A stretch of DNA of 64,000 nucleotides, taken from assembly GCF_004343705.1 (NCBI RefSeq), contig NZ_SKFH01000004.1:1-64000 (forward strand), read 5' to 3'. The translations under genes were made by a program, and so were the position numbers. Origin of the DNA: Flaviaesturariibacter aridisoli. GTDB taxonomy: Bacteria > Bacteroidota > Bacteroidia > Chitinophagales > Chitinophagaceae. The notes under the pieces are model-generated. The model did not search any database. It was given only the letters and a program-made list of their open reading frames with translations, and was not told where the DNA came from. The stretch's first letter is position 1. The number at the start of each line of letters is the position of its first letter. Below, piece by piece: positions 1 to 64,000 of the stretch.

Positions 1-751
1 TACAAGTTCATTTCCATCTTCTGCAGGGTTCAGATAAACGTGATTATACTTCAGTGACTTCCAGAACCGCTCGATCCAGATGTTGTCCGTTGCCCGTCCT
101 TTTCCATCCATGGATATATTGATTCTGTTCTTTTCCAGGTACTGAGTCCAGCCGGCGCAGGTGTACTGAACGCCCTGATCAGAGTTGATGATCTCCGGCG
201 CTCCATGCTCCGCGATCGCCTCCTGCAGCACCTCCAGGCACCAGCGCGCCGCCAGTGAGTTGGAGATGCCCCATCCGACGATCTTGCGGCTATACACGTC
301 GATGATAGCCGTCAGGTACATGAAGCCCCGCCGCATCGGGATATAGGTGATGTCGGTAGACCATACCTGGTTGGGCCGGCTGATATCCAGCCCGCGCAGC
401 AAATACGGCTTTATGAACACCTTCTGGCCCATTTTAGTGAGGTTTCGTCTGCGGTAGATGGTTTGGTGACCCAGGAGTCGGAACAGCCGCCGGACGCGCT
501 TTGGACCAACCGGATAGCCACGGTCGCGCAGCAGGTGCACCACCGATAAGACCCCTTCGGTTGGGTGTTCCAAGAGGTGGTGGTCCATGAGCTGCATCAT
601 TTTCAGATTCTCGGGCTTCTCCGGGCGCGGCTTGTAATAGATCCGGCTGCGGTTCACCGCCAGCAGGGCGCACTGCCGGCGTACCGACAGCTTCCTGGAG
701 CGGGGCTGCACCAGTGAGGCACGCGTCGTCAGATCCCCAGTTTCCTGCAAC
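1..751 (-). CDS. IS3-family transposase OrfB (DDE integrase domain), partial
   Basis: Translated by hand in the -1 frame relative to OrfA, because no good ATG sits at its beginning. It is expected to be made as an OrfAB fusion by frameshifting at the A8 run. The retroviral-type integrase core is intact: the first Asp is in TDITYI (codon at 352-354), the second in NSDQGVQYT (178-180), and the Glu in IERFWKSLKY (70-72). An N-terminal HTH_21-like segment precedes it. The product cuts and joins the IS ends. The C-terminus is lost at the window edge, so activity of the complete protein cannot be judged. Confidence 0.85.
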
Positions 752-1019
752 TTTTTTTTAGAAACTCATTTTCGACGCGGAGCTGCCCGATCTGGGCATA
801 GAGCTCGCGGGTGTCTACGGGCTCGCCTTCCGTGTCGGAAGACTTTTCAAAAACAGCGCTCATGTTTTCCAGGAACTCCGACTTCCAGCGCGAGATCATC
901 ACGGCGGATACTTCAAATTTTTTGGAGAGCTCAGCGAGGGTTTGCTGGTTCTTGATGGCTTCCAGTGCTACTTTAGCCTTGAACGCGGGGGTGAATTTGC
1001 GGCGGGTCTGCTTCTTCAT
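729..1019 (-). CDS. IS3-family transposase OrfA (HTH protein)
   Basis: A 96-residue protein starting MKKQTRRKFTPAFKAKVALE, the typical IS3/IS911 OrfA opening. The N-terminal half is a helix-turn-helix that binds the IS ends (LAELSKKFEVSAVMISRWK). The C-terminal half is a short leucine-zipper-like coiled coil (YAQIGQLRVENEFLKK) used for multimerisation. The stop codon lies just after the A8 frameshift run at 752-759. OrfA alone is normally regulatory, and the OrfAB fusion is the transposase. The short size is normal for the family. Confidence 0.9.
   Translation of the reverse strand: MKKQTRRKFTPAFKAKVALEAIKNQQTLAELSKKFEVSAVMISRWKSEFLENMSAVFEKSSDTEGEPVDTRELYAQIGQLRVENEFLKKSCRKLGI
752..759 (-). 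promoter_or_regulatory. A8 slippery site for -1 programmed frameshift
   Basis: The minus strand reads eight A's (CTA AAA AAA AGT in the OrfA frame). A -1 slip here leaves OrfA seven codons before its TGA and enters the OrfB frame without interruption. Runs of this kind are the known frameshift signal in IS3-family elements. Confidence 0.75.
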
Positions 1020-1070
1020 TTGAGGTAGTTAAAAGTACATCCTTTCTTAACTTAACCTCTGGTTTCAAAT

Positions 1071-1940
1071 TCAGGGAGCATTATAATCATCATTGTAGTA
1101 ATCGTTACCTAATAGGCTTACAGGGTTTTCATAAACAGACGGCTTTCTATCGAATAAACGCAAATACCCTTCATAGAACTTATTGATATGCACAGCCGCG
1201 TTATTTCGGAAAAAAGCCACCGCTTCTACTTCTGAAATAGCTCTGTACTCTTTCTGCAGCTCCTGCTGCTTCATCCAATTTTCATTAAATGGCACCCATG
1301 GCCCAAGAATAGCCTTTTTTGAGTAACCATGGATTACAAGTTCTCTTCCACAATGTTCGCATATATAGCAACTATGCTCTTCTTCTTTTCGTTGAATAAC
1401 ATCGTTTCGTTGTGTAGCTAAACATCCATGTATGTATAGTTTATAACGTTCTATTTTTAGTCGAGAAGCCACCTTGCTATCAATTGTGTACAAGGAAGTA
1501 TCATCTGGAAATTCTTGAATGACAATGCAGTTTGAATCAATAAAATGTCCTCCAGTTAAAAGCAAACTTCCATTGCCTCTACGCACAAAATCAAAGTCTT
1601 CAGAACCTCTATAGGTTGACCCTTCATAGAAATACTCCCTCGACCTGTAGTATAAATGTCGAAGCGACAAATAGTAGTATCTTTTGTACAGCTCATTAAC
1701 ATCCCCAATACCGCCAAACAAACTTTCGTTCAGGGCAGCGAACTTTCTTATTTCCAACCTCTTTTCTTTTGCATCCAGCTTGCACAAAGAAGCTAAGGAA
1801 GAAAACGCCTGCATTGAGTGGTAAAAATAGTTGCCAACATATTCTTGCGATGAGTGCCTGATAAAGCTATCCGTCGACTTAATAGCATTATCTAATGCGT
1901 CTGAATTAAAAAAATGTTCTTTGCTGAGCTTTTTTTCCAT
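1071..1940 (-). CDS. Hypothetical protein with a cysteine cluster
   Basis: Not recognised. 289 residues, rich in Tyr, Arg and Lys and more AT-rich than the core genes. Residues 85-110 are an aromatic basic stretch (KRYYYLSLRHLYYRSREYF). A small cysteine cluster CYICEHCG (C191, C194, C197), with C173 nearby, could bind a metal. I see no signal peptide and no membrane segment, so it is probably cytoplasmic. The stop codon may be supplied by the end of the adjacent IS, so the native C-terminus could be longer. It is alone on its strand between the IS and the divergent recombinase gene. Function unknown; cargo of the integrated element is the best description. Confidence 0.6.
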   Translation of the reverse strand: MEKKLSKEHFFNSDALDNAIKSTDSFIRHSSQEYVGNYFYHSMQAFSSLASLCKLDAKEKRLEIRKFAALNESLFGGIGDVNELYKRYYYLSLRHLYYRSREYFYEGSTYRGSEDFDFVRRGNGSLLLTGGHFIDSNCIVIQEFPDDTSLYTIDSKVASRLKIERYKLYIHGCLATQRNDVIQRKEEEHSCYICEHCGRELVIHGYSKKAILGPWVPFNENWMKQQELQKEYRAISEVEAVAFFRNNAAVHINKFYEGYLRLFDRKPSVYENPVSLLGNDYYNDDYNAP

Positions 1941-2193
1941 GACACGTTTTGTTCAGATCAGGTTTTGGATCTCAATTACACTGTTGGACGGAGTACAATT
2001 TAAAAAAACTATCGATTGGACAGGGTTTAACCATTTTCCTTTCCTCACAGTAAAGGTTTGTAGTGTATTGAGTAGGTCTAAGTAGAGTTGGCCTTTTTGA
2101 TAGAGGCAGTGTTGTCGGTGTCTGTAAAGAAAACGACCGATTAAATGCCTTGACATGATAGGAAGGTTACCCAACGAGGAATCAGGCGTTACC

Positions 2194-2213
2194 GAGTAAA
2201 TTTACTCAGTAAA
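2194..2213. repeat. Overlapping palindromes upstream of the recombinase gene
   Basis: GAGTAAATTTACTC (2194-2207) is a perfect 14-bp palindrome. It overlaps TTTACTCAGTAAA (2201-2213), a second palindrome with a central C. The site is about 60 bp upstream of the serine recombinase start, where resolvase binding sites or an autoregulatory operator would be expected. Confidence 0.5.
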
Positions 2214-2234
2214 TTAATCTACGTAAAGAATTGG

Positions 2235-2242
2235 TATATTTG
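2235..2242 (+). promoter_or_regulatory. Putative -7 box (TATATTTG) for the recombinase gene
   Basis: Matches the Bacteroidota consensus TAnnTTTG, 29 nt before the ATG at 2272. No convincing -33 TTTG was seen at the right distance. Confidence 0.4.
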
Positions 2243-2271
2243 GATGAGTTGTTTTACTAAAACCCATCCAT

Positions 2272-2832
2272 ATGCTAATTGGCTACGCACGTGTCTCCAC
2301 CCAAGACCAAGTTCACCATCTGCAAACCGACGCTCTCACCGCAGCTGGCTGCGAGAAGATCTTCACCGACAAAGTGAGTGGTACGGTTGCTGAACGCCCT
2401 GGGCTTTCGAAGGTCAAAGAGCAACTGCGAAAGGGCGACACTCTTGTAATCTGGAGGCTGGATCGACTGGCGCGGTCTTTACAGGATCTGATCACCTGGA
2501 TGAAGTACTTGGAGGGGGAGGGTATAGCCCTAAAGAGCCTTCAAGAGAATATTGATACCTCAACGGCTACTGGCAAATTAGTCTTCCACATATTTGGCGC
2601 CCTATCTGAGTTCGAGCGTTCTCTGGTGGTGGAACGCACGCGACATGGCCTTGCAGCAGCAAGAGCAAGGGGTCGGGTAGGGGGGAGACCGAAAGCATTG
2701 GACAAGGATAAGCGGCAATTGGCCGTCAACCTTTACAATGAGAAGAAGCATTCAGTGGAGAAGGTTTGCCAGTTGGTTGGAATTTCAAAGCCCACCTTAT
2801 ATAAAATAGTGCGCGAGGCACAAGGGGGGTGA
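2272..2832 (+). CDS. Serine recombinase (resolvase/invertase family)
   Basis: 186 residues, the normal size of a small serine recombinase. The N-terminal catalytic domain begins MLIGYARVSTQDQ with the nucleophile Ser9. WRLDRLARS (61-69) supplies the conserved active-site arginines. The dimerisation helix region follows (GALSEFERSLVVERTR). Residues 140-186 form a C-terminal helix-turn-helix (VCQLVGISKPTLYKIV) that reads the DNA site. The family cuts and rejoins DNA by a phosphoserine intermediate, for resolution or inversion. Palindromes at 2194-2213 are candidate target or operator sites. I see no partner transposase of the Tn3 type here, so its role in this element is unclear. Confidence 0.9.
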   Translation: MLIGYARVSTQDQVHHLQTDALTAAGCEKIFTDKVSGTVAERPGLSKVKEQLRKGDTLVIWRLDRLARSLQDLITWMKYLEGEGIALKSLQENIDTSTATGKLVFHIFGALSEFERSLVVERTRHGLAAARARGRVGGRPKALDKDKRQLAVNLYNEKKHSVEKVCQLVGISKPTLYKIVREAQGG

Positions 2833-3059
2833 GATAAATCATTACGTCCCACTTCTGAGTTTCTTCTCCATTCGGTTGAATTAATGCCTTTAGCTCAGAC
2901 TTTTTGTGGGGCGATTTGCTTGTAGTGCAATGCCAGAGCGGTTTTCTGAAGAATTGCCGATTCTTTGACCGCGGTAAATTAGTATGCTAATCAGCTTCTT
3001 TTTACCCCTTTTTTCTGTGGTTTTGAAGGGTTTTGCCCTGTGGAATTGGAAACTTGGCT

Positions 3060-3083
3060 TTGCAAAAGTTGCAAACTTTGCAA
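3060..3083. repeat. Triple TTGCAA site, copy B
   Basis: TTGCAA hexamers begin at 3060, 3069 and 3078, an exact 9-bp spacing. The site lies about 55 bp beyond the 3' end of the primase-like gene. It matches the spacing of the site at 5362-5385 on the other side of the same gene. It may be an iteron or operator. Confidence 0.6.
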
Positions 3084-3098
3084 CGGGGGAGAGGAGAA

Positions 3099-3118
3099 AA
3101 GGCCACTTGTGTGGCCTT
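3099..3118 (-). terminator. Hairpin terminator of the VirE-N/DUF3987 gene
   Basis: AAGGCCAC and GTGGCCTT form a perfect 8-bp stem with a 4-nt loop. On the minus strand it is followed by TTCTCC, so it is a weak intrinsic terminator about 20 bp after the stop codon. Confidence 0.5.
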
Positions 3119-3137
3119 CCATCACATATGGGAGTAG

Positions 3138-5330
3138 TCAAACCTTTTGGTATGTACCGTTCCCCTCCTTAGACAACTTACCTTCATCAACAAGTAGCTT
3201 CAAGTAGCTATCCGCCGTTCTGGGCTTAATTTTGAGCGTGCTGGCTTTTTCAACAGCTTCAGCCCTGGAGAAGCTTTGTGGTAATACTTTAAAAAGCTTG
3301 TTCAGGAGGGGGTTTTTAACAGCGTCCGATTTCTTCGGCAACCTGCTCATTACTACAAAGGCATGATGTAATACTGTTTCAACGATCTTCTCAGAAAGTC
3401 CGAAATCCAGTTCACTACATAAGTAATTTGGTTTGACGTCTTCAGTGTCGTACTGCCTAAGGGCAGAAAGGATCATAGCAATTCGGTAGCGGATCAACCC
3501 CATTCGGTTGATCACACTTTGTCTGTATGCATCCTCGCCATAAATGATACGGTAAAAGGAGGTTAGCATGTCGAAGTAATCATTATGTCTATCCCATTGG
3601 GAGGAGCTGAAATGGAACTCTGTTCTGTTCTCTTCATGGAATTTGATGATGTCCATCACCTTCAAAGAGAGTGCTTTGAAAAAATCGTCCCTATTGGCGA
3701 CCTTCTTACCAGGTGAAACATCCTTCCAGTGCACTGCTTCCTCAAAAATATAGTACATGAATCGACTGAATAGACCGTCCTCTATTGATCTCACTAATCC
3801 TTGAAGCTGCGAAGGGGTGCCAGAAATCGCAATTGATAAGCGGGGTTGGTGTAATTCATTCAGGCCGCCCTTGCCTTTTCTGTTAATGCCAACCCATTCA
3901 TGATGGAATCCCCCGCGCATAATTTCGGAATACGACCCCCAATCCTGCTTTAGCGATGAGGAGATTGTGTCTGCTTCTGTTTCGAATAGCATTACGCGTT
4001 CTTGCGATTGCACCATCCTTTCGATAAATGCGGCCGACGATGAATTGCCAGGTATATAAAAGATCATTTGTTTCGGCTCGATTGGAAGGTCCATCTTTTC
4101 TATTCCATCAATGCCTTTATTTGCCCTGTACTCCATCAATTGCTCTTCGTACTCCGCCATCGCCTTTCGGCCTTCCTCTACCAACCTATTATGGTATTCC
4201 TGGCCCAGAGCTTTAGACTGGACCAAGATTCCTTTGCCACTGGCAGGCGGTGCAATAATGAAAACATACAAGTTGGGATAGACGGTTTTACCATCGTAAT
4301 TGCCCCAGAAGTTGATAAGACAGCCACTGAATACGCCCAAACTGGACAAGAAAAGCATATCTCGCTCCCTGCTGTTGGTGATTACTTCCGTAGCCCTTTT
4401 GAGAATTTGAGGCAGGTCTTGATAGACTTCATCTCGCAAGAATGGGGTGGCTCTTAGGCTAAATTGCCCATCAAGGACGCTCAATTTAAAAAACGATGGC
4501 ATGCTATCGAACTCGTCAGCATTGATGTATGCGCTTTCAATTGCTTTGAATGTTTCACCTTCATCAAGGTCAAATTGTGTTGGTATATAGCGTTCAACTT
4601 CCCGCTGTTCAATGCCAAACTTATTGCAAAGGCATGCAAGTTTGAAGATGTAATTATTCCGATTACCCACTTGGTATTGCTCCCGCTGGTCCAAGTACGC
4701 TGCGCAAGCATCAATTAACGTTTCAAAGGCGGATGGTTCTTCACCGCTATTGACTTCGTATCTCTCGCCTTCACCTGTAGAAGGAAGATTATCAAAACAG
4801 AAGGTTTCTGCGTTTGGATTGTAGTATGCATCAGGATCATGGGATAGAAAGCATAGCCGTGCAATATCTTTTCCCGAAGGATCAACACTAAGAGCTGTTG
4901 CTTTTTCGTAATGTATGGCGACTTGCCTGAAGCTATTTTCGTGACTCTCCTTTTCTCCATTGGTTTTTACCAGGACTTTAATGCCCTGTCCAGATGGACT
5001 TTTGAAAGAAAATAGCGTGAAGGGTATGCTCTGTAGGTATACCAAAGCTTCGGTAACGTCTTCCACATGATCAAAATCCAGAACGACGATTTGGCTGTAG
5101 GAATGGAGATTCTCTTTCTTTCTGTATTCCTTGAATACTCCTGAAGGAATGAAAGCAGGTAGCTTTTTCTTCAATGTCGAAGCATCCTCTTTGTTGCCCA
5201 ACGCAATCAATTCGCGAAGCTTCTTGATATGTTCGTAAACAGTTCCTTCTCGGACCAGCCTCACGAGTTCGTTGATTGAAACCTCTCCTTCGGTTTCGAC
5301 CAGGTTCTTGACTAAACTAAATAGGATCAT
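3138..5330 (-). CDS. VirE-N (BT4734-like) and DUF3987 protein, primase/helicase-like
   Basis: 730 residues with two parts. Residues 55-185 match the BT4734/BF3469 N-terminal type: an acidic LDFDHV (D85, D87), then SPSGQGIKVLV and DPSGKDIARLCFLSHDPD, features resembling archaeo-eukaryotic primase-like active sites. Residues 290-660 match DUF3987, with a Walker A motif APPASGKG (360-367) and later SGTPSQLQGLV and GLFSRFMYY, as in helicase-like ATPases. A short winged-helix-like tail ends the protein. Such genes are common on Bacteroidota mobile elements and are thought to act in element replication, though this is not proven. It is flanked by matching TTGCAA triple sites and by a palindrome 32 bp upstream of the start, which suggests origin or operator function. 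Confidence 0.85.
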   Translation of the reverse strand: MILFSLVKNLVETEGEVSINELVRLVREGTVYEHIKKLRELIALGNKEDASTLKKKLPAFIPSGVFKEYRKKENLHSYSQIVVLDFDHVEDVTEALVYLQSIPFTLFSFKSPSGQGIKVLVKTNGEKESHENSFRQVAIHYEKATALSVDPSGKDIARLCFLSHDPDAYYNPNAETFCFDNLPSTGEGERYEVNSGEEPSAFETLIDACAAYLDQREQYQVGNRNNYIFKLACLCNKFGIEQREVERYIPTQFDLDEGETFKAIESAYINADEFDSMPSFFKLSVLDGQFSLRATPFLRDEVYQDLPQILKRATEVITNSRERDMLFLSSLGVFSGCLINFWGNYDGKTVYPNLYVFIIAPPASGKGILVQSKALGQEYHNRLVEEGRKAMAEYEEQLMEYRANKGIDGIEKMDLPIEPKQMIFYIPGNSSSAAFIERMVQSQERVMLFETEADTISSSLKQDWGSYSEIMRGGFHHEWVGINRKGKGGLNELHQPRLSIAISGTPSQLQGLVRSIEDGLFSRFMYYIFEEAVHWKDVSPGKKVANRDDFFKALSLKVMDIIKFHEENRTEFHFSSSQWDRHNDYFDMLTSFYRIIYGEDAYRQSVINRMGLIRYRIAMILSALRQYDTEDVKPNYLCSELDFGLSEKIVETVLHHAFVVMSRLPKKSDAVKNPLLNKLFKVLPQSFSRAEAVEKASTLKIKPRTADSYLKLLVDEGKLSKEGNGTYQKV

Positions 5331-5361
5331 GGTTTTGATCTTTGGCAGGCAATAGTCGGCC

Positions 5362-5385
5362 TTGCAAACATTGCAATGTTTGCAA
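5362..5385. repeat. Triple TTGCAA site, copy A (perfect 24-bp palindrome)
   Basis: TTGCAA hexamers begin at 5362, 5371 and 5380, again 9 bp apart, and the whole 24 bp is its own reverse complement. It sits 32 bp upstream of the primase-like start codon, so it could be an operator or part of a replication origin. Confidence 0.65.
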
Positions 5386-5485
5386 AAGCCCTTTCCCTAC
5401 TATGTTAGTGTATTAATAATGCCCCGTGCTCCTTTGCCAGATTGGAGTCACTTTAAAAACAGGCTGATGCGAAGGGGAAGAAAGT

Positions 5486-5514
5486 GCAGCTGGTACAATC
5501 ACGAAGCCAGCTGC
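5486..5514 (-). terminator. Hairpin after the 5523-6113 gene
   Basis: GCAGCTGG (5486-5493) pairs perfectly with CCAGCTGC (5507-5514). It lies just downstream of the stop codon of the leftward gene and is followed on that strand by ACTTTCTTCC, so it is a weak terminator or attenuator ahead of the primase-like gene. Confidence 0.4.
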
Positions 5515-5522
5515 GGCTTTCA

Positions 5523-6113
5523 TTAAGCGCGAATTTCAATCTTGTGGTCACCAGAGTTGATATCAGCATAAAAGTTATCGACCGTGTAATCCAAGACATC
5601 CTGAAGGTCGTTGAATCGGCCACCAGATAGAACCAGTTCGATTACTTCATCTCCAGAAGACTTCGAGATTGTGACTTCGCCATCATCTTTTGAAGTTCCT
5701 TTCTGAAGGAGAAATTCACCTTTCCAAAGGAGTAGGCCCCCTTTTTCAAATTCTTCAAACAGGGTCTCCACTGGCCAATGGATGAAATCGTTACCCAGTA
5801 GGTCTTCGAAATAGTCCTTGTTTATATACAGCCCCATGTCAAATGTTGAACATTCGACTGTATAGTAGATAATTGTCTTGCCACATTCTGGGCAAAATCG
5901 ACGTCGCCTACATAGTGTTAACCCGTGTTGGTTCATGTAGATTTCTTGCCTGAGGCTCTTTGGCACAAGCTCTCTGACCATTTCTGTTGTTTTCCTTAGT
6001 AGAAGGGGGGCATGACTCTCTGATCCGTTCATGTTACGAATTGTTTTTGTTTTTAGGTTTTTAGAAAAGTGTTTAAGTTGAAGTGTTCGGACGCAAGAGT
6101 TCCATTCACTCAT
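5523..6113 (-). CDS. Hypothetical protein with a zinc-ribbon-like cysteine cluster
   Basis: Not recognised. 196 residues from the first ATG; a second in-frame ATG at 6032 (MNGSESHAPL) would remove 27 residues of basic, low-complexity sequence and may be the true start. Cysteines C68, C74 and C77 in LCRRRRFCPECGKTI look like a half zinc ribbon. The C-terminal part is acidic (FEEFEKGGLLLWKGEF, DDLQDVLDYTVDN-like). No signal peptide or membrane segment. It lies upstream of and co-oriented with the primase-like gene, 192 bp away, separated by a hairpin and the TTGCAA palindrome. A small DNA-binding or regulatory protein of the element is possible but unproven. Confidence 0.6.
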   Translation of the reverse strand: MSEWNSCVRTLQLKHFSKNLKTKTIRNMNGSESHAPLLLRKTTEMVRELVPKSLRQEIYMNQHGLTLCRRRRFCPECGKTIIYYTVECSTFDMGLYINKDYFEDLLGNDFIHWPVETLFEEFEKGGLLLWKGEFLLQKGTSKDDGEVTISKSSGDEVIELVLSGGRFNDLQDVLDYTVDNFYADINSGDHKIEIRA

Positions 6114-6701
6114 TTTGCTGAATGGAATGTCCAGTTAGTGAGTTTGTCTCGCATACTAAGATGTAGTAGATATATGCCCTATAACTTGAGATAAGGTCAG
6201 GTAGACATTCTCCGACGAAAGCCATTTAACTACAGGCTTAGGACACAAAGTTGAAAGGATGCTAAGCGGTAACTCAACTGCTGGTTGAAATTACTGTTTA
6301 TCTTATTTTATGGGTTAATATTTCTCTTTACATAGCGTTCGATTTTGATAGATCAAAAGTACGAACCAAGCACATTCTATCCAAATCTGAAAATGGCAAA
6401 AACATTCATAACTCATTGATTGATACCACCAAACATACGCATGTTTTTAATAATATGTACGTCAATTTCGTAATGTAACAGCAGTTGGAAATCAACAAAT
6501 TGAGGTCGCTTACGAGCGCATTGTTGATCACTTTTGAAATCCGTGGTTGAAATTTCGCCGTACAAAACTCTGTTTTTACGTGTTTGTAATCGCTTGATTA
6601 TCAATAAAAAAATTTTTAGGAGATTTTTCTTCGCTGGTTCTTTGTCAGATGTCAACGACCTGTCCATAAGAGTGATCGCTGATTCATGTATTTAAAAAGT
6701 C
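6114..6701. other. AT-rich non-coding stretch, 588 bp
   Basis: I see no convincing gene. One 84-codon minus-strand frame (6413-6667) starts 34 nt after the integrase stop, but it has no Shine-Dalgarno or promoter and no family resemblance. The region could hold the accessory binding sites or an origin of the element, but no repeat stands out by eye. Confidence 0.5.
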
Positions 6702-7859
6702 TTAATGATCTTGGTCGGATCCTTTTCTTAAATCTGGCACCGAACTCGGTAAGCTCACTTGGTGGGTGTAGGTTCTTAGCGTAGTTATGGGGTTATTGCC
6801 GAGCAAAAAGGCGGTCATCACTGGTGTTAGACCAGCGTCAATGCAGCGGCTTCCAAATGTGTGTCTGCAAGCATACAGGTCCCGATCCTCAATGTTCAAA
6901 GCCTTCAAGATGGGTTTAAATACCCGTCGCTGGAACATGCGATCATCGATGGCATGCCCTTTCGGGGAGTAGAACACCAAGTCGTCAGGCTGCTTGTGAG
7001 CCATCTGGAGCGCCAGGATCGCCGCCAAATCAGGAGAGAGTGGGATGGCCCTCTCTTTCCCGTTCTTGGTGGTTTTTCGTACGCGCACGCCTGCATTCGT
7101 GCTGGTAATCCCGCGGGCCAGCACTTCGTTGATCAGCACTACCTTCCGCTGCATGTCAATGGATTTTACGCGAAGGCCGACAGCTTCAGCGTTGCGCACG
7201 CCAGTGGCGAAAATGAAGTACAGGAACGGGTAGTAGTGGGAGTGTTTGAACCGAGAGCTGGCAGGACACGCAGAGTCGGTTCTAACTGCCTCCAGGATCT
7301 GATGGATCTCATTCTCGGTGAACGGGACCCTCTTGCGGTTCTGGGCTTTCGACGTGCGCTTCGGACGCACCTGTTCGAATGGGTTCTGCAAAACCTTCCC
7401 GCTATCCTTCAACCAGGAGTAGAACTTGGACAGCATCGTCAGCCGACGGTTGTACGTCCGTTCGTTGATCTTCTCCGCGTTGAAGTGTTTTACTGCATCT
7501 GGAAGATGAAAGTTTCCCCAACGCTTCACCATGTTGCGGAGCGCCCAGTAATCTACTTGCTTTTCGCAGTCGCGATTGAGGTAGTCGGTCACCCACTCTT
7601 CCAAAAGTTGGTGGGGCAGAAGGTGTCGCGGAGCGTTACGGACCTGGCCTTGGCCGTAACGCGTGAGCGTTACGTCGAAGGAACCGTTAAGTATGTCCGA
7701 CTCGATCTGCACCGCGACCTTACGGGCAAGTTTGAGGTTAGGGGCGGAATAAGTATACAGGTTCAGCGAGTATCGCTTACCTCCATATCTCCACCTCAGC
7801 CTTATCCTGTTCTTGTCTTGATCGATACTGACCGAACCTTTTAAATTTCTGCGACCCAT
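6702..7859 (-). CDS. Tyrosine-type site-specific integrase
   Basis: 385 residues. Residues 1-70 form an arm-type DNA-binding domain (KNRIRLRWRYGGKRYSLNLY), 80-165 a SAM-like core-binding domain, and 175-370 the catalytic domain. Catalytic Arg222 is in ATGVRNAEAVGL, Arg332 in YACRHTFGSR, and the nucleophile Tyr364 in TTLRTYTH. Two usual catalytic positions differ: the His of HxxR is Tyr329, and the His/Trp before the Tyr is Asn355 (LLGNN). It catalyses integration and excision through a 3'-phosphotyrosine. It is the first gene inside the tRNA-Pro boundary, which points to this tRNA as its attachment site. Two TGCGACCCA direct repeats lie at its start codon. Confidence 0.92.
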   Translation of the reverse strand: MGRRNLKGSVSIDQDKNRIRLRWRYGGKRYSLNLYTYSAPNLKLARKVAVQIESDILNGSFDVTLTRYGQGQVRNAPRHLLPHQLLEEWVTDYLNRDCEKQVDYWALRNMVKRWGNFHLPDAVKHFNAEKINERTYNRRLTMLSKFYSWLKDSGKVLQNPFEQVRPKRTSKAQNRKRVPFTENEIHQILEAVRTDSACPASSRFKHSHYYPFLYFIFATGVRNAEAVGLRVKSIDMQRKVVLINEVLARGITSTNAGVRVRKTTKNGKERAIPLSPDLAAILALQMAHKQPDDLVFYSPKGHAIDDRMFQRRVFKPILKALNIEDRDLYACRHTFGSRCIDAGLTPVMTAFLLGNNPITTLRTYTHQVSLPSSVPDLRKGSDQDH

Positions 7860-7920
7860 TTGCGACCCAATTTTGAACGAAATGGATCATTCAGTAGGTA
7901 ACCAGGCTCGCTATACCATC

Positions 7921-7964
7921 AAAAAAAAGAAGCGGAAACGTAAGCCTGTGCTACATTTCCGCTT
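7921..7964 (-). terminator. Intrinsic terminator downstream of tRNA-Pro
   Basis: AAGCGGAAA (7930-7938) pairs with TTTCCGCTT (7956-7964). On the minus strand the stem is followed by CTTTTTTTT. It ends tRNA-Pro transcription before the integrase. Because it lies past the tRNA 3' end, it may be brought in by the integrated element. Confidence 0.7.
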
Positions 7965-7974
7965 TCTATGTTCG

Positions 7975-8020
7975 TCGGGTGGACTGGATTCGAACCAGCG
8001 ACCCCTTGCACCCCATGCAA
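7975..8020. other. Candidate attachment site in the 3' half of tRNA-Pro
   Basis: Inferred from position: integrases of this kind use the tRNA T-arm and 3' end as the core, and the integrase gene abuts it. A repeat of this sequence at the far end of the element would define the exact core, but it is not in the window. Confidence 0.4.
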
Positions 8021-8048
8021 GTGCGCTACCGGGCTGCGCCACCACCCG
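7975..8048 (-). tRNA. tRNA-Pro(GGG)
   Basis: The minus strand folds as a full tRNA. The acceptor CGGGTGG pairs with CCACCCG, followed by an A discriminator. The D-arm is GCGCAGCCCGGTAGCGC. The anticodon stem-loop CTTGC-ATGGGGT-GCAAG gives anticodon GGG. The T-loop is GGTTCGAATCC. The CCA end is not encoded. A TAAATTTG promoter box lies 47 nt upstream. Confidence 0.93.
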
Positions 8049-8095
8049 AACCGGGTATTCGTTGAAACGTCTTGCGTTGTTTCAGCGACGGGGTG

Positions 8096-8103
8096 CAAAT
8101 TTA
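8096..8103 (-). promoter_or_regulatory. -7 box (TAAATTTG) for tRNA-Pro
   Basis: Matches TAnnTTTG on the minus strand, 47 nt before the tRNA 5' end. Confidence 0.5.
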
Positions 8104-8154
8104 GGGATTTTCGATATTAAAAAGTTCTGCTGAAAGATTTTCTTTGCAGAGATT

Positions 8155-8751
8155 ATGACAAACGAACGCCGCGCCCGCATCGAAGCCGTCCTGTCGAAGC
8201 GTCAGAGCAACCTCACGGTGGTGCTCGAGAACGTATTCGACCCGCACAACATATCCGCCGTGATGCGTAGCTGCGACGCCGTGGGCATACAGGAGATCTA
8301 CGTGCTCAACACCCGCATTCCCCGTCACAAGAAGTTCGGCGACCGCAGTTCCAGCTCCGCCAACAAATGGTTGACAGTGCACCAGTTTACCGATGCCGCC
8401 GCCTGCTTCGCAGAGCTGCGGAGCAAGTACACACGTATATTAACAACGCACCTTTCTTCCGATGCCGTAAGTTTATTCGAGACGGATCTCACCGTACCCA
8501 CTGCCCTTGTGTTCGGCAACGAGCACGCCGGTGTCAGCGAGGAGTTTCTGGCGTTTTCGGACGGCAACTTCATCATCCCACAGGTGGGCATGATCCAGTC
8601 GCTCAACATCAGCGTGGCCTGCGCCGTAACGCTTTATGAAGCGTACCGGCAAAAGTCCGTGGCCGGCCATTATTCCGAATCGGGACTGCGCACCGGGCTC
8701 CAGGAGCAGCTCGCACAACAATGGGGATTGTATGAAGAAAATAATGACTAA
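8155..8751 (+). CDS. trmH: tRNA (guanosine-2'-O)-methyltransferase, TrmH/SpoU family
   Basis: 198 residues. The three SPOUT motifs are present: motif 1 DPHNISAVMRSCDAVG with Asn32 and Arg38, motif 2 LVFGNEHAGVSEE (119-130), and motif 3 IPQVGMIQSLNISVACAV with Asn151 in the trefoil knot. The family transfers a methyl group from S-adenosylmethionine to the 2'-OH of G18 in the D-loop of tRNA. Length fits TrmH, which lacks the N-terminal extension of 23S rRNA enzymes such as RlmB. Its stop overlaps the next gene by 20 bp, so the two are likely translated from one message. Exact tRNA targets cannot be read from sequence. Confidence 0.88.
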   Translation: MTNERRARIEAVLSKRQSNLTVVLENVFDPHNISAVMRSCDAVGIQEIYVLNTRIPRHKKFGDRSSSSANKWLTVHQFTDAAACFAELRSKYTRILTTHLSSDAVSLFETDLTVPTALVFGNEHAGVSEEFLAFSDGNFIIPQVGMIQSLNISVACAVTLYEAYRQKSVAGHYSESGLRTGLQEQLAQQWGLYEENND

Positions 8752-9226
8752 GCTTTTCCTTTGCCTCGCCTTTGCTGCCATCAGCGTCACAGCCGTCGCG
8801 CAAGGCACGGTAGTTCCGAAATGGAAGATCGGCGACCTGGAGCATTACATGGATACGACGTCCGTGCCCACGGTGATCAACTTCTGGGCAACCTTCTGCA
8901 AGCCCTGCATCGCCGAGATCCCGCACTTTCAGGAGCTGACGGCCCAATACAAAAACGAAGGCGTCCGACTGTTGCTGGTAAGCCTCGACCTGCCGGAAGA
9001 TTATAAGAAGATCCCGGCCTTTATGCAAAAGCGCAAGGTCACGGCACCGGTAGCTTTTTTAGATGAGAGCAATGCCGACCTGTTTTGCCCGAAGGTGGAC
9101 AAAAGCTGGTCGGGAGCGCTGCCGGCGACGCTCTTCCTCAACAAGCGCAGCGGTTACCGGCACTTTATAGAGGAACCGCTCACACGAGCGCAGTTGGAAA
9201 ACGAATTGAAGAAATTGGTTCAATAA
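8732..9226 (+). CDS. TlpA-like thioredoxin-fold protein, periplasmic
   Basis: 164 residues from the ATG at 8732, which opens a signal peptide (MKKIMTKLFLCLAFAAISVT, cleavage near AVAQ). Upstream ATG codons in the same frame lie inside trmH and would destroy the signal peptide. The thioredoxin active site is FCKPC (C56, C59) in VINFWATFCKPCIAEIPHF. A cis-Pro occurs in the GALPATLFL segment. The fold is as in TlpA/ResA, which reduce or relay disulfides in the periplasm. It overlaps trmH by 20 bp and is followed by a strong terminator. Substrate unknown. Confidence 0.88.
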   Translation: MKKIMTKLFLCLAFAAISVTAVAQGTVVPKWKIGDLEHYMDTTSVPTVINFWATFCKPCIAEIPHFQELTAQYKNEGVRLLLVSLDLPEDYKKIPAFMQKRKVTAPVAFLDESNADLFCPKVDKSWSGALPATLFLNKRSGYRHFIEEPLTRAQLENELKKLVQ

Positions 9227-9257
9227 AAAATCCCCCCGCTTTCGGCAGGGGGATTTT
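9225..9257. terminator. Bidirectional terminator between convergent thiol genes
   Basis: AAATCCCCC (9228-9236) pairs with GGGGGATTT (9248-9256), with A-rich and T-rich flanks. It lies between the TlpA-like gene (+) and the redoxin gene (-), and would serve both. Confidence 0.8.
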
Positions 9258-9273
9258 CTATATCCGAATGTTT

Positions 9274-9873
9274 TTACTGCACACGCTTGATACCGCAGCC
9301 AACCGACCGTGAGGTTTTCACGGCGATGTCCTTTCCCTGCGTCAGCTCGTCGATCGCGATCTGCAGGTGCTTGCGTCCCACGGCTTCGGCATTGGCCGGG
9401 TTGTCGTCAATGGCGCCGTGGTACACGAGCTTACCATCCTTGTCGAACAGGAAACACTCGGGTGTGCGGGTGGCGCCAAAGGCATCGGCGATCTCGGAGT
9501 TTTGATCCACGACATAGCTCCATTTGTAACCCTGCTCTTTAGCGTAGGCTTTCATTGCATCGTAAGAATCGTCATCACCGCGCTGCGCCTCGTTGGAATT
9601 GACCAGGATAACGCCTACTTTCCTGCCCTGGGCATAGCTGCCGATCTCCTGCGTCCGTTTCTGGTTTTTGACCACGAAGGGACAAGTGTTGCAGCTGAAC
9701 ATCACCAGCAGGCCGTTGCTGCCGCGGGCTTCCTGCAAGCTCAGCTCGCGCCCGCTGACGTCTTTCAGCTTGCTGTCCGCCTTAGGGATCGGTGCGCCGA
9801 TTGGGAGTTCGGTAACCGTGCGGAAAGCAAAAAGCAACACCGCTGCCAGTACGAAAAGACCAGACTTTTTCAT
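9274..9873 (-). CDS. Exported redoxin / thioredoxin-family protein
   Basis: 199 residues with an N-terminal signal segment (MKKSGLFVLAAVLLFAF). The redoxin domain carries MFSCNTCPFV (C61, C64), a C-x2-C typical of the Bacteroidota thioredoxin-family group, and later ATRTPECFLFDKDGKLVYHG with the cis-Pro. A further cysteine sits near the C-terminus (SVGCGIKRV) and could take part in the redox cycle. The family is thought to act in periplasmic thiol oxidation or reduction; substrate is unknown. It converges on the TlpA-like gene and shares its terminator. No promoter box was clear upstream. Confidence 0.85.
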   Translation of the reverse strand: MKKSGLFVLAAVLLFAFRTVTELPIGAPIPKADSKLKDVSGRELSLQEARGSNGLLVMFSCNTCPFVVKNQKRTQEIGSYAQGRKVGVILVNSNEAQRGDDDSYDAMKAYAKEQGYKWSYVVDQNSEIADAFGATRTPECFLFDKDGKLVYHGAIDDNPANAEAVGRKHLQIAIDELTQGKDIAVKTSRSVGCGIKRVQ

Positions 9874-9942
9874 GTGTACGTGTTTTAACTGGTTGTAAGT
9901 TCGGGAAAAGCGCGCAGCCGGCAGTCGCCGCTGGTGTAAAAT

Positions 9943-10908
9943 TCAGGACAGCAGGTCTTCGTGCGGGGCCTTCAGGGCATCTTCCGCCTCGGCCCGCGCG
10001 CGCTTGAGGTTCACCAGGGTCACATTCAGCTCGAAGCCGATCAGCAGCACCAGCGAGTTGACGAAGATGAGCGACATGAGGATGAACACGGCGCTGATGG
10101 AGCCGTACAGCTTATTGTAGTTGGAAAAATTGTTCACCCAAAACGTTACCAGGGTGGTGGCGAGGATCATCAGCGAAGTGGCAAATACGGAGCCGGGCGT
10201 GATCAACGGCCATTTTTTCGTTACCGCCGGGCCATGCCGGTAAATGAAGGAGACCGACCAGAAAGCCAGCAGCACGATGATGATCCAGCGTGTGTTGGCG
10301 ATGATGCCCCGCACGTGCCCGTTGCGGATGCCGATCCATTTGAGCACCGCGCCCTGCGCCACGAGCAGCAGGATGCAGGTGAAGATGGTGAAGAAAAAGA
10401 TCATCGTAAGCCGCATTGCCGTCTTGCGTTTCTGCAGCCCCGTAGGCTTGCCGAATCCTTCGTAGTTTTTGTCGAAGGAACGAAGAATACCCATCATGGC
10501 ATTGCTGGAGAAGAACATCGCCAGCAGCAGACCAAAGGAGAGCAGGCCATTGCGCGGGCGTTGTAAAAAGTCGCGCAGGAAGCCGATGATGACCGAGTTG
10601 TTCTTTTCACCCGGCACAATATCGCGGATGATGCCGAACAGCTCGCGGGTGAACTGTTTCGAGATGGGCAATAGCGGCACCAGCGTGAACAGGAACAGCA
10701 TCGTAGGCGGGATGGCCATGAATACGTTGAACGAGATCGCCGCGGCGCGCTCCGGCAGGCTCGTGCGGCCGAGTTGCCGCTTGAAGGCACCCGTGATCTC
10801 GAAGAGCGAGAACTCGCGAATGCCCGGCACATAAGCGTGCTTGCTGCCTTCGATGACCGAATTCAGCGGGCGGCTCATGCGGCGGCGGATATGCAGGGGA
10901 GAGGCCAT
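9943..10908 (-). CDS. YihY/BrkB-family inner-membrane protein
   Basis: 321 residues. A multi-span integral membrane protein with about six hydrophobic segments and the family motifs RAAAISFNVFMAIPPTMLF (near 60-80) and YGSISAVFILMSLIFVNSLV (near 265-285). The family was once annotated as ribonuclease BN, which is now considered wrong for YihY; no enzymatic role is established. The start ATG overlaps the stop of mltG by one base (TGATG), so the two are translationally coupled. A charged tail follows the last membrane segment (KRARAEAEDALKAPHEDLL). Confidence 0.88.
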   Translation of the reverse strand: MASPLHIRRRMSRPLNSVIEGSKHAYVPGIREFSLFEITGAFKRQLGRTSLPERAAAISFNVFMAIPPTMLFLFTLVPLLPISKQFTRELFGIIRDIVPGEKNNSVIIGFLRDFLQRPRNGLLSFGLLLAMFFSSNAMMGILRSFDKNYEGFGKPTGLQKRKTAMRLTMIFFFTIFTCILLLVAQGAVLKWIGIRNGHVRGIIANTRWIIIVLLAFWSVSFIYRHGPAVTKKWPLITPGSVFATSLMILATTLVTFWVNNFSNYNKLYGSISAVFILMSLIFVNSLVLLIGFELNVTLVNLKRARAEAEDALKAPHEDLLS

Positions 10909-11942
10909 CAGGAACTTTTACCGTTTTTAATGGCCTCCTGGCGGTTGAGCGCTTCCTGGTAGGCTTTTGCTTTCTGAAGGTGCTCTTCGTAGGTAGTGCT
11001 AAACACATGGGTGCCGTCAAACGCGGGGCTCGCCACAAAGTACAGGTACGTGGTTTGCGGAGCATCGAGCACGGCGTCGAGGGTTTTGCGCGAAGGCGTG
11101 CAGATCGGGCCCGGGGGCAAGCCGCGGCTGCGATAGGTATTGTAGGGCGATGCAACGAAGAGGTGCTTTTCGTAAATGCGCTTCAGCGTAAAGTCGTTCA
11201 GGGCGAACTTGATTGTAGGGTCGGCCTGCAGCGGCATACCCTTCGCTACGCGGTTGAGGTACACGGAAGCTACATTGCCTTTTTCAGCCTGTGCGTTCGT
11301 TTCTTCTTCCACGATTGAAGCGACGGTGTAGGCCTCTTCGGGAGAAAGGCCATGGGCCCGGGCTTTGGCAATACGCTCCTTCGTCCAGTAGCCGGCCGAC
11401 ACGTCGGCAAACTTGCGCAGGATCTCGCGCGGCCCCGACGTCCAGTAATAGGTATAGGTGTCGGGGAGCAATATCGTCAGGGCCTGCTCGGGCGTCACCT
11501 TGAAGGCACGCATCGAATCGGGGTCGTTGAGGAAGCGCATCATTTCGGCCGAGTCAATCTCGAATTTGCTGCCGCACATTTTGGCGATGTCGCCGCGGGT
11601 GCGCACCTTGTTGATGGTGAGCTTCACCGGCGTCTGGGTCCCGTTGCGCAGGGTACGGACCATGCGGTAGAGGCTGGTGCCGTTGGCGAACTCGTATTTG
11701 CCGGCACGGATATGGTCCCAATAGCCGAGCTGGCCGGCCATCCATTCAAAGAAGCGCGGGCTGCTAACGATCTTGTTCTTCCGGAGTGAATCGAGCACGG
11801 CGCCGCGGGTGGGCGCGTCGGAGGCAATGTAAAGCGTGGCGCGTTTGCCGCTGAAGCCCGTTCCCGAGCCAAAAAGGAGCCAGCCCGCCGCTACCGCCAG
11901 CAGGAACACGATGCCGAACAAAATCAGTAAGATCCGTCTCAT
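10908..11942 (-). CDS. mltG: Endolytic murein transglycosylase MltG
   Basis: 344 residues. One N-terminal membrane anchor (residues 4-22), a LysM-like region, then the YceG/MltG catalytic domain. The catalytic Glu212 is in VASIVEEET, and the family signature LQADPTIKFAL follows. MltG cuts nascent glycan strands in the periplasm and is thought to set glycan length by ending polymerisation. Its stop overlaps the BrkB-type gene start by one base, so the pair is one operon. A secG terminator lies between it and the upstream genes, so it probably has its own promoter; TATTTTAC just upstream is a one- or two-mismatch match to the -7 consensus. Confidence 0.93.
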   Translation of the reverse strand: MRRILLILFGIVFLLAVAAGWLLFGSGTGFSGKRATLYIASDAPTRGAVLDSLRKNKIVSSPRFFEWMAGQLGYWDHIRAGKYEFANGTSLYRMVRTLRNGTQTPVKLTINKVRTRGDIAKMCGSKFEIDSAEMMRFLNDPDSMRAFKVTPEQALTILLPDTYTYYWTSGPREILRKFADVSAGYWTKERIAKARAHGLSPEEAYTVASIVEEETNAQAEKGNVASVYLNRVAKGMPLQADPTIKFALNDFTLKRIYEKHLFVASPYNTYRSRGLPPGPICTPSRKTLDAVLDAPQTTYLYFVASPAFDGTHVFSTTYEEHLQKAKAYQEALNRQEAIKNGKSS

Positions 11943-11960
11943 ACGGGGGTAAAATAAATA

Positions 11961-11989
11961 AAAAACCCTGCCGCTCCGGCAGGGCTTTT
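11961..11989 (-). terminator. Terminator after secG
   Basis: CCCTGCCG pairs with CGGCAGGG around a CTC loop, with T and A runs on both flanks. Confidence 0.75.
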
Positions 11990-12012
11990 CCTAAGATTAT
12001 GTTAGTGCCTGC

Positions 12013-12336
12013 TTAACGGCCGGGAGCCGGAGCGGGCGCAGTGGCCGGACGCTGCGTAGATGCCGGAACGGAGCCGTTGCCTACGTCGAGGCGGCTGTCG
12101 TCGGCCTGGCGGCCACTGATGAAAAATGTCGAAGTAAGGCAAAGCACGGCGATCAGGGCGGCGAAGATCCAGGTGCCTTTTTCGAGCACGTCGGTCGTTT
12201 GCTTCACACCCATGAACTGGTTGCTGAGGCCGCCCACGTTACCGGCGAGACCTCCGCCCTTGGGGTTCTGAACCAGCACAAAAAAGCCCAGGATCACACT
12301 GGCCAGGACAATCAGAATAAGGAACAAGGTGGTCAT
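12013..12336 (-). CDS. secG: Protein translocase subunit SecG
   Basis: 107 residues. Two membrane segments (residues 3-22 and about 55-75) surround the conserved loop VQNPKGGGLAG and the LEKGTWIFA segment that mark SecG. It associates with SecYE in the inner membrane and helps SecA-driven protein export. The C-terminal tail is Pro/Ala-rich and low-complexity, as is common in Bacteroidota. It begins 9 bp after the stop of the upstream gene, so it is the last gene of a leftward operon reaching back toward miaB. Confidence 0.92.
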   Translation of the reverse strand: MTTLFLILIVLASVILGFFVLVQNPKGGGLAGNVGGLSNQFMGVKQTTDVLEKGTWIFAALIAVLCLTSTFFISGRQADDSRLDVGNGSVPASTQRPATAPAPAPGR

Positions 12337-12345
12337 ACTGTGGGA

Positions 12346-13209
12346 TTATGCGTTGAGGCTGTTGATTTTGTCCGCAAAATAAGCACTTTTTGCGGGATGA
12401 AGCAAACTTAATTTACGGTAGATCTCGGCGGCTTTTTTCCGGTTTCCTTGCTTCAGCCATACTTCCGCCATCGATTCGGTAACGATCTCCGACTCCTTGA
12501 CCGAGTGGCTCGCCATGTGCTCCACGCCCGCTTCCGCACGGGCGTCGGCGGGCGCAGCGGCTTCCGGCGTAATGCGCTTCATCGTCTTCAGCCAGTCCGT
12601 AAAGCTCTTGAGCTGCTTGCCAAACTTATCGGTACCCACTTCCTCGCGCGAGAGGCGGATGCCCTGCGATGCGAAATAGTCCACCGCATGGAAAGGACCA
12701 AAGCTCAGCTCACCTACCGGGGCTGCATTGAGGTTGATACCGGCCAATCCGGGCAACGGCGCCTCGTCTTCTTCCTCCACATCAACTTCGTGCTCTTCGA
12801 TCGAGGTAGGGGTCTCGTATACGTCGGATACTTCCGCTTCCGGCGCCACAGGCTTCACGATCAGTGCCGTTTCGGGCTCGGGCTCCGCGGGAACTTCGGT
12901 AGTTAATCCGGAGACTTCCGGCCCGGCAACGGAGTGCGCCAACGACACCTCGTTTTCAAGGGCGCCGATGCCGTGCTCGGGGCGGTGCAGGAAGAACTCA
13001 AAGCTCACCGGGTCGTGGAAATACAGTTGCGCCTTCTGGTACTGGCGGCGGTATTCTTCCGAGGCGGGATCAAACTTTTTGAGCAGCAGGAAATGTGCCG
13101 GCGCGAAGTAGGGATATTGCGCCGTAAGCTGTCGCAGTTCTTCAACGCTGCAATCGGCAAAAGACTTCTGGAAAAGCGATTCGGAAAGGCGATTCATCGG
13201 CGCTGCCAT
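12346..13209 (-). CDS. Hypothetical protein, acidic, TPR-like C-terminus
   Basis: 287 residues, function unknown. The N-terminus (LRQLTAQYPYFAPAHFLLLKK) and C-terminus (EVWLKQGNRKKAAEIYRKL) each look like a single tetratricopeptide-type helix pair. The middle (residues 95-165) is a low-complexity acidic region rich in Glu, Val and Pro (VDVEEEDEAPLPG). No signal peptide or membrane span. It sits between lptE and secG, with gaps of 19 and 9 bp, so it is co-transcribed with two envelope genes. Proteins with this layout are common next to lptE in Bacteroidota; a scaffolding role is only a guess. Confidence 0.75.
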   Translation of the reverse strand: MAAPMNRLSESLFQKSFADCSVEELRQLTAQYPYFAPAHFLLLKKFDPASEEYRRQYQKAQLYFHDPVSFEFFLHRPEHGIGALENEVSLAHSVAGPEVSGLTTEVPAEPEPETALIVKPVAPEAEVSDVYETPTSIEEHEVDVEEEDEAPLPGLAGINLNAAPVGELSFGPFHAVDYFASQGIRLSREEVGTDKFGKQLKSFTDWLKTMKRITPEAAAPADARAEAGVEHMASHSVKESEIVTESMAEVWLKQGNRKKAAEIYRKLSLLHPAKSAYFADKINSLNA

Positions 13210-13228
13210 GCCGCCAAATTAGCACAGT

Positions 13229-13762
13229 TTACCAATTCGAGAACAGGCGGTTGAAAATATCATCGGCAAGGCCGTTGAGCATCTGGTCGAGCAGGGCCGC
13301 CTCGGCCTGCTGCAGGCTTTGCGTGGCCGAGAAGTCGAAGCTGCGGCTGACGGTCTGCTCCTGCGGCACCGCGTTGGCCGTGCGGTTGTTGGTGAGACTC
13401 ATGCGCACCGTTACCGTAAGGCGGTTGAGGGTGCTCGTACTGTTGTTGCCCACCGCCGATGTGGTCACTGAATAATCGGTTACCGTGGCGGCCACATCGT
13501 AGTCGGCGCGGTCGTCGTTGGTGAGGCTGAGGCGCGTTTGGTTCTGCACTTTGCGACGAAGGCGCTCCGACAGGTTGGGCGCCAGCTGCGGGTTCACATA
13601 AGGCGCCACGTTGTCGAACTTCTGGATGCGTATCGTGCGGATGGAATCGGGGATCGATACGTCCCGGAACGAATACACGCCGCAGCCGCTGTTAACGGTG
13701 CCAACGAAAGCCAGTACAAGTGCCAGCAGCAGGGGGATCGTGATCTTCTTCAGAAAGCGCAT
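13229..13762 (-). CDS. lptE: LPS-assembly lipoprotein LptE
   Basis: 177 residues. The lipoprotein signal peptide ends at a lipobox near NSGCG (Cys about residue 27). The mature part starts with YSFRDVSIPDSIRTIRIQKF and continues through LSERLRRKVQNQTRL, the Bacteroidota LptE pattern. LptE plugs the LptD barrel in the outer membrane and helps place LPS in the outer leaflet. The gene lies downstream of the sigma-54 activator and upstream of an unknown gene and secG, all leftward. The 131-bp gap before it has no obvious promoter box, so it may depend on read-through. Confidence 0.87.
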   Translation of the reverse strand: MRFLKKITIPLLLALVLAFVGTVNSGCGVYSFRDVSIPDSIRTIRIQKFDNVAPYVNPQLAPNLSERLRRKVQNQTRLSLTNDDRADYDVAATVTDYSVTTSAVGNNSTSTLNRLTVTVRMSLTNNRTANAVPQEQTVSRSFDFSATQSLQQAEAALLDQMLNGLADDIFNRLFSNW

Positions 13763-13893
13763 CGGTGTAAAGCTAGTAGAATGTGGTGATCCGTTATCCG
13801 GTTCATCTGCTAATCATCTGCCAATGTGATGAATGGCTTTGGAAAGGATCGTCCATTACCACACAGGAACCGGTTACTTGATCAGCAGTTTCA

Positions 13894-15156
13894 TTATTCG
13901 TCAATATTGTATTCCTTCAGCTTCCGGTAGAGCGTCCGCTCGGAAATGCCGAGGTCGGAGGCTGCGTCCTTACGCTTGTTCTTGTGCTTCTTCAGCGCTT
14001 TGATGATCAGCTCCTTTTCCTTGTCCATGATGTTGAGGCTTTCTTCCACCTCCTCGTGATCGTGGATCCCGTCGTGCACCAGCACGGGCTGCACGGGCAT
14101 CCCCGGGTTGTGCGGCACCAGCACCGGTTGCAGCGGGCCGTCGCCACCGCTGTGCGCCGGCATATGGTGGGTTTGCAGGTCCTGCAGCTCGCGGAACAGC
14201 CCGGGGTTTTGCGCCAGGGCCGACGGGTTTTGCAGGATCTCGCCCATCAGCTTTTTGAGCTCCGTCACATCGCGCTTCATGTCGAAGAACAGCTTGTAAA
14301 GGATCTCCCGCTCATTACTGAACGCACCCTCGCCGGTGCTGCCGTGAGAGGCGAGCACAGGCAGCCGATTCATGTTGGCCTCGGGCAGGAAGCGCTCAAG
14401 CTCCTGCGACGAAATGTTTTTTTCCGACGCGAGTACCGAGATCTGCTCGGCAATGTTTTTCAGCTCGCGCACGTTGCCCGGCCAGGTATAATTCATCAGG
14501 CGTTGGCGCGCGCCTTCATCGAGCTGGATCGGCGTCGTTTTGTAGCGCTCGGCAAAGTCGACCACAAACTTGCGGAACAGCAGCGGCACATCTTCCTTAC
14601 GGTCGCGGAGAGCGGGCACGCGGATGGGGACGGTATTGAGACGGTAGTAAAGGTCTTCGCGAAACTTGCCGGCCTGCACTTGGTCCAGCAAGTCGCGGTT
14701 GGTGGCGGCGATGACGCGTACATCGGTCTTCTGCACTTTCGAGGAACCTACGCGGATGTACTCACCGGTTTCCAGCACCCGCAGCAAGCGGGCCTGCGTG
14801 CCCAGCGGCATTTCACCGATCTCGTCGAGAAAGATGGTGCCGCCGTTGACCGTTTCGAAATAGCCCTTGCGCGTATCTACCGCACCTGTGAAGGAGCCCT
14901 TTTCATGGCCGAACAGCTCCGAGTCGATCGTGCCTTCGGGGATGGCGCCGCAGTTGACGGCGATAAAGGGATTGTGCTTGCGTGCCGACAGCGAGTGAAT
15001 GATATGCGAGAAGGCTTCCTTGCCCACGCCGCTCTCACCGTTGATCAGTACCGTCAGGTCGGTATTCGATACCTGGGCCGCCACTTGCAGGGCGTAGTTG
15101 AGGGCAGGGGAGTTGCCGATAATTCCGAAACGGTTCTTAATGCTTTGCTGGTCCAT
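13894..15156 (-). CDS. Sigma-54-dependent activator lacking a receiver domain
   Basis: 420 residues. The AAA+ domain starts almost at the N-terminus: Walker A GESGVGKE (40-47), the sigma-54 contact loop as GSFTGA (87-92), Walker B TIFLDEIGE (107-115) and an arginine-finger region. A His/Pro-rich linker (about 330-375, with PHNPGMPVQPVLVHDG) leads to a Fis-type HTH (ASDLGISERTLYRKLKEY). No response-regulator receiver or other sensor domain precedes the ATPase, so it may be constitutively active or controlled by a partner. The contact loop has Ser where the usual motif GAFTGA has Ala. It follows miaB by 9 bp in one operon, a common neighbourhood in Bacteroidota. Confidence 0.9.
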   Translation of the reverse strand: MDQQSIKNRFGIIGNSPALNYALQVAAQVSNTDLTVLINGESGVGKEAFSHIIHSLSARKHNPFIAVNCGAIPEGTIDSELFGHEKGSFTGAVDTRKGYFETVNGGTIFLDEIGEMPLGTQARLLRVLETGEYIRVGSSKVQKTDVRVIAATNRDLLDQVQAGKFREDLYYRLNTVPIRVPALRDRKEDVPLLFRKFVVDFAERYKTTPIQLDEGARQRLMNYTWPGNVRELKNIAEQISVLASEKNISSQELERFLPEANMNRLPVLASHGSTGEGAFSNEREILYKLFFDMKRDVTELKKLMGEILQNPSALAQNPGLFRELQDLQTHHMPAHSGGDGPLQPVLVPHNPGMPVQPVLVHDGIHDHEEVEESLNIMDKEKELIIKALKKHKNKRKDAASDLGISERTLYRKLKEYNIDE

Positions 15157-15165
15157 GGGCTGTAG

Positions 15166-16578
15166 TTAAACGATCGTTCCTAAAAGCGTGGCCTGGGTAC
15201 ATTCCTGCACCCGCACGTTTACATAATCTCCGGGCTTCAGATCGTGCGCACCTTTCGGGAACACGATCACTTTATTCTGCGAGCTGCGGCCCATCCAGTC
15301 GCTTTCGGAGCGCTTGGACGTAGCCTCGATCAATACTTTAAAGGTGGCGCCGAGGTCGCGCTGGTTGCTTTCCAGCGAGAGGCGGTTTTGCACGGCAACG
15401 ATTTCCGCGAGGCGGCGTTTTTTGACGTCTTCCAGGATGTCGTCGGTATAGCGCCGTTGGGCCAGCGTGCCGGGGCGCTCGCTGTAAAAGAACATATAGC
15501 TCATTTCGTAGCGGGCGAATTCCATCATCGACAGCGTGTCCTGGTGGTCTTCCTCGGTCTCGGTGCAGAAGCCCGCGATGACGTCGCTAGAAAGGGCGCA
15601 GTCGGGCATCAGTTCCTTGATGCGGGCCACCTTGGCGGCGTACCACTCGCGGGTGTAGGTGCGGTTCATCAGCTGCAGCACACGCGTGGAGCCGCTTTGC
15701 AGGGGCAGGTGGATGTATTTGCAGATGTTCTCATATTTCGCCATCGTGTGCAGCACGTCGTCGGTAATATCTTTCGGATGCGAGGTGGAAAAGCGCACGC
15801 GCAGCCCGGGCGAGATGAGCGCCACCTGCTCCAGGAGCGCGGCGAAGGTTACCGGGGCGGCGTCGTCGGCCACGTAATGATAGGAGTCTACGTTCTGGCC
15901 CAGCAGCGTCACCTCGCGGTAGCCGCCCTCGAAGAGCGAGCGGCATTCGGCCAGGATGGAAACGTGATCGCGGCTGCGCTCGCGGCCGCGGGTGAAGGGC
16001 ACGACGCAGAAGGAGCACATATTGTTGCAGCCCCGCATGATCGATACGAAGGCGGTGATGCCGTTGGAGTTGAGGCGCACCGGCGCAATGTCGGCGTAGG
16101 TTTCCTCGCGGCTCAGGAGCACGTTAACGCCCTTCTGGCCAGCATCGGCGTCGGAAATGAGCTGGGGCAGGGTGCGGTAAGCGTCGGGACCCACCACGAG
16201 GTCCACCAGCTTTTCCTCCTCGATGAATTTAGCCTTGAGGCGCTCGGCCATGCAGCCCAGCACGCCCACGAGCATGGAAGGGCGCCGGCGCTTCAGCTTC
16301 CGGAATTCGGTAAGGCGTTTGCGCACCGTTTGCTCGGCTTTTTCACGGATGGAGCAGGTGTTGAGCAGGATCAGGTCGGCCTCTTCCCAGTTGCGGGTGG
16401 CGCCGAAGCCTTCCTCGGCCAGGATGGAAGCGACGATCTCGGAGTCGCTGAAGTTCATCTGGCAGCCATAGCTCTCGATATAAAAATGGCGCTTGGCGCC
16501 CACAGCTTCGACGGCCGAGGGGGCAAAAGCCTCGCCCTGGCGGGATTCGTCGATCACTTTCTCGGTCAATTCCAGCAT
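15166..16578 (-). CDS. miaB: tRNA-2-methylthio-N6-dimethylallyladenosine synthase MiaB
   Basis: 470 residues. The N-terminal UPF0004 domain has cysteines C39, C75 and C109 for one [4Fe-4S] cluster. The radical SAM domain has C-x3-C-x2-C in CNNMCSFC (C184, C188, C191) for the second. A TRAM domain lies at about 400-470 ([15 protein letters not shown]). The enzyme adds a methylthio group to i6A at position 37 of tRNAs reading codons that begin with U. A TATCTTTG promoter box lies 19 nt upstream, so miaB heads the operon with the sigma-54 activator. Confidence 0.95.
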
Positions 16579-16597
16579 AACAGCAAAAAATAGGAAG

Positions 16598-16605
16598 CAA
16601 AGATA
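16598..16605 (-). promoter_or_regulatory. -7 box (TATCTTTG) for the miaB operon
   Basis: Exact match to TAnnTTTG on the minus strand, 19 nt before the miaB ATG. Confidence 0.55.
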
Positions 16606-16749
16606 ACGCTTACTTCGAAAATAGTGACAAAGTGGCAGATAATTAGGGTGGCGCTGTACGTTTTTGCCGAAGTGGGGAGTAGGAATTCAAAAAATGGCTA
16701 AAAATGGCCGTCAGTGGGAAAATTCACCCAAAACCAACGTAGCCGTCAG

Positions 16750-16974
16750 TGGCGGCATGCTTTCCAACGCGTTTTCAGCCTTCCTGCGCTTGGCGCGGAC
16801 CTTTCCAACGCATCAGAAACCGTCGCGTCGCTGGCGCGAAGCTTTCCAACCCGTCAAAAACCCTCCCGCCAATGGCGCGAAGGCTTAAAACGTGTCAGAT
16901 TTTCCCACGCCAACGGCGCGGGACGGTACCATACTCCTGAAATGACGGCTCCGCTGGCGCGGAAGCGAAATGCA
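16750..16974. repeat. Diverged 41-bp tandem repeat array, six units
   Basis: The core TGGCGCG or a close variant starts at 16750, 16791, 16832, 16873, 16914 and 16955, always exactly 41 bp apart. Most units continue with CTTTCCAAC, then a GTCA-like tetranucleotide. Units are diverged (roughly 60-80% alike by eye). The period is not a multiple of 3, so the array is not coding. It fills most of the 396-bp spacer upstream of miaB. Confidence 0.75.
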
Positions 16975-17487
16975 TTATTGGTTACTCAGCGCAAAGCGCC
17001 CGGCGATCCAGCTTTCCTTCACCGGGACGATCCAGTTCGCTTCCAGTTCGGCTTTGCTGGCTACGGTGTTGTTGAAATAGAGGGTGTCAGGGCCGACGAG
17101 TCCGGCGGTAAGCGCCGGCTGCAGTTGCGACAGGGGGATGGTCTGAATCTTTTCCTTCACGAAAAAGGCCAGGTGGGTGCGGTTGAAGAAGTCGACGTTG
17201 AATTTTTCCCCTGCCTGCTTCACGAACCGCACGGAGGAATCGGTGCTGCAACCCGATACGCCGGCGGCGGTCTCATCGGCCATCAGCACGAGAAACTGTC
17301 CGAAGAGCAAGGTGCCCCAGCATTTCACTTTGGCGCCATGCGAGCGCCACTCGGCGAGAAAGGCCTCCAGCATCGGCTCCAGCTCCAGGGCTTCCGACAG
17401 GAACAGCAGGCGGTTGCTCTGGTAGATCCAAACGCGGCTTTCGGGAGCGAAATCTTCGGGCAGGTGCTGGTGAAAATCGAGATTCAT
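16975..17487 (-). CDS. Conserved Bacteroidota protein of unknown function
   Basis: 170 residues starting MNLDFHQHLPEDFAPESRVWIYQSNRLL cut here to its opening: MNLDFHQHLPEDFAPESRVW. This family is often labelled 'ABC transporter ATPase' in Bacteroidota, but no Walker A or ABC signature is present, so that label is not supported. No signal peptide or membrane span. The start is supported by a TAACTTTG box ending 4 nt before the ATG, which predicts a leaderless message. It lies on the same strand as the Fe-S gene at 17645, but a 125-bp inverted-repeat element and its own promoter separate them. Confidence 0.75.
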   Translation of the reverse strand: MNLDFHQHLPEDFAPESRVWIYQSNRLLFLSEALELEPMLEAFLAEWRSHGAKVKCWGTLLFGQFLVLMADETAAGVSGCSTDSSVRFVKQAGEKFNVDFFNRTHLAFFVKEKIQTIPLSQLQPALTAGLVGPDTLYFNNTVASKAELEANWIVPVKESWIAGRFALSNQ

Positions 17488-17491
17488 GGCG

Positions 17492-17499
17492 CAAAGTTA
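17492..17499 (-). promoter_or_regulatory. -7 box (TAACTTTG), 4 nt before the start codon
   Basis: Minus strand TAACTTTG, then CGCC, then ATG. One of five genes in the window with this exact spacing. Confidence 0.6.
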
Positions 17500-17512
17500 G
17501 GAAGTCGGAACA

Positions 17513-17637
17513 AGAGAAAGAACGCAGATCCCGCAAGCGGGACACGCGGATTTAATAAGATTGGTTATGATTTGCTGACGCACGCAAGTATATCCGCGCT
17601 CATCGTAAAAAATCATAAAAATCTGCGTTCCTTCTCT
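17513..17637. repeat. 125-bp element with 17-bp terminal inverted repeats
   Basis: AGAGAAAGAACGCAGAT (17513-17529) and the complement of ATCTGCGTTCCTTCTCT (17621-17637) match at 16 of 17 positions. Interior segments also pair (CGCGGAT with ATCCGCG; CCGCAAGCGG is itself a small palindrome). It resembles the ATCTGCG-type REP/MITE hairpins found between Bacteroidota genes. It starts 26 bp upstream of one gene and ends 8 bp from the stop of the next. Confidence 0.65.
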
Positions 17638-17644
17638 CTTTTCC

Positions 17645-18421
17645 TCAGGCCATTGAGCGCACGACGAGTTCGGCCACATCGAGCACCTGCACGGATTCTT
17701 CCTTTTCGGCGTTCTTGACGCCGTCGGTGAGCATGGTATTGCAGAAGGGGCAGGCAGCGGCTACGATGGAGGCGCCGGTGTCGATGGCTTCGGTCGAGCG
17801 TTCGAGGTTGATCCGGATGTCGCCCTTTTCTTCCTCCTTGAACATTTGGGCACCGCCGGCACCGCAACAGAGACCGTTCTTGCGGCAGCGCTTCATCTCC
17901 ACCAGTTCGGCGTCGAGGGCTTCGAGCACCTGGCGCGGGGCTTCATAGATATCGTTGCCGCGGCCGAGGTAGCAGGAGTCGTGGTAGGTGATCTTTCGGC
18001 CCTTGAACGACTCACCTTCTTTCATGCGGATTTTTCCCGCCTGAATGAGTTCGTTGAGGTAGGTGGTATGGTGCACCACTTCGTAGGTGCCGCCGAGCAC
18101 GGGGTATTCGTTCTTGAAAATGTTGAAGCAGTGCGGGCAGGTGGTCACGATCCGCTTGATGCCGTAGTTGTTCAGCGTCTGGATGTTCTGGTAGGCCATC
18201 ATCTGGAACAGGAACTCGTTGCCGGCGCGGCGGGCCGGGTCGCCGGTGCACAGCTCCTCGGGACCCAGGATGGCAAAGGAAACTCCCACCTTGTGCAGGA
18301 TGGTGGCGAAGGCTTTCGTGATCTTTTGCGCGCGCTGGTCGAAGGAGCCGGCGCAACCCACCCAAAACAAAACTTCGGGGCTTTCGCCCGCCGCCATCAA
18401 TTCAGCCATCGTCCGTACCAT
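17645..18421 (-). CDS. (Fe-S)-binding protein, heterodisulfide-reductase B / GlcF-like
   Basis: 258 residues with two cysteine-rich CCG domains. The first includes CPHCFNIFKNEYP and HDSCYLGR; the second KNGLCCGAGGAQ and CPFCNTML. Such domains bind a non-cubane [4Fe-4S] cluster in heterodisulfide reductase subunit B, GlcF and LutA. An early VGCAGSFDQRAQK is typical of the Bacteroidota branch. The likely partner is the membrane Fe-S protein at 21978-23321 on the same strand, now 3.5 kb away. Together they would carry electrons between the membrane and an unknown cytoplasmic donor. Start at MVRTMAELM chosen; ATG at 18409 is an alternative. Confidence 0.85.
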   Translation of the reverse strand: MVRTMAELMAAGESPEVLFWVGCAGSFDQRAQKITKAFATILHKVGVSFAILGPEELCTGDPARRAGNEFLFQMMAYQNIQTLNNYGIKRIVTTCPHCFNIFKNEYPVLGGTYEVVHHTTYLNELIQAGKIRMKEGESFKGRKITYHDSCYLGRGNDIYEAPRQVLEALDAELVEMKRCRKNGLCCGAGGAQMFKEEEKGDIRINLERSTEAIDTGASIVAAACPFCNTMLTDGVKNAEKEESVQVLDVAELVVRSMA

Positions 18422-18508
18422 AGAGAAAAGGTTTGATGTAGGATGTCGGATAGCTGATTTGCAGGCACACCGAAATCATACGTGGTGCCAAAAATAAGAG
18501 GTTTATCA

Positions 18509-18632
18509 GTCTATTGGTCTATTTGCCCATTAGTAAAGCAAACCTGGAAAAATTGCTCGCTCAAAAAAACAGGTGGTGCAGAACCCGCTTACCAATAAAC
18601 TAATCAACCAATAAACCAATTACCCACCAACG
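18509..18632. repeat. Low-complexity inverted-repeat spacer (TCTATTGG / CCAATAAA type)
   Basis: AGTCTATTGGTCTATT (18511-18526) and, about 60 bp later, CCAATAAACTAATCAACC form imperfect inverted repeats. A similar pair precedes purM at 50946-51063. Confidence 0.35.
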
Positions 18633-18635
18633 GGC

Positions 18636-18643
18636 TACATTTG
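18636..18643 (+). promoter_or_regulatory. -7 box (TACATTTG) for the ATP-grasp gene
   Basis: Exact TAnnTTTG match ending 11 nt before the ATG at 18655; predicts a very short leader. Confidence 0.5.
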
Positions 18644-18654
18644 CCCACCGTATC

Positions 18655-19695
18655 ATGAGTAAGTTCCTCGCACGCCTCCGCAACTGGGAGCAATGGCCGT
18701 TCTGGCTCCGCTACCTCAACATCACCCCGATGTGGCTGTGGTATGGCATCCGGGGCGGATCGCCCTGGTTCTTTACGCCGTCCAATCCCACGCTCACGTT
18801 TGGCGGCTTCGAAGGCGAAAGCAAACGCGAGATGTACGAGCAGCTGCCGCCCGGCTCGTTTCCCGACACGATCTACATCGCACCCGGCACCCCTTTTGCC
18901 GACGTGGAGCGCCAGGTAGCGGACAGTCCCATCCGGCTACCGTTCATCGTGAAACCCGACGTGGGCATGGCGGGTATCCTGTTCCGAAAGATCTTCTCCA
19001 TGGAAGAACTGCAGGCCTACCACGAAAAGATGCCGGTAGAGTACGTGGTGCAGGCGCTGGTGCCTTACCCCGTGGAATTCAGCATCTTTTACTATCGTTA
19101 TCCCGGGCAGGAGCGGGGCACCATCACGGGCTTTTTGCAGAAAGAACCCATGAGCGTTACCGGCGACGGCCGCTCTACGCTACTGGAACTGATCGGGCGG
19201 CATCCCAATGCGCAATTCCGGGTGGAGGAGATGAAGCAAAAGCACGACGTGAAGCAGGTGCTGGCGCAAGGGGAGAAGCTGTTCCTGACCTACGCCGCCA
19301 ACCTCAACCGCGGTGGTGTGTTCATCAACCTGCACCGTGAGATCGACGAGCCGCTGCACCGCCTCATGGACGGCCTCAACCTGTATTCAAAAGAATTTTA
19401 CTACGGGCGCTACGACCTGAAGGCCGCTTCGCTGGACGACCTCCGCGCGGGCCGCAACTTCCTGCTGCTCGAATACAACGGGAGCGGTGCCGAGCCCAAC
19501 CACGTGTACCAGCAGGGTATGACCCTGCGCGCGGCCCACGCCGAGATCCTGCGGCACTGGAAAGTGCTGTACGAGATCTCGAAGATCAACCGCCGCCGCG
19601 GCATTGCCGCATGGCCGCTGATGAAGGGCTGGCGCTTCCTGCAGGGCGCCAGGGTCCATTTCAAATTACTGAAGCAGTTGGACGAACAGATCTAA
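18655..19695 (+). CDS. ATP-grasp fold protein (D-Ala-D-Ala ligase-like)
   Basis: 346 residues. The pattern LPFIVKPDVGMAGILFRKI (about 98-116) is the ATP-grasp lysine strand and glycine loop. VEYVVQALVPYPVEFSIFYY matches the second half of the nucleotide site, and RYDLKAASLDDL followed by FLLLEYNGSGAEPNH is the metal-binding D/E/N set. Family members ligate a carboxylate to an amine using ATP; the substrates here are unknown. No signal peptide. It heads a rightward block with a LysE-type exporter 18 bp downstream, which could export an amino-acid-like product, but this is only suggestive. Confidence 0.8.
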   Translation: MSKFLARLRNWEQWPFWLRYLNITPMWLWYGIRGGSPWFFTPSNPTLTFGGFEGESKREMYEQLPPGSFPDTIYIAPGTPFADVERQVADSPIRLPFIVKPDVGMAGILFRKIFSMEELQAYHEKMPVEYVVQALVPYPVEFSIFYYRYPGQERGTITGFLQKEPMSVTGDGRSTLLELIGRHPNAQFRVEEMKQKHDVKQVLAQGEKLFLTYAANLNRGGVFINLHREIDEPLHRLMDGLNLYSKEFYYGRYDLKAASLDDLRAGRNFLLLEYNGSGAEPNHVYQQGMTLRAAHAEILRHWKVLYEISKINRRRGIAAWPLMKGWRFLQGARVHFKLLKQLDEQI

Positions 19696-19713
19696 CCCTT
19701 ATTTTCGGCCCCG

Positions 19714-20433
19714 ATGCATCAATTGCTCCGCATATTCCTCACCGGGATGTTCATCTCCTTCCTGGGATCGCTGCCGCTGGGTACGCTCAACGTGGCTGCG
19801 ATGCAGATCGCCATTTACAAAAGCATTGCCGCCGGCCTTTGGTTCTCTTCCGGCTCGCTGACCGTGGAAGTGATCTACGTGCGGCTGTCGCTGGTAGCGA
19901 TGGACTGGGTGCGCAAGCAAAAGCGTCTTTTCCAGATCCTCGAATATGTAACGCTGGCCATCATTGTGCTGCTGGCCGTATCGAGCTTCTGGGCGGCCGC
20001 CCACGCGAAGGCAAGCGAAGTGCCGGTGGAGCCGCTCTACCTGCGCAGCCCCCTGCACCCGTACCTGCTGGGCCTTGTGATGAGCGCCGTTAACCCGGTG
20101 CAGATCCCTTTCTGGTTTGGCTGGAGCACCGTGCTGTTTACCAAGAAGATCCTGCTGCCGCGCAACGACCATTACAATACCTACATCACCGGGATCGCGC
20201 TGGGAACGCTGTTCGGCAACTTCGTGTTCGTGTTTGGCGGGCATGCCATCGCCGGCAAGATCAGCGGCAACCAGCACATCCTCAACTGGGTCATCGGGGG
20301 CATCTTTACACTTACAGCCCTCATACAGGTGTACAAGATGTACCGCAACCGCGGCGCCGTGCACCGCCTCGAGCACCCCGAAGAACAAACGAAACCTTTC
20401 GAAGACGAGATCGACCAGATTCAACAAACGTAA
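19714..20433 (+). CDS. LysE-family amino-acid exporter-like membrane protein
   Basis: 239 residues with about six membrane segments. The opening FISFLGSLPLGTLNVAAMQI is the LysE/RhtB N-terminal signature (G-x-x-P-G-x-x), and the central PYLLGLVMSAVNPVQIPFW corresponds to the second conserved NP segment. Family members export amino acids or related solutes by proton exchange. The C-terminal 30 residues are charged and probably cytoplasmic. It lies 18 bp after the ATP-grasp gene and 10 bp before a DinB gene, so the three likely form one operon. Substrate cannot be told. Confidence 0.85.
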   Translation: MHQLLRIFLTGMFISFLGSLPLGTLNVAAMQIAIYKSIAAGLWFSSGSLTVEVIYVRLSLVAMDWVRKQKRLFQILEYVTLAIIVLLAVSSFWAAAHAKASEVPVEPLYLRSPLHPYLLGLVMSAVNPVQIPFWFGWSTVLFTKKILLPRNDHYNTYITGIALGTLFGNFVFVFGGHAIAGKISGNQHILNWVIGGIFTLTALIQVYKMYRNRGAVHRLEHPEEQTKPFEDEIDQIQQT

Positions 20434-20443
20434 ACCACCTTAT

Positions 20444-20938
20444 ATGATCAATCAGACCTTACTGCCCGAACTGAAGCAGGAAGCTGCCAACACGAAGAAA
20501 ATGCTGGAGCGCATGCCGGCCGATAAGTGGGACTGGAAACCGCACGGCAAATCCTTTTCGCTGGGCAAGCTTGCCAACCACGTAGCCGACCTCCTCAACT
20601 GGACGGCCTTCACCATCGGCAGCGACGGTATCGACTGGGCGGAGTTCAAGTACCAGCCCGAAGAAGCCACCGATGCCGCCGGTCTCGTGGCTATTGCCGA
20701 CAAGCACCTGCAGGCTTCGGTAAAGGCGCTGGAAGAAGCCAGCGACGAGCAACTGATGCAGCCCTGGACGATGCGCAGCGGCGATCAGGTGTTCTTCACC
20801 ATGCCGCGGATCGCGGTGATCCGCACGTTCGCCATGAACCACCTGATCCACCACCGGGCGCAGCTGTCCGTATATCTACGGCTGCTCGACATCCCGGTGC
20901 CGGGGATGTACGGTCCTACGGCCGACGAGGAGATGTAA
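20444..20938 (+). CDS. DinB-family protein
   Basis: 164 residues from the ATG at 20444 (MINQTLLPELKQEAANTKKM). A longer upstream frame only reads through the LysE gene. The four-helix DinB fold is shown by KLANHVADLLNW and MNHLIHHRAQLSVYLRLL, which supply the three His of the metal site. The family includes thiol transferases (bacillithiol, mycothiol) and damage-induced proteins; most Bacteroidota members are uncharacterised. The gene starts 10 bp after the LysE-type gene and ends at a strong terminator, closing that operon. A second DinB protein is at 61419. Confidence 0.85.
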   Translation: MINQTLLPELKQEAANTKKMLERMPADKWDWKPHGKSFSLGKLANHVADLLNWTAFTIGSDGIDWAEFKYQPEEATDAAGLVAIADKHLQASVKALEEASDEQLMQPWTMRSGDQVFFTMPRIAVIRTFAMNHLIHHRAQLSVYLRLLDIPVPGMYGPTADEEM

Positions 20939-20944
20939 CGAGCA

Positions 20945-20968
20945 AGCGCCCCCGGGCGCTTTTTTTTT
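20945..20968 (+). terminator. Terminator after the DinB gene
   Basis: AGCGCC (20945-20950) pairs with GGCGCT (20955-20960), followed by eight T's. Confidence 0.8.
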
Positions 20969-21046
20969 GGCGCTTCCCCGAAAACCGTATGGCAGAGCCC
21001 GGAAAAAACAGTATCCTTGTGTTTTACCAAAACCCAACTAACACTT

Positions 21047-21478
21047 ATGGAGCAACAACCCGCTTCGAATGCCTACAAGACGGTAGGCATCATCGGCCTC
21101 GTACTGGCCTCCCTCGCTTTCGTTTTCTCCTTTGTTCCCTGCCTGGGCATGTATGCCGTATGGCCCGGTGTCGCCGGCGTGATCCTTTCGATCATTTCGC
21201 TGTCGATGGCCGGCAAGGTGAATGCCGGTAAAGGCATTGCCATCACGGGTCTTTGCCTCGCCGTTGTCGGTACAGGTGTGGCCACCTGGCAGTTCTTTGC
21301 CCTGAAAAAAGGTATTGAAACCATCGACACAGCGATCAAAGCGGCTGCCGCCGACACCAGCAAATGGCAGGTGAAGATCGATGAGTCCGACACCTCGTTC
21401 TCCATCGACGCCAGCACCCAGCAAGCCATCGATTCGATGAACAACGCCGCACAGCCCGAACCCGCCGCTGCGCACTAA
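21047..21478 (+). CDS. DUF4190-like two-span membrane protein
   Basis: 143 residues from the ATG at 21047 (MEQQPASNAYKTVGIIGLVL). Two hydrophobic segments (about 13-32 and 65-85) with a short loop, in the layout of DUF4190: a first span rich in Gly/Leu, a PGVAGVILSIISL turn, then GKGIAITGLCLAVVG. The C-terminal 55 residues are polar, likely outside or inside the membrane as a tail (TSFSIDASTQQAIDSMN). Function unknown. Stop is 2 bp before the next gene, so the two are co-transcribed. A TATCCTTG near 21010 is a one-mismatch -7 box. Confidence 0.75.
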   Translation: MEQQPASNAYKTVGIIGLVLASLAFVFSFVPCLGMYAVWPGVAGVILSIISLSMAGKVNAGKGIAITGLCLAVVGTGVATWQFFALKKGIETIDTAIKAAAADTSKWQVKIDESDTSFSIDASTQQAIDSMNNAAQPEPAAAH

Positions 21479-21480
21479 AA

Positions 21481-21867
21481 ATGGATCGATACAGTTACCG
21501 ATTACTGAATCTGTTATTGGCCGGCATTACAGGAACTCTTTTCCTGTATGCCGGTTTTTTTTATAACAGCTCCGGCTCCGTGCGCTGTGTGTACCGGCGG
21601 GCGCTGGGCCGCGACTGCGTGACCTGTGGGATCACCCGTTCTTTCCACGCCTTTTTGACCGGGCACTGGCAGGAAGGGCTGGCGTTCAATTCGTTCGGGC
21701 TTCCGCTGTTCCTGTTTTTTGCGCTGCAGTTTGCAGCCCGTGTGTCGCTGTTTGTTGCCGCCCGCCGTTACGATGGCTACCCCGGCCCTTTGCCCCGCTG
21801 GGACGCAGCACTGTCGGCGACACTCTTCCTCGTGTTATTCTGGCCGCTGATCGCGGCGCAAGCCTGA
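21481..21867 (+). CDS. DUF2752 membrane protein
   Basis: 128 residues, three membrane segments. The family motif is present: CVTCGITRSFHAFLTG (C46, C49) followed by the Asn of LAFNSFGLPLF (N70), with an additional Cys36. DUF2752 proteins are small inner-membrane proteins of unknown role, common in Bacteroidota. The start lies 2 bp after the DUF4190-like stop. The transcript ends at the 14-bp stem terminator at 21894-21924. Confidence 0.85.
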   Translation: MDRYSYRLLNLLLAGITGTLFLYAGFFYNSSGSVRCVYRRALGRDCVTCGITRSFHAFLTGHWQEGLAFNSFGLPLFLFFALQFAARVSLFVAARRYDGYPGPLPRWDAALSATLFLVLFWPLIAAQA

Positions 21868-21893
21868 TCCGTGCGCACGTGTTGTCCGGAAAT

Positions 21894-21924
21894 AAAGAAA
21901 GGATGCCTTAGGCATCCTTTCTTT
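21894..21924. terminator. Perfect 14-bp stem terminator
   Basis: AAAGAAAGGATGCC pairs with GGCATCCTTTCTTT around TTA. The A/T-rich base can serve both strands, between convergent genes. Confidence 0.8.
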
Positions 21925-21940
21925 CGCTACAGGCGTCAGC

Positions 21941-21984
21941 GCTCACGCCTCACGCCTGACGCCTGACGCCTCACGCCTCACGCC
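21941..21984. repeat. 7-bp microsatellite (GCCTCAC/GCCTGAC)
   Basis: About six tandem units of GCCTSAC. The array runs into the 3' end of the Fe-S gene, so that its TGA stop (21980-21978, minus strand) is formed by a repeat unit. Confidence 0.7.
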
Positions 21985-23321
21985 CCCTGCTGCTCATTCA
22001 GCTCCAGCGCCCAGTTCGCACGGTCGTCGGGACTGAATTTCCAGGGCGCGAAGTTGTTCTCCACGTTGCTGTACATCGCGTTCCATTCGCCGGGCTGGTT
22101 GGATTCTTCCAGGGCGAGGTAGCGCTTCAGCTGGTTGATGATGTGGAGCGGGTCGATGAGTACGGGGCACACCTGCACGCAGGCCTGGCAGGAGGTGCAG
22201 GCCCAGAGTTCCTCGGTGCTGATGTAATCGTGGAGGAGGCTCTTGCCGTCGTCCTGGAACGTTCCGCCGTTCGCGGCCGTATGGGCGCCGATCTCTTCCA
22301 TGCGGTCGCGGGTATCCATCATGATCTTCCGCGGGGAAAGCAGCTTGCCGGTCTGGTTGGCGGGGCAGGCCTGCGTGCAGCGTCCGCACTCGGTGCAGGT
22401 ATAGGCGTCGAGCAGGTTCTTCCACGTAAGATCGGGCACATCCTTGGCGCCGAAACGCTTATGGCCTTCTTCGGCCGGGGCGTTGGCAGCGGCGCCGGGA
22501 TCCATGGCGTAGAGCACCTCGCGCTGGATCTCGGGCATGTTGACCATCTGCGCCTGCGGCTTCAGGCGGGCGAAATACGTGTTGGGAAAGGCCAGGATGA
22601 TGTGCAGGTGCTTGGAATAGGGGAGGTAGTTGAGAAACACGAAGATGCCTGCGATGTGCAGCCACCAGGCGCCGCGCTCGATGACCAGCAGCGTGCCGAC
22701 ACTCAGGTTCTGAAACAGCGGCGTGATGATGCCGGAGATCCAGAAGTTCGTCTGCACGTCGCGGTAGTGCCCGTATTGCTGCAGCTGCAGCGACTTGTCG
22801 GCCGCGTTCATGAGGAGGAACAGCGACATCAGCACGATCTCGAACGTGAGGATGTAGTTGGCGTCGCTGCGGGGCCAGCCGGCCAGTTCTTTCATGTTGA
22901 GGCGCTTCACGCGGACCACGTTGCGGCGGAGGAGGAACACGACGCAGGCTGCCAGTACCGAGAAGGCCAGGAATTCAAAGAAGTTGATGACGAAGCTGTA
23001 GAAGCCGCCGAGCCAGGGGGCAAACAGGCGGTGCGTGCCGAAGATGCCGTCGAGCACGATCTCGAGAATTTCTACGTTGATGATGACGAAGCCGGCGTAC
23101 ACGATGAAATGCAGGAAGGCCACCATCGGCTTGTCGAACATCCGCTTTTGCCCGAAGGCCAGCAGCAGCATATTGCGCCAGCGGGCGCCGGGGTTGTCTT
23201 TGAGGTCTTCCTCGCGACCCAGGTTGATGTTCCGCCGGATCGTCGTTACCTTTCGGGCGAAGATCCAAACGGCTGCGGCGGCGAGAAGCACGAACAAGAG
23301 TTGCTGGAAAAGCTGCACCAT
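21978..23321 (-). CDS. Membrane (Fe-S)-binding protein, heterodisulfide-reductase C/E-like
   Basis: 447 residues. The N-terminal half has about five membrane segments (3-22, 68-90, 107-131, 157-172, 220-235) like a NarI/HdrE-type quinone-reactive subunit. The C-terminal half has two ferredoxin clusters: CTECGRCTQACPAN (C309, C312, C315, C319) and CTSCQACVQVCP (C375, C378, C381, C385). It probably passes electrons between the quinone pool and the CCG protein at 17645. The pair is usually adjacent in related genomes, but here five rightward genes lie between. The stop codon lies in a 7-bp microsatellite, so the C-terminus may vary by slippage. Confidence 0.88.
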   Translation of the reverse strand: MVQLFQQLLFVLLAAAAVWIFARKVTTIRRNINLGREEDLKDNPGARWRNMLLLAFGQKRMFDKPMVAFLHFIVYAGFVIINVEILEIVLDGIFGTHRLFAPWLGGFYSFVINFFEFLAFSVLAACVVFLLRRNVVRVKRLNMKELAGWPRSDANYILTFEIVLMSLFLLMNAADKSLQLQQYGHYRDVQTNFWISGIITPLFQNLSVGTLLVIERGAWWLHIAGIFVFLNYLPYSKHLHIILAFPNTYFARLKPQAQMVNMPEIQREVLYAMDPGAAANAPAEEGHKRFGAKDVPDLTWKNLLDAYTCTECGRCTQACPANQTGKLLSPRKIMMDTRDRMEEIGAHTAANGGTFQDDGKSLLHDYISTEELWACTSCQACVQVCPVLIDPLHIINQLKRYLALEESNQPGEWNAMYSNVENNFAPWKFSPDDRANWALELNEQQGA

Positions 23322-23365
23322 CGGAGATTCTTTTTAAGCTAATTTAACCGCCGTAAAAGTAACAG

Positions 23366-23875
23366 ATGGCTGCCGATATTGCTGCAAAGAATTCGATCCT
23401 TTCCGCCGACGCCGCAACGCGCCGCATTCGTCGTATGGCTTTCGAAGTGGCCGAGCAGCACGTGGATGCCGAAAGCCTCGTGCTGCTCGGCATAGAGGGC
23501 AACGGCACCATCGTGGCCACGCAGCTGGCGCAGGAGCTGGCCACCATTCTCCCGGTGCCCGTAACTACCGGCACGGTGCGCATCAACAAAAAAGCGCCGC
23601 TCGATGCCCGCCTCGACCCGGCGATCCCGCTCGAGGGCCGCGTGGTGCTGCTCGTGGACGATGTATCGAACACCGGCAAGACGCTGCTCTACGCCTTACG
23701 GCCGCTGCTCGAATTCCAGCCCCGCGCCATCCGCACCCTCGTGCTCGTTGAGCGCGCGCACAAGCTCTTTGCGGTGCAACCGGATTTTGTAGGATTGTCC
23801 GTGTCGACCACCTTGCAGGAACACATAACGGTGGAAACGGATGGCCAAACGATTACCGGCGCTTTTTTGCATTGA
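23366..23875 (+). CDS. Phosphoribosyltransferase, PyrR-like
   Basis: 169 residues. The PRPP-binding loop is VVLLVDDVSNTGKT (93-106), and the pyrophosphate loop is around LGIEGNGTIVATQLAQEL. The overall layout follows PyrR and other type I phosphoribosyltransferases, but I cannot assign the base used. PyrR proteins in other phyla also regulate pyrimidine operons by RNA binding; nothing nearby is pyrimidine-related. It is divergent from the membrane Fe-S gene with a 44-bp spacer. The 3' side is followed by a tandem-repeat array, not a normal terminator. Confidence 0.8.
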   Translation: MAADIAAKNSILSADAATRRIRRMAFEVAEQHVDAESLVLLGIEGNGTIVATQLAQELATILPVPVTTGTVRINKKAPLDARLDPAIPLEGRVVLLVDDVSNTGKTLLYALRPLLEFQPRAIRTLVLVERAHKLFAVQPDFVGLSVSTTLQEHITVETDGQTITGAFLH

Positions 23876-24200
23876 GGACGGACGGCGCATGCCCATCCAC
23901 CGCATCGGGTCTTACCGTTGTCGCAAAATACCCCTGTTGGTGCATTTTGCGACAGCCGGCGTGACGTTATTGCAGGTCGGCGCCTGTTTGGTGCAAGTCG
24001 GCACCTGTTTGGTGCGGGTCGGCATGACGTTATTGCAGGTCGGCGGCTGTTTGATGCAAGTCGGCATCTGTTTGCTGCGGGCCGGCAACGATTTCGTGCC
24101 TGTCGCGAACCGTTTGACGCGGGGCGCCGGCTGTTTTACGCTGCCCGGCGTCTACGGGGCTCGCAAAGACATCAGGCTTGCAACGCAGGCTGAATGCCGG
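23876..24200. repeat. Nested 21-bp / 63-bp tandem repeat array
   Basis: Units of 21 bp begin at 23971 and run to about 24138 or beyond (consensus near TGCAGGTCGGCGCCTGTTTG). Three unit types repeat in order, giving a 63-bp higher order: units at 23971, 23992 and 24013 match those at 24034, 24055 and 24076. Later units decay. Because 21 is a multiple of 3, more than one frame stays open, but the peptides do not look like real proteins. The 325-bp region lies between two convergent genes. Confidence 0.75.
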
Positions 24201-25190
24201 CTAAAAATGCAGCCAGTGGCCTTTTACCGAGCCGTTGGAGAATTCCAGTGCCGGCGCCGGGAACTTGAGGATGTTTACCGAATAAAAGATGCTGCGCAGC
24301 AGCTTGCTCCTCGTGCGGATCTGCGTCAGGTCGATATCGGGTGCGAGGTACCACTGGCGGTAGCGCCTGATGTCGCGCCGGTCGAACGTCAGGGCGCCGT
24401 CTTTGGTGGCCGTGTTGTCGAAGCCGCCGTACATCCCGTCGGCTCCATAGCCAACCGATAGCCGGAGCCACTTCGGCAGGTTCCAGGCCTTCGGAAGCGG
24501 GAAGGAAAGCCAGTAGGTTTGGGCGTTGTAGTCTTTCAGCAATTTGTTGGGCAGTGACGTTCCGTAAAGTGCGCGGGCCCGTTCTTTCAGTTCAGCCGGG
24601 TAATCGTAGACGTGCGAAGAAAATTTGAGCCGGATCTTTTGTTCCTTCCAGGTCAGTTGCTGCCCCGCAAAGAGGGCCGCGCCGAACAGGTCGGCACCGG
24701 CGTCGCCCCAGCTCCAGCCCCATTCCGAGGAGCGGCCGTCGAGGTATTCGATGCCCAGCATGAAGGCCAGCCCGGAGCCGGCAGCCAGCAGCGTTGCGCC
24801 CCTGTTGCTATACCCCGACCAGCGCCAGAGCCCGAAGCCGATATGGCTCATCGAGTACACCGCCCAGGCATGCCCGGCCTTGTCCATTTGCTGCCATTCG
24901 GCCACGTCGTTGAAGCTGTGAAAAGGGGAGCGGGGATAATCTTTGTACCAGGCCTGGCTGAGGCCGGCCAGCATGCCACCGTAGATGCCCACGCCCATAC
25001 CGTCCACGATCCATTTGCGTCCGGGATACGCGTTCGTGGCAGGCTTCGCCGCCACCATCTGCGCCGCGGTAAACCGGTGCGACTCCACCGCTACCGCACC
25101 AACGCGCCCTTTGAGCGGCGCCAGTGCCGTATCCTGTGCCTTCGCTGCCTGGAGCAGCAAGCTGAAAAAGACGAACCATAACTTCTTCAC
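24201..25190 (-). CDS. DUF2279 exported/outer-membrane protein
   Basis: 329 residues from a GTG start at 25190. The ATG at 25205 overlaps a TACATTTG promoter box, which then lies 4 nt before the GTG, so the GTG start is preferred. It opens a signal peptide (VKKLWFVFFSLLLQAAKAQ). The family core is WQQMDKAGHAWAVYSMS and LGIEYLDGRSSEWGWSWGD, typical of DUF2279/YfiM-like proteins. The C-terminal 180 residues are rich in Trp and Arg and may be beta-structured. Function unknown; localisation at or near the outer membrane is inferred. Convergent with the PyrR-like gene. Confidence 0.8.
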   Translation of the reverse strand: MKKLWFVFFSLLLQAAKAQDTALAPLKGRVGAVAVESHRFTAAQMVAAKPATNAYPGRKWIVDGMGVGIYGGMLAGLSQAWYKDYPRSPFHSFNDVAEWQQMDKAGHAWAVYSMSHIGFGLWRWSGYSNRGATLLAAGSGLAFMLGIEYLDGRSSEWGWSWGDAGADLFGAALFAGQQLTWKEQKIRLKFSSHVYDYPAELKERARALYGTSLPNKLLKDYNAQTYWLSFPLPKAWNLPKWLRLSVGYGADGMYGGFDNTATKDGALTFDRRDIRRYRQWYLAPDIDLTQIRTRSKLLRSIFYSVNILKFPAPALEFSNGSVKGHWLHF

Positions 25191-25194
25191 GCAC

Positions 25195-25202
25195 CAAATG
25201 TA
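25195..25202 (-). promoter_or_regulatory. -7 box (TACATTTG), 4 nt before a GTG start
   Basis: Minus strand TACATTTG, GTGC, then GTG AAG. It decides the start of the DUF2279 gene. Confidence 0.6.
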
Positions 25203-25276
25203 CATACCTGTAAATTCGCAGCAGCCGGTACCTTTACCGGCTCTTTACATACCGGTTAAACGAAAACCCACGGAAT

Positions 25277-27001
25277 ATGGATGCAGCTATAGAAAAGAAA
25301 GTACAATCCTGGCTTGACGGCGCCTTTGACGACGAAACGAAAGCGGCCATCCGCGACCTCCAGGCGTCGCATCCCGACGAACTGGCTGACGCCTTTTACC
25401 GCAACCTCGAATTCGGCACCGGTGGCCTCCGCGGCATCATGGGCATCGGCACCAACCGTATGAACAAATACACGGTAGGCATGGCCACGCAGGGCTACGC
25501 CAACTACCTGAAGAAAAGCTTTCCCAACGAGGAAGTACGCGTGGCCATCGCACACGACTGCCGCAACAACAGCCGCTTTTTCGCCGAAACGGTCGCCAAC
25601 GTGTTTGGCGCCAACGGCATCAAGGTCTTTCTTTTCGAGGAACTGCGCCCGACGCCGGAGCTCTCGTTCGCCATCCGCCACCTTGGTTGCAAAGGCGGCG
25701 TAGTGTGCACGGCCTCGCACAACCCGAAAGAATACAATGGCTACAAGGCCTACTGGACCGACGGCGGCCAGCTGGTGCCCCCGCACGATAAAAATGTGAT
25801 CACCGAAGTAGAGGCGATCGCCTCCGTTTCGGACGTTAAATGGAGCGGTGGTGAGCACAACATCACCAGCATCGGCGCCGAGCTCGATGCCGCCTACCGC
25901 CAGATGGTGAAAAGCCTTAGCGTGTACCCCGAAGCCATTGCCGCGCAGTCGGACCTGAAGATCGTTTATACATCCATCCATGGTACGGGTATCAAGATGG
26001 TGCCGCAGGTGCTCGCCGACTTCGGTTTCCGCAACGTGCACATCGTGGAGGAGCAGGCCACACCCGACGGCAACTTCCCGACGGTGGTGTACCCGAACCC
26101 CGAAGAAGCCGAGGCCATGAGCATCGGTCTGAAAAAAGCGCAGGAACTCGATGCCGACATCCTCTGCGGCACCGACCCCGATGCCGACCGCGTGGGGGTG
26201 GGTGTAAAAGATCACCACGGCAACTGGGTGCTGCTGAACGGCAACCAGACCGCCGTGCTGGCGTTCAACTACATGATGGAAAGCCGCCGCGAAAAGGGCA
26301 TTGCTCAGCCGAACGACATGGTCGTGAAAACCATCGTGACCACCAACATGATCGACGCAATCGCGGACGCCTTGCAGGTGAAATGCTACAACGTGCTCAC
26401 CGGCTTCAAATGGATCGCGGAACTCATTCGCGGCAAGGAAGGGCAGGAGCACTACATCATCGGCGGCGAAGAAAGCTACGGTCTCATGATCGGCGACCAG
26501 ATCCGCGACAAAGACGCCGTTTCCGCCGTGGCCCTGCTTTGCGAGATGGCCGCCTATGAAAAGAACAAAGGCCGCTCACTTTTCGGAAAGCTCATCGACC
26601 TGTACGTGCAATACGGCTGCTACCGCGAGCACCTCATCTCGATCACCCGCAAGGGCATGAACGGGCAGCAGGAGATCGCCGATATGATGGAGCGCTTCCG
26701 CAACAACCCGCCGCAATCGCTGGGCGGCGTGAAAGTGGCGCAGCTCCTCGACTACCAGAAACAGGTGGCTACCGACCTCGCATCGGGCGGCACCACGCCC
26801 ATCACGCTTCCGAAGTCGAACGTGCTGCAGTTTGTGCTCGAAGACGGCAGCAAGGTGAGCGCCCGCCCCTCGGGAACGGAGCCGAAGATCAAGTTCTATT
26901 TCAGCGTGAAAGCACCGCTGGCCTCCGCCGGGCAGTTCGACGAAGTATACGGCGGGCTGGAAGGAAAGATCGACGCGATCGTGAAAGACCTGGGCGTGTA
27001 A
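25277..27001 (+). CDS. Phosphoglucomutase/phosphomannomutase
   Basis: 574 residues, the full alpha-D-phosphohexomutase plan. The phosphoserine is S147 in TASHNPKEYNGYK. The metal loop is GTDPDADRVGV (about 295-305), the sugar-binding loop is GGEESYGLMIGD (about 395-405), and the phosphate loop is RPSGTEPKIKFYF near 540. It interconverts hexose 1- and 6-phosphates for glycogen, cell-wall and nucleotide-sugar pathways. Length fits the long PgcA/ManB-type group of Bacteroidota. Monocistronic: divergent from the DUF2279 gene, and followed by a strong terminator. The exact sugar preference is not visible. Confidence 0.93.
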   Translation: MDAAIEKKVQSWLDGAFDDETKAAIRDLQASHPDELADAFYRNLEFGTGGLRGIMGIGTNRMNKYTVGMATQGYANYLKKSFPNEEVRVAIAHDCRNNSRFFAETVANVFGANGIKVFLFEELRPTPELSFAIRHLGCKGGVVCTASHNPKEYNGYKAYWTDGGQLVPPHDKNVITEVEAIASVSDVKWSGGEHNITSIGAELDAAYRQMVKSLSVYPEAIAAQSDLKIVYTSIHGTGIKMVPQVLADFGFRNVHIVEEQATPDGNFPTVVYPNPEEAEAMSIGLKKAQELDADILCGTDPDADRVGVGVKDHHGNWVLLNGNQTAVLAFNYMMESRREKGIAQPNDMVVKTIVTTNMIDAIADALQVKCYNVLTGFKWIAELIRGKEGQEHYIIGGEESYGLMIGDQIRDKDAVSAVALLCEMAAYEKNKGRSLFGKLIDLYVQYGCYREHLISITRKGMNGQQEIADMMERFRNNPPQSLGGVKVAQLLDYQKQVATDLASGGTTPITLPKSNVLQFVLEDGSKVSARPSGTEPKIKFYFSVKAPLASAGQFDEVYGGLEGKIDAIVKDLGV

Positions 27002-27020
27002 GCACCCCGATCGAAATAGC

Positions 27021-27046
27021 AAAAGCCGGGCCTGTGCCCGGCTTTT
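27021..27046. terminator. Bidirectional terminator
   Basis: AAAAGCCGGGC and GCCCGGCTTTT form a perfect 11-bp stem with a CTGT loop between two convergent genes. Confidence 0.85.
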
Positions 27047-27060
27047 GTCATTTGCTGCGG

Positions 27061-27999
27061 TTACAGCGTAACGCTCAGGACGATATGAAAGGACTTGTGC
27101 CCTTTCATATCCCAGGGGCTCATCCGGCGCAGCGCGCCCTGGATCCGCTGGAAGATGATCGGGTCGGGGAGGTCGGAGGTCCGGATATTTTTGGCCACAC
27201 CTTTTTCCGTCAGGTCGAATTCGATCCGGATGGTAATGTTGTAGGTGTCGGTTTCGCTTTTGAGATTGTCGGCACGGTAGTGCAGCGCTCCGAACAGGTA
27301 TTCGTTGAAGGCGCGCCTGCCGCCGATGTATTCGGGCTCACCGTTGCCTTGCGACGCACCCGCTTCCTCCATCTTTTTCTTGATGTACGCGCTCCGGGTA
27401 TCTTTCAGAACCTTGCCGGAAGCATCGCTGATGTATTCATATTCCAGCGCACCGGTGGCGGCGTAGCCCCGCATTTCCGCGGCCTTGCCTTCGATGCTGG
27501 ATTCAAACAGCACGACGCCCTCCGGAGAATAAGTACGGTTTTCTTTCCGGCCCGCCGTGTCGGTGCCCGAAAAGCGCAGCAGGTAGCCGCTTGCGGCATA
27601 TTCCCAGGTGTAGGTAGCGCGGGGCGCGCCGTTTTCGTACAGGATCGAATCGGTGCGCTGGCTGTCTTCGTTCCAGTAGCGCCACCAGCCCGCTTCCTGG
27701 CTGTGGATGTAGTACCCTTGCTGGCTCTTCACACCGTTGTCGTGAAAAAAGGTGCAGGGGCCGTCCAGCACCTGCAGGCTGCTGTCGAAAAAGCCATGCA
27801 GGATCTTGTTGCCGCTGGCAGCGTCCAGGAGCAGCAGTTCCCAGTGTTCGCCCTGCTGGCGGCCCACACCGGTAATCGGGGCCGTGCTGTCGCTGACGAC
27901 CTGCATTTGTTCGTTGAAGTGGAAAGTGCGGAGCTCTTGCGCACCGGAGGTCAGGCTGCTGCCCAGGGCAAGCAGGAGGATAAGCAGTTGGCGGTTCAT
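27061..27999 (-). CDS. Exported protein with TonB-C-like domain
   Basis: 312 residues from the ATG at 27999 (MNRQLLILLLALGSSLTSGAQ), which opens a signal peptide; an ATG 60 nt upstream adds a tail unlike a signal sequence. The middle has toxin-antitoxin-like MORN-variant segments (FFHDNGVKSQQGYY, GWWRYWNEDSQRTDSILYENG), common in Bacteroidota exported proteins. The C-terminal 100 residues resemble a TonB C-terminal domain (YNITIRIEFDLTEKGVAKNI). No membrane anchor for energy transduction is visible, so it is unlikely to be a working TonB. Function unknown. A hairpin terminator of the next gene lies in its upstream region. Confidence 0.7.
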   Translation of the reverse strand: MNRQLLILLLALGSSLTSGAQELRTFHFNEQMQVVSDSTAPITGVGRQQGEHWELLLLDAASGNKILHGFFDSSLQVLDGPCTFFHDNGVKSQQGYYIHSQEAGWWRYWNEDSQRTDSILYENGAPRATYTWEYAASGYLLRFSGTDTAGRKENRTYSPEGVVLFESSIEGKAAEMRGYAATGALEYEYISDASGKVLKDTRSAYIKKKMEEAGASQGNGEPEYIGGRRAFNEYLFGALHYRADNLKSETDTYNITIRIEFDLTEKGVAKNIRTSDLPDPIIFQRIQGALRRMSPWDMKGHKSFHIVLSVTL

Positions 28000-28034
28000 G
28001 AGCCGCGAAATTATTGCATCGGGCGCAAATGGAA

Positions 28035-28056
28035 AAGTGCCCCGCCGGGGGCACTT
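28035..28056 (-). terminator. Terminator after the methyltransferase-family membrane gene
   Basis: AAGTGCCCC pairs with GGGGCACTT around a 4-nt loop, and the minus strand continues TTCC. It lies between the 28137 gene and the 27061 gene. Confidence 0.6.
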
Positions 28057-28136
28057 CACACGTAAAGGATGGACTTAGTTCTTTACAATCCCTTTTCAGG
28101 TTTTCTAAAGTTAGGGAAAGTCGCGCAATAAAAAGT

Positions 28137-28733
28137 TCATCCGGCTCGGCGGCCGGGTGCCGGCCATACCCGCGGTACCCTCCGGGCATATTGCTCGTAG
28201 GCAGCACCAAACTCGAGCCGGAGCTTGGCTTCCTCGTAGCGAAGGGCCAACAGGGTATAGCCGTGCACCACGACGTTCATCACCAGCAGGGAGGCGTAGG
28301 GAAACAAACCAAAGAGGCCCCAGATGGCGAGGAAGGTGCCCAGGTACAGCGGGTGGCGCACATAGCGGTGCACCCCATCGATACGCAGCTCATTGGGCAC
28401 CTCGCTGTGCTGCACGAGGCTCCGGAGCCCGCTCAGGCTCAGGAAGTACTTCCGGATGCAGATGCCCATCAGCGTGGTGCCGGTAATGGCCAGCAGGCCT
28501 CCCGGAATGCGCCAGAGCGGCCCCAGCAGCAAGGGCGAGCGAAGGCGCAGCTGGAACCACAGCACCGCTACAAGGCTGAGGAAGGCGAACGCTACATAGG
28601 TACTGCGGTAATAGGGGCGTAGCGCGGGTAGCCGGGCAAAGAGCGCACGCTTGAGCCGACCGCTTGCCAGCACACTGTGGAAAACGCCGTACAGGGTCCA
28701 GAAGAAGCCCAGCAGGATATGGTTTTGCAGCAT
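28137..28733 (-). CDS. Isoprenylcysteine/PEMT-like membrane methyltransferase family
   Basis: 198 residues from the ATG at 28733 (MLQNHILLGFFWTLYGVFHS). Five or so membrane segments. The C-terminal signature is GVHRYVRHPLYLGTFLAIWG followed by EEAKLRLEFGAAYEQYARRVPRVWP, the SAM-binding region of the ICMT/PEMT and NnrU-type group. Substrate unknown. Longer upstream frames run antisense through pcm and are ignored. Divergent from pcm with a 63-bp gap; TATTTTCT lies 5 nt before the start and is a poor -7 match. Followed by a hairpin terminator. Confidence 0.78.
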   Translation of the reverse strand: MLQNHILLGFFWTLYGVFHSVLASGRLKRALFARLPALRPYYRSTYVAFAFLSLVAVLWFQLRLRSPLLLGPLWRIPGGLLAITGTTLMGICIRKYFLSLSGLRSLVQHSEVPNELRIDGVHRYVRHPLYLGTFLAIWGLFGLFPYASLLVMNVVVHGYTLLALRYEEAKLRLEFGAAYEQYARRVPRVWPAPGRRAG

Positions 28734-28784
28734 TGTCAGAAAATATTGTTGAGCTCGGCACAAGGCCACCTTTACCAGTGCTGC

Positions 28785-28792
28785 TATCTTTG
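28785..28792 (+). promoter_or_regulatory. -7 box (TATCTTTG), 4 nt before the pcm start
   Basis: TATCTTTG, TGCC, ATG. Predicts a leaderless pcm message. Confidence 0.6.
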
Positions 28793-28796
28793 TGCC

Positions 28797-29453
28797 ATGA
28801 GGAAGTTTGAGGATACGTATCGGCACATGGGACTGCGTAAAAAGCTGGTGGAGTTGCTGCGTTCGAAAGGTATCCAGAATGAGGCCGTACTCGAAGCGAT
28901 CAACAAGATCCCGCGTCATTATTTCCTGGATTCCGCTTTTGACGAAGTAGCGTATGAAGACCGCGCTTTCCCGATCACCGCCGGACAAACGATCTCGCAG
29001 CCCTATACCGTTGCCTACCAGACGCAGCTGCTCGACGTCAAGCCTTTCCAGCGGGTGCTGGAGATCGGAACCGGCAGCGCCTACCAGGCTTCTGTACTCG
29101 CAGAACTCGGTGTGCAGGTATTCACCATCGAGCGCCAGAAATCTCTGTTTGAAGCAACGAAGCAGTTTACCTTCCTGCGCAAATACCCGAATATCAAATT
29201 CTTCTACGGTGATGGCTTTGAAGGATTGCCCACTTATGGTCCCTTCGACCGCGTGCTGATCACCGCAGCAGCGCCTTTTATCCCGCCCAAACTGGTGGAG
29301 CAAATGAAGCCCGGTGGCATCATGGTCATCCCGGCAGGTGAAGGCGACATCCAGGTGATGAAGCGGATCATCAAGCAGGAAGACGGAAGTATCAAAGAAG
29401 AGACCTACGACAAGTTCAGCTTTGTGCCCATGCTGGAAGGGAAAAATGGTTAA
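28797..29453 (+). CDS. pcm: Protein-L-isoaspartate O-methyltransferase
   Basis: 218 residues from the ATG at 28797; an upstream in-frame ATG at 28677 lies antisense in the neighbour and before the promoter box. SAM-binding motif I is VLEIGTGSAYQASVLAEL (about 83-100). The substrate loop TAGQTISQPYTVAYQ precedes it, and DRVLITAAAPFIP follows. The enzyme methylates isoaspartyl residues in aged proteins so they can revert to aspartyl. The -7 box ends 4 nt before the ATG. The next feature is a promoter and hairpin leading to an RtcB-like gene, so pcm is probably alone. Confidence 0.94.
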   Translation: MRKFEDTYRHMGLRKKLVELLRSKGIQNEAVLEAINKIPRHYFLDSAFDEVAYEDRAFPITAGQTISQPYTVAYQTQLLDVKPFQRVLEIGTGSAYQASVLAELGVQVFTIERQKSLFEATKQFTFLRKYPNIKFFYGDGFEGLPTYGPFDRVLITAAAPFIPPKLVEQMKPGGIMVIPAGEGDIQVMKRIIKQEDGSIKEETYDKFSFVPMLEGKNG

Positions 29454-29484
29454 TTCGAGGTATAGGCCCTTCGTTACCGTTCAG

Positions 29485-29492
29485 TACTTTTG
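29485..29492 (+). promoter_or_regulatory. Putative -7 box (TACTTTTG) for the RtcB-like gene
   Basis: Exact TAnnTTTG match 88 nt before the ATG at 29581. No clear -33 element. Confidence 0.4.
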
Positions 29493-29520
29493 CCCCGGTC
29501 TTTGCTGAGACTGTTGACAA

Positions 29521-29561
29521 GCGCGCCTCCAGCGGCTGCTCCCTGGCGCGCTCCCTTTTTT
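29521..29561 (+). terminator. Hairpin plus T-run in the RtcB leader
   Basis: GCGCGCC (29521-29527) pairs with GGCGCGC (29545-29551), with an inner AGC/GCT pairing, then TCCC and six T's. It is either the pcm terminator or, given the promoter box upstream, an attenuator of the next gene. Confidence 0.6.
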
Positions 29562-29580
29562 CATTCCTAAAGAAGTCGTT

Positions 29581-30621
29581 ATGAAAACGAGCTACTTTAC
29601 GGACCGCAGCGGCGTGGAGCAGAACGCCTTGCAGTCCCTGCGCCGGTTCGAGGCGCAACCGGCGATTCAAAGGATCGCCGTCTTTCCCGACATTCATTAT
29701 TGCTCCGAACGCTCGATACCCGTGGGTGTGGCCTTCCGGACCACGGATGTATTTTTTCCACTCGTAACTGGGAAAGATACCGGCTGCGGCGTTGCCTACG
29801 GGCGTATTCCGAAGAAGGACCTCAGGCGTCCATTCGATAAAATGCGCCACTACCGGGCCTTTGAGCGCGCAGTACACGGCATGACCGATGAAGGTCTCGG
29901 CGGCGGAAACCACTTCCTGTCGCTGGAGGAATCGGACCAGTATTTCTACGTGATCGTGCATACCGGCAGCCGCAACCTGGGCATTCACCTGTACCAGGAA
30001 GCCGTGGCCCTTTTGCAACAGCACAACCCGGGACAGGATTGGCTTCCGGTCGAATACGCAAGCGCCGGATGGCGGAGCGTCTACGACCGCGTTTTGCAGT
30101 ATGCGACCGCGCGTCGCCGTGAATTTGTTGAAAAGGCCTTTGCTTTCCTCGACAGAAACAACTACCTCGCCGGCGGATCGTTCACCTGGGCCGATAGCCA
30201 GCACAACCTGCTGGAGTTTACCGAAGCAGGAGTCATCCACCGGAAGGGCAGCACCCAATTAACGGGAGCCGGGGAAGTGGTCATACCCCTGTCCATGAGC
30301 CGCGGCTCGCTGATCGTGCGGGCAAACACCTGGCACGCTGCGTTGGAAGCGTCTTTGCACAGCAGCGCTCATGGTGCCGGTCGCCGGCTGAGCCGCACCG
30401 ACACGCTGAAGCATTGGTATTCGCTGAAAAAGTCGGACAAAGACGCCTACCGGGCCCGCTTCCCGGAGTTGCTGAACCGCCGCGGCGCGTTCGACAGCAG
30501 CATCCTGCAGGAGTTCGATTTCGCCTACAAAGATTCGGCGGAGCTGCTGGCTACACAGCCACAGCTCCTTAAAGTGGATGAAACCCGCCCGATGCTGACG
30601 GTAAAAAACACCGGTATGTAA
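29581..30621 (+). CDS. rtcB: RtcB-family RNA ligase
   Basis: 346 residues, shorter than the ~400-residue RtcB of E. coli. Metal and guanylate positions are conserved: D66/C69 in GKDTGCG, H111 in GGGNHF, H127 in HTGSRNLG, H208 in SQHNLLEF, and H264 in SAHGAGRRLSR, the His that is guanylylated in the family. RtcB joins 2',3'-cyclic phosphate (or 3'-phosphate) and 5'-OH RNA ends using GTP and Mn2+. The early loop PDIHYCSERSIP is less like the usual PDVHPGKG form, so it may be the RtcB2-type branch. No RtcA or archease is adjacent. A promoter and hairpin occupy its leader. Confidence 0.88.
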   Translation: MKTSYFTDRSGVEQNALQSLRRFEAQPAIQRIAVFPDIHYCSERSIPVGVAFRTTDVFFPLVTGKDTGCGVAYGRIPKKDLRRPFDKMRHYRAFERAVHGMTDEGLGGGNHFLSLEESDQYFYVIVHTGSRNLGIHLYQEAVALLQQHNPGQDWLPVEYASAGWRSVYDRVLQYATARRREFVEKAFAFLDRNNYLAGGSFTWADSQHNLLEFTEAGVIHRKGSTQLTGAGEVVIPLSMSRGSLIVRANTWHAALEASLHSSAHGAGRRLSRTDTLKHWYSLKKSDKDAYRARFPELLNRRGAFDSSILQEFDFAYKDSAELLATQPQLLKVDETRPMLTVKNTGM

Positions 30622-30649
30622 AAGATCCCCGCCTTCGCGCGGGGATCTT
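30622..30649 (+). terminator. Terminator after the RtcB-like gene
   Basis: AAGATCCCCGC pairs with GCGGGGATCTT, an 11-bp stem with a 6-nt loop. Confidence 0.75.
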
Positions 30650-30783
30650 CCTGTTGCGCCCGCACGGTTTCGCCGTCCGGTACTCCCATTTCGGCCTTTG
30701 ACATGTGTGCTGCACCGTTGTTTGTGGCGCTGAGCGCGGCCGAAGCGCCAAACTCTGCTTATCTTGTCGGCGAACACTGACTT

Positions 30784-33222
30784 ATGCGAATCGTTCCTTT
30801 TGTTGTTTCCACGCTCGCCACGGTGGCGCTCGTGTTGGCGCTGAACCGGAAGTGGGGCCAGGCGCCCGCCATGGGCGCCTTCTTGAGCCCGCAACAGGGT
30901 TTCTGGCAAAACGCCGAGCCCGCCGATTTCGATTACAACGCCAACGTTACCCTGCCGGGACTGAAAGGCAGGACCAATGTATATATAGACGACCGCCTGG
31001 TGCCGCACGTTTTTGCCGAGCAGGAGGAGGACGCCTATTTTGTACAGGGATACCTGCATGCGAAATTCCGCCTCTGGCAGATGGAGTTCCAGACCATGGC
31101 GGCCGCCGGCCGCCTGTCGGAGATCGTGGGCGAGAACCCGGCCCTACTGAAATATGATCGTGGCCAGCGTCGCCTGGGCATGGTGTCCGGGGCTGAAAAG
31201 ACCCTGCAGGCCATGGAAGCCGATGCCGAAGGCAAGAAATATTTCGATGCCTATACGGCCGGTGTCAATGCCTGGATCGAAGGAATGACGGCTGCGCAGC
31301 TTCCGCTGGAGTACAAGATCCTCGGCTACAAGCCGGAGCGCTGGAGCAACCTGAAAACGGCGCTGTTCACGAAGGCCATGGCCAAAGACCTCGCAGGTAC
31401 CGAGCGCGACCTCGAGTTTACCAACGAGCGTTCCGTGCTTGACCTGGCCCAGATGCGTATGCTGTACGGCGACCTTTCCGATTCATCGATGCCGATCGTG
31501 CCGAAAGGGACGGCCTTCGCCGCCCCGGGCATCGTACCGGTGAAGCCCGCCGGTGCCGATTCCGCTTATTTCGGCAACGACAGCTCGCTGCGCGTCCATC
31601 CCATTCCGCAACCGCCACGCGAGAACGGATCGAACAACTGGGCACTTGCCGGAAACAAGACTGCAAGCGGGGCGCCGATCCTGTGCAACGACCCGCACCT
31701 GAACCTCACGCTGCCCTCCATCTGGTTCGAAATGCAGCTGCATACACCTACGATGAACGTCTATGGATGCACCTTTCCCGGCGCACCCAGCGTGATCATG
31801 GGCTTCAACGACAGCATCGCCTTCGGCACCACCAACGCCATGCGCGACGTGCGCGACTATTACCGCATCCGCTTCCGCGACCGCTCCAGAAAGGAGTATT
31901 GGTACCAAGGACAATGGACAGCCGCGCAGCTGCGCATGGAGGAGATCCGCGTGGCGGGCGGCGCAACCGTTCACGATACCATCGCCTATACCGTTTTCGG
32001 CCCCGTGCTCTACGATGCCTCTTTTGAAAGCGAGTTGCCCGGCAACGAAGCCCTGGCCTGCCGGTGGACCGCGCAGGAAGGCTCCAACGAAGGCGCGCTC
32101 TTTTTCGGGTTGAACCGGGCTAAAAACTACGACGACTACCGCCGCGCGATCAGCCTGCTGAAGACGCCGGGGCAGAATGTGATCTTCGCCAGCAAGAAGG
32201 GTGATATCGCCATCTGGCAGCAAGGCAAGTTTCCCGCGCGCTGGGAAGGGCAGGGGCTCTACGTAATGCCGGGGGAAGACGACAGCTATGCCTGGCAGGG
32301 ATTTATCCCGGAAGAAGAAAACCCGCACGTGCACCAGGACAGCGGATTTGTGCAAAGTGCCAACCAACGCCCCACGGACAACACCTACCCGTATTTCATT
32401 CCCGGCAATTATATCACACCGAGGGGCATTACGATCTACAACACGCTGCAAGCAGCGCAGGGCGCCACGCCGGAAACGATGATGGCCCTGCAGCAAAGCA
32501 CCTTCAACAGCCTGGCGCAGGATGCCGTTCCCTTCTTTCTTCAGTTCCTCGACCGTGGCCAGCTTAATGCCCGCGCCAATGCATTTTACGACGAACTGGC
32601 CGGATGGGATTTTTACGAACGCGGCCCCTCCAACACACCCACGATCTACCACACGTTTCTGGATACGCTGAAAAACGCGCTGATCGGCGATGAACTCGCA
32701 CGGGTGCAGGGTCCAACCACCTGGCCCGACGAACAAACGATGATCGAAGCACTGTTGCGCAATCCCGAAGCTCCTTTTGTGGACGATATCCGAACACCTG
32801 AAAAGGAAACGCTGGTGCGGCAGGTGCTGCTGTCTTTTCAGCATGCAACGGCGGCCTTGCAGCTTCTCAAGAGCTCAGAGCTGCCCTGGATGCATCAGAA
32901 GAAAGCCGCCATCCGGCACTTGCTGCGCGACAGCTTCTTACCGTTCTGGCACAAGAAGCTGGACGTGGGCGGCAGCAACGCTACGCCGAATGCCATCACA
33001 CAATACCACGGTCCCAGCTGGAGGCAGGTAATCCAGTTGTCAACACCGACGGTCGCATACGGCATTTATCCCGGCGGCCAGAGCGGCAACCCGGGCAGCC
33101 GCTTTTACGACAACTTCACCGACGACTGGGCGCGGGGCAAATACTACACGCTGTGGCTGATGGCCGAGTCGGAAGCCTCCGACCGTCGCGTTCGCTGGAA
33201 AATGACCTTCAAACCTTCATAA
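30784..33222 (+). CDS. Penicillin acylase family protein (Ntn hydrolase)
   Basis: 812 residues. A hydrophobic N-terminus (MRIVPFVVSTLATVALVLAL) is a signal or anchor for export. The alpha chain includes AYFVQGYLHAKFRLWQMEF, and the autocleavage and catalytic Ser283 lies in ENGSNNWALAGNKT. The beta chain follows with PILCNDPHLNLTLPSIWFE and GAPSVIMGFNDSIAFGTTN. Family members hydrolyse amide bonds of acylated compounds (penicillins, acyl-homoserine lactones). Substrate cannot be named. The next gene begins 8 bp after the stop, and a DUF5686 gene follows that, so the three may be one operon. Confidence 0.92.
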   Translation: MRIVPFVVSTLATVALVLALNRKWGQAPAMGAFLSPQQGFWQNAEPADFDYNANVTLPGLKGRTNVYIDDRLVPHVFAEQEEDAYFVQGYLHAKFRLWQMEFQTMAAAGRLSEIVGENPALLKYDRGQRRLGMVSGAEKTLQAMEADAEGKKYFDAYTAGVNAWIEGMTAAQLPLEYKILGYKPERWSNLKTALFTKAMAKDLAGTERDLEFTNERSVLDLAQMRMLYGDLSDSSMPIVPKGTAFAAPGIVPVKPAGADSAYFGNDSSLRVHPIPQPPRENGSNNWALAGNKTASGAPILCNDPHLNLTLPSIWFEMQLHTPTMNVYGCTFPGAPSVIMGFNDSIAFGTTNAMRDVRDYYRIRFRDRSRKEYWYQGQWTAAQLRMEEIRVAGGATVHDTIAYTVFGPVLYDASFESELPGNEALACRWTAQEGSNEGALFFGLNRAKNYDDYRRAISLLKTPGQNVIFASKKGDIAIWQQGKFPARWEGQGLYVMPGEDDSYAWQGFIPEEENPHVHQDSGFVQSANQRPTDNTYPYFIPGNYITPRGITIYNTLQAAQGATPETMMALQQSTFNSLAQDAVPFFLQFLDRGQLNARANAFYDELAGWDFYERGPSNTPTIYHTFLDTLKNALIGDELARVQGPTTWPDEQTMIEALLRNPEAPFVDDIRTPEKETLVRQVLLSFQHATAALQLLKSSELPWMHQKKAAIRHLLRDSFLPFWHKKLDVGGSNATPNAITQYHGPSWRQVIQLSTPTVAYGIYPGGQSGNPGSRFYDNFTDDWARGKYYTLWLMAESEASDRRVRWKMTFKPS

Positions 33223-33229
33223 CCGTTCT

Positions 33230-33592
33230 ATGCGCTTCCTGGTTTCTGTATTGCTGATCGCTCTTCTTTCGTTTATTGCCGGCCGTTACTTGCCCTGGTA
33301 CAGCCTCGCGTTTGTCGCTTTCGGCGTTGGCGCCTTCGTGCCCCAACGCCTCCTGCGCGCCTTCCTGTCCGGATTTTTAGGAATTTTTTTGCTATGGTTC
33401 CTGCTGGCCCTGTGGCTGGATACCCGGAATGAACAATTACTTTCGCAACGCGTCGCAGAGCTGCTTCACCTGGGTCAATCGTCGGTATTGCTGCTCCTGG
33501 TCACCGGGCTGGTGGGCGGGATCGTTGGCGGACTGGCGGCCCTGAGCGGGGCTTCGCTGCGCGCAACGCCGGTGACCAAAGCCGGTATTTAA
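33230..33592 (+). CDS. Small hypothetical membrane protein
   Basis: 120 residues, four hydrophobic stretches (about 3-19, 22-36, 42-61, 82-105), so a compact inner-membrane protein. RYLPWYSLAFVAFGVGAFVP and a Gly/Ala-rich last span (LVTGLVGGIVGGLAALSGAS) stand out. No family recognised and no catalytic motif. It starts 8 bp after the penicillin acylase stop and ends 13 bp before the DUF5686 gene, so it is likely co-expressed with envelope proteins. Confidence 0.7.
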   Translation: MRFLVSVLLIALLSFIAGRYLPWYSLAFVAFGVGAFVPQRLLRAFLSGFLGIFLLWFLLALWLDTRNEQLLSQRVAELLHLGQSSVLLLLVTGLVGGIVGGLAALSGASLRATPVTKAGI

Positions 33593-33604
33593 CCAACACT
33601 GTTT

Positions 33605-36073
33605 ATGCGTTCAATTCTTGCAACCCTCCTCCTGTTGCTGGCCGGCTTTGCCGTGCAGGCACAGAAAGTAACCGGTAAGGTCACCGATCAGCAGGGGCAG
33701 CTGCTGCCGTATTCATCCATCCAGGTAAAGGGCAGCGGCATCGGGGCTACGGCCAACGCGCAGGGCGTTTTCTTGCTGCGCCTGACGCCGGGTGAATACA
33801 CCATCACCTGCCAGCATGTGGGTTACCAGCAGCAGGAAAAAACGATCACCCTGGGCAAGGAAGACCTGGAGCTGCACTTTCAGCTGCCACAACAGCAACT
33901 GACACTAAGTGAGGTCATCGTAAAAAAAGGCGAGGATGCCGCCTACGAGATCATCCGCCAGGCCATTCGCAAACGGCCGGTCTACCGCGACGAATTGAAA
34001 CGGTTTACGACACAGGTGTATACAAAAGGCCAGTTCCGCCTCCGCGATTTTCCGAAAAAGTTCATGGGCCAAAAGGTCGACTTCGAAGACGGCGACACGA
34101 GCAAGCGCAAAATGCTGTACCTGTCGGAAACCGTTGCCCGCTACTCGGTGGAGCTGCCGCGGCAGTCGAAAGTGGAAGTGCTCGCCACCAAGGTGAGCGG
34201 ACAGTCGGATGGCTTCGGCCTCAGCGCACCGCGCATGTTTTCGGTTTACGACAACCTGGTGACGGTGGGCACGGGCCTGTCGCCGCGCGGCTTTATCTCG
34301 CCCATCTCCGACAATGCCCTGCATTACTATAAGTATAAATACGAGGGCTCGTTCATGGAGAACGGCAAGATGGTGAATCATATCCTCGTGATTCCGCGCC
34401 GCAAGTTCGAGCCCCTGTTTCAGGGATATGTGAACATCGTGGAAGACGAGTGGCGCATCCATTCGCTCGAGCTGGTGACCGTAAAGGCCTACGGCCTGCA
34501 AACCCTTGATACGCTGCGGATCCAGCAACTGTATGTGCCTTCCGGCACCGGCCCCTGGGTGCTGCGCAGCCAGGTGGTTTATCCCACCATCAAGATGTTC
34601 GGCTTCGACGGCTTTGGCTCCTTCGCAAATGTCTATTCCGATTACAACCTGAACCCCGATTTCCCGAAAGGCTATTTCGACAATACGATCCTGCGCTACA
34701 CGGACTCCTCGAACAAGAAGACCGAAGATTATTGGGCGCAGACACGGCCCATCTCGCTCGAGCGCGAGGAAGTGGAAGACTATCGTAAAAAAGACAGCCT
34801 GGAAAAGCTGCACAACTCACCAGCCTACCTCGATTCGCTGGACCGCGTGCGCAACAAGATTTCCCTGCAAAGTCTTGTATTGACCGGCCAGACCTTCAGC
34901 CGCGAAAAAAAGCGCACCTCGCTTTATGTCTTCCCGCTGCTGGGCACCTTCAGCTACAACACGGTGGAAGGTTTCGTGGTCGACGCAAGAGCCACCTACA
35001 CCAAGCGGCTGGATACGTTCAGCATGAGCCGTCGTTCGTTCAGCATCACTCCCGAGGTTCGGTACGGGTTCAGCAACCAGCACCTCAACCCGAACCTGAC
35101 GCTCAACTACCGCTTCGGGCAGAAGCGCTTCCGGAGCATCACGGTAGCAGGTGGCTCCGACGTGTTCCAGTTCAACAACGACAAACCCGTCAGCGAATTT
35201 CTCAACACGTTTACCACGCTTTGGGACAATATCAACCGCCTGAAGATCTATGAGGCCCGTTTCCTGCGGCTCAATTACGAGCAGGGGCTGGAAGATGGTT
35301 TCCTCGCCAATGTGGGCCTTCAATACCAGGACCGGATCCCGCTGGAGAACACGTCCGACTACGTGTTACGCGACAACAAGGAGCGGCTGTTCACACCGAA
35401 CTTTCCCGATCCGTTCACCGACAGCAACATCACGCGGCATCAAGCCTTTATCCTGTCGGCCGGACTTCGCTGGCAACCGGGCACGCGCTACGTGGAGTTC
35501 CCGAATCGCCGGATCAGCATCGGCTCGCGCTACCCGGTATTTTCGGTCAATTTCATACAGGCCCTCCAGGGGCCGATGGGAGGCGACGTGCAGTATAGCA
35601 AATGGAATTTCGGTGTCGCCCACAGCATCAACCTCCGCCTCGGCGGACGCATGAATTACCAATTCCAGCTGGGCGGCTTCCTCAACAAGGATTCGCTGCA
35701 ATCGCCCGACTACATTCATTTTAAAGGAAACGCCACGCGCTTCAGCGAGTCGTATGCCGGCCGCTTCCAGCTGGTGACGCCCTACTATTTCAGCAACGCG
35801 AGCAAGTTTTACACGGCCCTCTTTTTCGAGCACCATTTCAATGGCCTGCTCACCAATAAGATCCCGGTGATCCGCAACCTGAAGTGGAACCTCGTTGCCG
35901 GCGCCAACGCCCTTCACTATGCGCCGGGGCGCACGTATTTCGAGCCGTTCGTAGGCCTGGAGAACATCCTGCGGATCTTCCGGTTCGATTATATTATGGG
36001 CTTTGAAGACAATGGCATCCGCCGACACGATTTTCGTCTTGGATTTTCGTCCGGGTTATTTGGACGGCGATAA
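33605..36073 (+). CDS. DUF5686 outer-membrane protein with carboxypeptidase-like domain
   Basis: 822 residues. Signal peptide (MRSILATLLLLLAGFAVQAQ), then a CarboxypepD_reg-like domain at about 22-100 (VTGKVTDQQGQLLPYSSIQV). The rest matches DUF5686: AYEIIRQAIRKRPVYRD, then long beta-strand stretches with alternating polar and aromatic residues to the C-terminus. The C-terminal residues end in ...FSSGLFGRR. Probably an outer-membrane beta-barrel; the role is unknown. Located 13 bp after a small membrane gene and just before a gene with its own strong promoter. Confidence 0.87.
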   Translation: MRSILATLLLLLAGFAVQAQKVTGKVTDQQGQLLPYSSIQVKGSGIGATANAQGVFLLRLTPGEYTITCQHVGYQQQEKTITLGKEDLELHFQLPQQQLTLSEVIVKKGEDAAYEIIRQAIRKRPVYRDELKRFTTQVYTKGQFRLRDFPKKFMGQKVDFEDGDTSKRKMLYLSETVARYSVELPRQSKVEVLATKVSGQSDGFGLSAPRMFSVYDNLVTVGTGLSPRGFISPISDNALHYYKYKYEGSFMENGKMVNHILVIPRRKFEPLFQGYVNIVEDEWRIHSLELVTVKAYGLQTLDTLRIQQLYVPSGTGPWVLRSQVVYPTIKMFGFDGFGSFANVYSDYNLNPDFPKGYFDNTILRYTDSSNKKTEDYWAQTRPISLEREEVEDYRKKDSLEKLHNSPAYLDSLDRVRNKISLQSLVLTGQTFSREKKRTSLYVFPLLGTFSYNTVEGFVVDARATYTKRLDTFSMSRRSFSITPEVRYGFSNQHLNPNLTLNYRFGQKRFRSITVAGGSDVFQFNNDKPVSEFLNTFTTLWDNINRLKIYEARFLRLNYEQGLEDGFLANVGLQYQDRIPLENTSDYVLRDNKERLFTPNFPDPFTDSNITRHQAFILSAGLRWQPGTRYVEFPNRRISIGSRYPVFSVNFIQALQGPMGGDVQYSKWNFGVAHSINLRLGGRMNYQFQLGGFLNKDSLQSPDYIHFKGNATRFSESYAGRFQLVTPYYFSNASKFYTALFFEHHFNGLLTNKIPVIRNLKWNLVAGANALHYAPGRTYFEPFVGLENILRIFRFDYIMGFEDNGIRRHDFRLGFSSGLFGRR

Positions 36074-36089
36074 GGAAGTCGTAGTTTTG
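36059..36089 (+). promoter_or_regulatory. Full -33/-7 promoter for the 36107 gene
   Basis: TTTG (36059-36062), 19-bp spacer, TAGTTTTG (36082-36089), 17 nt before the ATG. A complete match to the Bacteroidota promoter. It overlaps the end of the DUF5686 gene. Confidence 0.65.
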
Positions 36090-36106
36090 CGGCAAACCTT
36101 CAACCT

Positions 36107-36442
36107 ATGTCCCTTAGCCACACCATGCTGCAACCCGCGGCACCAACACCAACACCCGCCATTTCCACCCAGACGCCTTCGCTGCTGGCCGCCATGGTGC
36201 TGAGCGTATATGCCGCCCAGCTCAGCCGTCGGAAAATGCGCCGCCTCAAACGCCGCGCGTTGTGGTTGCTGGCGAAGGCGCAGCTGCGTTCCTTCTTTCG
36301 CCGCGACAGCGGCCTCTCCACGCGCACGCTCCTGTACATCCTGCTTGGGCTGATTGTCCTGATCCTGGCCTTTACGTTCCCGGTGCTGGCCCTGATCGTA
36401 CTGATCGCCGCCGTCATCTACCTGCTCGTAACAAACCGTTAA
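36107..36442 (+). CDS. Small hypothetical protein with C-terminal membrane hairpin
   Basis: 111 residues. The N-terminal 25 residues are Pro/Thr/Ala-rich (PAAPTPTPAISTQTP). A basic stretch follows (RRKMRRLKRRALWLLAKAQL), then two close hydrophobic segments at 75-105 (TLLYILLGLIVLILAFTFPV). No family recognised. The start is supported by a full -33/-7 promoter 17 nt upstream, which is good evidence that it is a real gene despite its small size. A tail-anchored or membrane-hairpin protein is the best description. Confidence 0.7.
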   Translation: MSLSHTMLQPAAPTPTPAISTQTPSLLAAMVLSVYAAQLSRRKMRRLKRRALWLLAKAQLRSFFRRDSGLSTRTLLYILLGLIVLILAFTFPVLALIVLIAAVIYLLVTNR

Positions 36443-36469
36443 GAGGCGCGCGCTGCCGGCCGGAAGTGT

Positions 36470-36477
36470 TATCTTTG
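36470..36477 (+). promoter_or_regulatory. -7 box (TATCTTTG) for trhO
   Basis: Exact TAnnTTTG match 63 nt before the ATG at 36541. Confidence 0.5.
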
Positions 36478-36540
36478 CGGCGTTTCCGCCCCGCGGAACA
36501 AGCTTTGTTCACCCTGCAAGTGTCCTGAAAGTTTGAAACT

Positions 36541-37596
36541 ATGCCCGTACTACACAACCGCGTCTCCAACGAGGAGCTGAAGCAACGCATGCTCGCCGAA
36601 ACCGAGCCACGCAGCACGATTTCTTTCTATTGTTATTTCCCGGTAGCCGACCCGCAGGCTTTCCGCGATGAGCTGTACCTGCAGCTGAACACCCTACAGG
36701 TGTTCGGTCGCATTTACGTGGCGGCGGAGGGCATCAATGCGCAGGTCAGTGTACCGGAATCCAGATTCAGCGCCCTGCGCGACTATCTCTATTCCATCGG
36801 TCCGCTCAACGGGCTGCGCCTCAATGTAGCCGTGGACGATGACGGGAAGTCGTTCTGGGTACTCCGCATCAAAGTGAAGGAAAAGATCGTTGCCGACGGG
36901 ATCGATGACCCGGCATTCGACATGAGCCGGCGTGGGGATTATATCGCCGCCGAAGACTTCAACCGCATCATCGACAATCCCGATACGGTGGTAGTGGATA
37001 TGCGTAACCACTACGAATACGAGGTCGGGCATTTCGAGAAAGCGCTGGAAGTGCCTTCCGACACCTTTCGCGAGCAGCTGCCGATGGCGGCGGATATGCT
37101 GGAAGGGCAGGAAAACAAGACGATCGTGATGTATTGCACCGGCGGTATCCGCTGTGAAAAGGCCAGCGCCTATATGCTCCACCGCGGGTTTAAAAAGGTG
37201 TATCACCTCGAAGGCGGCATCATACACTACGCCAACCAGATCCGCGAAAAAGGCCTGGAGAGCAAATTTCACGGCAAGAACTTCGTTTTCGACAACCGCC
37301 TCGGCGAGCGCATTACCGAAGAAGTGATCGCTCATTGCCACCAGTGCGGCAAGCCGGCCGATACGCATACCAATTGCGTCAACGAGGCCTGCCACCTGCT
37401 GTTTATCCAGTGCCCGGAATGCCAGGCGCAGTATGCAAATTGCTGCAGCCGCGAGTGCCAGGAGTTTACGCTGCTTCCCCGCGAACAACAGCTGGAGCGG
37501 CGCAAGGGACTCGAGAAAGAACACAATATCTTTCACAAGTCGAAAGCCAGACTGCGCCCGAAGCTCCGGGAACTGGGGCGCAAGCTGGAAGAATAA
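36541..37596 (+). CDS. trhO: Oxygen-dependent tRNA uridine(34) hydroxylase TrhO
   Basis: 351 residues, the UPF0176/YceA family. An N-terminal acylphosphatase-like domain (residues 25-115, with [18 protein letters not shown]) is followed by a rhodanese domain whose loop is [14 protein letters not shown] (C199, C205). The C-terminal part is Cys-rich ([19 protein letters not shown] and a second [12 protein letters not shown]), probably a zinc-binding tail. TrhO makes 5-hydroxyuridine at position 34 of some tRNAs. It has its own promoter box and ends at an intrinsic terminator. Confidence 0.92.
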
Positions 37597-37613
37597 GGAA
37601 TTACGAATCATTC

Positions 37614-37636
37614 AAAGGCCCACCCCGGGCCTTTTT
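37614..37636 (+). terminator. Terminator after trhO
   Basis: AAAGGCCC pairs with GGGCCTTT, followed by more T's. Confidence 0.7.
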
Positions 37637-37652
37637 GCTTATTTTGCGCAGA

Positions 37653-38183
37653 ATGCGCCGCCTCCTTGCTTTTTGCTGTGTACTGCTCCTGCTGTTGACG
37701 CTGGGTGGCCGCTCGCTCTTTTTCGAGCTGCGGTTGGCGGAGCTGCGCACCGAGATGCGTACGGCTATCGCCGAGGGCACCAGGCCCGCATCGGTTGCGG
37801 TTTTCTCTTTTTCAGCAACCGACAGCGCCCGGGTTCATTGGCTGGAAAACGGCCAGGAATTTGAATGGAAGGGGAAGCGGTACGACGTGCTCAGCCGGCG
37901 CCGCTCCGGCGAAAAAACGCTGATCCAGGCGATCCCTGATGACCGGGAGACGGTGCTGGTAGCGGGTTTTCGCCAACAGCAAGGGAAGAGTGGCGGCCTG
38001 CCCGCCTCGGTACTGCTGCTCAAGCTTTCGGGAATGTCGTACCTGGCGCCTTCAACCCTGGAAACCATTCCGGCTGAAACGACCATCCTTTCCGTACACA
38101 ATCGCCGTTGCCGGCAGTTGCTGCCGCAAACCTATCGATCGCGCCCGGGCCGGCCACCGCGGACGCAGCCTGCATTTTCCTGA
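37653..38183 (+). CDS. Hypothetical membrane-anchored protein
   Basis: 176 residues from the ATG at 37653 (MRRLLAFCCVLLLLLTLGGR), an uncleaved signal-anchor or signal peptide. Upstream in-frame sequence lies in another frame of trhO. The rest is a small soluble domain with a repeated-looking GKRYDVLSRRRSGEKTLIQA section; no family recognised. It lies 36 bp before the TonB receptor of the heme cluster and may be co-expressed with it. Bacteroidota heme-uptake clusters often carry a small unknown gene at this place, but this one is not identified. A TTATTTTG just before the start is a poor promoter match. Confidence 0.6.
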   Translation: MRRLLAFCCVLLLLLTLGGRSLFFELRLAELRTEMRTAIAEGTRPASVAVFSFSATDSARVHWLENGQEFEWKGKRYDVLSRRRSGEKTLIQAIPDDRETVLVAGFRQQQGKSGGLPASVLLLKLSGMSYLAPSTLETIPAETTILSVHNRRCRQLLPQTYRSRPGRPPRTQPAFS

Positions 38184-38219
38184 TCGAACCCTACTTTTTC
38201 CCGAAACAAACAACTGTTC

Positions 38220-40637
38220 ATGAAGCATTTGCTTTTGAGCGCCGGCCTGCTGGCCTGCGCCACTATTTCTTTTGCACAAACTACCGGCAAGGGCCGGGTA
38301 ATCGATAACGATACGCAGGAGCCGCTCGCCGGAGCCAACGTCCTGGTCAATGGCGTTCGCCTGACCACTGATGCCAAAGGCTATTTTACCTATGACTGCA
38401 AGCCGGGTTCCCGCTTCTCCGCAACGTTTGTCGGCTATGCACCGTATGAAACGATGCTGTATACCTGCGCCGATGATGTGACCCTTGGTCTCGTTCGCAA
38501 CGATGGCCTGTTGAACCAGGTGGAGATCACCGCTACCTCGGCGCAGAACAAGAACCTGCTATACCAGCCCTCGTCCATCACCAAGCTGGCTCCGCAGCAG
38601 CTGCAACGCAGCACCGGCCTTTTTCTCGACGATGCCATCAATGCAAACGTACCGGGTGTACAGATGCAGCGCCGCGCGGTTTCTTCGGGCCAAACGATCA
38701 ACATCCGCGGCTACGGCAACGGCACCCGGGGTGGGAACGGCGTTTCTTCCAACTTCGACATACAGGGAGTGAAAGTTTACCTCAACGGGATACCGGTAAC
38801 GGATGCAGAAAACATCACGGTGCTCGACGACATCGACTTCGGCTCGATCGGCAACGTGGAAGTGGTGAAAGGCCCGGCCGGCTCACTCTATGGCCTGGCC
38901 ATTGCCGGCGCCGTTAACCTCCGCACCGTGCGCCCGGAGGCCGGGAAGTCCTCCGTCGGGCAGCAGCTACTCCTCGGCAGCAATGGGCTGGAGCGCTATA
39001 CGACCACGTTCCAGCACGGCACCCAGCGCTCGTCGATCCTGCTCAACTACGGGCACCAGGAGTCGAATGGCTTTATGCCGCACAATGCATCCCGTAAAGA
39101 CTTTGTCAACTTCGTGGGCGAGTTCAACCCGAGCGAGAAGCAAGGGATGAGTGTGTATGCCGGCTTCAGCAACAGCTACGACCAGCGGGCCGGCGAGTTG
39201 ACCATTGGCCAGTACGACACGCTCAACTTCACCGGCAACCCGGCGTATATCAAAAACGACGCGCATTCGCACGTGCTGAGCGTCCGCCTGGGCTTTACGC
39301 ACACCTATGCGTTCTCCAAAAACCTGAATAACACGACCACGCTGTTCGGCAGCGGCGTGATGAACGACGCCAGCTCCGCCGGCGGCTGGACCGACAAGGT
39401 GCCGGTTAATTTCGGACTGCGCTCCACCTTCCAGACACGCTTTTCATTGGGTAGAAATGTGACGCTCACCGGTCTCAGCGGCGTGGAATCCCTCAACCAG
39501 CGCGCGCAAACCCTTGGCTACCCGATGGTGGCCGACAGCGCTAACCTGGCGGGCTACAACCGCATCGGCGCCATTCGCAGTAATGTGGCGACGAAGACCG
39601 GCAACAACTCCCTGTTTTCAGAATGGACGCTCGCCCTGCCTAAGGACTGGTCGTTCACCGCCGGATTGGGCTGGAGCCAGATGCTCATCGAGCTCAACGA
39701 CCGGCAATTCAACGTCGCCAACAACCGGCCCAACAACCGTCCTGCCGACGTGTTCCGCAAAAATTACAGCGGGCTCCGGGCGCCGCACTTTGCCGTCAAC
39801 AAGGTGATCGCCGGGAAGTACTCGGTGTTTGCTTCGTACAGCACGGGGTACAAGGCGCCGATCAGCTCGTATTTCTACATTCCCTTTGTGAGCGGTACCG
39901 TGGGAACGGGCGAGGTGAATGTCAACCTCGAGCCCGAGAAAGGACAGCAGGTAGAAGTAGGCACCAAGGGCTCGCTCTTGCGCGGACGACTGCAATATGA
40001 GTTCACCTACTTCCATTCGGACTTCCGGAACAAGATGACCACGAACGCGGTGCCCGGCCCGAATGCTGCTACCTCTTATACCTACGTCACCAACGGCGGC
40101 AACCAGGTGCAGGACGGTCTTGAGGCTGCTATCCGCGTGAATGCCGTGCAGAATGCCTCGGGTTTCTTTACACAGGTGGCGCCCTTCGCCAACGTAACGT
40201 GGATCTACGGACGGTATAAAGATTTCCAGTTCGAGCGCTTCCGCGTTGCGCCGAACAACAACAAGGACAGTGTCATCGATTGGAGCGGCAAGCGCGTTGC
40301 CGGGTTGCCGCCGGTTATCTACAATGTGGGTGTGGATGTGGTAACGCGTCCCGGTCTTTACGCCAACGTGTACTACGCGCACCGTGATGCCGTATACCTC
40401 ACCTCCGACAACCTGGAATCGCAGCGGGCCTCCGCATTCGGGCTGCTCAACGCGAAGTTGGGCTTCCGTCATTCCTTCGGACAGCACCTCAGTATGGATG
40501 CGTTCGCCGGCGGGTCCAACCTGACCGGTGAAAAGCACTATATCATGGTATTCATCAACCAGCTGCCGGATGCATATGTTCCGGGACCAACCGATGCCCA
40601 GTGGTTTGGCAGCATCTCGCTTAAGTATCATTTTTAA
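38220..40637 (+). CDS. TonB-dependent outer-membrane receptor, likely heme or siderophore
   Basis: 805 residues. Signal peptide (MKHLLLSAGLLACATISFAQ), then a CarboxypepD_reg-like domain (about 24-95, AGANVLVNGVRLTTDAKGYF). The plug domain follows (about 110-235), with VPGVQMQRRAVSSGQTINIR and IGNVEVVKGPAGSLYGLAIA. The C-terminal barrel ends in Phe (GSISLKYHF), the outer-membrane insertion signal. Receptors of this kind take up large or scarce ligands using TonB energy. The heme-type binding protein, permease and ATPase immediately downstream make heme (or a related iron compound) the likely ligand. Confidence 0.9.
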   Translation: MKHLLLSAGLLACATISFAQTTGKGRVIDNDTQEPLAGANVLVNGVRLTTDAKGYFTYDCKPGSRFSATFVGYAPYETMLYTCADDVTLGLVRNDGLLNQVEITATSAQNKNLLYQPSSITKLAPQQLQRSTGLFLDDAINANVPGVQMQRRAVSSGQTINIRGYGNGTRGGNGVSSNFDIQGVKVYLNGIPVTDAENITVLDDIDFGSIGNVEVVKGPAGSLYGLAIAGAVNLRTVRPEAGKSSVGQQLLLGSNGLERYTTTFQHGTQRSSILLNYGHQESNGFMPHNASRKDFVNFVGEFNPSEKQGMSVYAGFSNSYDQRAGELTIGQYDTLNFTGNPAYIKNDAHSHVLSVRLGFTHTYAFSKNLNNTTTLFGSGVMNDASSAGGWTDKVPVNFGLRSTFQTRFSLGRNVTLTGLSGVESLNQRAQTLGYPMVADSANLAGYNRIGAIRSNVATKTGNNSLFSEWTLALPKDWSFTAGLGWSQMLIELNDRQFNVANNRPNNRPADVFRKNYSGLRAPHFAVNKVIAGKYSVFASYSTGYKAPISSYFYIPFVSGTVGTGEVNVNLEPEKGQQVEVGTKGSLLRGRLQYEFTYFHSDFRNKMTTNAVPGPNAATSYTYVTNGGNQVQDGLEAAIRVNAVQNASGFFTQVAPFANVTWIYGRYKDFQFERFRVAPNNNKDSVIDWSGKRVAGLPPVIYNVGVDVVTRPGLYANVYYAHRDAVYLTSDNLESQRASAFGLLNAKLGFRHSFGQHLSMDAFAGGSNLTGEKHYIMVFINQLPDAYVPGPTDAQWFGSISLKYHF

Positions 40638-40644
40638 CGCAAAC

Positions 40645-40680
40645 AGCGGTGGCCCGTAAGGGTTGCCGCTTCTTTTTCTT
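40645..40680 (+). terminator. Hairpin and T-tract between the receptor and hmuT
   Basis: AGCGGTGGCCC and GGGTTGCCGCT form an imperfect stem, followed by a T-rich tract (40671-40680) that ends right at the hmuT ATG. It may lower hmuTUV expression relative to the receptor. Confidence 0.5.
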
Positions 40681-41535
40681 ATGAAAAAAAATCATTGGAT
40701 CGTTATTCTCGCACCGCTACTATTCGCCTGCGGCCGCTTTCAGAACAAAAGCGAAGGCGCCGGCGGTCAGCGGATCGTGTGCGTATCGAAGCAACTCACC
40801 GAGTTCCTGTTTGCGCTGCACCAGGGCGATAAGATTGTGGGCGTTGACCTGAGCAGCACCTTTCCCGAAGAAGCCAAAAAGAAAACGACCGTGGGGTATC
40901 ACCGGCACCTGAGCGCCGAAGGCATTGCCGCCCTCGACCCGACGCTGGTGGTGCACCAGGGCGATGTTGCGCCTGCAGAAGTGATGACGCAACTGGCACA
41001 GCTCAAGATCCCGGTAAAAGTGTACCCCGCAGGAAGCTCGCTCGACAGCGCGAAGGTTGTGTTGAGATTGCTGGCAAAGGAGTTCGGACAGGAGCGTATT
41101 GCGGACAGCCTCAACCGGCAGCTCGATGCCGACCTGGCAGCCGCACAAGCACAGGTGGCCCGGTACCCGTCGAAGCCCCGTGTGCTGGTGATCCATTTCG
41201 GGCAGCAGCGCAACCAGTACTTCGTGATCGGAACAAGAGGTGCAGCGAAAAAAATGATCGAGCTGGCAGGGGGGGAGCAGGCAGCCGATACCAGCGGTTT
41301 CCGCAACCTGAGCCCGGAGATCATCGTAAAGCTTCAGCCCGATGTGATCCTCGCCACTGACTTTGGTTGGGACCGGCTGGGCAGCCAGGAGAAGCTACTG
41401 GAGCTGCCCGGTCTGGCGCTGACGCCAGCTGCAAAGACAGGCCGAATCTACCGAATAGAAGAGCACGACCTCCTTTATTTCGGTCCCCGCACGGGAAAGA
41501 ACATTCAAAAGTTAGCCGAAATTATTCATCGTTGA
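40681..41535 (+). CDS. hmuT: Hemin ABC transporter substrate-binding lipoprotein
   Basis: 284 residues from the ATG at 40681. Lipoprotein signal with the lipobox LLFACG (Cys18). The class III binding-protein fold is indicated by RIVCVSKQLTEFLFALHQGD and by the HmuT-like TVGYHRHLSAEGIAALDPT. The C-terminal EEHDLLYFGPRTGKNI also matches the hemin branch rather than B12 or siderophore binders. It captures heme outside the inner membrane and hands it to the permease. The stop overlaps the permease ATG by one base (TGATG), so translation is coupled. Confidence 0.85.
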   Translation: MKKNHWIVILAPLLFACGRFQNKSEGAGGQRIVCVSKQLTEFLFALHQGDKIVGVDLSSTFPEEAKKKTTVGYHRHLSAEGIAALDPTLVVHQGDVAPAEVMTQLAQLKIPVKVYPAGSSLDSAKVVLRLLAKEFGQERIADSLNRQLDADLAAAQAQVARYPSKPRVLVIHFGQQRNQYFVIGTRGAAKKMIELAGGEQAADTSGFRNLSPEIIVKLQPDVILATDFGWDRLGSQEKLLELPGLALTPAAKTGRIYRIEEHDLLYFGPRTGKNIQKLAEIIHR

Positions 41536-42599
41536 TGAACAAGCTGCGTATCCTGCCGCTTCCGTATTTCTACGGACTCCTGCTGCTCCTGCTCTTGCTG
41601 CTCTTTGCCTGGTCGCTGGGAGTGGGGGCGGTGCCAATCCCGTTCGCCGAATTGCCCGGGCTGCTCCGGCACCATGCTGCTGGTACGGGCAAGGTAAACG
41701 CCCTGCACGAATCGCTTTTTTTCCAGATCCGCTTGCCCCGCAGCCTGTTGTGCCTGCTGGTAGGCGCTTCACTTTCGGTGTCGGGAGCGCTGATGCAGTC
41801 GCTGTTTCGCAATCCCATCGTGGAGCCCGGCCTGGTAGGCACCTCGGCGGGCTCGGCGCTGGGCGCAGCCTTGCTCATTGTGCTGGGACAACATGCGTTT
41901 TTCAGCAACTTATCCGGGCTCGGCTTTTTGCTGGCCCCCACCTGCGCGTTCATCGGGGGCATGGCCGCAACGCTGCTTGTCTATTATTTCTCCGCCTCGG
42001 TCCGCCGCGTCAACGTGGCGGTGATGATCCTCGCCGGCGTGGCCGTCAACGCGCTGGCCAATGGTGGCACCGGATTCCTGGCCTACATCGCCCGCGATCC
42101 GCAGGCGCGGTCCATCACGTTCTGGAGCCTTGGCACGCTGTCGGTAGCCAGCTGGAAGATGGTGGGCATCGTTTGTATTTCTACAGTGACCGGCATCGCG
42201 CTGGCGCTGCGGCTGGCCCGGCCGCTCAACGCGCTGCAACTAGGCGATGCGGAAGCCCGCTACCTGGGTGTGCGCACCGAACGCCTCAAGTTTTCGGTAA
42301 TGCTGGTCAACGCGCTGCTGGTAGCGGTGGCAACCTCTATGGTGGGCATCATCGGCTTTGTGGGACTGATCGTTCCGCACCTGCTGCGGATGCTCCGTGG
42401 GTCGGACAACCGATTCCTCGTTGCCGGTTCGGCCCTGCTCGGCGCCTCGGTGTTGCTCGCCACCGACATGCTGTGCCGCGTGCTGATTGCCCCGGCCGAA
42501 ATGCCCATTGGCATTGTGACGGCCTTTATAGGCGCGCCGTTATTCCTGTACCTGCTGGCCCGCGCACGCGGCGGTGGAAAAGGAGGTTTTTATGCTTGA
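41535..42599 (+). CDS. hmuU: Hemin ABC transporter permease (FecCD family)
   Basis: 354 residues from the ATG at 41535; earlier in-frame codons lie within hmuT. About nine membrane segments. FecCD signatures are GASLSVSGALMQSLFRNP (near 85-102) and the coupling loop with GIIGFVGLIVPHLLRMLRG near 275-295. It forms the heme channel in the inner membrane, working with the ATPase encoded by the overlapping next gene (8-bp overlap). Length is normal. Confidence 0.9.
   Translation: MNKLRILPLPYFYGLLLLLLLLLFAWSLGVGAVPIPFAELPGLLRHHAAGTGKVNALHESLFFQIRLPRSLLCLLVGASLSVSGALMQSLFRNPIVEPGLVGTSAGSALGAALLIVLGQHAFFSNLSGLGFLLAPTCAFIGGMAATLLVYYFSASVRRVNVAVMILAGVAVNALANGGTGFLAYIARDPQARSITFWSLGTLSVASWKMVGIVCISTVTGIALALRLARPLNALQLGDAEARYLGVRTERLKFSVMLVNALLVAVATSMVGIIGFVGLIVPHLLRMLRGSDNRFLVAGSALLGASVLLATDMLCRVLIAPAEMPIGIVTAFIGAPLFLYLLARARGGGKGGFYA
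42581..42586 (+). promoter_or_regulatory. Shine-Dalgarno AGGAGG deciding the hmuV start
   Basis: A perfect AGGAGG lies 5 nt before the ATG at 42592. The other in-frame ATG at 42574 lies upstream of it and is rejected. Strong Shine-Dalgarno sites are rare in Bacteroidota, so it stands out. Confidence 0.7.
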
Positions 42600-43365
42600 G
42601 ACGCTGTCTGTTCAGTATAACGTAGGGAAAAAAGAGCTGCTCGCTTCGACCAACCTTTCTTTTGAAGCCGGCCGCTTCCACGTGATCATGGGTCCCAACG
42701 GTGCCGGCAAATCGACACTGCTTCAACTCCTAGCCGGCGAGCTGAAGCCTGCCGCCGGCACGGTTACACTCGACGGTGCCGACCTGCGCCAGTATTCGCA
42801 ACTGGAACTCGCCAGGCGCCGCGCTGTGTTGTCGCAGCATTACGCATTGCAGTTTCCGATTGCCGTTCGCGAAGTAGTTCGGCTGGGACGTTACCCACAT
42901 GCCGGAAGCCTCTCGCGTGCAGCCGAGGAGCAACTGATCGACAACTGCCTTGAAGCCCTCGATATGCTTTCTTTTACCGTTCGTGACTACACGACACTTT
43001 CGGGCGGCGAAGCGCAGAAGGTGCAGATGGCGCGCGTGCTCGCGCAATTGGGCGGAATCGAAGCTACCGGAAAGTTGTTGTTCCTGGACGAACCGGTATC
43101 CCACCTCGACATCCGTTTCCAGCACCGGCTTTTACAGGCAGCGAAGCAGCTCACCGATCGTGGAAATACGGTCGTGGCCGTGTTGCACGACGTCAACCTC
43201 GCGCTGCGGTATGCCGATCGGCTCCTGTTTATGAAAGAGGCGGCTGTGCGTTATGACCTGGCGCATCCGGGTTCACTTACACACGAAATTCTTTCCGGTG
43301 TATTCAGCGTCCAGGCACGCATTCTGAGGCAGGAGGGGCACGCCCCGGTCGTTATTTTCGAATGA
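42592..43365 (+). CDS. hmuV: Hemin ABC transporter ATPase
   Basis: 257 residues. Walker A is GPNGAGKST (near 33-41), the ABC signature is LSGGEAQKVQMAR, Walker B is LLFLDEPVSHLD, and the H-loop is AVLHDVNLALRY. FepC/HmuV-type ATPases power import of heme, siderophores or B12; the HmuT-like partner supports heme. Overlaps the permease by 8 bp and has a perfect AGGAGG. It is the last gene of the cluster and converges on purC with a short 51-bp gap and no strong terminator. Confidence 0.9.
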   Translation: MLETLSVQYNVGKKELLASTNLSFEAGRFHVIMGPNGAGKSTLLQLLAGELKPAAGTVTLDGADLRQYSQLELARRRAVLSQHYALQFPIAVREVVRLGRYPHAGSLSRAAEEQLIDNCLEALDMLSFTVRDYTTLSGGEAQKVQMARVLAQLGGIEATGKLLFLDEPVSHLDIRFQHRLLQAAKQLTDRGNTVVAVLHDVNLALRYADRLLFMKEAAVRYDLAHPGSLTHEILSGVFSVQARILRQEGHAPVVIFE

Positions 43366-43416
43366 AGTGGGCCGCAAAGGCATTTGCCCTGCTTTCGATC
43401 AAAAGGTAAGGGAGCG

Positions 43417-44340
43417 CTAACCGGCGGATAGCTGCTTTTGTATACGCGCAAAGACCTCGGCCTCACTGAGCGCTTGCGGAACAAAGGTTTGTCCTGTCAC
43501 CTTTTCATACAGTTCCATATACCGCTCGCTGATTTCCCGGATCCATTCGTCGGACATTTCCGGAACGACCTGTCCTTCCTTTCCCATGAATTCGTTTTGG
43601 ATCAGCCACTCCCGCACAAACTCCTTGCTCAGTTGCTTCTGGTGCTCGCCGCGCGCCTGGCGCCCGTCAAAGCCGTCTGCGTGAAAGTAGCGCGAGGAGT
43701 CCGGGGTATGAATCTCGTCCATTAGCACGATGTTACCTTCAAAAAGTCCGAATTCATATTTCGTATCGGCGAGGATCAGTCCCTGCTTCCGGGCCAGCTC
43801 GTTGCCACGGGCAAAAAGTGCCAGTGCGTAGGTGCGGATTTGCGCCCATTGTTCCGGCGTAGCGAGTCCCTGTACCAGCAACTCTTTCTCGGAAATATCT
43901 TCATCGTGCCCTTCGTCGGCCTTGGTGGAAGGCGTGATGAGCGGCTCGGGGAAAAAGTCGTTCTCGCGCAGGCCGTCGGGCATCAGGGCGCCACAAAGGA
44001 TGCGGCCACCGCTGTTGTAGGTGCGCCAGGCATGGCCGCACAGGTTGCCCCGCACCACCACTTCGATCTTAAAAGGTTGGCAGCGCTTGCCGTAAGCCGC
44101 ATTGGGCGCCGGTGTGGACAGCAGCCAATTCGGGCAAACGGCGCGCGTGGCTTCCAGCATGTAGGCCGCCAGTTGGTTGAGCACCTGGCCTTTGAAGGGA
44201 ATAGGACGGGGGAGGATCACGTCGAACGCGGAGATGCGGTCGGACGCGATCATCACGATGTTCTGCTCACCTATATAATATACATCGCGGACCTTACCGC
44301 GGTAAAACCCGGTTTGTGCGGGGAACGTATGGGGTGCCAT
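43417..44340 (-). CDS. purC: Phosphoribosylaminoimidazole-succinocarboxamide synthase
   Basis: 307 residues. It joins aspartate to CAIR with ATP, step 8 of de novo purine synthesis (by the usual count). Motifs: YRGKVRDVYYIGEQNIVMIA, SDRISAFDVILPRPIPFKG, VVRGNLCGHAWR, LADTKYEFG and DEIHTPDSSRYF. Length fits the longer eukaryote/Bacteroidota-type PurC. TAATTTCG, one mismatch from the -7 consensus, lies exactly 4 nt before the ATG. Convergent with hmuV. purM is 7 kb away on the other strand. Confidence 0.95.
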   Translation of the reverse strand: MAPHTFPAQTGFYRGKVRDVYYIGEQNIVMIASDRISAFDVILPRPIPFKGQVLNQLAAYMLEATRAVCPNWLLSTPAPNAAYGKRCQPFKIEVVVRGNLCGHAWRTYNSGGRILCGALMPDGLRENDFFPEPLITPSTKADEGHDEDISEKELLVQGLATPEQWAQIRTYALALFARGNELARKQGLILADTKYEFGLFEGNIVLMDEIHTPDSSRYFHADGFDGRQARGEHQKQLSKEFVREWLIQNEFMGKEGQVVPEMSDEWIREISERYMELYEKVTGQTFVPQALSEAEVFARIQKQLSAG

Positions 44341-44344
44341 GCCC

Positions 44345-44352
44345 CGAAATTA
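44345..44352 (-). promoter_or_regulatory. Near-match -7 box (TAATTTCG), 4 nt before purC
   Basis: One mismatch to TAnnTTTG, at the same 4-nt spacing as the exact boxes elsewhere in the window. Confidence 0.4.
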
Positions 44353-44542
44353 GGACCGTGTCGGTAGAAGGTGCTCTTTCATCTTTGCACGTCATCAGGC
44401 GCACGGTGGAAATAAAAATTTTAACACATTGGCTTTCCTGTGTATTTTTCCGCCCGAAAACTATGTGCCTCAAAGGGTTCGATCGAACTCCAAGTGGCGC
44501 GGAGAAACAACCTATGTTGTTCCAAAACAAAATCAATCATTT

Positions 44543-47476
44543 ATGAGAAAAAGCTTGCGCTTAACGTCCACTTCCCTGGTGGCCGTGCTGTTCTCGCTAT
44601 CGGTGTCGGCACAAAACGTAACCGTTACCGGAAAGGTGAAGAACAACAACTCCAAGGAGAACGTACCCGCTGTTTCCGTCACGGTGAAAGGAGCCTCACA
44701 GGGCGCTTATACCGACGACAACGGAAATTTCCGCCTGACGGTGAACAAACTGCCCGTGACCCTGATCGTTAGCTCGGTAGGCTTCGAGAGCCGCGAGGTC
44801 ACTGTTTCGAGCGCTTCGCAAGCCCTCGACATCGACCTGATGCCCGCCTCGGTGCTGGGACAGGAAGTAGTTGTGTCGGCCACCCGCGCCCCCGAGCGCA
44901 TCCTCGAAACGCCGGTGACTATTGAGCGCCTCGGCAGCACCACGCTCCGCAACGTGCCCGCCCCGAGCTACTTTGAGGCGATCAACAATCTTAAAGGCGT
45001 GGACATGCATACCGCCTCGCTCACGTTCCGCACGGTAACAACCCGCGGCTTCGTAGCCAGCGGCAACACCCGCTTCAACCAACTGATCGACGGTATGGAC
45101 AACCAGGCCCCCGGCCTGAACTTCTCGGTGGGCAACATCATCGGCCCCTCCGACCTCGACATCGACAACATGGAGATGCTCTCCGGCGCTTCCTCGGCCC
45201 TCTACGGCTCAGGCGGTATGAACGGTACGCTCCCCATCAACACCAAGAACCCCTTCAAGTTCCAGGGACTAAGCTTCCAGGTGAAGCAGGGCATCATGCA
45301 CCTGCAGGACCGCAATCAGAAGCCTTCTCCTTACTACGACTGGTCGGCCCGCTACGGCAAGGCCTGGAATGAAAAGTTCGGCTTCAAGGTGTCGGCTCAA
45401 TTCATCAAGGCCAATGACTGGCAGGCTTACGACTACGACAACGTGCAGCGCACGAGCGTGGTAAGCAAAGTAGTAGGCGGCAACCGTACCACCGATCCGA
45501 ACTACGACGGTGTGAACGTGTACGGCGACGAAACTTCCGCCAACCTGCGCCTTGTTTCGCAGCAGGTGGAAGGTGGTATACGCGCCGGCGTTCTTGGTGC
45601 TACGGGCGGCACAGTCGATCCGAACAACATTGCGGCGCAATACCTGTCGCTGTTCCCGACGCCGAACGCTACCAACCTGAGCGCATTCCTGAGCAACCCC
45701 GCAATCCCGGCCGCCCTGCGCCCGACGCTGGCCCAGTTCATCCCGCTGTATCTCGAGAACCGCAACGGTGCTGTAGCCAACCAGAACGTGTCGCGCACGG
45801 GTTACAATGAGAAAGACCTGGTGGACTACAACACCATCAACTTTAAAGGAACCGCCGGCCTGTTCTACAAGATCACGCCGCGCATCGAAGCTTCGCTCAA
45901 CACCTACTGGGGTACGGGTACGACGGTTTATACCGGCGCGGACCGCTACTCGCTGAAGAACCTGCAGATGGCCCAGCATAAGCTGGAAATCCGTCACCCG
46001 AACTGGTTTGTTCGCGGCTACACGACGCAGGAGAATTCCGGTGATTCGTACAACGCCACCGTTCTCGGCCGTATCATGAACGAGCGATTTAAGGCCAGCA
46101 CCGGCGCTTCGGGCTGGTACACGCAATACGCCGTGGCGTATGCACTCAGCCGCTTCAACGGTGCGTCTGATTATCAGGCACATGGTCTTGCGCGCAGCAA
46201 TGCCGACCAGGGTATGCCGATGCCGGGCACACCTGCTTTTGAAGCCCTGAAGAACGCTGTTGCCAGCGCTCCGATCGGTAAAGACCCGCAGGTTAACGGC
46301 GCCAAATTCCTCGACCGCTCCGACCTATGGGCTGCCGAAGGCCAGCTGAACTTGTCGAACCTCGCCGGCTTCTCCAACCTCGTCGACGTGATCGCCGGCG
46401 TACAGTGGAAGCAATACGTACTCAACTCGCAGGGCACCCTCTTCGCCGACACGACTGGCGTGCTGAAGCCTTCCGAGATCGGTGGCTACGTGCAGTTGAA
46501 GAAGGCGCTGTTCAATAACATACTGACCCTGACCGCTGCCGGCCGCTACGACAAGCACACCAACTTCGAAGGCCGCTTTACGCCCCGCGTGACTGCCGTG
46601 ATCAAGGTGTTCAAAGACAACAACATCCGCCTGTCGTACCAGACGGCTTATCGTTTCCCGACCAACCAGGATCAGTACATCAACCTCAACGTAGGTTCCG
46701 GCCTGCTGGTGGGTGGCCTGCCCTCGTTCCAGTCGTACTACGGCCTCGACAAGAGCAGCAGCCCGGGTTATACGTCGGAGTCGGTGATCGCCGCCCGTAC
46801 GTCTTCGGATCCTTCCAAGCTGGTTCCTTACCAGTATAAGGAGCTGAAGCCCGAAAGCGTTACTTCTTACGAGATCGGTTACAAAGGCGTAGCTGCCAAG
46901 CGCTTCTTCTACGATGCTTATGCATACTACAGCCAGTATAAAGACTTCCTTGGCCGCGTGGCCGTGGTGCAGTCGCTGACGGGCTCGCCCGCCGGTGCCC
47001 TCGACCCGAGCTCCGCTTCTTCGCGCAACATTTCCTACGTACAGAACTCCGACCAGCAGGTGAAAGCTTTCGGCTGGGGTGTGTCGGCTGAATTCAACAT
47101 CGTTCGCTCGTACTATATCTACGGCAACGTGTTCTCCGACGAGCTGAAGGACGTTCCCGAAGGTTACATCACCTTCTTCAACGCTCCGAAGTACCGCACC
47201 AACCTCGGCGTCCGTGCCGATAATGTTTGGAAAGGTGTTGGCTTCAACCTCGTTTGGAAGTGGCAGGATGTGAACAACTACGAAGGCACCTTCGTTAGCG
47301 GCACGCTCCCGGCTTACCACACGATCGATGCCCAGCTGTCGTACCGGGTTCCGAACACCAAGTCGGTGTTCCGCATCGGTGCCACCAACCTGGCCAACCA
47401 GTACTACCGCAGCGGCTACGGCAGCCCCTACGTCGGCGGCCTGTACTACGCTTCGTTTGGTTACAACATCTTCTAG
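44543..47476 (+). CDS. TonB-dependent receptor, ligand unknown
   Basis: 977 residues from the ATG at 44543 (MRKSLRLTSTSLVAVLFSLS), a signal peptide; an earlier in-frame ATG would add 38 residues of non-signal sequence. CarboxypepD_reg-like domain at about 25-105 (VTGKVKNNNSKENVPAVSVT), plug at about 120-230 (LEMLSGASSALYGSGGMNG type), then a long barrel. The C-terminus ends ...YASFGYNIF, with Phe as expected. No SusD partner or transporter is nearby, so the ligand is unknown. The 202-bp upstream region contains a TATTTTTC box and a small AACAAC/GTTGTT hairpin. Confidence 0.88.
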   Translation: MRKSLRLTSTSLVAVLFSLSVSAQNVTVTGKVKNNNSKENVPAVSVTVKGASQGAYTDDNGNFRLTVNKLPVTLIVSSVGFESREVTVSSASQALDIDLMPASVLGQEVVVSATRAPERILETPVTIERLGSTTLRNVPAPSYFEAINNLKGVDMHTASLTFRTVTTRGFVASGNTRFNQLIDGMDNQAPGLNFSVGNIIGPSDLDIDNMEMLSGASSALYGSGGMNGTLPINTKNPFKFQGLSFQVKQGIMHLQDRNQKPSPYYDWSARYGKAWNEKFGFKVSAQFIKANDWQAYDYDNVQRTSVVSKVVGGNRTTDPNYDGVNVYGDETSANLRLVSQQVEGGIRAGVLGATGGTVDPNNIAAQYLSLFPTPNATNLSAFLSNPAIPAALRPTLAQFIPLYLENRNGAVANQNVSRTGYNEKDLVDYNTINFKGTAGLFYKITPRIEASLNTYWGTGTTVYTGADRYSLKNLQMAQHKLEIRHPNWFVRGYTTQENSGDSYNATVLGRIMNERFKASTGASGWYTQYAVAYALSRFNGASDYQAHGLARSNADQGMPMPGTPAFEALKNAVASAPIGKDPQVNGAKFLDRSDLWAAEGQLNLSNLAGFSNLVDVIAGVQWKQYVLNSQGTLFADTTGVLKPSEIGGYVQLKKALFNNILTLTAAGRYDKHTNFEGRFTPRVTAVIKVFKDNNIRLSYQTAYRFPTNQDQYINLNVGSGLLVGGLPSFQSYYGLDKSSSPGYTSESVIAARTSSDPSKLVPYQYKELKPESVTSYEIGYKGVAAKRFFYDAYAYYSQYKDFLGRVAVVQSLTGSPAGALDPSSASSRNISYVQNSDQQVKAFGWGVSAEFNIVRSYYIYGNVFSDELKDVPEGYITFFNAPKYRTNLGVRADNVWKGVGFNLVWKWQDVNNYEGTFVSGTLPAYHTIDAQLSYRVPNTKSVFRIGATNLANQYYRSGYGSPYVGGLYYASFGYNIF

Positions 47477-47487
47477 CCCCCAAAGGG

Positions 47488-47515
47488 GTACGTAGGCTCA
47501 AGAGCTTCTACGTAC
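47488..47515 (+). repeat. Hairpin downstream of the TonB receptor
   Basis: GTACGTAG pairs perfectly with CTACGTAC, and the loop contains GCTC-AA-GAGC, which extends the stem. It precedes the terminator at 47546. Confidence 0.55.
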
Positions 47516-47545
47516 AGAAATTTCGCTTAGCTAATAATCATGTAA

Positions 47546-47577
47546 AAGCCCGGTTCACTTTGTGATCCGGGCTTTTT
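47546..47577 (+). terminator. Terminator of the TonB receptor gene
   Basis: AAGCCCGG pairs with CCGGGCTT, followed by TTT. Confidence 0.75.
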
Positions 47578-47803
47578 GTTCCTGTTAAACAGCCTTTTGC
47601 TGGCTTTGCGATCAAAGGGAACCTCTCTGACAAAGGCATACATTTCCGGAAAGGATAGGGAATGGGTGCATCCAAAGCCGTTGCACAGTTCTAGGGATTG
47701 GCGGTGCCACCCATACATTAGTTACACCCATATAGCGCCGGTCGCAGGAAGCCTACGCCTATCTGCTTACCAATTTACCAACAGGCCAAACAACCAGTAA
47801 ACG
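47578..47803. other. Spacer with no gene seen
   Basis: Between the receptor terminator and the next terminator. A 74-codon frame here has no signals of a real gene. A stretch near 47768-47798 (TTACCAATTTACCAAC) resembles the low-complexity spacers at 18.5 and 51.0 kb. Confidence 0.5.
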
Positions 47804-47831
47804 AAAGGCCTGCTCTTGCGAGCAGGCCTTT
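47804..47831 (-). terminator. Terminator of the coiled-coil protein gene
   Basis: AAAGGCCTGCT pairs with AGCAGGCCTTT around a 6-nt loop, an 11-bp stem. Confidence 0.8.
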
Positions 47832-47860
47832 ATCAGAGGAGGAGTGAGGATTGTCAGAGC

Positions 47861-48850
47861 TTATCCGAAGATGCCGCCCTTCTTCAGGCTGCGGGTACCT
47901 TCGGCGATCTTGAAGCCATTCTGGTAAACTTCGATCTTGTAGTCGCCGATCTTGAAATCGGGGCGACGCAGGGGAACGCTTACGTTCTTGCGGGTGCCTT
48001 GCTCATAGTCGACCGTGGTCTTGAACGAGAAGGGGCGGTCGCCGTCGTTGCGGGTTGTCAGTGTGCCTGAGCCCAGTGCGGGGTCGGTTACCACCTGGCC
48101 GTCGGGGCCGGTTACCACTACATACATATCGGCGGGGCCGGAGCGGGCTACACGGTTCTCCACGTCAAAGGAAATAACGAGCTTATTCACGCGCTTGGCG
48201 GTAGTGGTTTCTTTCTCCTTGCCGTTGCGACGCTCGTCGATGGGGTGGATCTGGATGTTGGAGGCAGAGAAGGTCGAGGCTACATCCACGGTCTTGGCGA
48301 GCTCTTCACGCTCGGCCGTGCTCGTTTGCAGGTTGGATTGCAGCACCGTCTTTTCTTCTGTCAGTTGTGTGTTTGTGGCGGCCAGCTGTTGGTTCTCGCC
48401 ATTGAGGCGGGCCACTTCAGCTTCGAGGTTGGCGATCTTGCCGTTGAGGGTCGAAATCAGGCCCTTGGCGCGGCTCAGCTCACCCTGGGTAGCATTGCGC
48501 TTGCGCAGGATCGAGTTGATCTCGTTTTTCAGCCGACCGATCTCGCTGTTATTGGTCGCTACCTGGCCCTGGAGGTTGTTGTTGTTGCCGGTGATCGAGT
48601 CGAGGCGCGTCAGCGCGTCGTTGTAGAGCAGCTGCACGGAGTCGCGGGCGGTCATAGCGTTGCTTGCCTGCGAGGTGGTCATGGTGATCTTCTCGTCCGA
48701 CTCATTCTTCGTTTTCAGAAAATAAGCCCAGGTGCCCAATAATCCGGCGGCCAATACGCCAATCACTATATTTTTGACATTGTTATTGGTGGTGCGCACC
48801 GGACGGTTCTGTTGCGGTTCATTTGCAGACGGATAATTTGTGTTCGCCAT
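47861..48850 (-). CDS. Membrane-anchored coiled-coil protein
   Basis: 329 residues from the ATG at 48850 (MANTNYPSANEPQQNRPVRT). One membrane segment at about 27-45 (IVIGVLAAGLLGTWAYFL). Residues 75-185 are a long coiled coil with Leu/Ile/Val heptads (EIGRLKNEINSILRKRNATQ, IANLEAEVARLNGENQQLAA). The C-terminal 115 residues look like a beta-domain (KLVISFDVENRVARSGPADM, DYKIEVYQNGFKIAEG). Function unknown; this three-part layout is frequent in Bacteroidota envelope proteins. A 117-bp divergent region separates it from holA. Confidence 0.8.
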   Translation of the reverse strand: MANTNYPSANEPQQNRPVRTTNNNVKNIVIGVLAAGLLGTWAYFLKTKNESDEKITMTTSQASNAMTARDSVQLLYNDALTRLDSITGNNNNLQGQVATNNSEIGRLKNEINSILRKRNATQGELSRAKGLISTLNGKIANLEAEVARLNGENQQLAATNTQLTEEKTVLQSNLQTSTAEREELAKTVDVASTFSASNIQIHPIDERRNGKEKETTTAKRVNKLVISFDVENRVARSGPADMYVVVTGPDGQVVTDPALGSGTLTTRNDGDRPFSFKTTVDYEQGTRKNVSVPLRRPDFKIGDYKIEVYQNGFKIAEGTRSLKKGGIFG

Positions 48851-48968
48851 CGTGAATCGATTTAAGGTTAAAATTGAGGGTTTCTGGTTAAGTGTGTGTC
48901 TCGATTTTTGCACAGGTAATACAAAACCGTGCCAGAACCCCGGTAGGTTGCATCCAGGAATGTGAATT

Positions 48969-49973
48969 ATGAAGGCAGAAAAGATCATCTCCGACATTAA
49001 GAAAGGACAGACCAAACCCGTGTATTGGCTGGAAGGCGAGGAGGAATTCTTCATCGACCAGGTGATGAATTACGCGGAGCATTCGATCCTGTCGGAAAGC
49101 GAAGCGGGCTTTAACAAAACCGTCTTTTACGGGCGCGATACCGACTGGGCCACCGTGGTCAACGCCTGCAGGCGCTACCCGATGTTTGCCGAGCGGCAAG
49201 TGGTTTTGTTAAAGGAAGCCCAGGCCATGCGTGACGTGGAAAAGCTGGAGGGCTACATTGAAAAACCGCTGACCTCAACGCTGCTCTTCGTGGCCTACAA
49301 GGGCAAGAAGGTCGACGGCCGGACGAAGCTCGCAAAAACCCTGAAAGACAAAAGTGTACTGCTGACGACGAAGAAGCTGTACGACAACGAGCTGCCGGCC
49401 TGGACCGAGGAGCTGGTGCGCAGCAAGGGCTTCAGCATGACGCCCAAAGCCCTGCACCTGCTCATCGACCACATTGGCAACGACCTGAGCCGCATCGGCA
49501 ACGAGATTGACAAAATGACGCTCAACCTGGCCGGCCGTACCAATATCACTGAAGACGATATCGAGCAGTTTGTCGGGATCAGCAAGGAATACAACGTCTT
49601 TGAACTGCAGGACGCACTGGCCCGCCGCGACTTTTACAAAGCCATGCGCATTGCTACCTATTTCGAGCAAAACCCAAAGGCAGCGCCGTTGCCCTACGTT
49701 CTGCCCCTGCTGTACGGTTTCTTTGGAAAGCTGCAGGTGGTGCACAGCGCACCTCCCGGACAGGAAAAAGCGCTGGCTGCTGCCATCGGCATCACCGAAT
49801 GGAAGCTCAAGGAATACACACAGGCCGCCCGGCAATACAACGCTCAATCGGTGGAAAAGAACATCCTCCTGCTCAACCAATACAACCTCAAAAGCATCGG
49901 TGTAGACAATGCCGGAGCCGACGATGGTGAGCTGCTGAAAGAGCTGATCGTAAAGATGATGGTAGAGGCTTAG
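48969..49973 (+). CDS. holA: DNA polymerase III subunit delta
   Basis: 334 residues. HolA opens the sliding clamp as part of the clamp loader. The family opening KPVYWLEGEEEFFIDQVMNY and the central IGNDLSRIGNEIDKMTLNL are clear, with YNVFELQDALARRDFYKAM in the collar-linking part. The delta subunit lacks a working Walker A, as here. Monocistronic; the start has no strong Shine-Dalgarno, and TAGGTTGC is not a good -7 box. Convergent with ribF, 23 bp apart. Confidence 0.93.
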   Translation: MKAEKIISDIKKGQTKPVYWLEGEEEFFIDQVMNYAEHSILSESEAGFNKTVFYGRDTDWATVVNACRRYPMFAERQVVLLKEAQAMRDVEKLEGYIEKPLTSTLLFVAYKGKKVDGRTKLAKTLKDKSVLLTTKKLYDNELPAWTEELVRSKGFSMTPKALHLLIDHIGNDLSRIGNEIDKMTLNLAGRTNITEDDIEQFVGISKEYNVFELQDALARRDFYKAMRIATYFEQNPKAAPLPYVLPLLYGFFGKLQVVHSAPPGQEKALAAAIGITEWKLKEYTQAARQYNAQSVEKNILLLNQYNLKSIGVDNAGADDGELLKELIVKMMVEA

Positions 49974-49996
49974 GTGCTGCAGCAAAGAGACGCTCG

Positions 49997-50923
49997 TCAC
50001 GAACCCTTCAGTGCTGCCAGCGCATTTACCTTATCGAGGTGCAGCTGTTCCTTCAGTGCATCGAGAGATGTATATTTTTCCTGCGGACGCAGGTAGCTGT
50101 GTACCTCTACGCGAAGCTGTTCTTCGTAAATGTCTTTATTAAAATCAAACAGGTTTATTTCCACGCGCTCCACGACGTCGTTGAGCGTAGGCCGCTTGCC
50201 GATGCTGAGCATACCGCCGATCGTATCCTTGTGAAGCGTAGCCGTAGCTGCGTATACACCTTCGCCGAGACGTATCTTGTCGGAGTCCGTGTAGGAGAGG
50301 TTGGCGGTGGGATAACCGATTGTGCGCCCCAGCTTGTCGCCATGAATGACGGTGCCCTCGAAGGAGAAGCGGTATCCCAGGAGTTCTTCAGCCGCCGCCA
50401 CGTCGCTTTGCTTCAGCGCCTGCCGGATCTTGGTGGAAGAAACGCCGATGGAATGAACAAGCTGCTGCGGTATCTCGATCAGCTGGTAGCCGTAGCGCGC
50501 CTGCAGCGCTTCGAGAAGTTCATAGCCGCCGCTGCGGCCCTTTCCGAAGCGATGGTCGTACCCAATGATCAGTGTATGCGGGTGAAAGCGTCCAACAAGG
50601 AAGTCGCGCACATAAGCATCGGCTTCCTGGGCAGCGAATTCGGCATTGAACGGAACCACCACGAGATGGTCAACCCCGAGCGACTCGAGCAACGCCGCTT
50701 TTTCGGAAAGGGTGGTGATGAGCTCGAGCGAAGCGCCCTGGACGATCTTGCGCGGGTGCGGGTCGAAGGTGATCACGAGGGTTTCGCCACCGCAGCGATC
50801 CGCTGCCTGCCGTTGGGCCCGGAGGATCTCCCGATGTCCCAGGTGCACGCCATCGAACGTGCCGATCGTAACGACCGCATTCCGGAAGGGGGGCAACTGC
50901 TCCAGATCATAATGCACCTGCAT
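49997..50923 (-). CDS. ribF: Bifunctional riboflavin kinase/FAD synthetase
   Basis: 308 residues. The N-terminal FMN adenylyltransferase domain has GTFDGVHLGHREIL (near 22-35) and LIIGYDHRFGKGRSGG. The C-terminal riboflavin kinase domain has GDKLGRTIGYPTANLSY and EVHSYLRPQEKYTS-type end. It makes FMN and then FAD. TAACTTCG, one mismatch from the -7 consensus, lies 5 nt before the ATG. Convergent with holA; the upstream side is a low-complexity spacer shared with purM. Confidence 0.94.
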   Translation of the reverse strand: MQVHYDLEQLPPFRNAVVTIGTFDGVHLGHREILRAQRQAADRCGGETLVITFDPHPRKIVQGASLELITTLSEKAALLESLGVDHLVVVPFNAEFAAQEADAYVRDFLVGRFHPHTLIIGYDHRFGKGRSGGYELLEALQARYGYQLIEIPQQLVHSIGVSSTKIRQALKQSDVAAAEELLGYRFSFEGTVIHGDKLGRTIGYPTANLSYTDSDKIRLGEGVYAATATLHKDTIGGMLSIGKRPTLNDVVERVEINLFDFNKDIYEEQLRVEVHSYLRPQEKYTSLDALKEQLHLDKVNALAALKGS

Positions 50924-50945
50924 GGCCGCGAAGTTAAGTATTGGT

Positions 50946-51063
50946 GTATTAGTCTATTGTTCTATTGGTCTGATAGTAAAACGACGATCGGGTTGACGCC
51001 CGCATAAGCTGTAGTGTGACTTCCTTACCCATAGACCGGTAGACGAATAGACCATTAGTCCAT
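50946..51063. repeat. Low-complexity inverted-repeat spacer upstream of purM
   Basis: TAGTCTATTGTTCTATTGGT (50950-50969) and ATAGACCATTAGTCCATTA near 51046-51064 form imperfect inverted repeats around about 60 bp. It resembles the spacer at 18509-18632. Confidence 0.35.
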
Positions 51064-51071
51064 TACCTTTG
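51064..51071 (+). promoter_or_regulatory. -7 box (TACCTTTG), 4 nt before the purM start
   Basis: TACCTTTG, TGCC, ATG: the same spacer sequence as at pcm. Confidence 0.6.
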
Positions 51072-51075
51072 TGCC

Positions 51076-52242
51076 ATGTCGCTTTATTCGCAACGCGGAG
51101 TTTCCGCACAGAAGGAAGACGTACACGCGGCCACCCGCAACCTCTCGAAAGGCCTGTACCCACGCGCCTTTTGTAAGATCGACCCCGACCTGCTGGGGGG
51201 CGATGCGGACTGGGTTAACGTCATGCACGCCGATGGCGCCGGCACCAAAAGCATCCTGGCTTACCTGTATTGGAAAGAAACCGGTGACCTTTCTGTTTGG
51301 AAAGGCATTGCGCAAGACGCCATCGTGATGAACCTCGACGATATGATCTGCACCGGCATCTACGACCGGATGCTCTATTCTTCCTCCATCGACCGCAACA
51401 AGAACCGCATACCCGGCGAGGTGCTGACGGCCCTGATCGAGGGCACGCAGGAGTTTCTGGATGGTATGGCGGCCCTCGGCGTACACATTGCCTTCCTGGG
51501 TGGCGAGACCGCCGACGTGGGCGATGCGGTGCGCACCGTTACCGTCAACGGCACGATGGCCGCCCGCTGGCGGCGCCATGCCCTCATCACCAACGAGCGA
51601 ATCGCCCCTGGACAGGTCATCGTAGGTCTCGCCAGCCATGGCCAGGCCACTTATGAAACCGGGTACAACAGCGGCATCGGTTCCAACGGCCTTACCAGCG
51701 CGCGCCACGACGTGCTGCACAAGCATTATAAAACCTTCCCCGAAACCTTCGATGAAACCCTTTCCGAAGAAGTCATTTACATCGGCAAGCACCGGTTGAC
51801 CGATTCGATCGATGCGGCTGGTGCGCTGCGATCGGTAGGAGGGTTGTTGCTTTCGCCCACGCGCACATTCGCGCCGGTGGTACGCACACTTATCGAAGCG
51901 CATTTTGAAGACATATATGGCATCATCCACTGCAGCGGTGGCGGCCAGACAAAGTGCTTTAAATACATGCCCGACGGGCTGCGGGTGGTGAAGGACAACC
52001 TGCCCGCGCCCCCGGAAATCTTCCGGCTCATCCAGACATCCAGCGGCGCCGACAACCGCGAGATGTACCAGGTGTTCAACATGGGCACGCGGTTGGAGGT
52101 GTATACCAATGAGCGCGTGGCGGTAGCCCTGGTGGCCATTGCCCGGCACTACGGGATCGACGCCCAGGTGATCGGCCGCACCGAAGAATCTGTTAAAAAA
52201 GAACTGGTGCTGCAGGTTGCCGGCACCGAAATTCGTTATTGA
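51076..52242 (+). CDS. purM: Phosphoribosylformylglycinamidine cyclo-ligase (AIR synthase)
   Basis: 388 residues, the longer Bacteroidota form of PurM. Motifs of the PurM fold are MHADGAGTKSILAYLYWK, MNLDDMICTGI, FLGGETADVGDAVRT, and IIHCSGGGQTKCFKY; the catalytic Lys lies in GAGTK. It closes FGAM to AIR with ATP, step 5 of de novo purine synthesis. The -7 box ends 4 nt before the ATG, predicting a leaderless message. An FtsE-like ABC gene follows by 21 bp, so the two may share a transcript. Confidence 0.94.
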   Translation: MSLYSQRGVSAQKEDVHAATRNLSKGLYPRAFCKIDPDLLGGDADWVNVMHADGAGTKSILAYLYWKETGDLSVWKGIAQDAIVMNLDDMICTGIYDRMLYSSSIDRNKNRIPGEVLTALIEGTQEFLDGMAALGVHIAFLGGETADVGDAVRTVTVNGTMAARWRRHALITNERIAPGQVIVGLASHGQATYETGYNSGIGSNGLTSARHDVLHKHYKTFPETFDETLSEEVIYIGKHRLTDSIDAAGALRSVGGLLLSPTRTFAPVVRTLIEAHFEDIYGIIHCSGGGQTKCFKYMPDGLRVVKDNLPAPPEIFRLIQTSSGADNREMYQVFNMGTRLEVYTNERVAVALVAIARHYGIDAQVIGRTEESVKKELVLQVAGTEIRY

Positions 52243-52263
52243 TTACCTTTCCAAAAATCAGCT

Positions 52264-52953
52264 ATGCCGGAATCCATCATCGAGCTCAGGAACGTGAATA
52301 TTTACCAGGGCGACAGCCAGGTGCTGCGCGACGTGAACATTACAGTGAACCGTGGTGAATTCGTTTACCTTGTCGGCAAGACCGGCACCGGTAAGTCGAG
52401 CCTTCTTAAAACGCTTTACGGCGAATTGGCCCTCCGCGAAGGCGAAGGCACAGTGAACGGGTACGATCTCCGTAAGCTCGACTGGAAAAAGGTACCCTTC
52501 CTGCGCCGCAGCCTGGGTGTGGTGTTCCAGGACTTCCAGTTGCTCACCGACCGCAATGTGAATGAAAACCTCAAGTTCGTGCTGAAGGCAACCGGCTGGA
52601 AGGACGAAAAGCTGATGGATGAGAAGATCGCGGATGTGCTCGACAAAGTGGGCCTGAAATCGAAGGGCTTCAAGATGCCTTTCGAGATGTCGGGTGGCGA
52701 GCAGCAACGCGTGGATGTGGCACGGGCCCTGCTCAATTCCCCCAAGCTGATCCTCGCCGATGAGCCCACCGGCAACCTCGACCCTGAGACTTCCGACGAG
52801 ATCATGCAACTGCTGTTTCACATCTCGCGCGACTACGGCACGACGATCGTGATGGCCACGCACGATTATATTGTGATCAACAAGTTCCCGGCGCGGATGC
52901 TCCGCACGGAGCACGGCGGCGTTATCGACAATGCGTCTATAGCCATACATTAA
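52264..52953 (+). CDS. ftsE: Cell-division ATP-binding protein FtsE-like
   Basis: 229 residues. Walker A GKTGTGKSS (near 38-46), Q-loop in VVFQDFQLLTDRNV, signature MSGGEQQRVDVARALLN, Walker B LILADEPTGNLD, and H-loop ATHDYIVI. The sequence fits the FtsE/LolD group. FtsE works with the membrane protein FtsX to control cell-wall hydrolases at division. No ftsX is adjacent, so the partner is elsewhere or this is a related LolD-type paralogue. The 3' end overlaps the convergent glycosyltransferase gene by 17 bp. Confidence 0.85.
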   Translation: MPESIIELRNVNIYQGDSQVLRDVNITVNRGEFVYLVGKTGTGKSSLLKTLYGELALREGEGTVNGYDLRKLDWKKVPFLRRSLGVVFQDFQLLTDRNVNENLKFVLKATGWKDEKLMDEKIADVLDKVGLKSKGFKMPFEMSGGEQQRVDVARALLNSPKLILADEPTGNLDPETSDEIMQLLFHISRDYGTTIVMATHDYIVINKFPARMLRTEHGGVIDNASIAIH

Positions 52954-54052
52954 GCTGCGCGGCATTGTGCCGGTTGGAATACACCGCTGCAACCTGCCGG
53001 CGCCGCTCCCGTATTTCTTCAGTAAACGGCTCCTCCCACAAGGTCTCCACCGCCGCGCGGAACTCAGCTGGAGTTTCGGCCAGCGCCACAGCGCCCGCGA
53101 AGGCCGTTCCGGCAATTCCCGCCACATTGGTCAGGCAATGGCGCCCGCTGAAAAGCGCGTGCAGTAGCTTGAGCTTAAGTCCCGTGGTATTGAACGAAGG
53201 CAGCACATGCACATGCGCGTCGCGCACCAGTGCTTCCATCTCTGCTTCAGAAGGGCCGTCAATGATGCGGATTTGCGGATGGCCCGCAGCCGCTTCCCGC
53301 AACAGCGCCGGCGCGCCCTTTCCGGCAATCACAAAAGGAATGTTGCTGCCCGCAAATACATGTTGAATAAGCCACAGCGCCGCCTCCCGGTTTTCGGAAA
53401 CCTCCAGGTTGCCCTGGTACAGGCAAAATGAGCCGCGCCCGGGAGCCCCGGTAAGTTCCTGCCAGGGTGTGAAGGAAGGAATGAAGGGTAGGCTGGTAAA
53501 TCCGTAGCGTTCCTGCAACTGCGCAATGTCGGTATGCGACACGCAGGCCATCGGCAGGTCTTTTGGCAGCGATGCCTGGAAGGAGTGAAGCAGCCGGCTT
53601 TCGACGCGGTAGTAAGCCCGCTTCCAGAAATTCTTTTCATTGGCTGCGAGCCCTTCGTAATAAGCCGCTTCATCGTTGTGCATCCGCAACAACACTTTCC
53701 GCGTACCGTAGAAATGCGGTAGAAGGCCGGCACAATGTACGCCTTCAAGCAGCACCGGCGCATCATCTGCCTGCAGCCGCCGCAGCAGCTCCAGGTTGTT
53801 GCGCGAGCCGGTGATGTACGGCTGCTTTTCCCACAGGCTGGCGAAAAAACGCTTACGCTCATACCGGTGTATTTCGGTGCAAAATGGCTCCAGGCCGGCA
53901 ACGCCGCGTCCCGCGCGGTAATCAAAATAGTGCAGGATGATCGTGCGTCCGCTTTCAGCCAGCGCCCTTGCCTTGTAAAACATGTCGATGGCCCCGCCGT
54001 AATTGGGCGGCGCGGGTGCGTCGAGGCAAACGAGGTGCAGCTTACCGGCCAC
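52937..54052 (-). CDS. Glycosyltransferase (GT4-like)
   Basis: 371 residues with the two-Rossmann GT-B plan. The N-terminus has KLHLVCLDAPAPPNYGGAID, where the glycine-rich loop binds the acceptor side. The C-terminal nucleotide-sugar half has FVIAGKGAPALLREAAAGHP and HVHVLPSFNTTGLKLKLLHA, with the GLKLKLLHALF segment in place of the common EXXXXXXXE. Donor and acceptor unknown. Its start overlaps the stop of the next gene upstream by 11 bp, and its 3' end overlaps ftsE by 17 bp. Part of a three-gene leftward glycan cluster. Confidence 0.85.
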   Translation of the reverse strand: MAGKLHLVCLDAPAPPNYGGAIDMFYKARALAESGRTIILHYFDYRAGRGVAGLEPFCTEIHRYERKRFFASLWEKQPYITGSRNNLELLRRLQADDAPVLLEGVHCAGLLPHFYGTRKVLLRMHNDEAAYYEGLAANEKNFWKRAYYRVESRLLHSFQASLPKDLPMACVSHTDIAQLQERYGFTSLPFIPSFTPWQELTGAPGRGSFCLYQGNLEVSENREAALWLIQHVFAGSNIPFVIAGKGAPALLREAAAGHPQIRIIDGPSEAEMEALVRDAHVHVLPSFNTTGLKLKLLHALFSGRHCLTNVAGIAGTAFAGAVALAETPAEFRAAVETLWEEPFTEEIRERRRQVAAVYSNRHNAAQLNVWL

Positions 54053-55142
54053 GTTGAAATGCTTTGGCGTAAAGATCCAGCAATACGGGCGACTCCGCGT
54101 CCCAATGCCAGTGTTCGCGGGCCTTCAACGCATTTTGGGCCAGCCGTTCATACAGTGTCGCATCCGACAATAAGCGGTTCACCGCGGCCGCGATGGCAGC
54201 GGGCGTTAGCTCTGTTACGAGAAGCGCCACTTCGTATTGCTCGTTCAGCCGACGGTATTGCGGGTAGTCATTGGTCACCAGCGGAATACCGGCCTGCACA
54301 TAATCGAAATACTTGTTTGGGAGGCAATAAAGCTGGTTGAGCCCCACGTTCTCGGTGAAGTTGATCCCGATGGTAGCGCCCTCTGTAAAGGCGCCCAACT
54401 CCTCCGGCGGCAGCATGCCGCGCAGGTCGATCTTGTCTTCAACGTTCCACGCGCGAATCAATCCCCGTAATTGCTGCATGAAGTTGCCGTCGCCGCAAAC
54501 GACCAGAGGCAGGGGCACATCGCGCCAGGCCGGCACGATGGCTTCGAATCCACGGGCCTCGTTCACCGCGCCCTGGTAAAGCACATACTTGCGTTCCCCA
54601 ACAGACCGTGGCGGTGTTTTCCTGGGCCGGGGCATATTCCGCACAACGGCAAAGCGCCGGCCATAGCGCTCTTCAAAGATTTGCGCGATTTCTTCACCAA
54701 CGGTGTAGCCGTAGTCCATCCGGCGCACCGCGAAGCGTTCAATACGCAGCCAGGCGCGTTGTACAGCGGGACGGCTGCGTACTTCCTTCATCTCGGTAAA
54801 AAGCTCGTGCGCATCGTAGAATTTCACGGCACCCTTACAACCGGCAACCAAAAAGGCCGGGAGCACTGTGTCGAGATCGGCCGCGCAAACGGCATCAAAG
54901 CCCCGGAACAGGAGGAAGAAAAAAAGCCGCAGGTTGTATTCGGCATAAAACAGCGGCCCTTTGTTGAACAGGCAGCGCAGGCGCTTCTGCGTATAAGGCT
55001 TGCTGTTTAATGGTCTTGAATGGGACAGGCGCCTTCCGACAAGCGTCACGGCGTATCCGGCCTCCGCCAGGGTACTGCTGATGCGCTGCATGCGCTGGTC
55101 GTAAGTGAGGTCATTGGTTACGGTCAGGATCAGGCGCTTCAT
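54042..55142 (-). CDS. Glycosyltransferase (GT4-like)
   Basis: 366 residues, GT-B type. The N-terminus LILTVTNDLTYDQRMQRI with YAVTLVGRRL is a common opening in Bacteroidota GT4 enzymes. The central DAVCAADLDTVLPAFLVAG follows, and the donor half has KYVLYQGAVNEARGFEAIV, LVVCGDGNFMQQLRGL and IGINFTENVGLNQLYCLPNK. It transfers a sugar from a nucleotide donor, probably to a lipid-linked or polysaccharide acceptor; details unknown. Overlaps its upstream neighbour by 4 bp (ATGA) and its downstream neighbour by 11 bp, so the cluster is tightly coupled. Confidence 0.88.
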   Translation of the reverse strand: MKRLILTVTNDLTYDQRMQRISSTLAEAGYAVTLVGRRLSHSRPLNSKPYTQKRLRCLFNKGPLFYAEYNLRLFFFLLFRGFDAVCAADLDTVLPAFLVAGCKGAVKFYDAHELFTEMKEVRSRPAVQRAWLRIERFAVRRMDYGYTVGEEIAQIFEERYGRRFAVVRNMPRPRKTPPRSVGERKYVLYQGAVNEARGFEAIVPAWRDVPLPLVVCGDGNFMQQLRGLIRAWNVEDKIDLRGMLPPEELGAFTEGATIGINFTENVGLNQLYCLPNKYFDYVQAGIPLVTNDYPQYRRLNEQYEVALLVTELTPAAIAAAVNRLLSDATLYERLAQNALKAREHWHWDAESPVLLDLYAKAFQRGR

Positions 55143-56011
55143 GCCTCGCTAGCTTGGAGTCGGGTGTAAATTCGGTCAATGAACTCCACCACGCGTAACG
55201 CACGGAATGCATCGAGCCTGCCATCGGCGGCCCCATCCAATACAGAAGGAAGGCGGTCGGCCAGGCACTTCGAAAGGCCCGGATCGTTCATTGCAATACC
55301 GGTCGGCTCAACGCTGGTAACCTTCAGCTTGTCCTGCTCGAATATGCCGCGAACGACCAGTGATCCGTGCTCGCCTTCGAGCGTTACTGAAAAGCCGGAA
55401 TGGTTCGCTTCCGCCTGCGCACCGACGGTCCAATCGAGGAACGCGGTACCGCCGCTTTCCAGTGCAAACTGCGCGTGTCCACTTAGCTCGAGGGCATCGG
55501 CATCGGCGCTTCGCTCGAGGTTTCCGCTCACTGATTCGATGGGTCCGAGAACGGTGGTCAAAGCTTCGGCTAGCGGGTAGAAAAGGCCGTACAGATGGCC
55601 ACCGTCGGGAAACCGGTTGCCGCCCGGAATATTCGTAGTCCGTGCCCAGGCATGAACGCTGCGCAGAGTGCCCAGCTCGCGCGCCGCCTGCCGCCAGAAG
55701 CGGCTGCAGTGGTTGATCACCAGCAGCTTGCGGCCGGTATACTTGGCCGTTTCCAGGATCTGCCAGGCCGCCGAGGAAGTGAGGCAAAGCGGCGCGTTGC
55801 AAACTACGTCCCGCCCGGCCTGCAGCGCCTTGATGGCGTACTCGGCATGCCATCCCGTGCGGGTATGGAGCCAAACAAGCGGCGCTTCGGATGCGGCGAG
55901 CAGTTCGTCGATATGCGCAAACGAAGACGGCGCGTCGCCTGCCGCTACGGCAAACGCATCACGGGTATCGTCGGGCATCGGAAGGTCCTGGACAAGAGCA
56001 ATTCGGTACAT
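55139..56011 (-). CDS. Gfo/Idh/MocA-family oxidoreductase
   Basis: 290 residues, slightly short for the family. The N-terminal Rossmann part carries the conserved GRDVVCNAPLCLTSSAAWQ, the substitute for EKP in classical members (here NAP), and LLVINHCSRFWRQAARELG. The C-terminal beta-domain has GGHLYGLFYPLAEALTTVLG with the His often used in catalysis. It likely oxidises or reduces a sugar or nucleotide sugar made for the glycosyltransferases that follow. The glycine-rich start of the Rossmann fold is weak, and EKP is replaced, so cofactor use is uncertain. The -7 box ends 4 nt before the ATG. Confidence 0.8.
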   Translation of the reverse strand: MYRIALVQDLPMPDDTRDAFAVAAGDAPSSFAHIDELLAASEAPLVWLHTRTGWHAEYAIKALQAGRDVVCNAPLCLTSSAAWQILETAKYTGRKLLVINHCSRFWRQAARELGTLRSVHAWARTTNIPGGNRFPDGGHLYGLFYPLAEALTTVLGPIESVSGNLERSADADALELSGHAQFALESGGTAFLDWTVGAQAEANHSGFSVTLEGEHGSLVVRGIFEQDKLKVTSVEPTGIAMNDPGLSKCLADRLPSVLDGAADGRLDAFRALRVVEFIDRIYTRLQASEA

Positions 56012-56015
56012 GCTT

Positions 56016-56023
56016 CAAAAATA
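56016..56023 (-). promoter_or_regulatory. -7 box (TATTTTTG), 4 nt before the glycan-cluster start
   Basis: Minus strand TATTTTTG, AAGC, ATG. It drives the three-gene glycan operon. Confidence 0.6.
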
Positions 56024-56038
56024 GTCCTTCCCGGCATG

Positions 56039-56067
56039 AAAAACCCCGGCGCGGGGCCGGGGTTTTT
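56039..56067 (-). terminator. Terminator of the beta-barrel receptor gene
   Basis: AAACCCCGGC (56041-56050) pairs with GCCGGGGTTT (56056-56065), flanked by A and T runs. Confidence 0.8.
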
Positions 56068-56088
56068 GGAAGGTGCAATCAGGGACAG

Positions 56089-58680
56089 TTACATACCTAC
56101 GCCCGTGTCTACGCCGGCATCTTCCTGGCGCGTGTTCTTGCGCTTGAAGAGCGTCGCGTCCATCTTACCGAAGCGGTAGTTGAAGTTGAGGCGGAACACC
56201 TGCGGGTCGCGGCGACGCAGCACGTCCTGCACAAAGCCGATCGACTCGGTGTGGGCATCGTACTTGCGCGTGCGGAGAATATCATTGACGTTGAGCGAAA
56301 GCGATGCTTTACGCTCCTTTAGGAACTCGAAGCGAAGCGCGGCATCCACACCGAAGTTGGGGCGGATGTAGCCCTGGGCCGCGGAACCACCGCCACCCAT
56401 CATGCCACCAAAACCGCCGCGGCCACCGCCACCGCCATTGGAGCCACCCGGAGCGGAGATGATCTTCGACGTGTAATCGCCCGATAGCTGCAGGCTGAAG
56501 TTCTTCGGCAGCTTGAACTGGTTGTTGACCTTGGCGAAATAGCTGACGAAGGGATCCTGCGAAGGCTGGTTCACCACCTCGATCTTCGAGGTAAACAGGT
56601 TCAGGTTCGTGGTCAGGTCCCACCACTTCGTCACTTTGTTGCGCGACACGAGCTCGAGGCCCGATACCCAGCTGCGGTTGGCGTTAATGAACGTGTTGAC
56701 GTACACATCGCGCTTTAGGAACGTATCCGGCTCGATCTGCTGAAAGCGGGTGATGAGATCGTTTGTGTTCTTGAAGTAAGCAGAGGCAATAATATTATCG
56801 CGGTTCTTGAACGTGTGTGCGAAGGAAAGTTCGAGCGAGTTGGTAAACTCGGGCACCAGCGCCGGGTTGCCGCGGCTGATATTGAGCGAGTCGCTGTAAT
56901 CCGTGTAGGGGAAAAGCTGGAAGAAGTTGGGACGGTTGATCCGGCGGCTGTAGTTCAGCTGCAGGTCGCTGAAGTCGGTCAGCTTCTGGCTCAGGAACAG
57001 GCTCGGGAAGAGGCTCACGGGAAACTCGGTGCGGAACGACTGCTTGCGGTTCAGCACCCCTTCGTTGGTGGAGCTTTCGGCACGCAGGCCAAGCTGGTAG
57101 CCGAAGGATTTTACTTTACCTGAATACGTACCGTAGGCAGCAAAAATGCGCTCCTGGTTCGTGTAATACGTTCCGGTGGTTTTGCCGCTGAGCGTGTAAG
57201 CAATGTCGCTCACGATGTCACGCACCTGCACCCGGGCGCCGGCTTCGATCTTGGAAGTAGCGGTGAGCGGGTTGGCATAGTCAGTCTGGAACACCACCGT
57301 TTGGTTGGAGCCCGAGATGTTCTGCACCTGCGTGTAGGCGCCGAGGTTTTGGTAGTCGGGCGACAGGCGGATATTCTGCGAGTTGATCACGCTTTCATTC
57401 TCGTTGTGGCCTTTATTGTAGTTGACGTCGGCGGTCCACTCATGGCCGGCCTTGGGGAAGTTGTGCTTGAAGCTCAGCTGGGCGCCCATATTCCGGAAGC
57501 GGTTCACGCCTTCAGTGAAGCGCGGCGTGGACAGCACCGTGTCGGCCTGACCGGCCTTGCGGAGGATCGTATTAATACGGGTTTCAGTTTCGGGGTCCAT
57601 ACCGCCGCGGGCACCGCTGATGCTGGCCGAAATGGTGTTGCGGTTGTTGAGGAAGTAGTCGAGACCGGCACGGCCGAAGCCGAAAGCGCCGCGCATCGTG
57701 CTGCTGTCCTGCTGGCTGAGCAGCGACTGGAAGCCGGCACCCGTAGTGCTGCGCTCGGTTTCACCCGAAGCGATCGACTTGCGCTGGTTGACGTTTGCGC
57801 TTGCGAACACATTTACCTTATTCTGACGCACGTTGATGTCGGCGCCGCCGCCAAATCGGCCACGAGAGTCGACCGAGGCACGCACGTTGCCGGCGTAGCC
57901 CACGCGCTTGTTTTTCTTCAGTACGATGTTGAGGATGCCCGCGGTACCGCCCGAGGCATCGAACTTGGCCGACGGGTTGGTGATGATCTCAATGCTTTCG
58001 ATCGCATCGGCAGGAATCTGCTCGAGGGTCAGGTTCGTGGGGCGGCCGTCCACGAATATCTGGGGCGCGTTGTTGCGGAGGGTGACGTTACCGTCTACAT
58101 CCACGGCCACGGAAGGCACGTTGCGCATCACGTCTACAGCGGTGCCGCCGGCCGAGGTAATGTTACGGTCTACGTTAAACACCTTGCGGTCGATGCCGAG
58201 GGTGAGCTGCGGGCGCTGCGCGGTCACGGTGACGTTGGCAAGCTCCTGCTGATCTACCTGCAGCTTGATGTTGCCGAGGTCTTTATCAATAGCGTTGATG
58301 AAGGCGTTGGGGTCGTTGCTGCCCTGGGGCCGCTCGAATTGCACACGTTGCTCGAGCTTTTTATAGCCGATGCCGGTAACACGAAGCGTGTACTGGCCGA
58401 ACACCGGCACGTTCTCGATGCTGAAGTCGCCGTTGGCGGCCGTCAGCTGTCCGCCGACCACAGCTTCCTTGCGTTGCTTCGTCACGGAGTCCATGCGCAT
58501 GGTGACCAGCACCACGGAAGCGGCTTCCACGCCTTTGTTCGACGCGTCGACCACGCGACCGTAAAAGCGGCCGTTGGCCATATTGGCGCGGCCGCCGCCG
58601 GTTCCCGCCCCAACGGGCCGGTTTTGGGCCATGGCGGCAATGCTGAGGAGGAAAAGGGACAGAAGAGTAATGAGTCTCAT
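56089..58680 (-). CDS. Outer-membrane beta-barrel / TonB-receptor-like protein
   Basis: 863 residues. Signal peptide (MRLITLLSLFLLSIAAMAQN), then a Gly-rich linker (GAGTGGGRANMANGR) and a CarboxypepD_reg-like domain. The plug follows (VDVMRNVPSVAVDVDGNVTL, IEIITNPSAKFDASGGTAG). The rest is a large barrel of the OMP_b-brl_3 type. A Gly-rich loop occurs near residues 745-770 (GGSNGGGGGRGGFGGMMGGG), likely surface-exposed. The C-terminal tail after the barrel (KKNTRQEDAGVDTGVGM) does not end in Phe, unlike classic receptors. Ligand unknown. A TATTTTTG box lies 24 nt upstream. Confidence 0.87.
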   Translation of the reverse strand: MRLITLLSLFLLSIAAMAQNRPVGAGTGGGRANMANGRFYGRVVDASNKGVEAASVVLVTMRMDSVTKQRKEAVVGGQLTAANGDFSIENVPVFGQYTLRVTGIGYKKLEQRVQFERPQGSNDPNAFINAIDKDLGNIKLQVDQQELANVTVTAQRPQLTLGIDRKVFNVDRNITSAGGTAVDVMRNVPSVAVDVDGNVTLRNNAPQIFVDGRPTNLTLEQIPADAIESIEIITNPSAKFDASGGTAGILNIVLKKNKRVGYAGNVRASVDSRGRFGGGADINVRQNKVNVFASANVNQRKSIASGETERSTTGAGFQSLLSQQDSSTMRGAFGFGRAGLDYFLNNRNTISASISGARGGMDPETETRINTILRKAGQADTVLSTPRFTEGVNRFRNMGAQLSFKHNFPKAGHEWTADVNYNKGHNENESVINSQNIRLSPDYQNLGAYTQVQNISGSNQTVVFQTDYANPLTATSKIEAGARVQVRDIVSDIAYTLSGKTTGTYYTNQERIFAAYGTYSGKVKSFGYQLGLRAESSTNEGVLNRKQSFRTEFPVSLFPSLFLSQKLTDFSDLQLNYSRRINRPNFFQLFPYTDYSDSLNISRGNPALVPEFTNSLELSFAHTFKNRDNIIASAYFKNTNDLITRFQQIEPDTFLKRDVYVNTFINANRSWVSGLELVSRNKVTKWWDLTTNLNLFTSKIEVVNQPSQDPFVSYFAKVNNQFKLPKNFSLQLSGDYTSKIISAPGGSNGGGGGRGGFGGMMGGGGSAAQGYIRPNFGVDAALRFEFLKERKASLSLNVNDILRTRKYDAHTESIGFVQDVLRRRDPQVFRLNFNYRFGKMDATLFKRKNTRQEDAGVDTGVGM

Positions 58681-58704
58681 GATGTGCTATTCGGATTGAA
58701 GGCG

Positions 58705-58712
58705 CAAAAATA
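58705..58712 (-). promoter_or_regulatory. -7 box (TATTTTTG) for the beta-barrel receptor
   Basis: Exact TAnnTTTG match 24 nt before the ATG at 58680. Confidence 0.5.
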
Positions 58713-58810
58713 GCCGGAAGAGCCCGGCCAGAGGGGATTTGTTAACTATTATTAACTATCGGATACCGGGGTGGCGGCCCTGCTTTATGAGCGGCAAGGG
58801 CAAAAGAAAA

Positions 58811-58827
58811 CCCCCGCGTTGCGGGGG
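58811..58827 (-). terminator. Terminator after tRNA-His
   Basis: CCCCCGC pairs with GCGGGGG around GTT. The minus strand continues TTTTCTTTT. Confidence 0.75.
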
Positions 58828-58831
58828 CGTT

Positions 58832-58909
58832 TGGGGTGGCTAACCGGGCTCGAACCGGCGACCTTCGGAATCACAATCCGACGCTCTAACCAACTGAGCT
58901 ATAACCACC
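58832..58909 (-). tRNA. tRNA-His(GUG)
   Basis: The minus strand folds as tRNA-His. Anticodon loop TTGTGAT gives GUG. It has an extra 5' G (position -1) opposite C73, a hallmark of tRNA-His. The T-loop is GGTTCGAGCC. The CCA end is encoded (58832-58834). A complete promoter lies 14 nt upstream. Confidence 0.95.
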
Positions 58910-58922
58910 GTCTTGCGGGATG

Positions 58923-58954
58923 CAAAAATAAGGGAATGAACCATTTCGCACAAA
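58923..58954 (-). promoter_or_regulatory. Full -33/-7 promoter for tRNA-His
   Basis: Minus strand TTTG (58954-58951), 20-nt spacer, TATTTTTG (58930-58923), 13 nt before the tRNA 5' end. A textbook Bacteroidota promoter. Confidence 0.7.
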
Positions 58955-59094
58955 AAAAATCAAACTTCTTTATTGCCCGGACAACCGGATACTGTCATTC
59001 ACCGGCGCTGCCTTCCGGCATCCTTGCTGCGGCCCGCTCATCAAAAACGTTTGTTAAGTATAAAGACCGTACCGGCGCTGCATCGTTTTTGCTT

Positions 59095-59102
59095 TAAATT
59101 TG
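59095..59102 (+). promoter_or_regulatory. -7 box (TAAATTTG) for the S41 protease
   Basis: Exact TAnnTTTG match. It ends 6 nt before an ATG at 59109 and 36 nt before the preferred ATG at 59139. Confidence 0.45.
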
Positions 59103-59138
59103 AGAACTATGCCTCCGGCACTTAAATCACTATTCAGC

Positions 59139-61292
59139 ATGAAAAGACTACCCATTCTGCTAACCTTGTTGGCGGCCGGGATTTTCCTGGCTACCCGCAG
59201 CCTCGGAACCGGAACTGCCGCACCTCCCTCCAAATATGAACGCATCCTTCAGAGCGTGGGCGAAATGCTCCGCCAGGGCCACTATAGCCCCAAGGAGATC
59301 AACGACGACTTCTCGCGGCAGGTATATGTGAAGTATTTCGAAGCCATGGACCCGGAGAAGAACATTTTTCTCGCGGAAGACCTCAAGACCCTCAAGCGCC
59401 ACGAAACCCGCATCGACGACGAGATCAAGGGAGCACCGGTGGAATTCTTCCAGGAGGTCAGCGCCCTGTTCAACAAACGCATGAATGAAACCCAGAAGAT
59501 CTACCAGGACCTGCTGGCCAAACCTTTCGACTTTTCCGTGGACGAATCCATCGTAGCCGATTCGAAAAAGACCCAGTTTGCGAACACGGAGGCCGAGCGC
59601 CGCGAAGCCTGGCGCAAGAAGGTAAAGTATATGGTGCTGGACCGCTACACCGAGCTCCTTGACAACCGCGAGAAGAACAAAGGCACCAAAGACTTCGTGG
59701 TGAAGACCGACGCCCAGCTGGAGGCTGATGCCCGCGACCGTGTGAAAAAGGTACTCGACCGCATCTACCAGCGTTACGCTAAGACCTTTGACGACGACAA
59801 GCGCTTCGCGCTCTATGTAAACACCATCACGCAACTCAACGATCCCTATACCGAGTTCTTCCCGCCTGTGGAGAAGCGCTACTTCGACGAGCAGCTGAGC
59901 GGTACCTTCTCTGGTATCGGTGCCTCCCTGCAATACGACGAAGGCAACATCAAGATCGCTACGCTGCTCACCGGCTCTCCGGCCTGGAAATCGAAGCAGG
60001 TAGAGGTGGGCGATGTGATCCTGAAAGTAGCCCAGGGCAAGGACAGCAGCAAAGCGCAGGACATTGCCGGCTTTGAAGTGGAAGATGCCGTAAAACTGAT
60101 CCGCGGTAAGAAGGGCACCGATGTAACCCTGACTGTGAAGAAAAAAGACGGTACCGTTAAGAACATCACCCTCACCCGCGATACGATCCAGCAGGACGAG
60201 ACTTACGCCCGCAGCGCTGTTGTGGAGCAGGGCGGTTCCAGGATCGGCTATATCTACCTGCCGGAATTCTACGCCGACTTCGACAACCCCAACGGCCGCC
60301 GCTGCGCAGTGGACGTGGCTGCTGAAGTAACGAAGCTGAAAGAAGCCAAAGTGGACGGCATCGTGATCGACCTCCGCAACAACGGCGGCGGCTCGCTCTA
60401 CGACGTAGTGCAGATGGCCGGCCTCTTTATCGAAGATGGTCCCATCGTTCAGGTCCGCGACCGCCAGGGCAAGCCCATGGTGATGCGCGACAAAGACCAG
60501 GGCGTTCTGTACGACGGTCCCCTCGCTGTGATGGTCAACGAATTCAGCGCCTCGGCCTCCGAGATCTTCGCAGCCGCCATCCAGGACTACGGCCGCGGAG
60601 TGATCATCGGTTCCACGAGCACCTATGGTAAAGGAACGGTGCAACGCGCTATCGGCCTCGACCCGGAAACGAATTTCATGAGCTCCAACAGCGACCTCGG
60701 TTCCCTGAAGATCACGCTGCAAAAGTTCTACCGCATCAACGGTGGTGCCACCCAGCTCAAAGGCGTGGTGCCCGATGTGGTGGTGCCCGACCAGCTGGAA
60801 AGCTACAAGTACCGCGAGCGCGACAACGACAACGCCCTGCCCTGGGACGAGATCAGCAAAGCCAGCTACAAGCAGTGGAACGGCGGCTACGATCTCCAGG
60901 CAATTAAGAACCTGAGCAACGCGCGCATCAACAGCAATCCCGTGTTCCAGCAGATCAAGCGAAATACCGAGGTGATCGCTGCCCGCAACGACAAGGAATA
61001 CTCCCTCCAGATCGACAAGTTCCGCGCCGAGCAGCAGGAACTACGCACGCTGGCCAAGCAGACCGACAGCCTCATCAAGGCAAACAAGGAGCTGGCCATC
61101 AACTACCTTCCCGCAGACCGCACTCGGATGGCGGAAGACAAGAGCAAAGAGGAACGCTACAACCAGTTCCTGAAGGACCGCAGCCGCGACATCTACCTGG
61201 ATCAGGCCGTTAAAGTAGTGGCCGACATCCGTAACCAGCAGTCGCTGGCGCGCACGCCCCAAAAGGACAAGCAGCCCGTTAAGACCTTTTAA
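59139..61292 (+). CDS. Carboxy-terminal (tail-specific) processing protease, S41
   Basis: 717 residues from the ATG at 59139, chosen because it opens a signal peptide (MKRLPILLTLLAAGIFLATR). ATGs at 59100 and 59109 are possible; the one at 59109 would give an almost leaderless message. An N-terminal Prc/Tsp domain precedes a PDZ domain (IGASLQYDEGNIKIATLLTG). The S41 catalytic domain follows, with Ser in NEFSASASEIF and Lys in YGKGTVQRA. The C-terminal DUF3340-like part is charged. It degrades proteins marked by non-polar C-termini in the periplasm. Its last residues, PVKTF, recur in the S8 protease at 62016. Confidence 0.92.
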   Translation: MKRLPILLTLLAAGIFLATRSLGTGTAAPPSKYERILQSVGEMLRQGHYSPKEINDDFSRQVYVKYFEAMDPEKNIFLAEDLKTLKRHETRIDDEIKGAPVEFFQEVSALFNKRMNETQKIYQDLLAKPFDFSVDESIVADSKKTQFANTEAERREAWRKKVKYMVLDRYTELLDNREKNKGTKDFVVKTDAQLEADARDRVKKVLDRIYQRYAKTFDDDKRFALYVNTITQLNDPYTEFFPPVEKRYFDEQLSGTFSGIGASLQYDEGNIKIATLLTGSPAWKSKQVEVGDVILKVAQGKDSSKAQDIAGFEVEDAVKLIRGKKGTDVTLTVKKKDGTVKNITLTRDTIQQDETYARSAVVEQGGSRIGYIYLPEFYADFDNPNGRRCAVDVAAEVTKLKEAKVDGIVIDLRNNGGGSLYDVVQMAGLFIEDGPIVQVRDRQGKPMVMRDKDQGVLYDGPLAVMVNEFSASASEIFAAAIQDYGRGVIIGSTSTYGKGTVQRAIGLDPETNFMSSNSDLGSLKITLQKFYRINGGATQLKGVVPDVVVPDQLESYKYRERDNDNALPWDEISKASYKQWNGGYDLQAIKNLSNARINSNPVFQQIKRNTEVIAARNDKEYSLQIDKFRAEQQELRTLAKQTDSLIKANKELAINYLPADRTRMAEDKSKEERYNQFLKDRSRDIYLDQAVKVVADIRNQQSLARTPQKDKQPVKTF

Positions 61293-61308
61293 GATCAATG
61301 ACGATAGA

Positions 61309-61339
61309 AAAAGCCCCCGCCTGACGTGGGGGCTTTTTT
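61309..61339 (+). terminator. Terminator of the S41 protease gene
   Basis: AAGCCCCC pairs with GGGGGCTT, followed by T's. Confidence 0.8.
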
Positions 61340-61418
61340 ATTGAATGGAGCCGGAAGAAAGTCACCGGTCCGATCAGTTGTTCAAACGGGCGGAAGGCTG
61401 TTGGGGACAGGAAAGGTA

Positions 61419-61943
61419 TCAACCCAAAGGGATGGCGAGGTACCGTTCTTCCAGCACGCTTTTATGATGCAGGATATGCCCGGCCAGGATATAGCCGATA
61501 CCGTACACGTAGATCGGCTTTTCATTGGCGGTGCCGGTTCGCTCCAGCTGCGCATCGGAAAACGATAGGAACAGGGAGTCGCTGCCGTCTAGCACCGATT
61601 CGAGTTCGGCAAGCAGCGAAGCCGGGCTCCGGCGCGCCGCTTCGGAATATTCCGCGAAGGTATTCTCGTCGAAGCCGGGGAGGGGCGTGCCTCCGTTGCG
61701 GGCAAAGGTCAACGCCCGGTAAGCAAACACGCGCTCGGTGTCGGTCAGGTGCAACACCAGTTCCTTGATGGTCCATTTGCCAGGGGCATAGGCAAAGTCC
61801 CAGCGTTCGTCGGGCAGCGCACGCAGCAGGGGCAGCAGCACATCGCGGCGATGCTTCAGGGCAGCCGAAAGGTCAAGGTGGGCCACCTGGGCAACATAGC
61901 GGTGGTAATATTCGGGAATACGGTCAAGTTGGAGCTGCGGCAT
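61419..61943 (-). CDS. DinB-family protein
   Basis: 174 residues. The opening LDRIPEYYHRYVAQVAHLDL and later APGKWTIKELVLHLTDTERV supply the first His, and YILAGHILHHKSVLEERYL supplies the other two, giving the DinB metal site. This sub-branch (GKWTIKEL, DTERVFAYRALTFARN) is common in Bacteroidota. Enzymatic role unknown; some relatives are thiol S-transferases. Alone between the S41 and S8 protease genes. A TATTTTAG near its start is a one-mismatch -7 box. Confidence 0.87.
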   Translation of the reverse strand: MPQLQLDRIPEYYHRYVAQVAHLDLSAALKHRRDVLLPLLRALPDERWDFAYAPGKWTIKELVLHLTDTERVFAYRALTFARNGGTPLPGFDENTFAEYSEAARRSPASLLAELESVLDGSDSLFLSFSDAQLERTGTANEKPIYVYGIGYILAGHILHHKSVLEERYLAIPLG

Positions 61944-61968
61944 GGTATGCGGTTTAATGGCTAAAATA

Positions 61969-61999
61969 AAAAACCCCGGCGCATTAAGGCCGGGGTTTT
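61969..61999 (-). terminator. Terminator of the S8 protease gene
   Basis: AAACCCCGGC pairs with GCCGGGGTTT around an 8-nt loop. The same stem sequence is used at 56041. Confidence 0.8.
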
Positions 62000-62015
62000 C
62001 GATAAAAGGTAATTG

Positions 62016-63746
62016 TCAGAAAGTTTTGACGGGCTCTTTCTTCACCTTGGTTTTGTTACCCTCGGTCTTTGTCTTCGTCTTGCCTTTGTCGTCCTTCACT
62101 TTGATCTTGTTGTCTTCCACCTTGACCTTCACGCGGCCGGAGCTGACGGCGTCGGCCAGTTTCACCGCTTCGTAGGCATTCACGATTCCGCCGGTGCGGC
62201 TCAGCTTGTCCAGTGTAACGGGCTCTTCGCCACCGGGCTTAGGTGTCGTGATCGTGGGCTTGACCACGCTGTTCTCGAGTACATACTTTACCTGTACGGC
62301 ATTCAGGTTCGGGTAGTAGGAGCGCACCAGAGCGGCGATACCGGCCGTAACCGGCGAGGCCATGCTGGTGCCCGAAAGGTTTCCGTAAACGTCGCCGCCC
62401 GGGAGCGTCGAATAGATGTTCTTACCGGGGGCGAAGAGGTCAGTGCTCTTAGTGCCGTAGTTAGAGAAGTCGGCGGCCAGCCCACCGTTCTTCGGGTCGC
62501 CGGAAGCGTCTACCACGATCCAGCTTTGGGCACGGGTACCGTTGAGGAACTCCGGCTTGGGGAAGTTGCGGGCGGTATCGATGTTTTCATGGCTGTTGCC
62601 GGCTGCCTGCACCAGCAGCACACCCTTGCTCTGGGCATAGCGTACGGCCTCGTCGATAAAGCGCTTCTGGGGCGACACGGCCTTGCCGAAGCTCATGTTG
62701 ATCACCTGCGCGCCATTGTCGGCAGCGTAGCGGATGGCCAGGGCTATGTCCTTGTCGTGCTCATCGCCGTCGGGCACCGCCCGCAGCGACATGATGCGCA
62801 CGTTGTCGGCGATGCCGTCGATGCCTTTGCCGTTGTTGCGAACGGCGGCGATAATGCCCGATACGTGCGTGCCGTGCAGCGGGGTAGTAGCCATCACGTC
62901 GTTGTTGCCGTAGCTGCGGTCGTTGATATCGTCTTCATTGTCTCCGGTCACATCGCCGCGGTAATTCTTCGGCGGCGCTTCCACCCATTCCGCCATGCGT
63001 ACCTTTCCTTCGATGTACTCGAGCAGCATTTTATTCGAAATGTATTCCACCGAATCGTTGCCGGCGAAGATCTGCGAGAAAGCACCCTTGGCCTGGCGGA
63101 CCATGCCGTTGTCGGTGCGCAGCTTGCGCAGGTCGGATGCAGTGTATTCATCGCGACCCACAGCCTTGCGCAGCAGGGAGTCGTACATCTGCACCACGGG
63201 CAGCATCTGTCGGTAGCCCTCCACTTCTTCTTTGTCCACCTTGCCTACAAGGTCCGATTTGGCTCGGAGCCAGATGCGGTAGTCGGCCAGGTCGGCGCCG
63301 CTGAGCGTCGTGCTGTCGGCGTTTTCGAAGCGGGCCTTATGCTTCCAGTAAAAGCGAACGCCTTCATAGGAATCTTCGGTCACGTTGCGGCCGTCTTTTC
63401 CGCCGAGGAAGTTCCAGCCGTGGATGTCGTCCACATATCCGTTCTTGTCGTCGTCGATGCCGTTGCCGGGAATTTCATTGGGGTTCGTCCAGAGCACGGG
63501 ACGCAGGTCTTCGTGCGTAGTGTCGATACCGGAGTCTATCACGGCCACTACGACCGTTTTGCTCTTTTTCCCTTGCAGAAAATGATACGCTTTGTCAAGG
63601 CTGATGCCGTAGTAGCCGTCCTGGGTCCGGTCGCGGAGATGCCAGCCATTGGGTGTCGTTGTTTTCTCCGAGGTCTGCGCATCGGCGGTGAAGGTGACAC
63701 CTGCTGCCAGCGCGAACAGCAGGAGCTTGGAGTAAGTTCTTTTCAT
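62016..63746 (-). CDS. S8 family serine peptidase (subtilase), exported
   Basis: 576 residues. Signal peptide (MKRTYSKLLLFALAAGVTFT, cleavage near ADAQ). The catalytic triad is D71 in AVIDSGIDTTHEDL, H291 in LHGTHVSGIIAAV and S461 in SGTSMASPV; the oxyanion Asn384 is in AAGN. D71 and H291 are 220 residues apart, with an insert at about 120-285 rich in charged helices. The C-terminal tail (about 535-576) is very Lys-rich (KIKVKDDKGKTKTKTEG) and ends PVKTF. Likely a periplasmic or surface protease; target unknown. TACTTTTA upstream is a near -7 box. Confidence 0.92.
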   Translation of the reverse strand: MKRTYSKLLLFALAAGVTFTADAQTSEKTTTPNGWHLRDRTQDGYYGISLDKAYHFLQGKKSKTVVVAVIDSGIDTTHEDLRPVLWTNPNEIPGNGIDDDKNGYVDDIHGWNFLGGKDGRNVTEDSYEGVRFYWKHKARFENADSTTLSGADLADYRIWLRAKSDLVGKVDKEEVEGYRQMLPVVQMYDSLLRKAVGRDEYTASDLRKLRTDNGMVRQAKGAFSQIFAGNDSVEYISNKMLLEYIEGKVRMAEWVEAPPKNYRGDVTGDNEDDINDRSYGNNDVMATTPLHGTHVSGIIAAVRNNGKGIDGIADNVRIMSLRAVPDGDEHDKDIALAIRYAADNGAQVINMSFGKAVSPQKRFIDEAVRYAQSKGVLLVQAAGNSHENIDTARNFPKPEFLNGTRAQSWIVVDASGDPKNGGLAADFSNYGTKSTDLFAPGKNIYSTLPGGDVYGNLSGTSMASPVTAGIAALVRSYYPNLNAVQVKYVLENSVVKPTITTPKPGGEEPVTLDKLSRTGGIVNAYEAVKLADAVSSGRVKVKVEDNKIKVKDDKGKTKTKTEGNKTKVKKEPVKTF

Positions 63747-63831
63747 GAATCGTTTCGGGATTGAATTCTAAAAGTAAGGCAAGGACCTCAAAGGGTTTTG
63801 TGAAATGTGATGCCCGCATTATCTTACTTCC

Positions 63832-64000
63832 ATGAAGAAGATCTGGATCGCATTCCTGCTGCTCGCATCGGTGTCCGCACAAGCACAGCATACCGGCTAC
63901 GATAAAGCGCTTGCCGACTCCCTCGGCGCCGACGAATACGGAATGAAGATGTACGTGCTGGTGCTGCTCAAAACGGGACCCGCAACCGCTGTCCCGAAGG
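63832..64000 (+). CDS. YciI-like exported protein, partial
   Basis: Only the first 56 codons are in the window. It opens with a signal peptide (MKKIWIAFLLLASVSAQAQ), then DKALADSLGADEYGMKMYVL, the start typical of the exported YciI-like (ferredoxin-like fold) proteins of Bacteroidota. The rest, including any His/Asp active-site pair, is beyond the edge. Function unknown. Divergent from the S8 protease gene with an 85-bp gap. Confidence 0.6.
   Translation, partial: MKKIWIAFLLLASVSAQAQHTGYDKALADSLGADEYGMKMYVLVLLKTGPATAVPK

Follow-up and report, generated by a model that had tools for sequence, protein, structure and literature searches.

Repeats of the hexamer TTGCAA, set at a 9-bp period, are conserved with a family of primase-helicase genes and occupy two places that bracket the helicase-coding segment. 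One place is the DNA that encodes the linker between the primase and helicase domains (in the window, the 5' side of the gene), the other lies just past the stop codon, and the two sets are inverted relative to each other where both are present. We consider it probable, although far from settled, that the clusters are iterons recognized by the winged helix of the encoded protein and that they form the replication origin of the element; both the binding and the origin activity are inferred. The window is the whole 64,000-nucleotide stretch of Flaviaesturariibacter aridisoli DNA analysed here, and its two clusters and the gene between them are the following.

5362..5385, no strand assigned: putative iteron cluster A, three TTGCAA at a 9-bp period, on the 5' side of the gene
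3060..3083, no strand assigned: putative iteron cluster B, three TTGCAA at a 9-bp period, matching in position the cluster that homologues have past the stop codon
3138..5330, minus strand: primase-helicase of 730 amino acids (Pfam, AlphaFold2, VIA-align)

Both clusters are exact copies of TTGCAA-N3-TTGCAA-N3-TTGCAA, one on each side of the gene and 2.28 kb apart. A sequence-only reading had placed the hexamers at 3060, 3069 and 3078 and at 5362, 5371 and 5380, had called the site at 5362-5385 a perfect 24-bp palindrome upstream of the start codon and had put the second site past the end of the gene; all of this was confirmed. Cluster A ends 31 bp from the start codon, and cluster B, which is palindromic at 20 of its 24 positions, lies 54 bp beyond the stop codon. 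When up to three mismatches to the 24-mer pattern were allowed, the window still gave only these two matches, both exact, with 0.05 expected from dinucleotide shuffles, and the exact triple has no other copy in the assembly (4,374,430 bp in 84 contigs, 95.73% complete). The single hexamer is rarer in the window than expected (13 observed, 25 expected), with one lone extra copy inside the gene, at 4624. The gene's own linker contains no TTGCAA, the first cluster sitting upstream of the gene instead; an upstream cluster was seen only here and in a homologue whose gene is split (L157).

The domains of the encoded protein were placed by Pfam, by an AlphaFold2 model and by structure comparison.

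4821..5174, minus strand: BT4734-like_N primase domain (PF08800), residues 53-170, 111.5 bits in Pfam for a gathering score of 22.4
4464..4508, minus strand: disordered interdomain linker, residues 275-289, AlphaFold2 pLDDT under 50
3345..4421, minus strand: DUF3987 helicase domain, residues 304-662, with the MCM AAA+ fold (Pfam, Foldseek, VIA-align)
3141..3317, minus strand: C-terminal winged helix, residues 672-730, the proposed iteron reader, for which there are no binding data

On the basis of these three lines of evidence, the chain is modelled as a primase followed by an MCM-like AAA+ helicase and a C-terminal winged helix, and the ring helicase activity is inferred only. PF13148 (DUF3987) matches residues 321-662 with 176.6 bits for a gathering score of 27, whereas the cut-off of NF040562, the CRISPR-associated primase-polymerase type B family, is not reached (83.3 of 200 bits). 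The model has a mean pLDDT of 85.3 and a pTM of 0.58, and because of the latter the placement of the domains is uncertain. The first 21 PDB matches found by Foldseek are MCM chains or entries of MCM complexes; VIA-align superposed residues 304-662 on MCM AAA+ domains with a Z of 18.1 (274 residues aligned, rmsd 3.7), and all 50 chains among the matches listed are of the MCM type. A separate domain search with residues 672-730 returned nothing below E 0.001 and many winged-helix proteins just above it, and the comparison of PDB sequences with the family alignment gave no match at E up to 1.

We looked for the exact triple in 195 family genomes and 395 phylum genomes, which, with 14 shared between the two sets, make 576 different ones. 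It occurs at seven sites in six genomes, two of these sites being those of the window, and at five of the seven it flanks or sits in an intact gene of the family; in three genomes (G060, G141 and G385) it falls within the homologous gene. In G080 a broken homologue ends about 0.9 kb before it, and the exception is G020, where it stands beside a gene for mobile mystery protein B and the 17.7 kb read contain no homologue. As a control, the pattern read backwards was found in one genome only (G403, 13 copies). Relatives of the protein were matched in 43 of 195 family genomes and in 55 of 296 phylum genomes, often in one domain only.

The repeats were then counted in the best 80 of 260 relatives from a pattern-based scan of genome contigs. 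These 80 loci were picked by protein similarity and ranked around L005, and they have to be regarded as a sample around a carrier, because L005 itself has the exact triple. Of the TTGCAA sites, 147 fall in the linker-coding DNA between the primase and helicase domains (10.2/kb) and 67 within 150 bp downstream of the stop codon (5.7/kb), against 0.4-1.3/kb in the other regions of the loci; when 23 other palindromic hexamers of equal base composition were counted in the linker, the most frequent came to 0.7/kb. Four loci with stops in the matched range were removed and the other 76 were dereplicated at 70% identity into 33 clusters. At least two linker TTGCAA are present in 23 of the 33 clusters and in no control window, and at least one TTGCAA within 150 bp after the stop codon in 14 clusters, compared with 8.7% of control windows (binomial p 2e-7); by a paired Wilcoxon test the post-stop enrichment is weak (p = 0.04, 33 clusters). 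Twelve clusters have both the linker pair and a post-stop hexamer, 25 have either and eight have neither. The sequence-only reading, which had proposed looking for the triplets beside homologous genes, is thus borne out in 25 of 33 clusters with a correction: the first set mostly lies inside the gene, in its linker, and not upstream of it. The homologues also support its suggestion of iterons or a shared operator, and these data do not separate an origin from an operator. Among L004-L013, the ten full-length homologues that rank next in the family search, L013 has a single TTGCAA, after the stop codon only, and L010, L011 and L012 have no linker pair and no hexamer in the 130 bp shown past the stop. 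A viral scan with the family alignment gave nine loci; L117 shows the repeats at the linker and past the stop codon, and the other full or partial loci have no repeats or other words; the viral scan with L202 gave no relative.

The linker repeats are constrained as DNA and not merely as protein, because their codons are restricted far beyond those in the rest of the gene: phenylalanine is encoded by TTT in 65 of 65 cases (904 of 1466 elsewhere), alanine by GCA in 99 of 117 (617 of 1631) and lysine by AAG in 54 of 72 (475 of 1932). Many homologues also conserve the peptide that the linker encodes, EFAKFAN.AKLQ, and one could therefore read the linker pattern as nothing more than a protein motif and the rest as coincidence. 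We give this practically no credence, since the codon test rules out conservation of the protein alone, the same word recurs in noncoding DNA past the stop codon, and in the window the clusters are noncoding on both sides of the gene.

In a test blind to the motif, sequence identity at a period of 9 amounts to 15.1 of 20 matches in the linker and 12.6 after the stop codon, compared with 9.9 elsewhere in the gene, and other periods give values near 9-12. The usual description of iterons as short direct repeats at a fixed spacing in the locus of an initiator is hence met in two places with a 9-bp period. The orientation of the two sets follows from the 8-mer TGCAAAGT, which, counted by cluster, is found 15 times forward and twice in reverse in the linker and 0 and 10 times, respectively, past the stop; as single sites in the 76 loci, the counts are 89 forward and 20 reverse in the linker and 3 and 42 past the stop. 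Where both sets are present, they are 1293-1567 bp apart (median 1418, 30 loci). Beyond the final TTGCAA of the post-stop set, where an iteron origin may have an AT-rich opening region, the next 60 bp contain 67.7% AT, compared with a locus mean of 62.4%, and are the richer in 29 of 38 loci.

Sets in inverted orientation are complementary within one transcript, over up to 25 nt in L201, and the linker and the 3' untranslated region might pair in the mRNA and control its stability or translation. We find this very unlikely: such pairing does not require several short palindromes spaced regularly at 9 bp, and 13 of the 25 positive clusters have just one of the two sets. Moreover, window positions 1-9000 match no Rfam family other than the tRNA, neither window cluster has a terminator-like site, and both an RNA family and a terminator were rejected as explanations of these sites.

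The gene resides in integrative elements with diverse contents. In the window, the element has its integrase next to a tRNA gene.

6702..7859, minus strand: tyrosine integrase of the element, beside tRNA-Pro
7974..8048, minus strand: tRNA-Pro, adjoining the tyrosine integrase

The search for a second attachment site of this element gave only tRNA-like matches, and the contig begins at window position 1. The flanks of the 80 loci are in some cases short; a tyrosine integrase was counted in 70 of the loci, an HTH_17 (excisionase-like) protein in 62, DUF6617 in 49, MnmE in 40 and HsdM in 28. Ten sampled cargo proteins, named by PADLOC models, include type I, IIG and III restriction-modification proteins, Argonaute, a DISARM-like helicase and PrrC. 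Given how widespread the tyrosine integrase is, in the loci and in the window, the repeats could be binding sites of the integrase or of a host factor, that is, attachment or accessory recombination sites. This explanation is very unlikely as well: the sites track the primase-helicase gene and elsewhere in the loci have background density, the window integrase is only distantly related to those of the loci (two of them are about 25% identical to it), and the assembly has only two exact triples.

A comparison of the window element with 955 ORFs of the 80 loci by blastp and phmmer found the primase-helicase gene as the only one clearly shared, and for this reason its product is the likeliest reader of the repeats. 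Genes that seem to be missing from the window element may simply be out of view, because the element runs off the contig. The sequence-only reading had named the neighbouring gene at 5523-6113 as a second candidate. We consider this unlikely and set its product aside as reader, as it has no Pfam or NCBIfam match and no relative among the 955 ORFs.

The main rival is that the clusters are transcriptional operators through which the primase-helicase or an HTH protein represses the helicase segment and the next operon, with no part in an origin. It owes this place to the motif TAnnTTTG, presumably a promoter-like motif of the Bacteroidetes type, which follows the post-stop cluster: it occurs within 110 bp after the post-stop TTGCAA in 28 of 37 loci and in 3.8% of 3261 background windows, a contrast that is overstated because the background windows are mostly coding DNA. 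An Xre regulator is encoded in 37 of the 80 loci, nearly always directly downstream, and cluster A of the window sits in the 5' leader of its gene. An operator does not readily account for repeats in the middle of a coding sequence; 23 of the 33 clusters have them there, and when the second set is present too, some 1.4 kb separate the two. Nor does the window element contain a relative of the HTH_17 and Xre genes, save for a weak HTH similarity to its resolvase, and the repeats stay with the gene family across varied cargo. We therefore hold regulation without replication to be rather unlikely but worth keeping in mind, and the two roles may both be present together.

The repeat word is not the same throughout the family. 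The near relatives L089, L090 and L097 have TTTGCC, L113 has GTTGCACAA, L085 carries TTTGCACA in the linker and repeats of the TTTGTACA type past the stop codon, and in several more distant homologues the DNA past the stop carries unrelated repeats with units of about 9 bp. This is a second refinement of the sequence-only reading: the word differs between lineages, and the arrangement persists in some of them. In the 160 bp next to the stop codon, a strong 9-bp period (at least 15 of 18) is present in 10.5% of 76 clusters and in 0.1% of 1338 control windows, and the whole distribution for the 76 clusters differs likewise (Mann-Whitney p 9e-9). By group, the shift is found in the 31 close clusters (p 1e-9) and in the 39 distant ones (p 0.007), and it is not significant in the six intermediate ones (p = 0.20).

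The longest exact match between the linker and the post-stop DNA exceeds controls in the 31 close clusters (p 3e-5) and in 14 other clusters (p 0.017). A second version of the test, which used the segment before the helicase P-loop and covered 67 clusters, gave p 0.017 for 13 close and p 0.003 for 54 distant clusters. Matches of at least 12 nt occur in 11% of distant clusters compared with 2.6% of controls, and matches of at least 11 nt in 8 of the 54 distant and 2 of the 13 close clusters. Nine of these ten matches are inverted, as are seven of the eight among distant clusters, which span 11-25 nt; inverted matches measure 25 nt in L201, 23 in L157, 13 in L019 and 12 in both L206 and L211. 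Two of the ten call for caution, L011 being of low complexity and L144 direct and GC-rich. The paired design is demonstrated for only a minority of distant clusters, because 46 of the 54 have no such match. Of two matches labelled 'plasmid' that were inspected, one, L201, lies among capsule-type genes and looks chromosomal, as far as can be inferred from its surroundings.

Changes in the recognition helix were compared with the repeat variants; the comparison is suggestive and is not used as proof. L085 and L113, with GCACA and GTACA repeats, share a lysine at the position of window residue 708, which may be one event because they are sister branches. The TTTGCC group has serine or threonine at this position, and serine is also found with TTGCAA repeats in L103, L106 and the window itself.

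If the clusters are the origin, as we propose, the C-terminal winged helix would bind the repeats with one subunit per 9-bp unit, and this binding would load the MCM-like AAA+ ring while neighbouring DNA is opened. The fused primase domain would then lay the first primer, and the excised element would replicate. Two inverted clusters may load rings that face each other; alternatively, the pair may let the protein loop the DNA and thereby limit copy number. A further extension, which we regard as speculative and doubtful, takes the order iterons, helicase, winged helix and inverted iterons as a self-contained replication cassette in which the clusters place two MCM-like rings on the DNA head to head and whose specificities evolve. 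Reader and start sites would share one segment, with one of the sites written inside the coding linker, and the facing rings would be the bacterial equivalent of the way archaea and eukaryotes load MCM in pairs. Since the reader and both clusters travel together, repeats of new specificity could arise.

Known initiators share parts of this organization. Lambda O resembles the family in that iterons lie inside the coding sequence of the initiator itself; to our knowledge, it has no primase or helicase domain. The lambda origin, in the middle of the initiator gene, has four iterons, and it differs in that these units are 19 bp long and no second matched cluster is described in the part of the source available (PMC3985674).

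The alpha protein of phage P4 also unites repeat binding, helicase and priming in a single protein, functions that for the window protein are inferred. P4 has a second site, crr. The window protein has the P4-type layout, a single chain that runs from primase through helicase to a C-terminal winged helix, and it does not have the Toprim-type primase of P4 alpha, its own being BT4734-like. According to the available portion of the source, the winged helix of P4 alpha binds the origin repeats, after which the protein unwinds and primes; its primase is a bacterial Toprim primase, unlike the combination of a BT4734-type archaeo-eukaryotic primase with an MCM-like AAA+ domain in the window, and no in-gene linker cluster matched by an inverted post-stop cluster is described there (PMC4234260). 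The ORF904 protein of the Sulfolobus plasmid pRN1, as far as that excerpt goes, is likewise a primase-helicase with a C-terminal winged helix and with essential origin-like DNA downstream of its gene; this DNA is a 100-bp stem-loop, needed and situated just downstream, and not iterons, and the helicase belongs to SF3 (PMC4234260).

SCCmec elements are similar in having an MCM-like helicase on an integrative island and dissimilar in that it is a DUF927 helicase, as stated in the partial text of a paper that cites this work (Mir-Sanchis 2016). The SCCmec helicase is not known to have a fused BT4734 primase. The paper that cites the SCCmec work describes DUF3987 as a predicted helicase of mobile elements and also gives a BT4734-like primase family; the accessible part of its account of the PrimPol families of mobile elements gives no origin or iterons for BT4734/DUF3987 (PMC5862659). 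The PLE of Vibrio combines RepA_N with iterons, according to the extract available (PMC7145576). Among the open-licence papers listed, which include part of those that contain TTTGCAAA, none describes iterons for BT4734/DUF3987 genes, in agreement with the sequence-only reading, which had known of none for this arrangement.

Relatives of this gene are common in Bacteroidota, and no origin for them was found in the literature consulted, which was open-licence only. The repeats give a concrete candidate origin that can be put to the test, also in the elements near mnmE (40 of the 80 loci) with their genes for restriction, Argonaute and other defence functions. They also supply a rule for finding other candidate origins, namely to inspect the linker and the DNA just past the stop codon. 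Finally, the family offers a bacterial MCM-like initiator, whose activity is inferred, with short defined sites for the study of ring loading.

Two genes lie beside the primase-helicase gene in the window:
2272-2832, forward strand: serine resolvase, downstream of the primase-helicase gene
5523-6113: 196-aa protein, encoded between the integrase and primase-helicase genes
As window position 1 is also the first base of the contig, assigning the resolvase to the same element as the primase-helicase is uncertain. Searches of Pfam and NCBIfam with the 196-aa protein gave no match.

Among the best 80 of 260 primase-helicase relatives, ranked around a carrier of the TTGCAA triple, mnmE is found nearby in 40 loci. 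The loci L037-L116 (for example L193, in genome G141) constitute a family of integrative elements with the gene order HTH, integrase, DUF6617, HTH, HTH, primase-helicase and Xre, followed by defence cargo, which in the sampled loci includes type I RM, Argonaute, IIG, PrrC, DISARM-like and Fic genes. Two sister homologues with changed repeats, L085 and L113, have in common a lysine in the recognition helix, at the equivalent of window residue 708, which is absent from all the others of the 77 aligned sequences. In another homologue (L201, NZ_OY725748.1, a record called a plasmid), BT4734 and DUF3987 occur as a split pair next to capsule-type genes, HU and an amidase, and a 25-nt inverted match was identified between the helicase gene and the DNA just past its stop codon.

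Exact TTGCAA triples that do not adjoin an intact homologue were also identified. Genome G080 has, within one region, an intact primase-helicase homologue and a second, broken one (L191, 8758-10314), the latter with an exact triple and then mobile mystery proteins A/B. In genome G020 (L192, 14616-14639), an exact triple adjoins the gene for mobile mystery protein B, and the 17.7 kb read contain no primase-helicase gene; this triple may be what is left of an element that has been lost.
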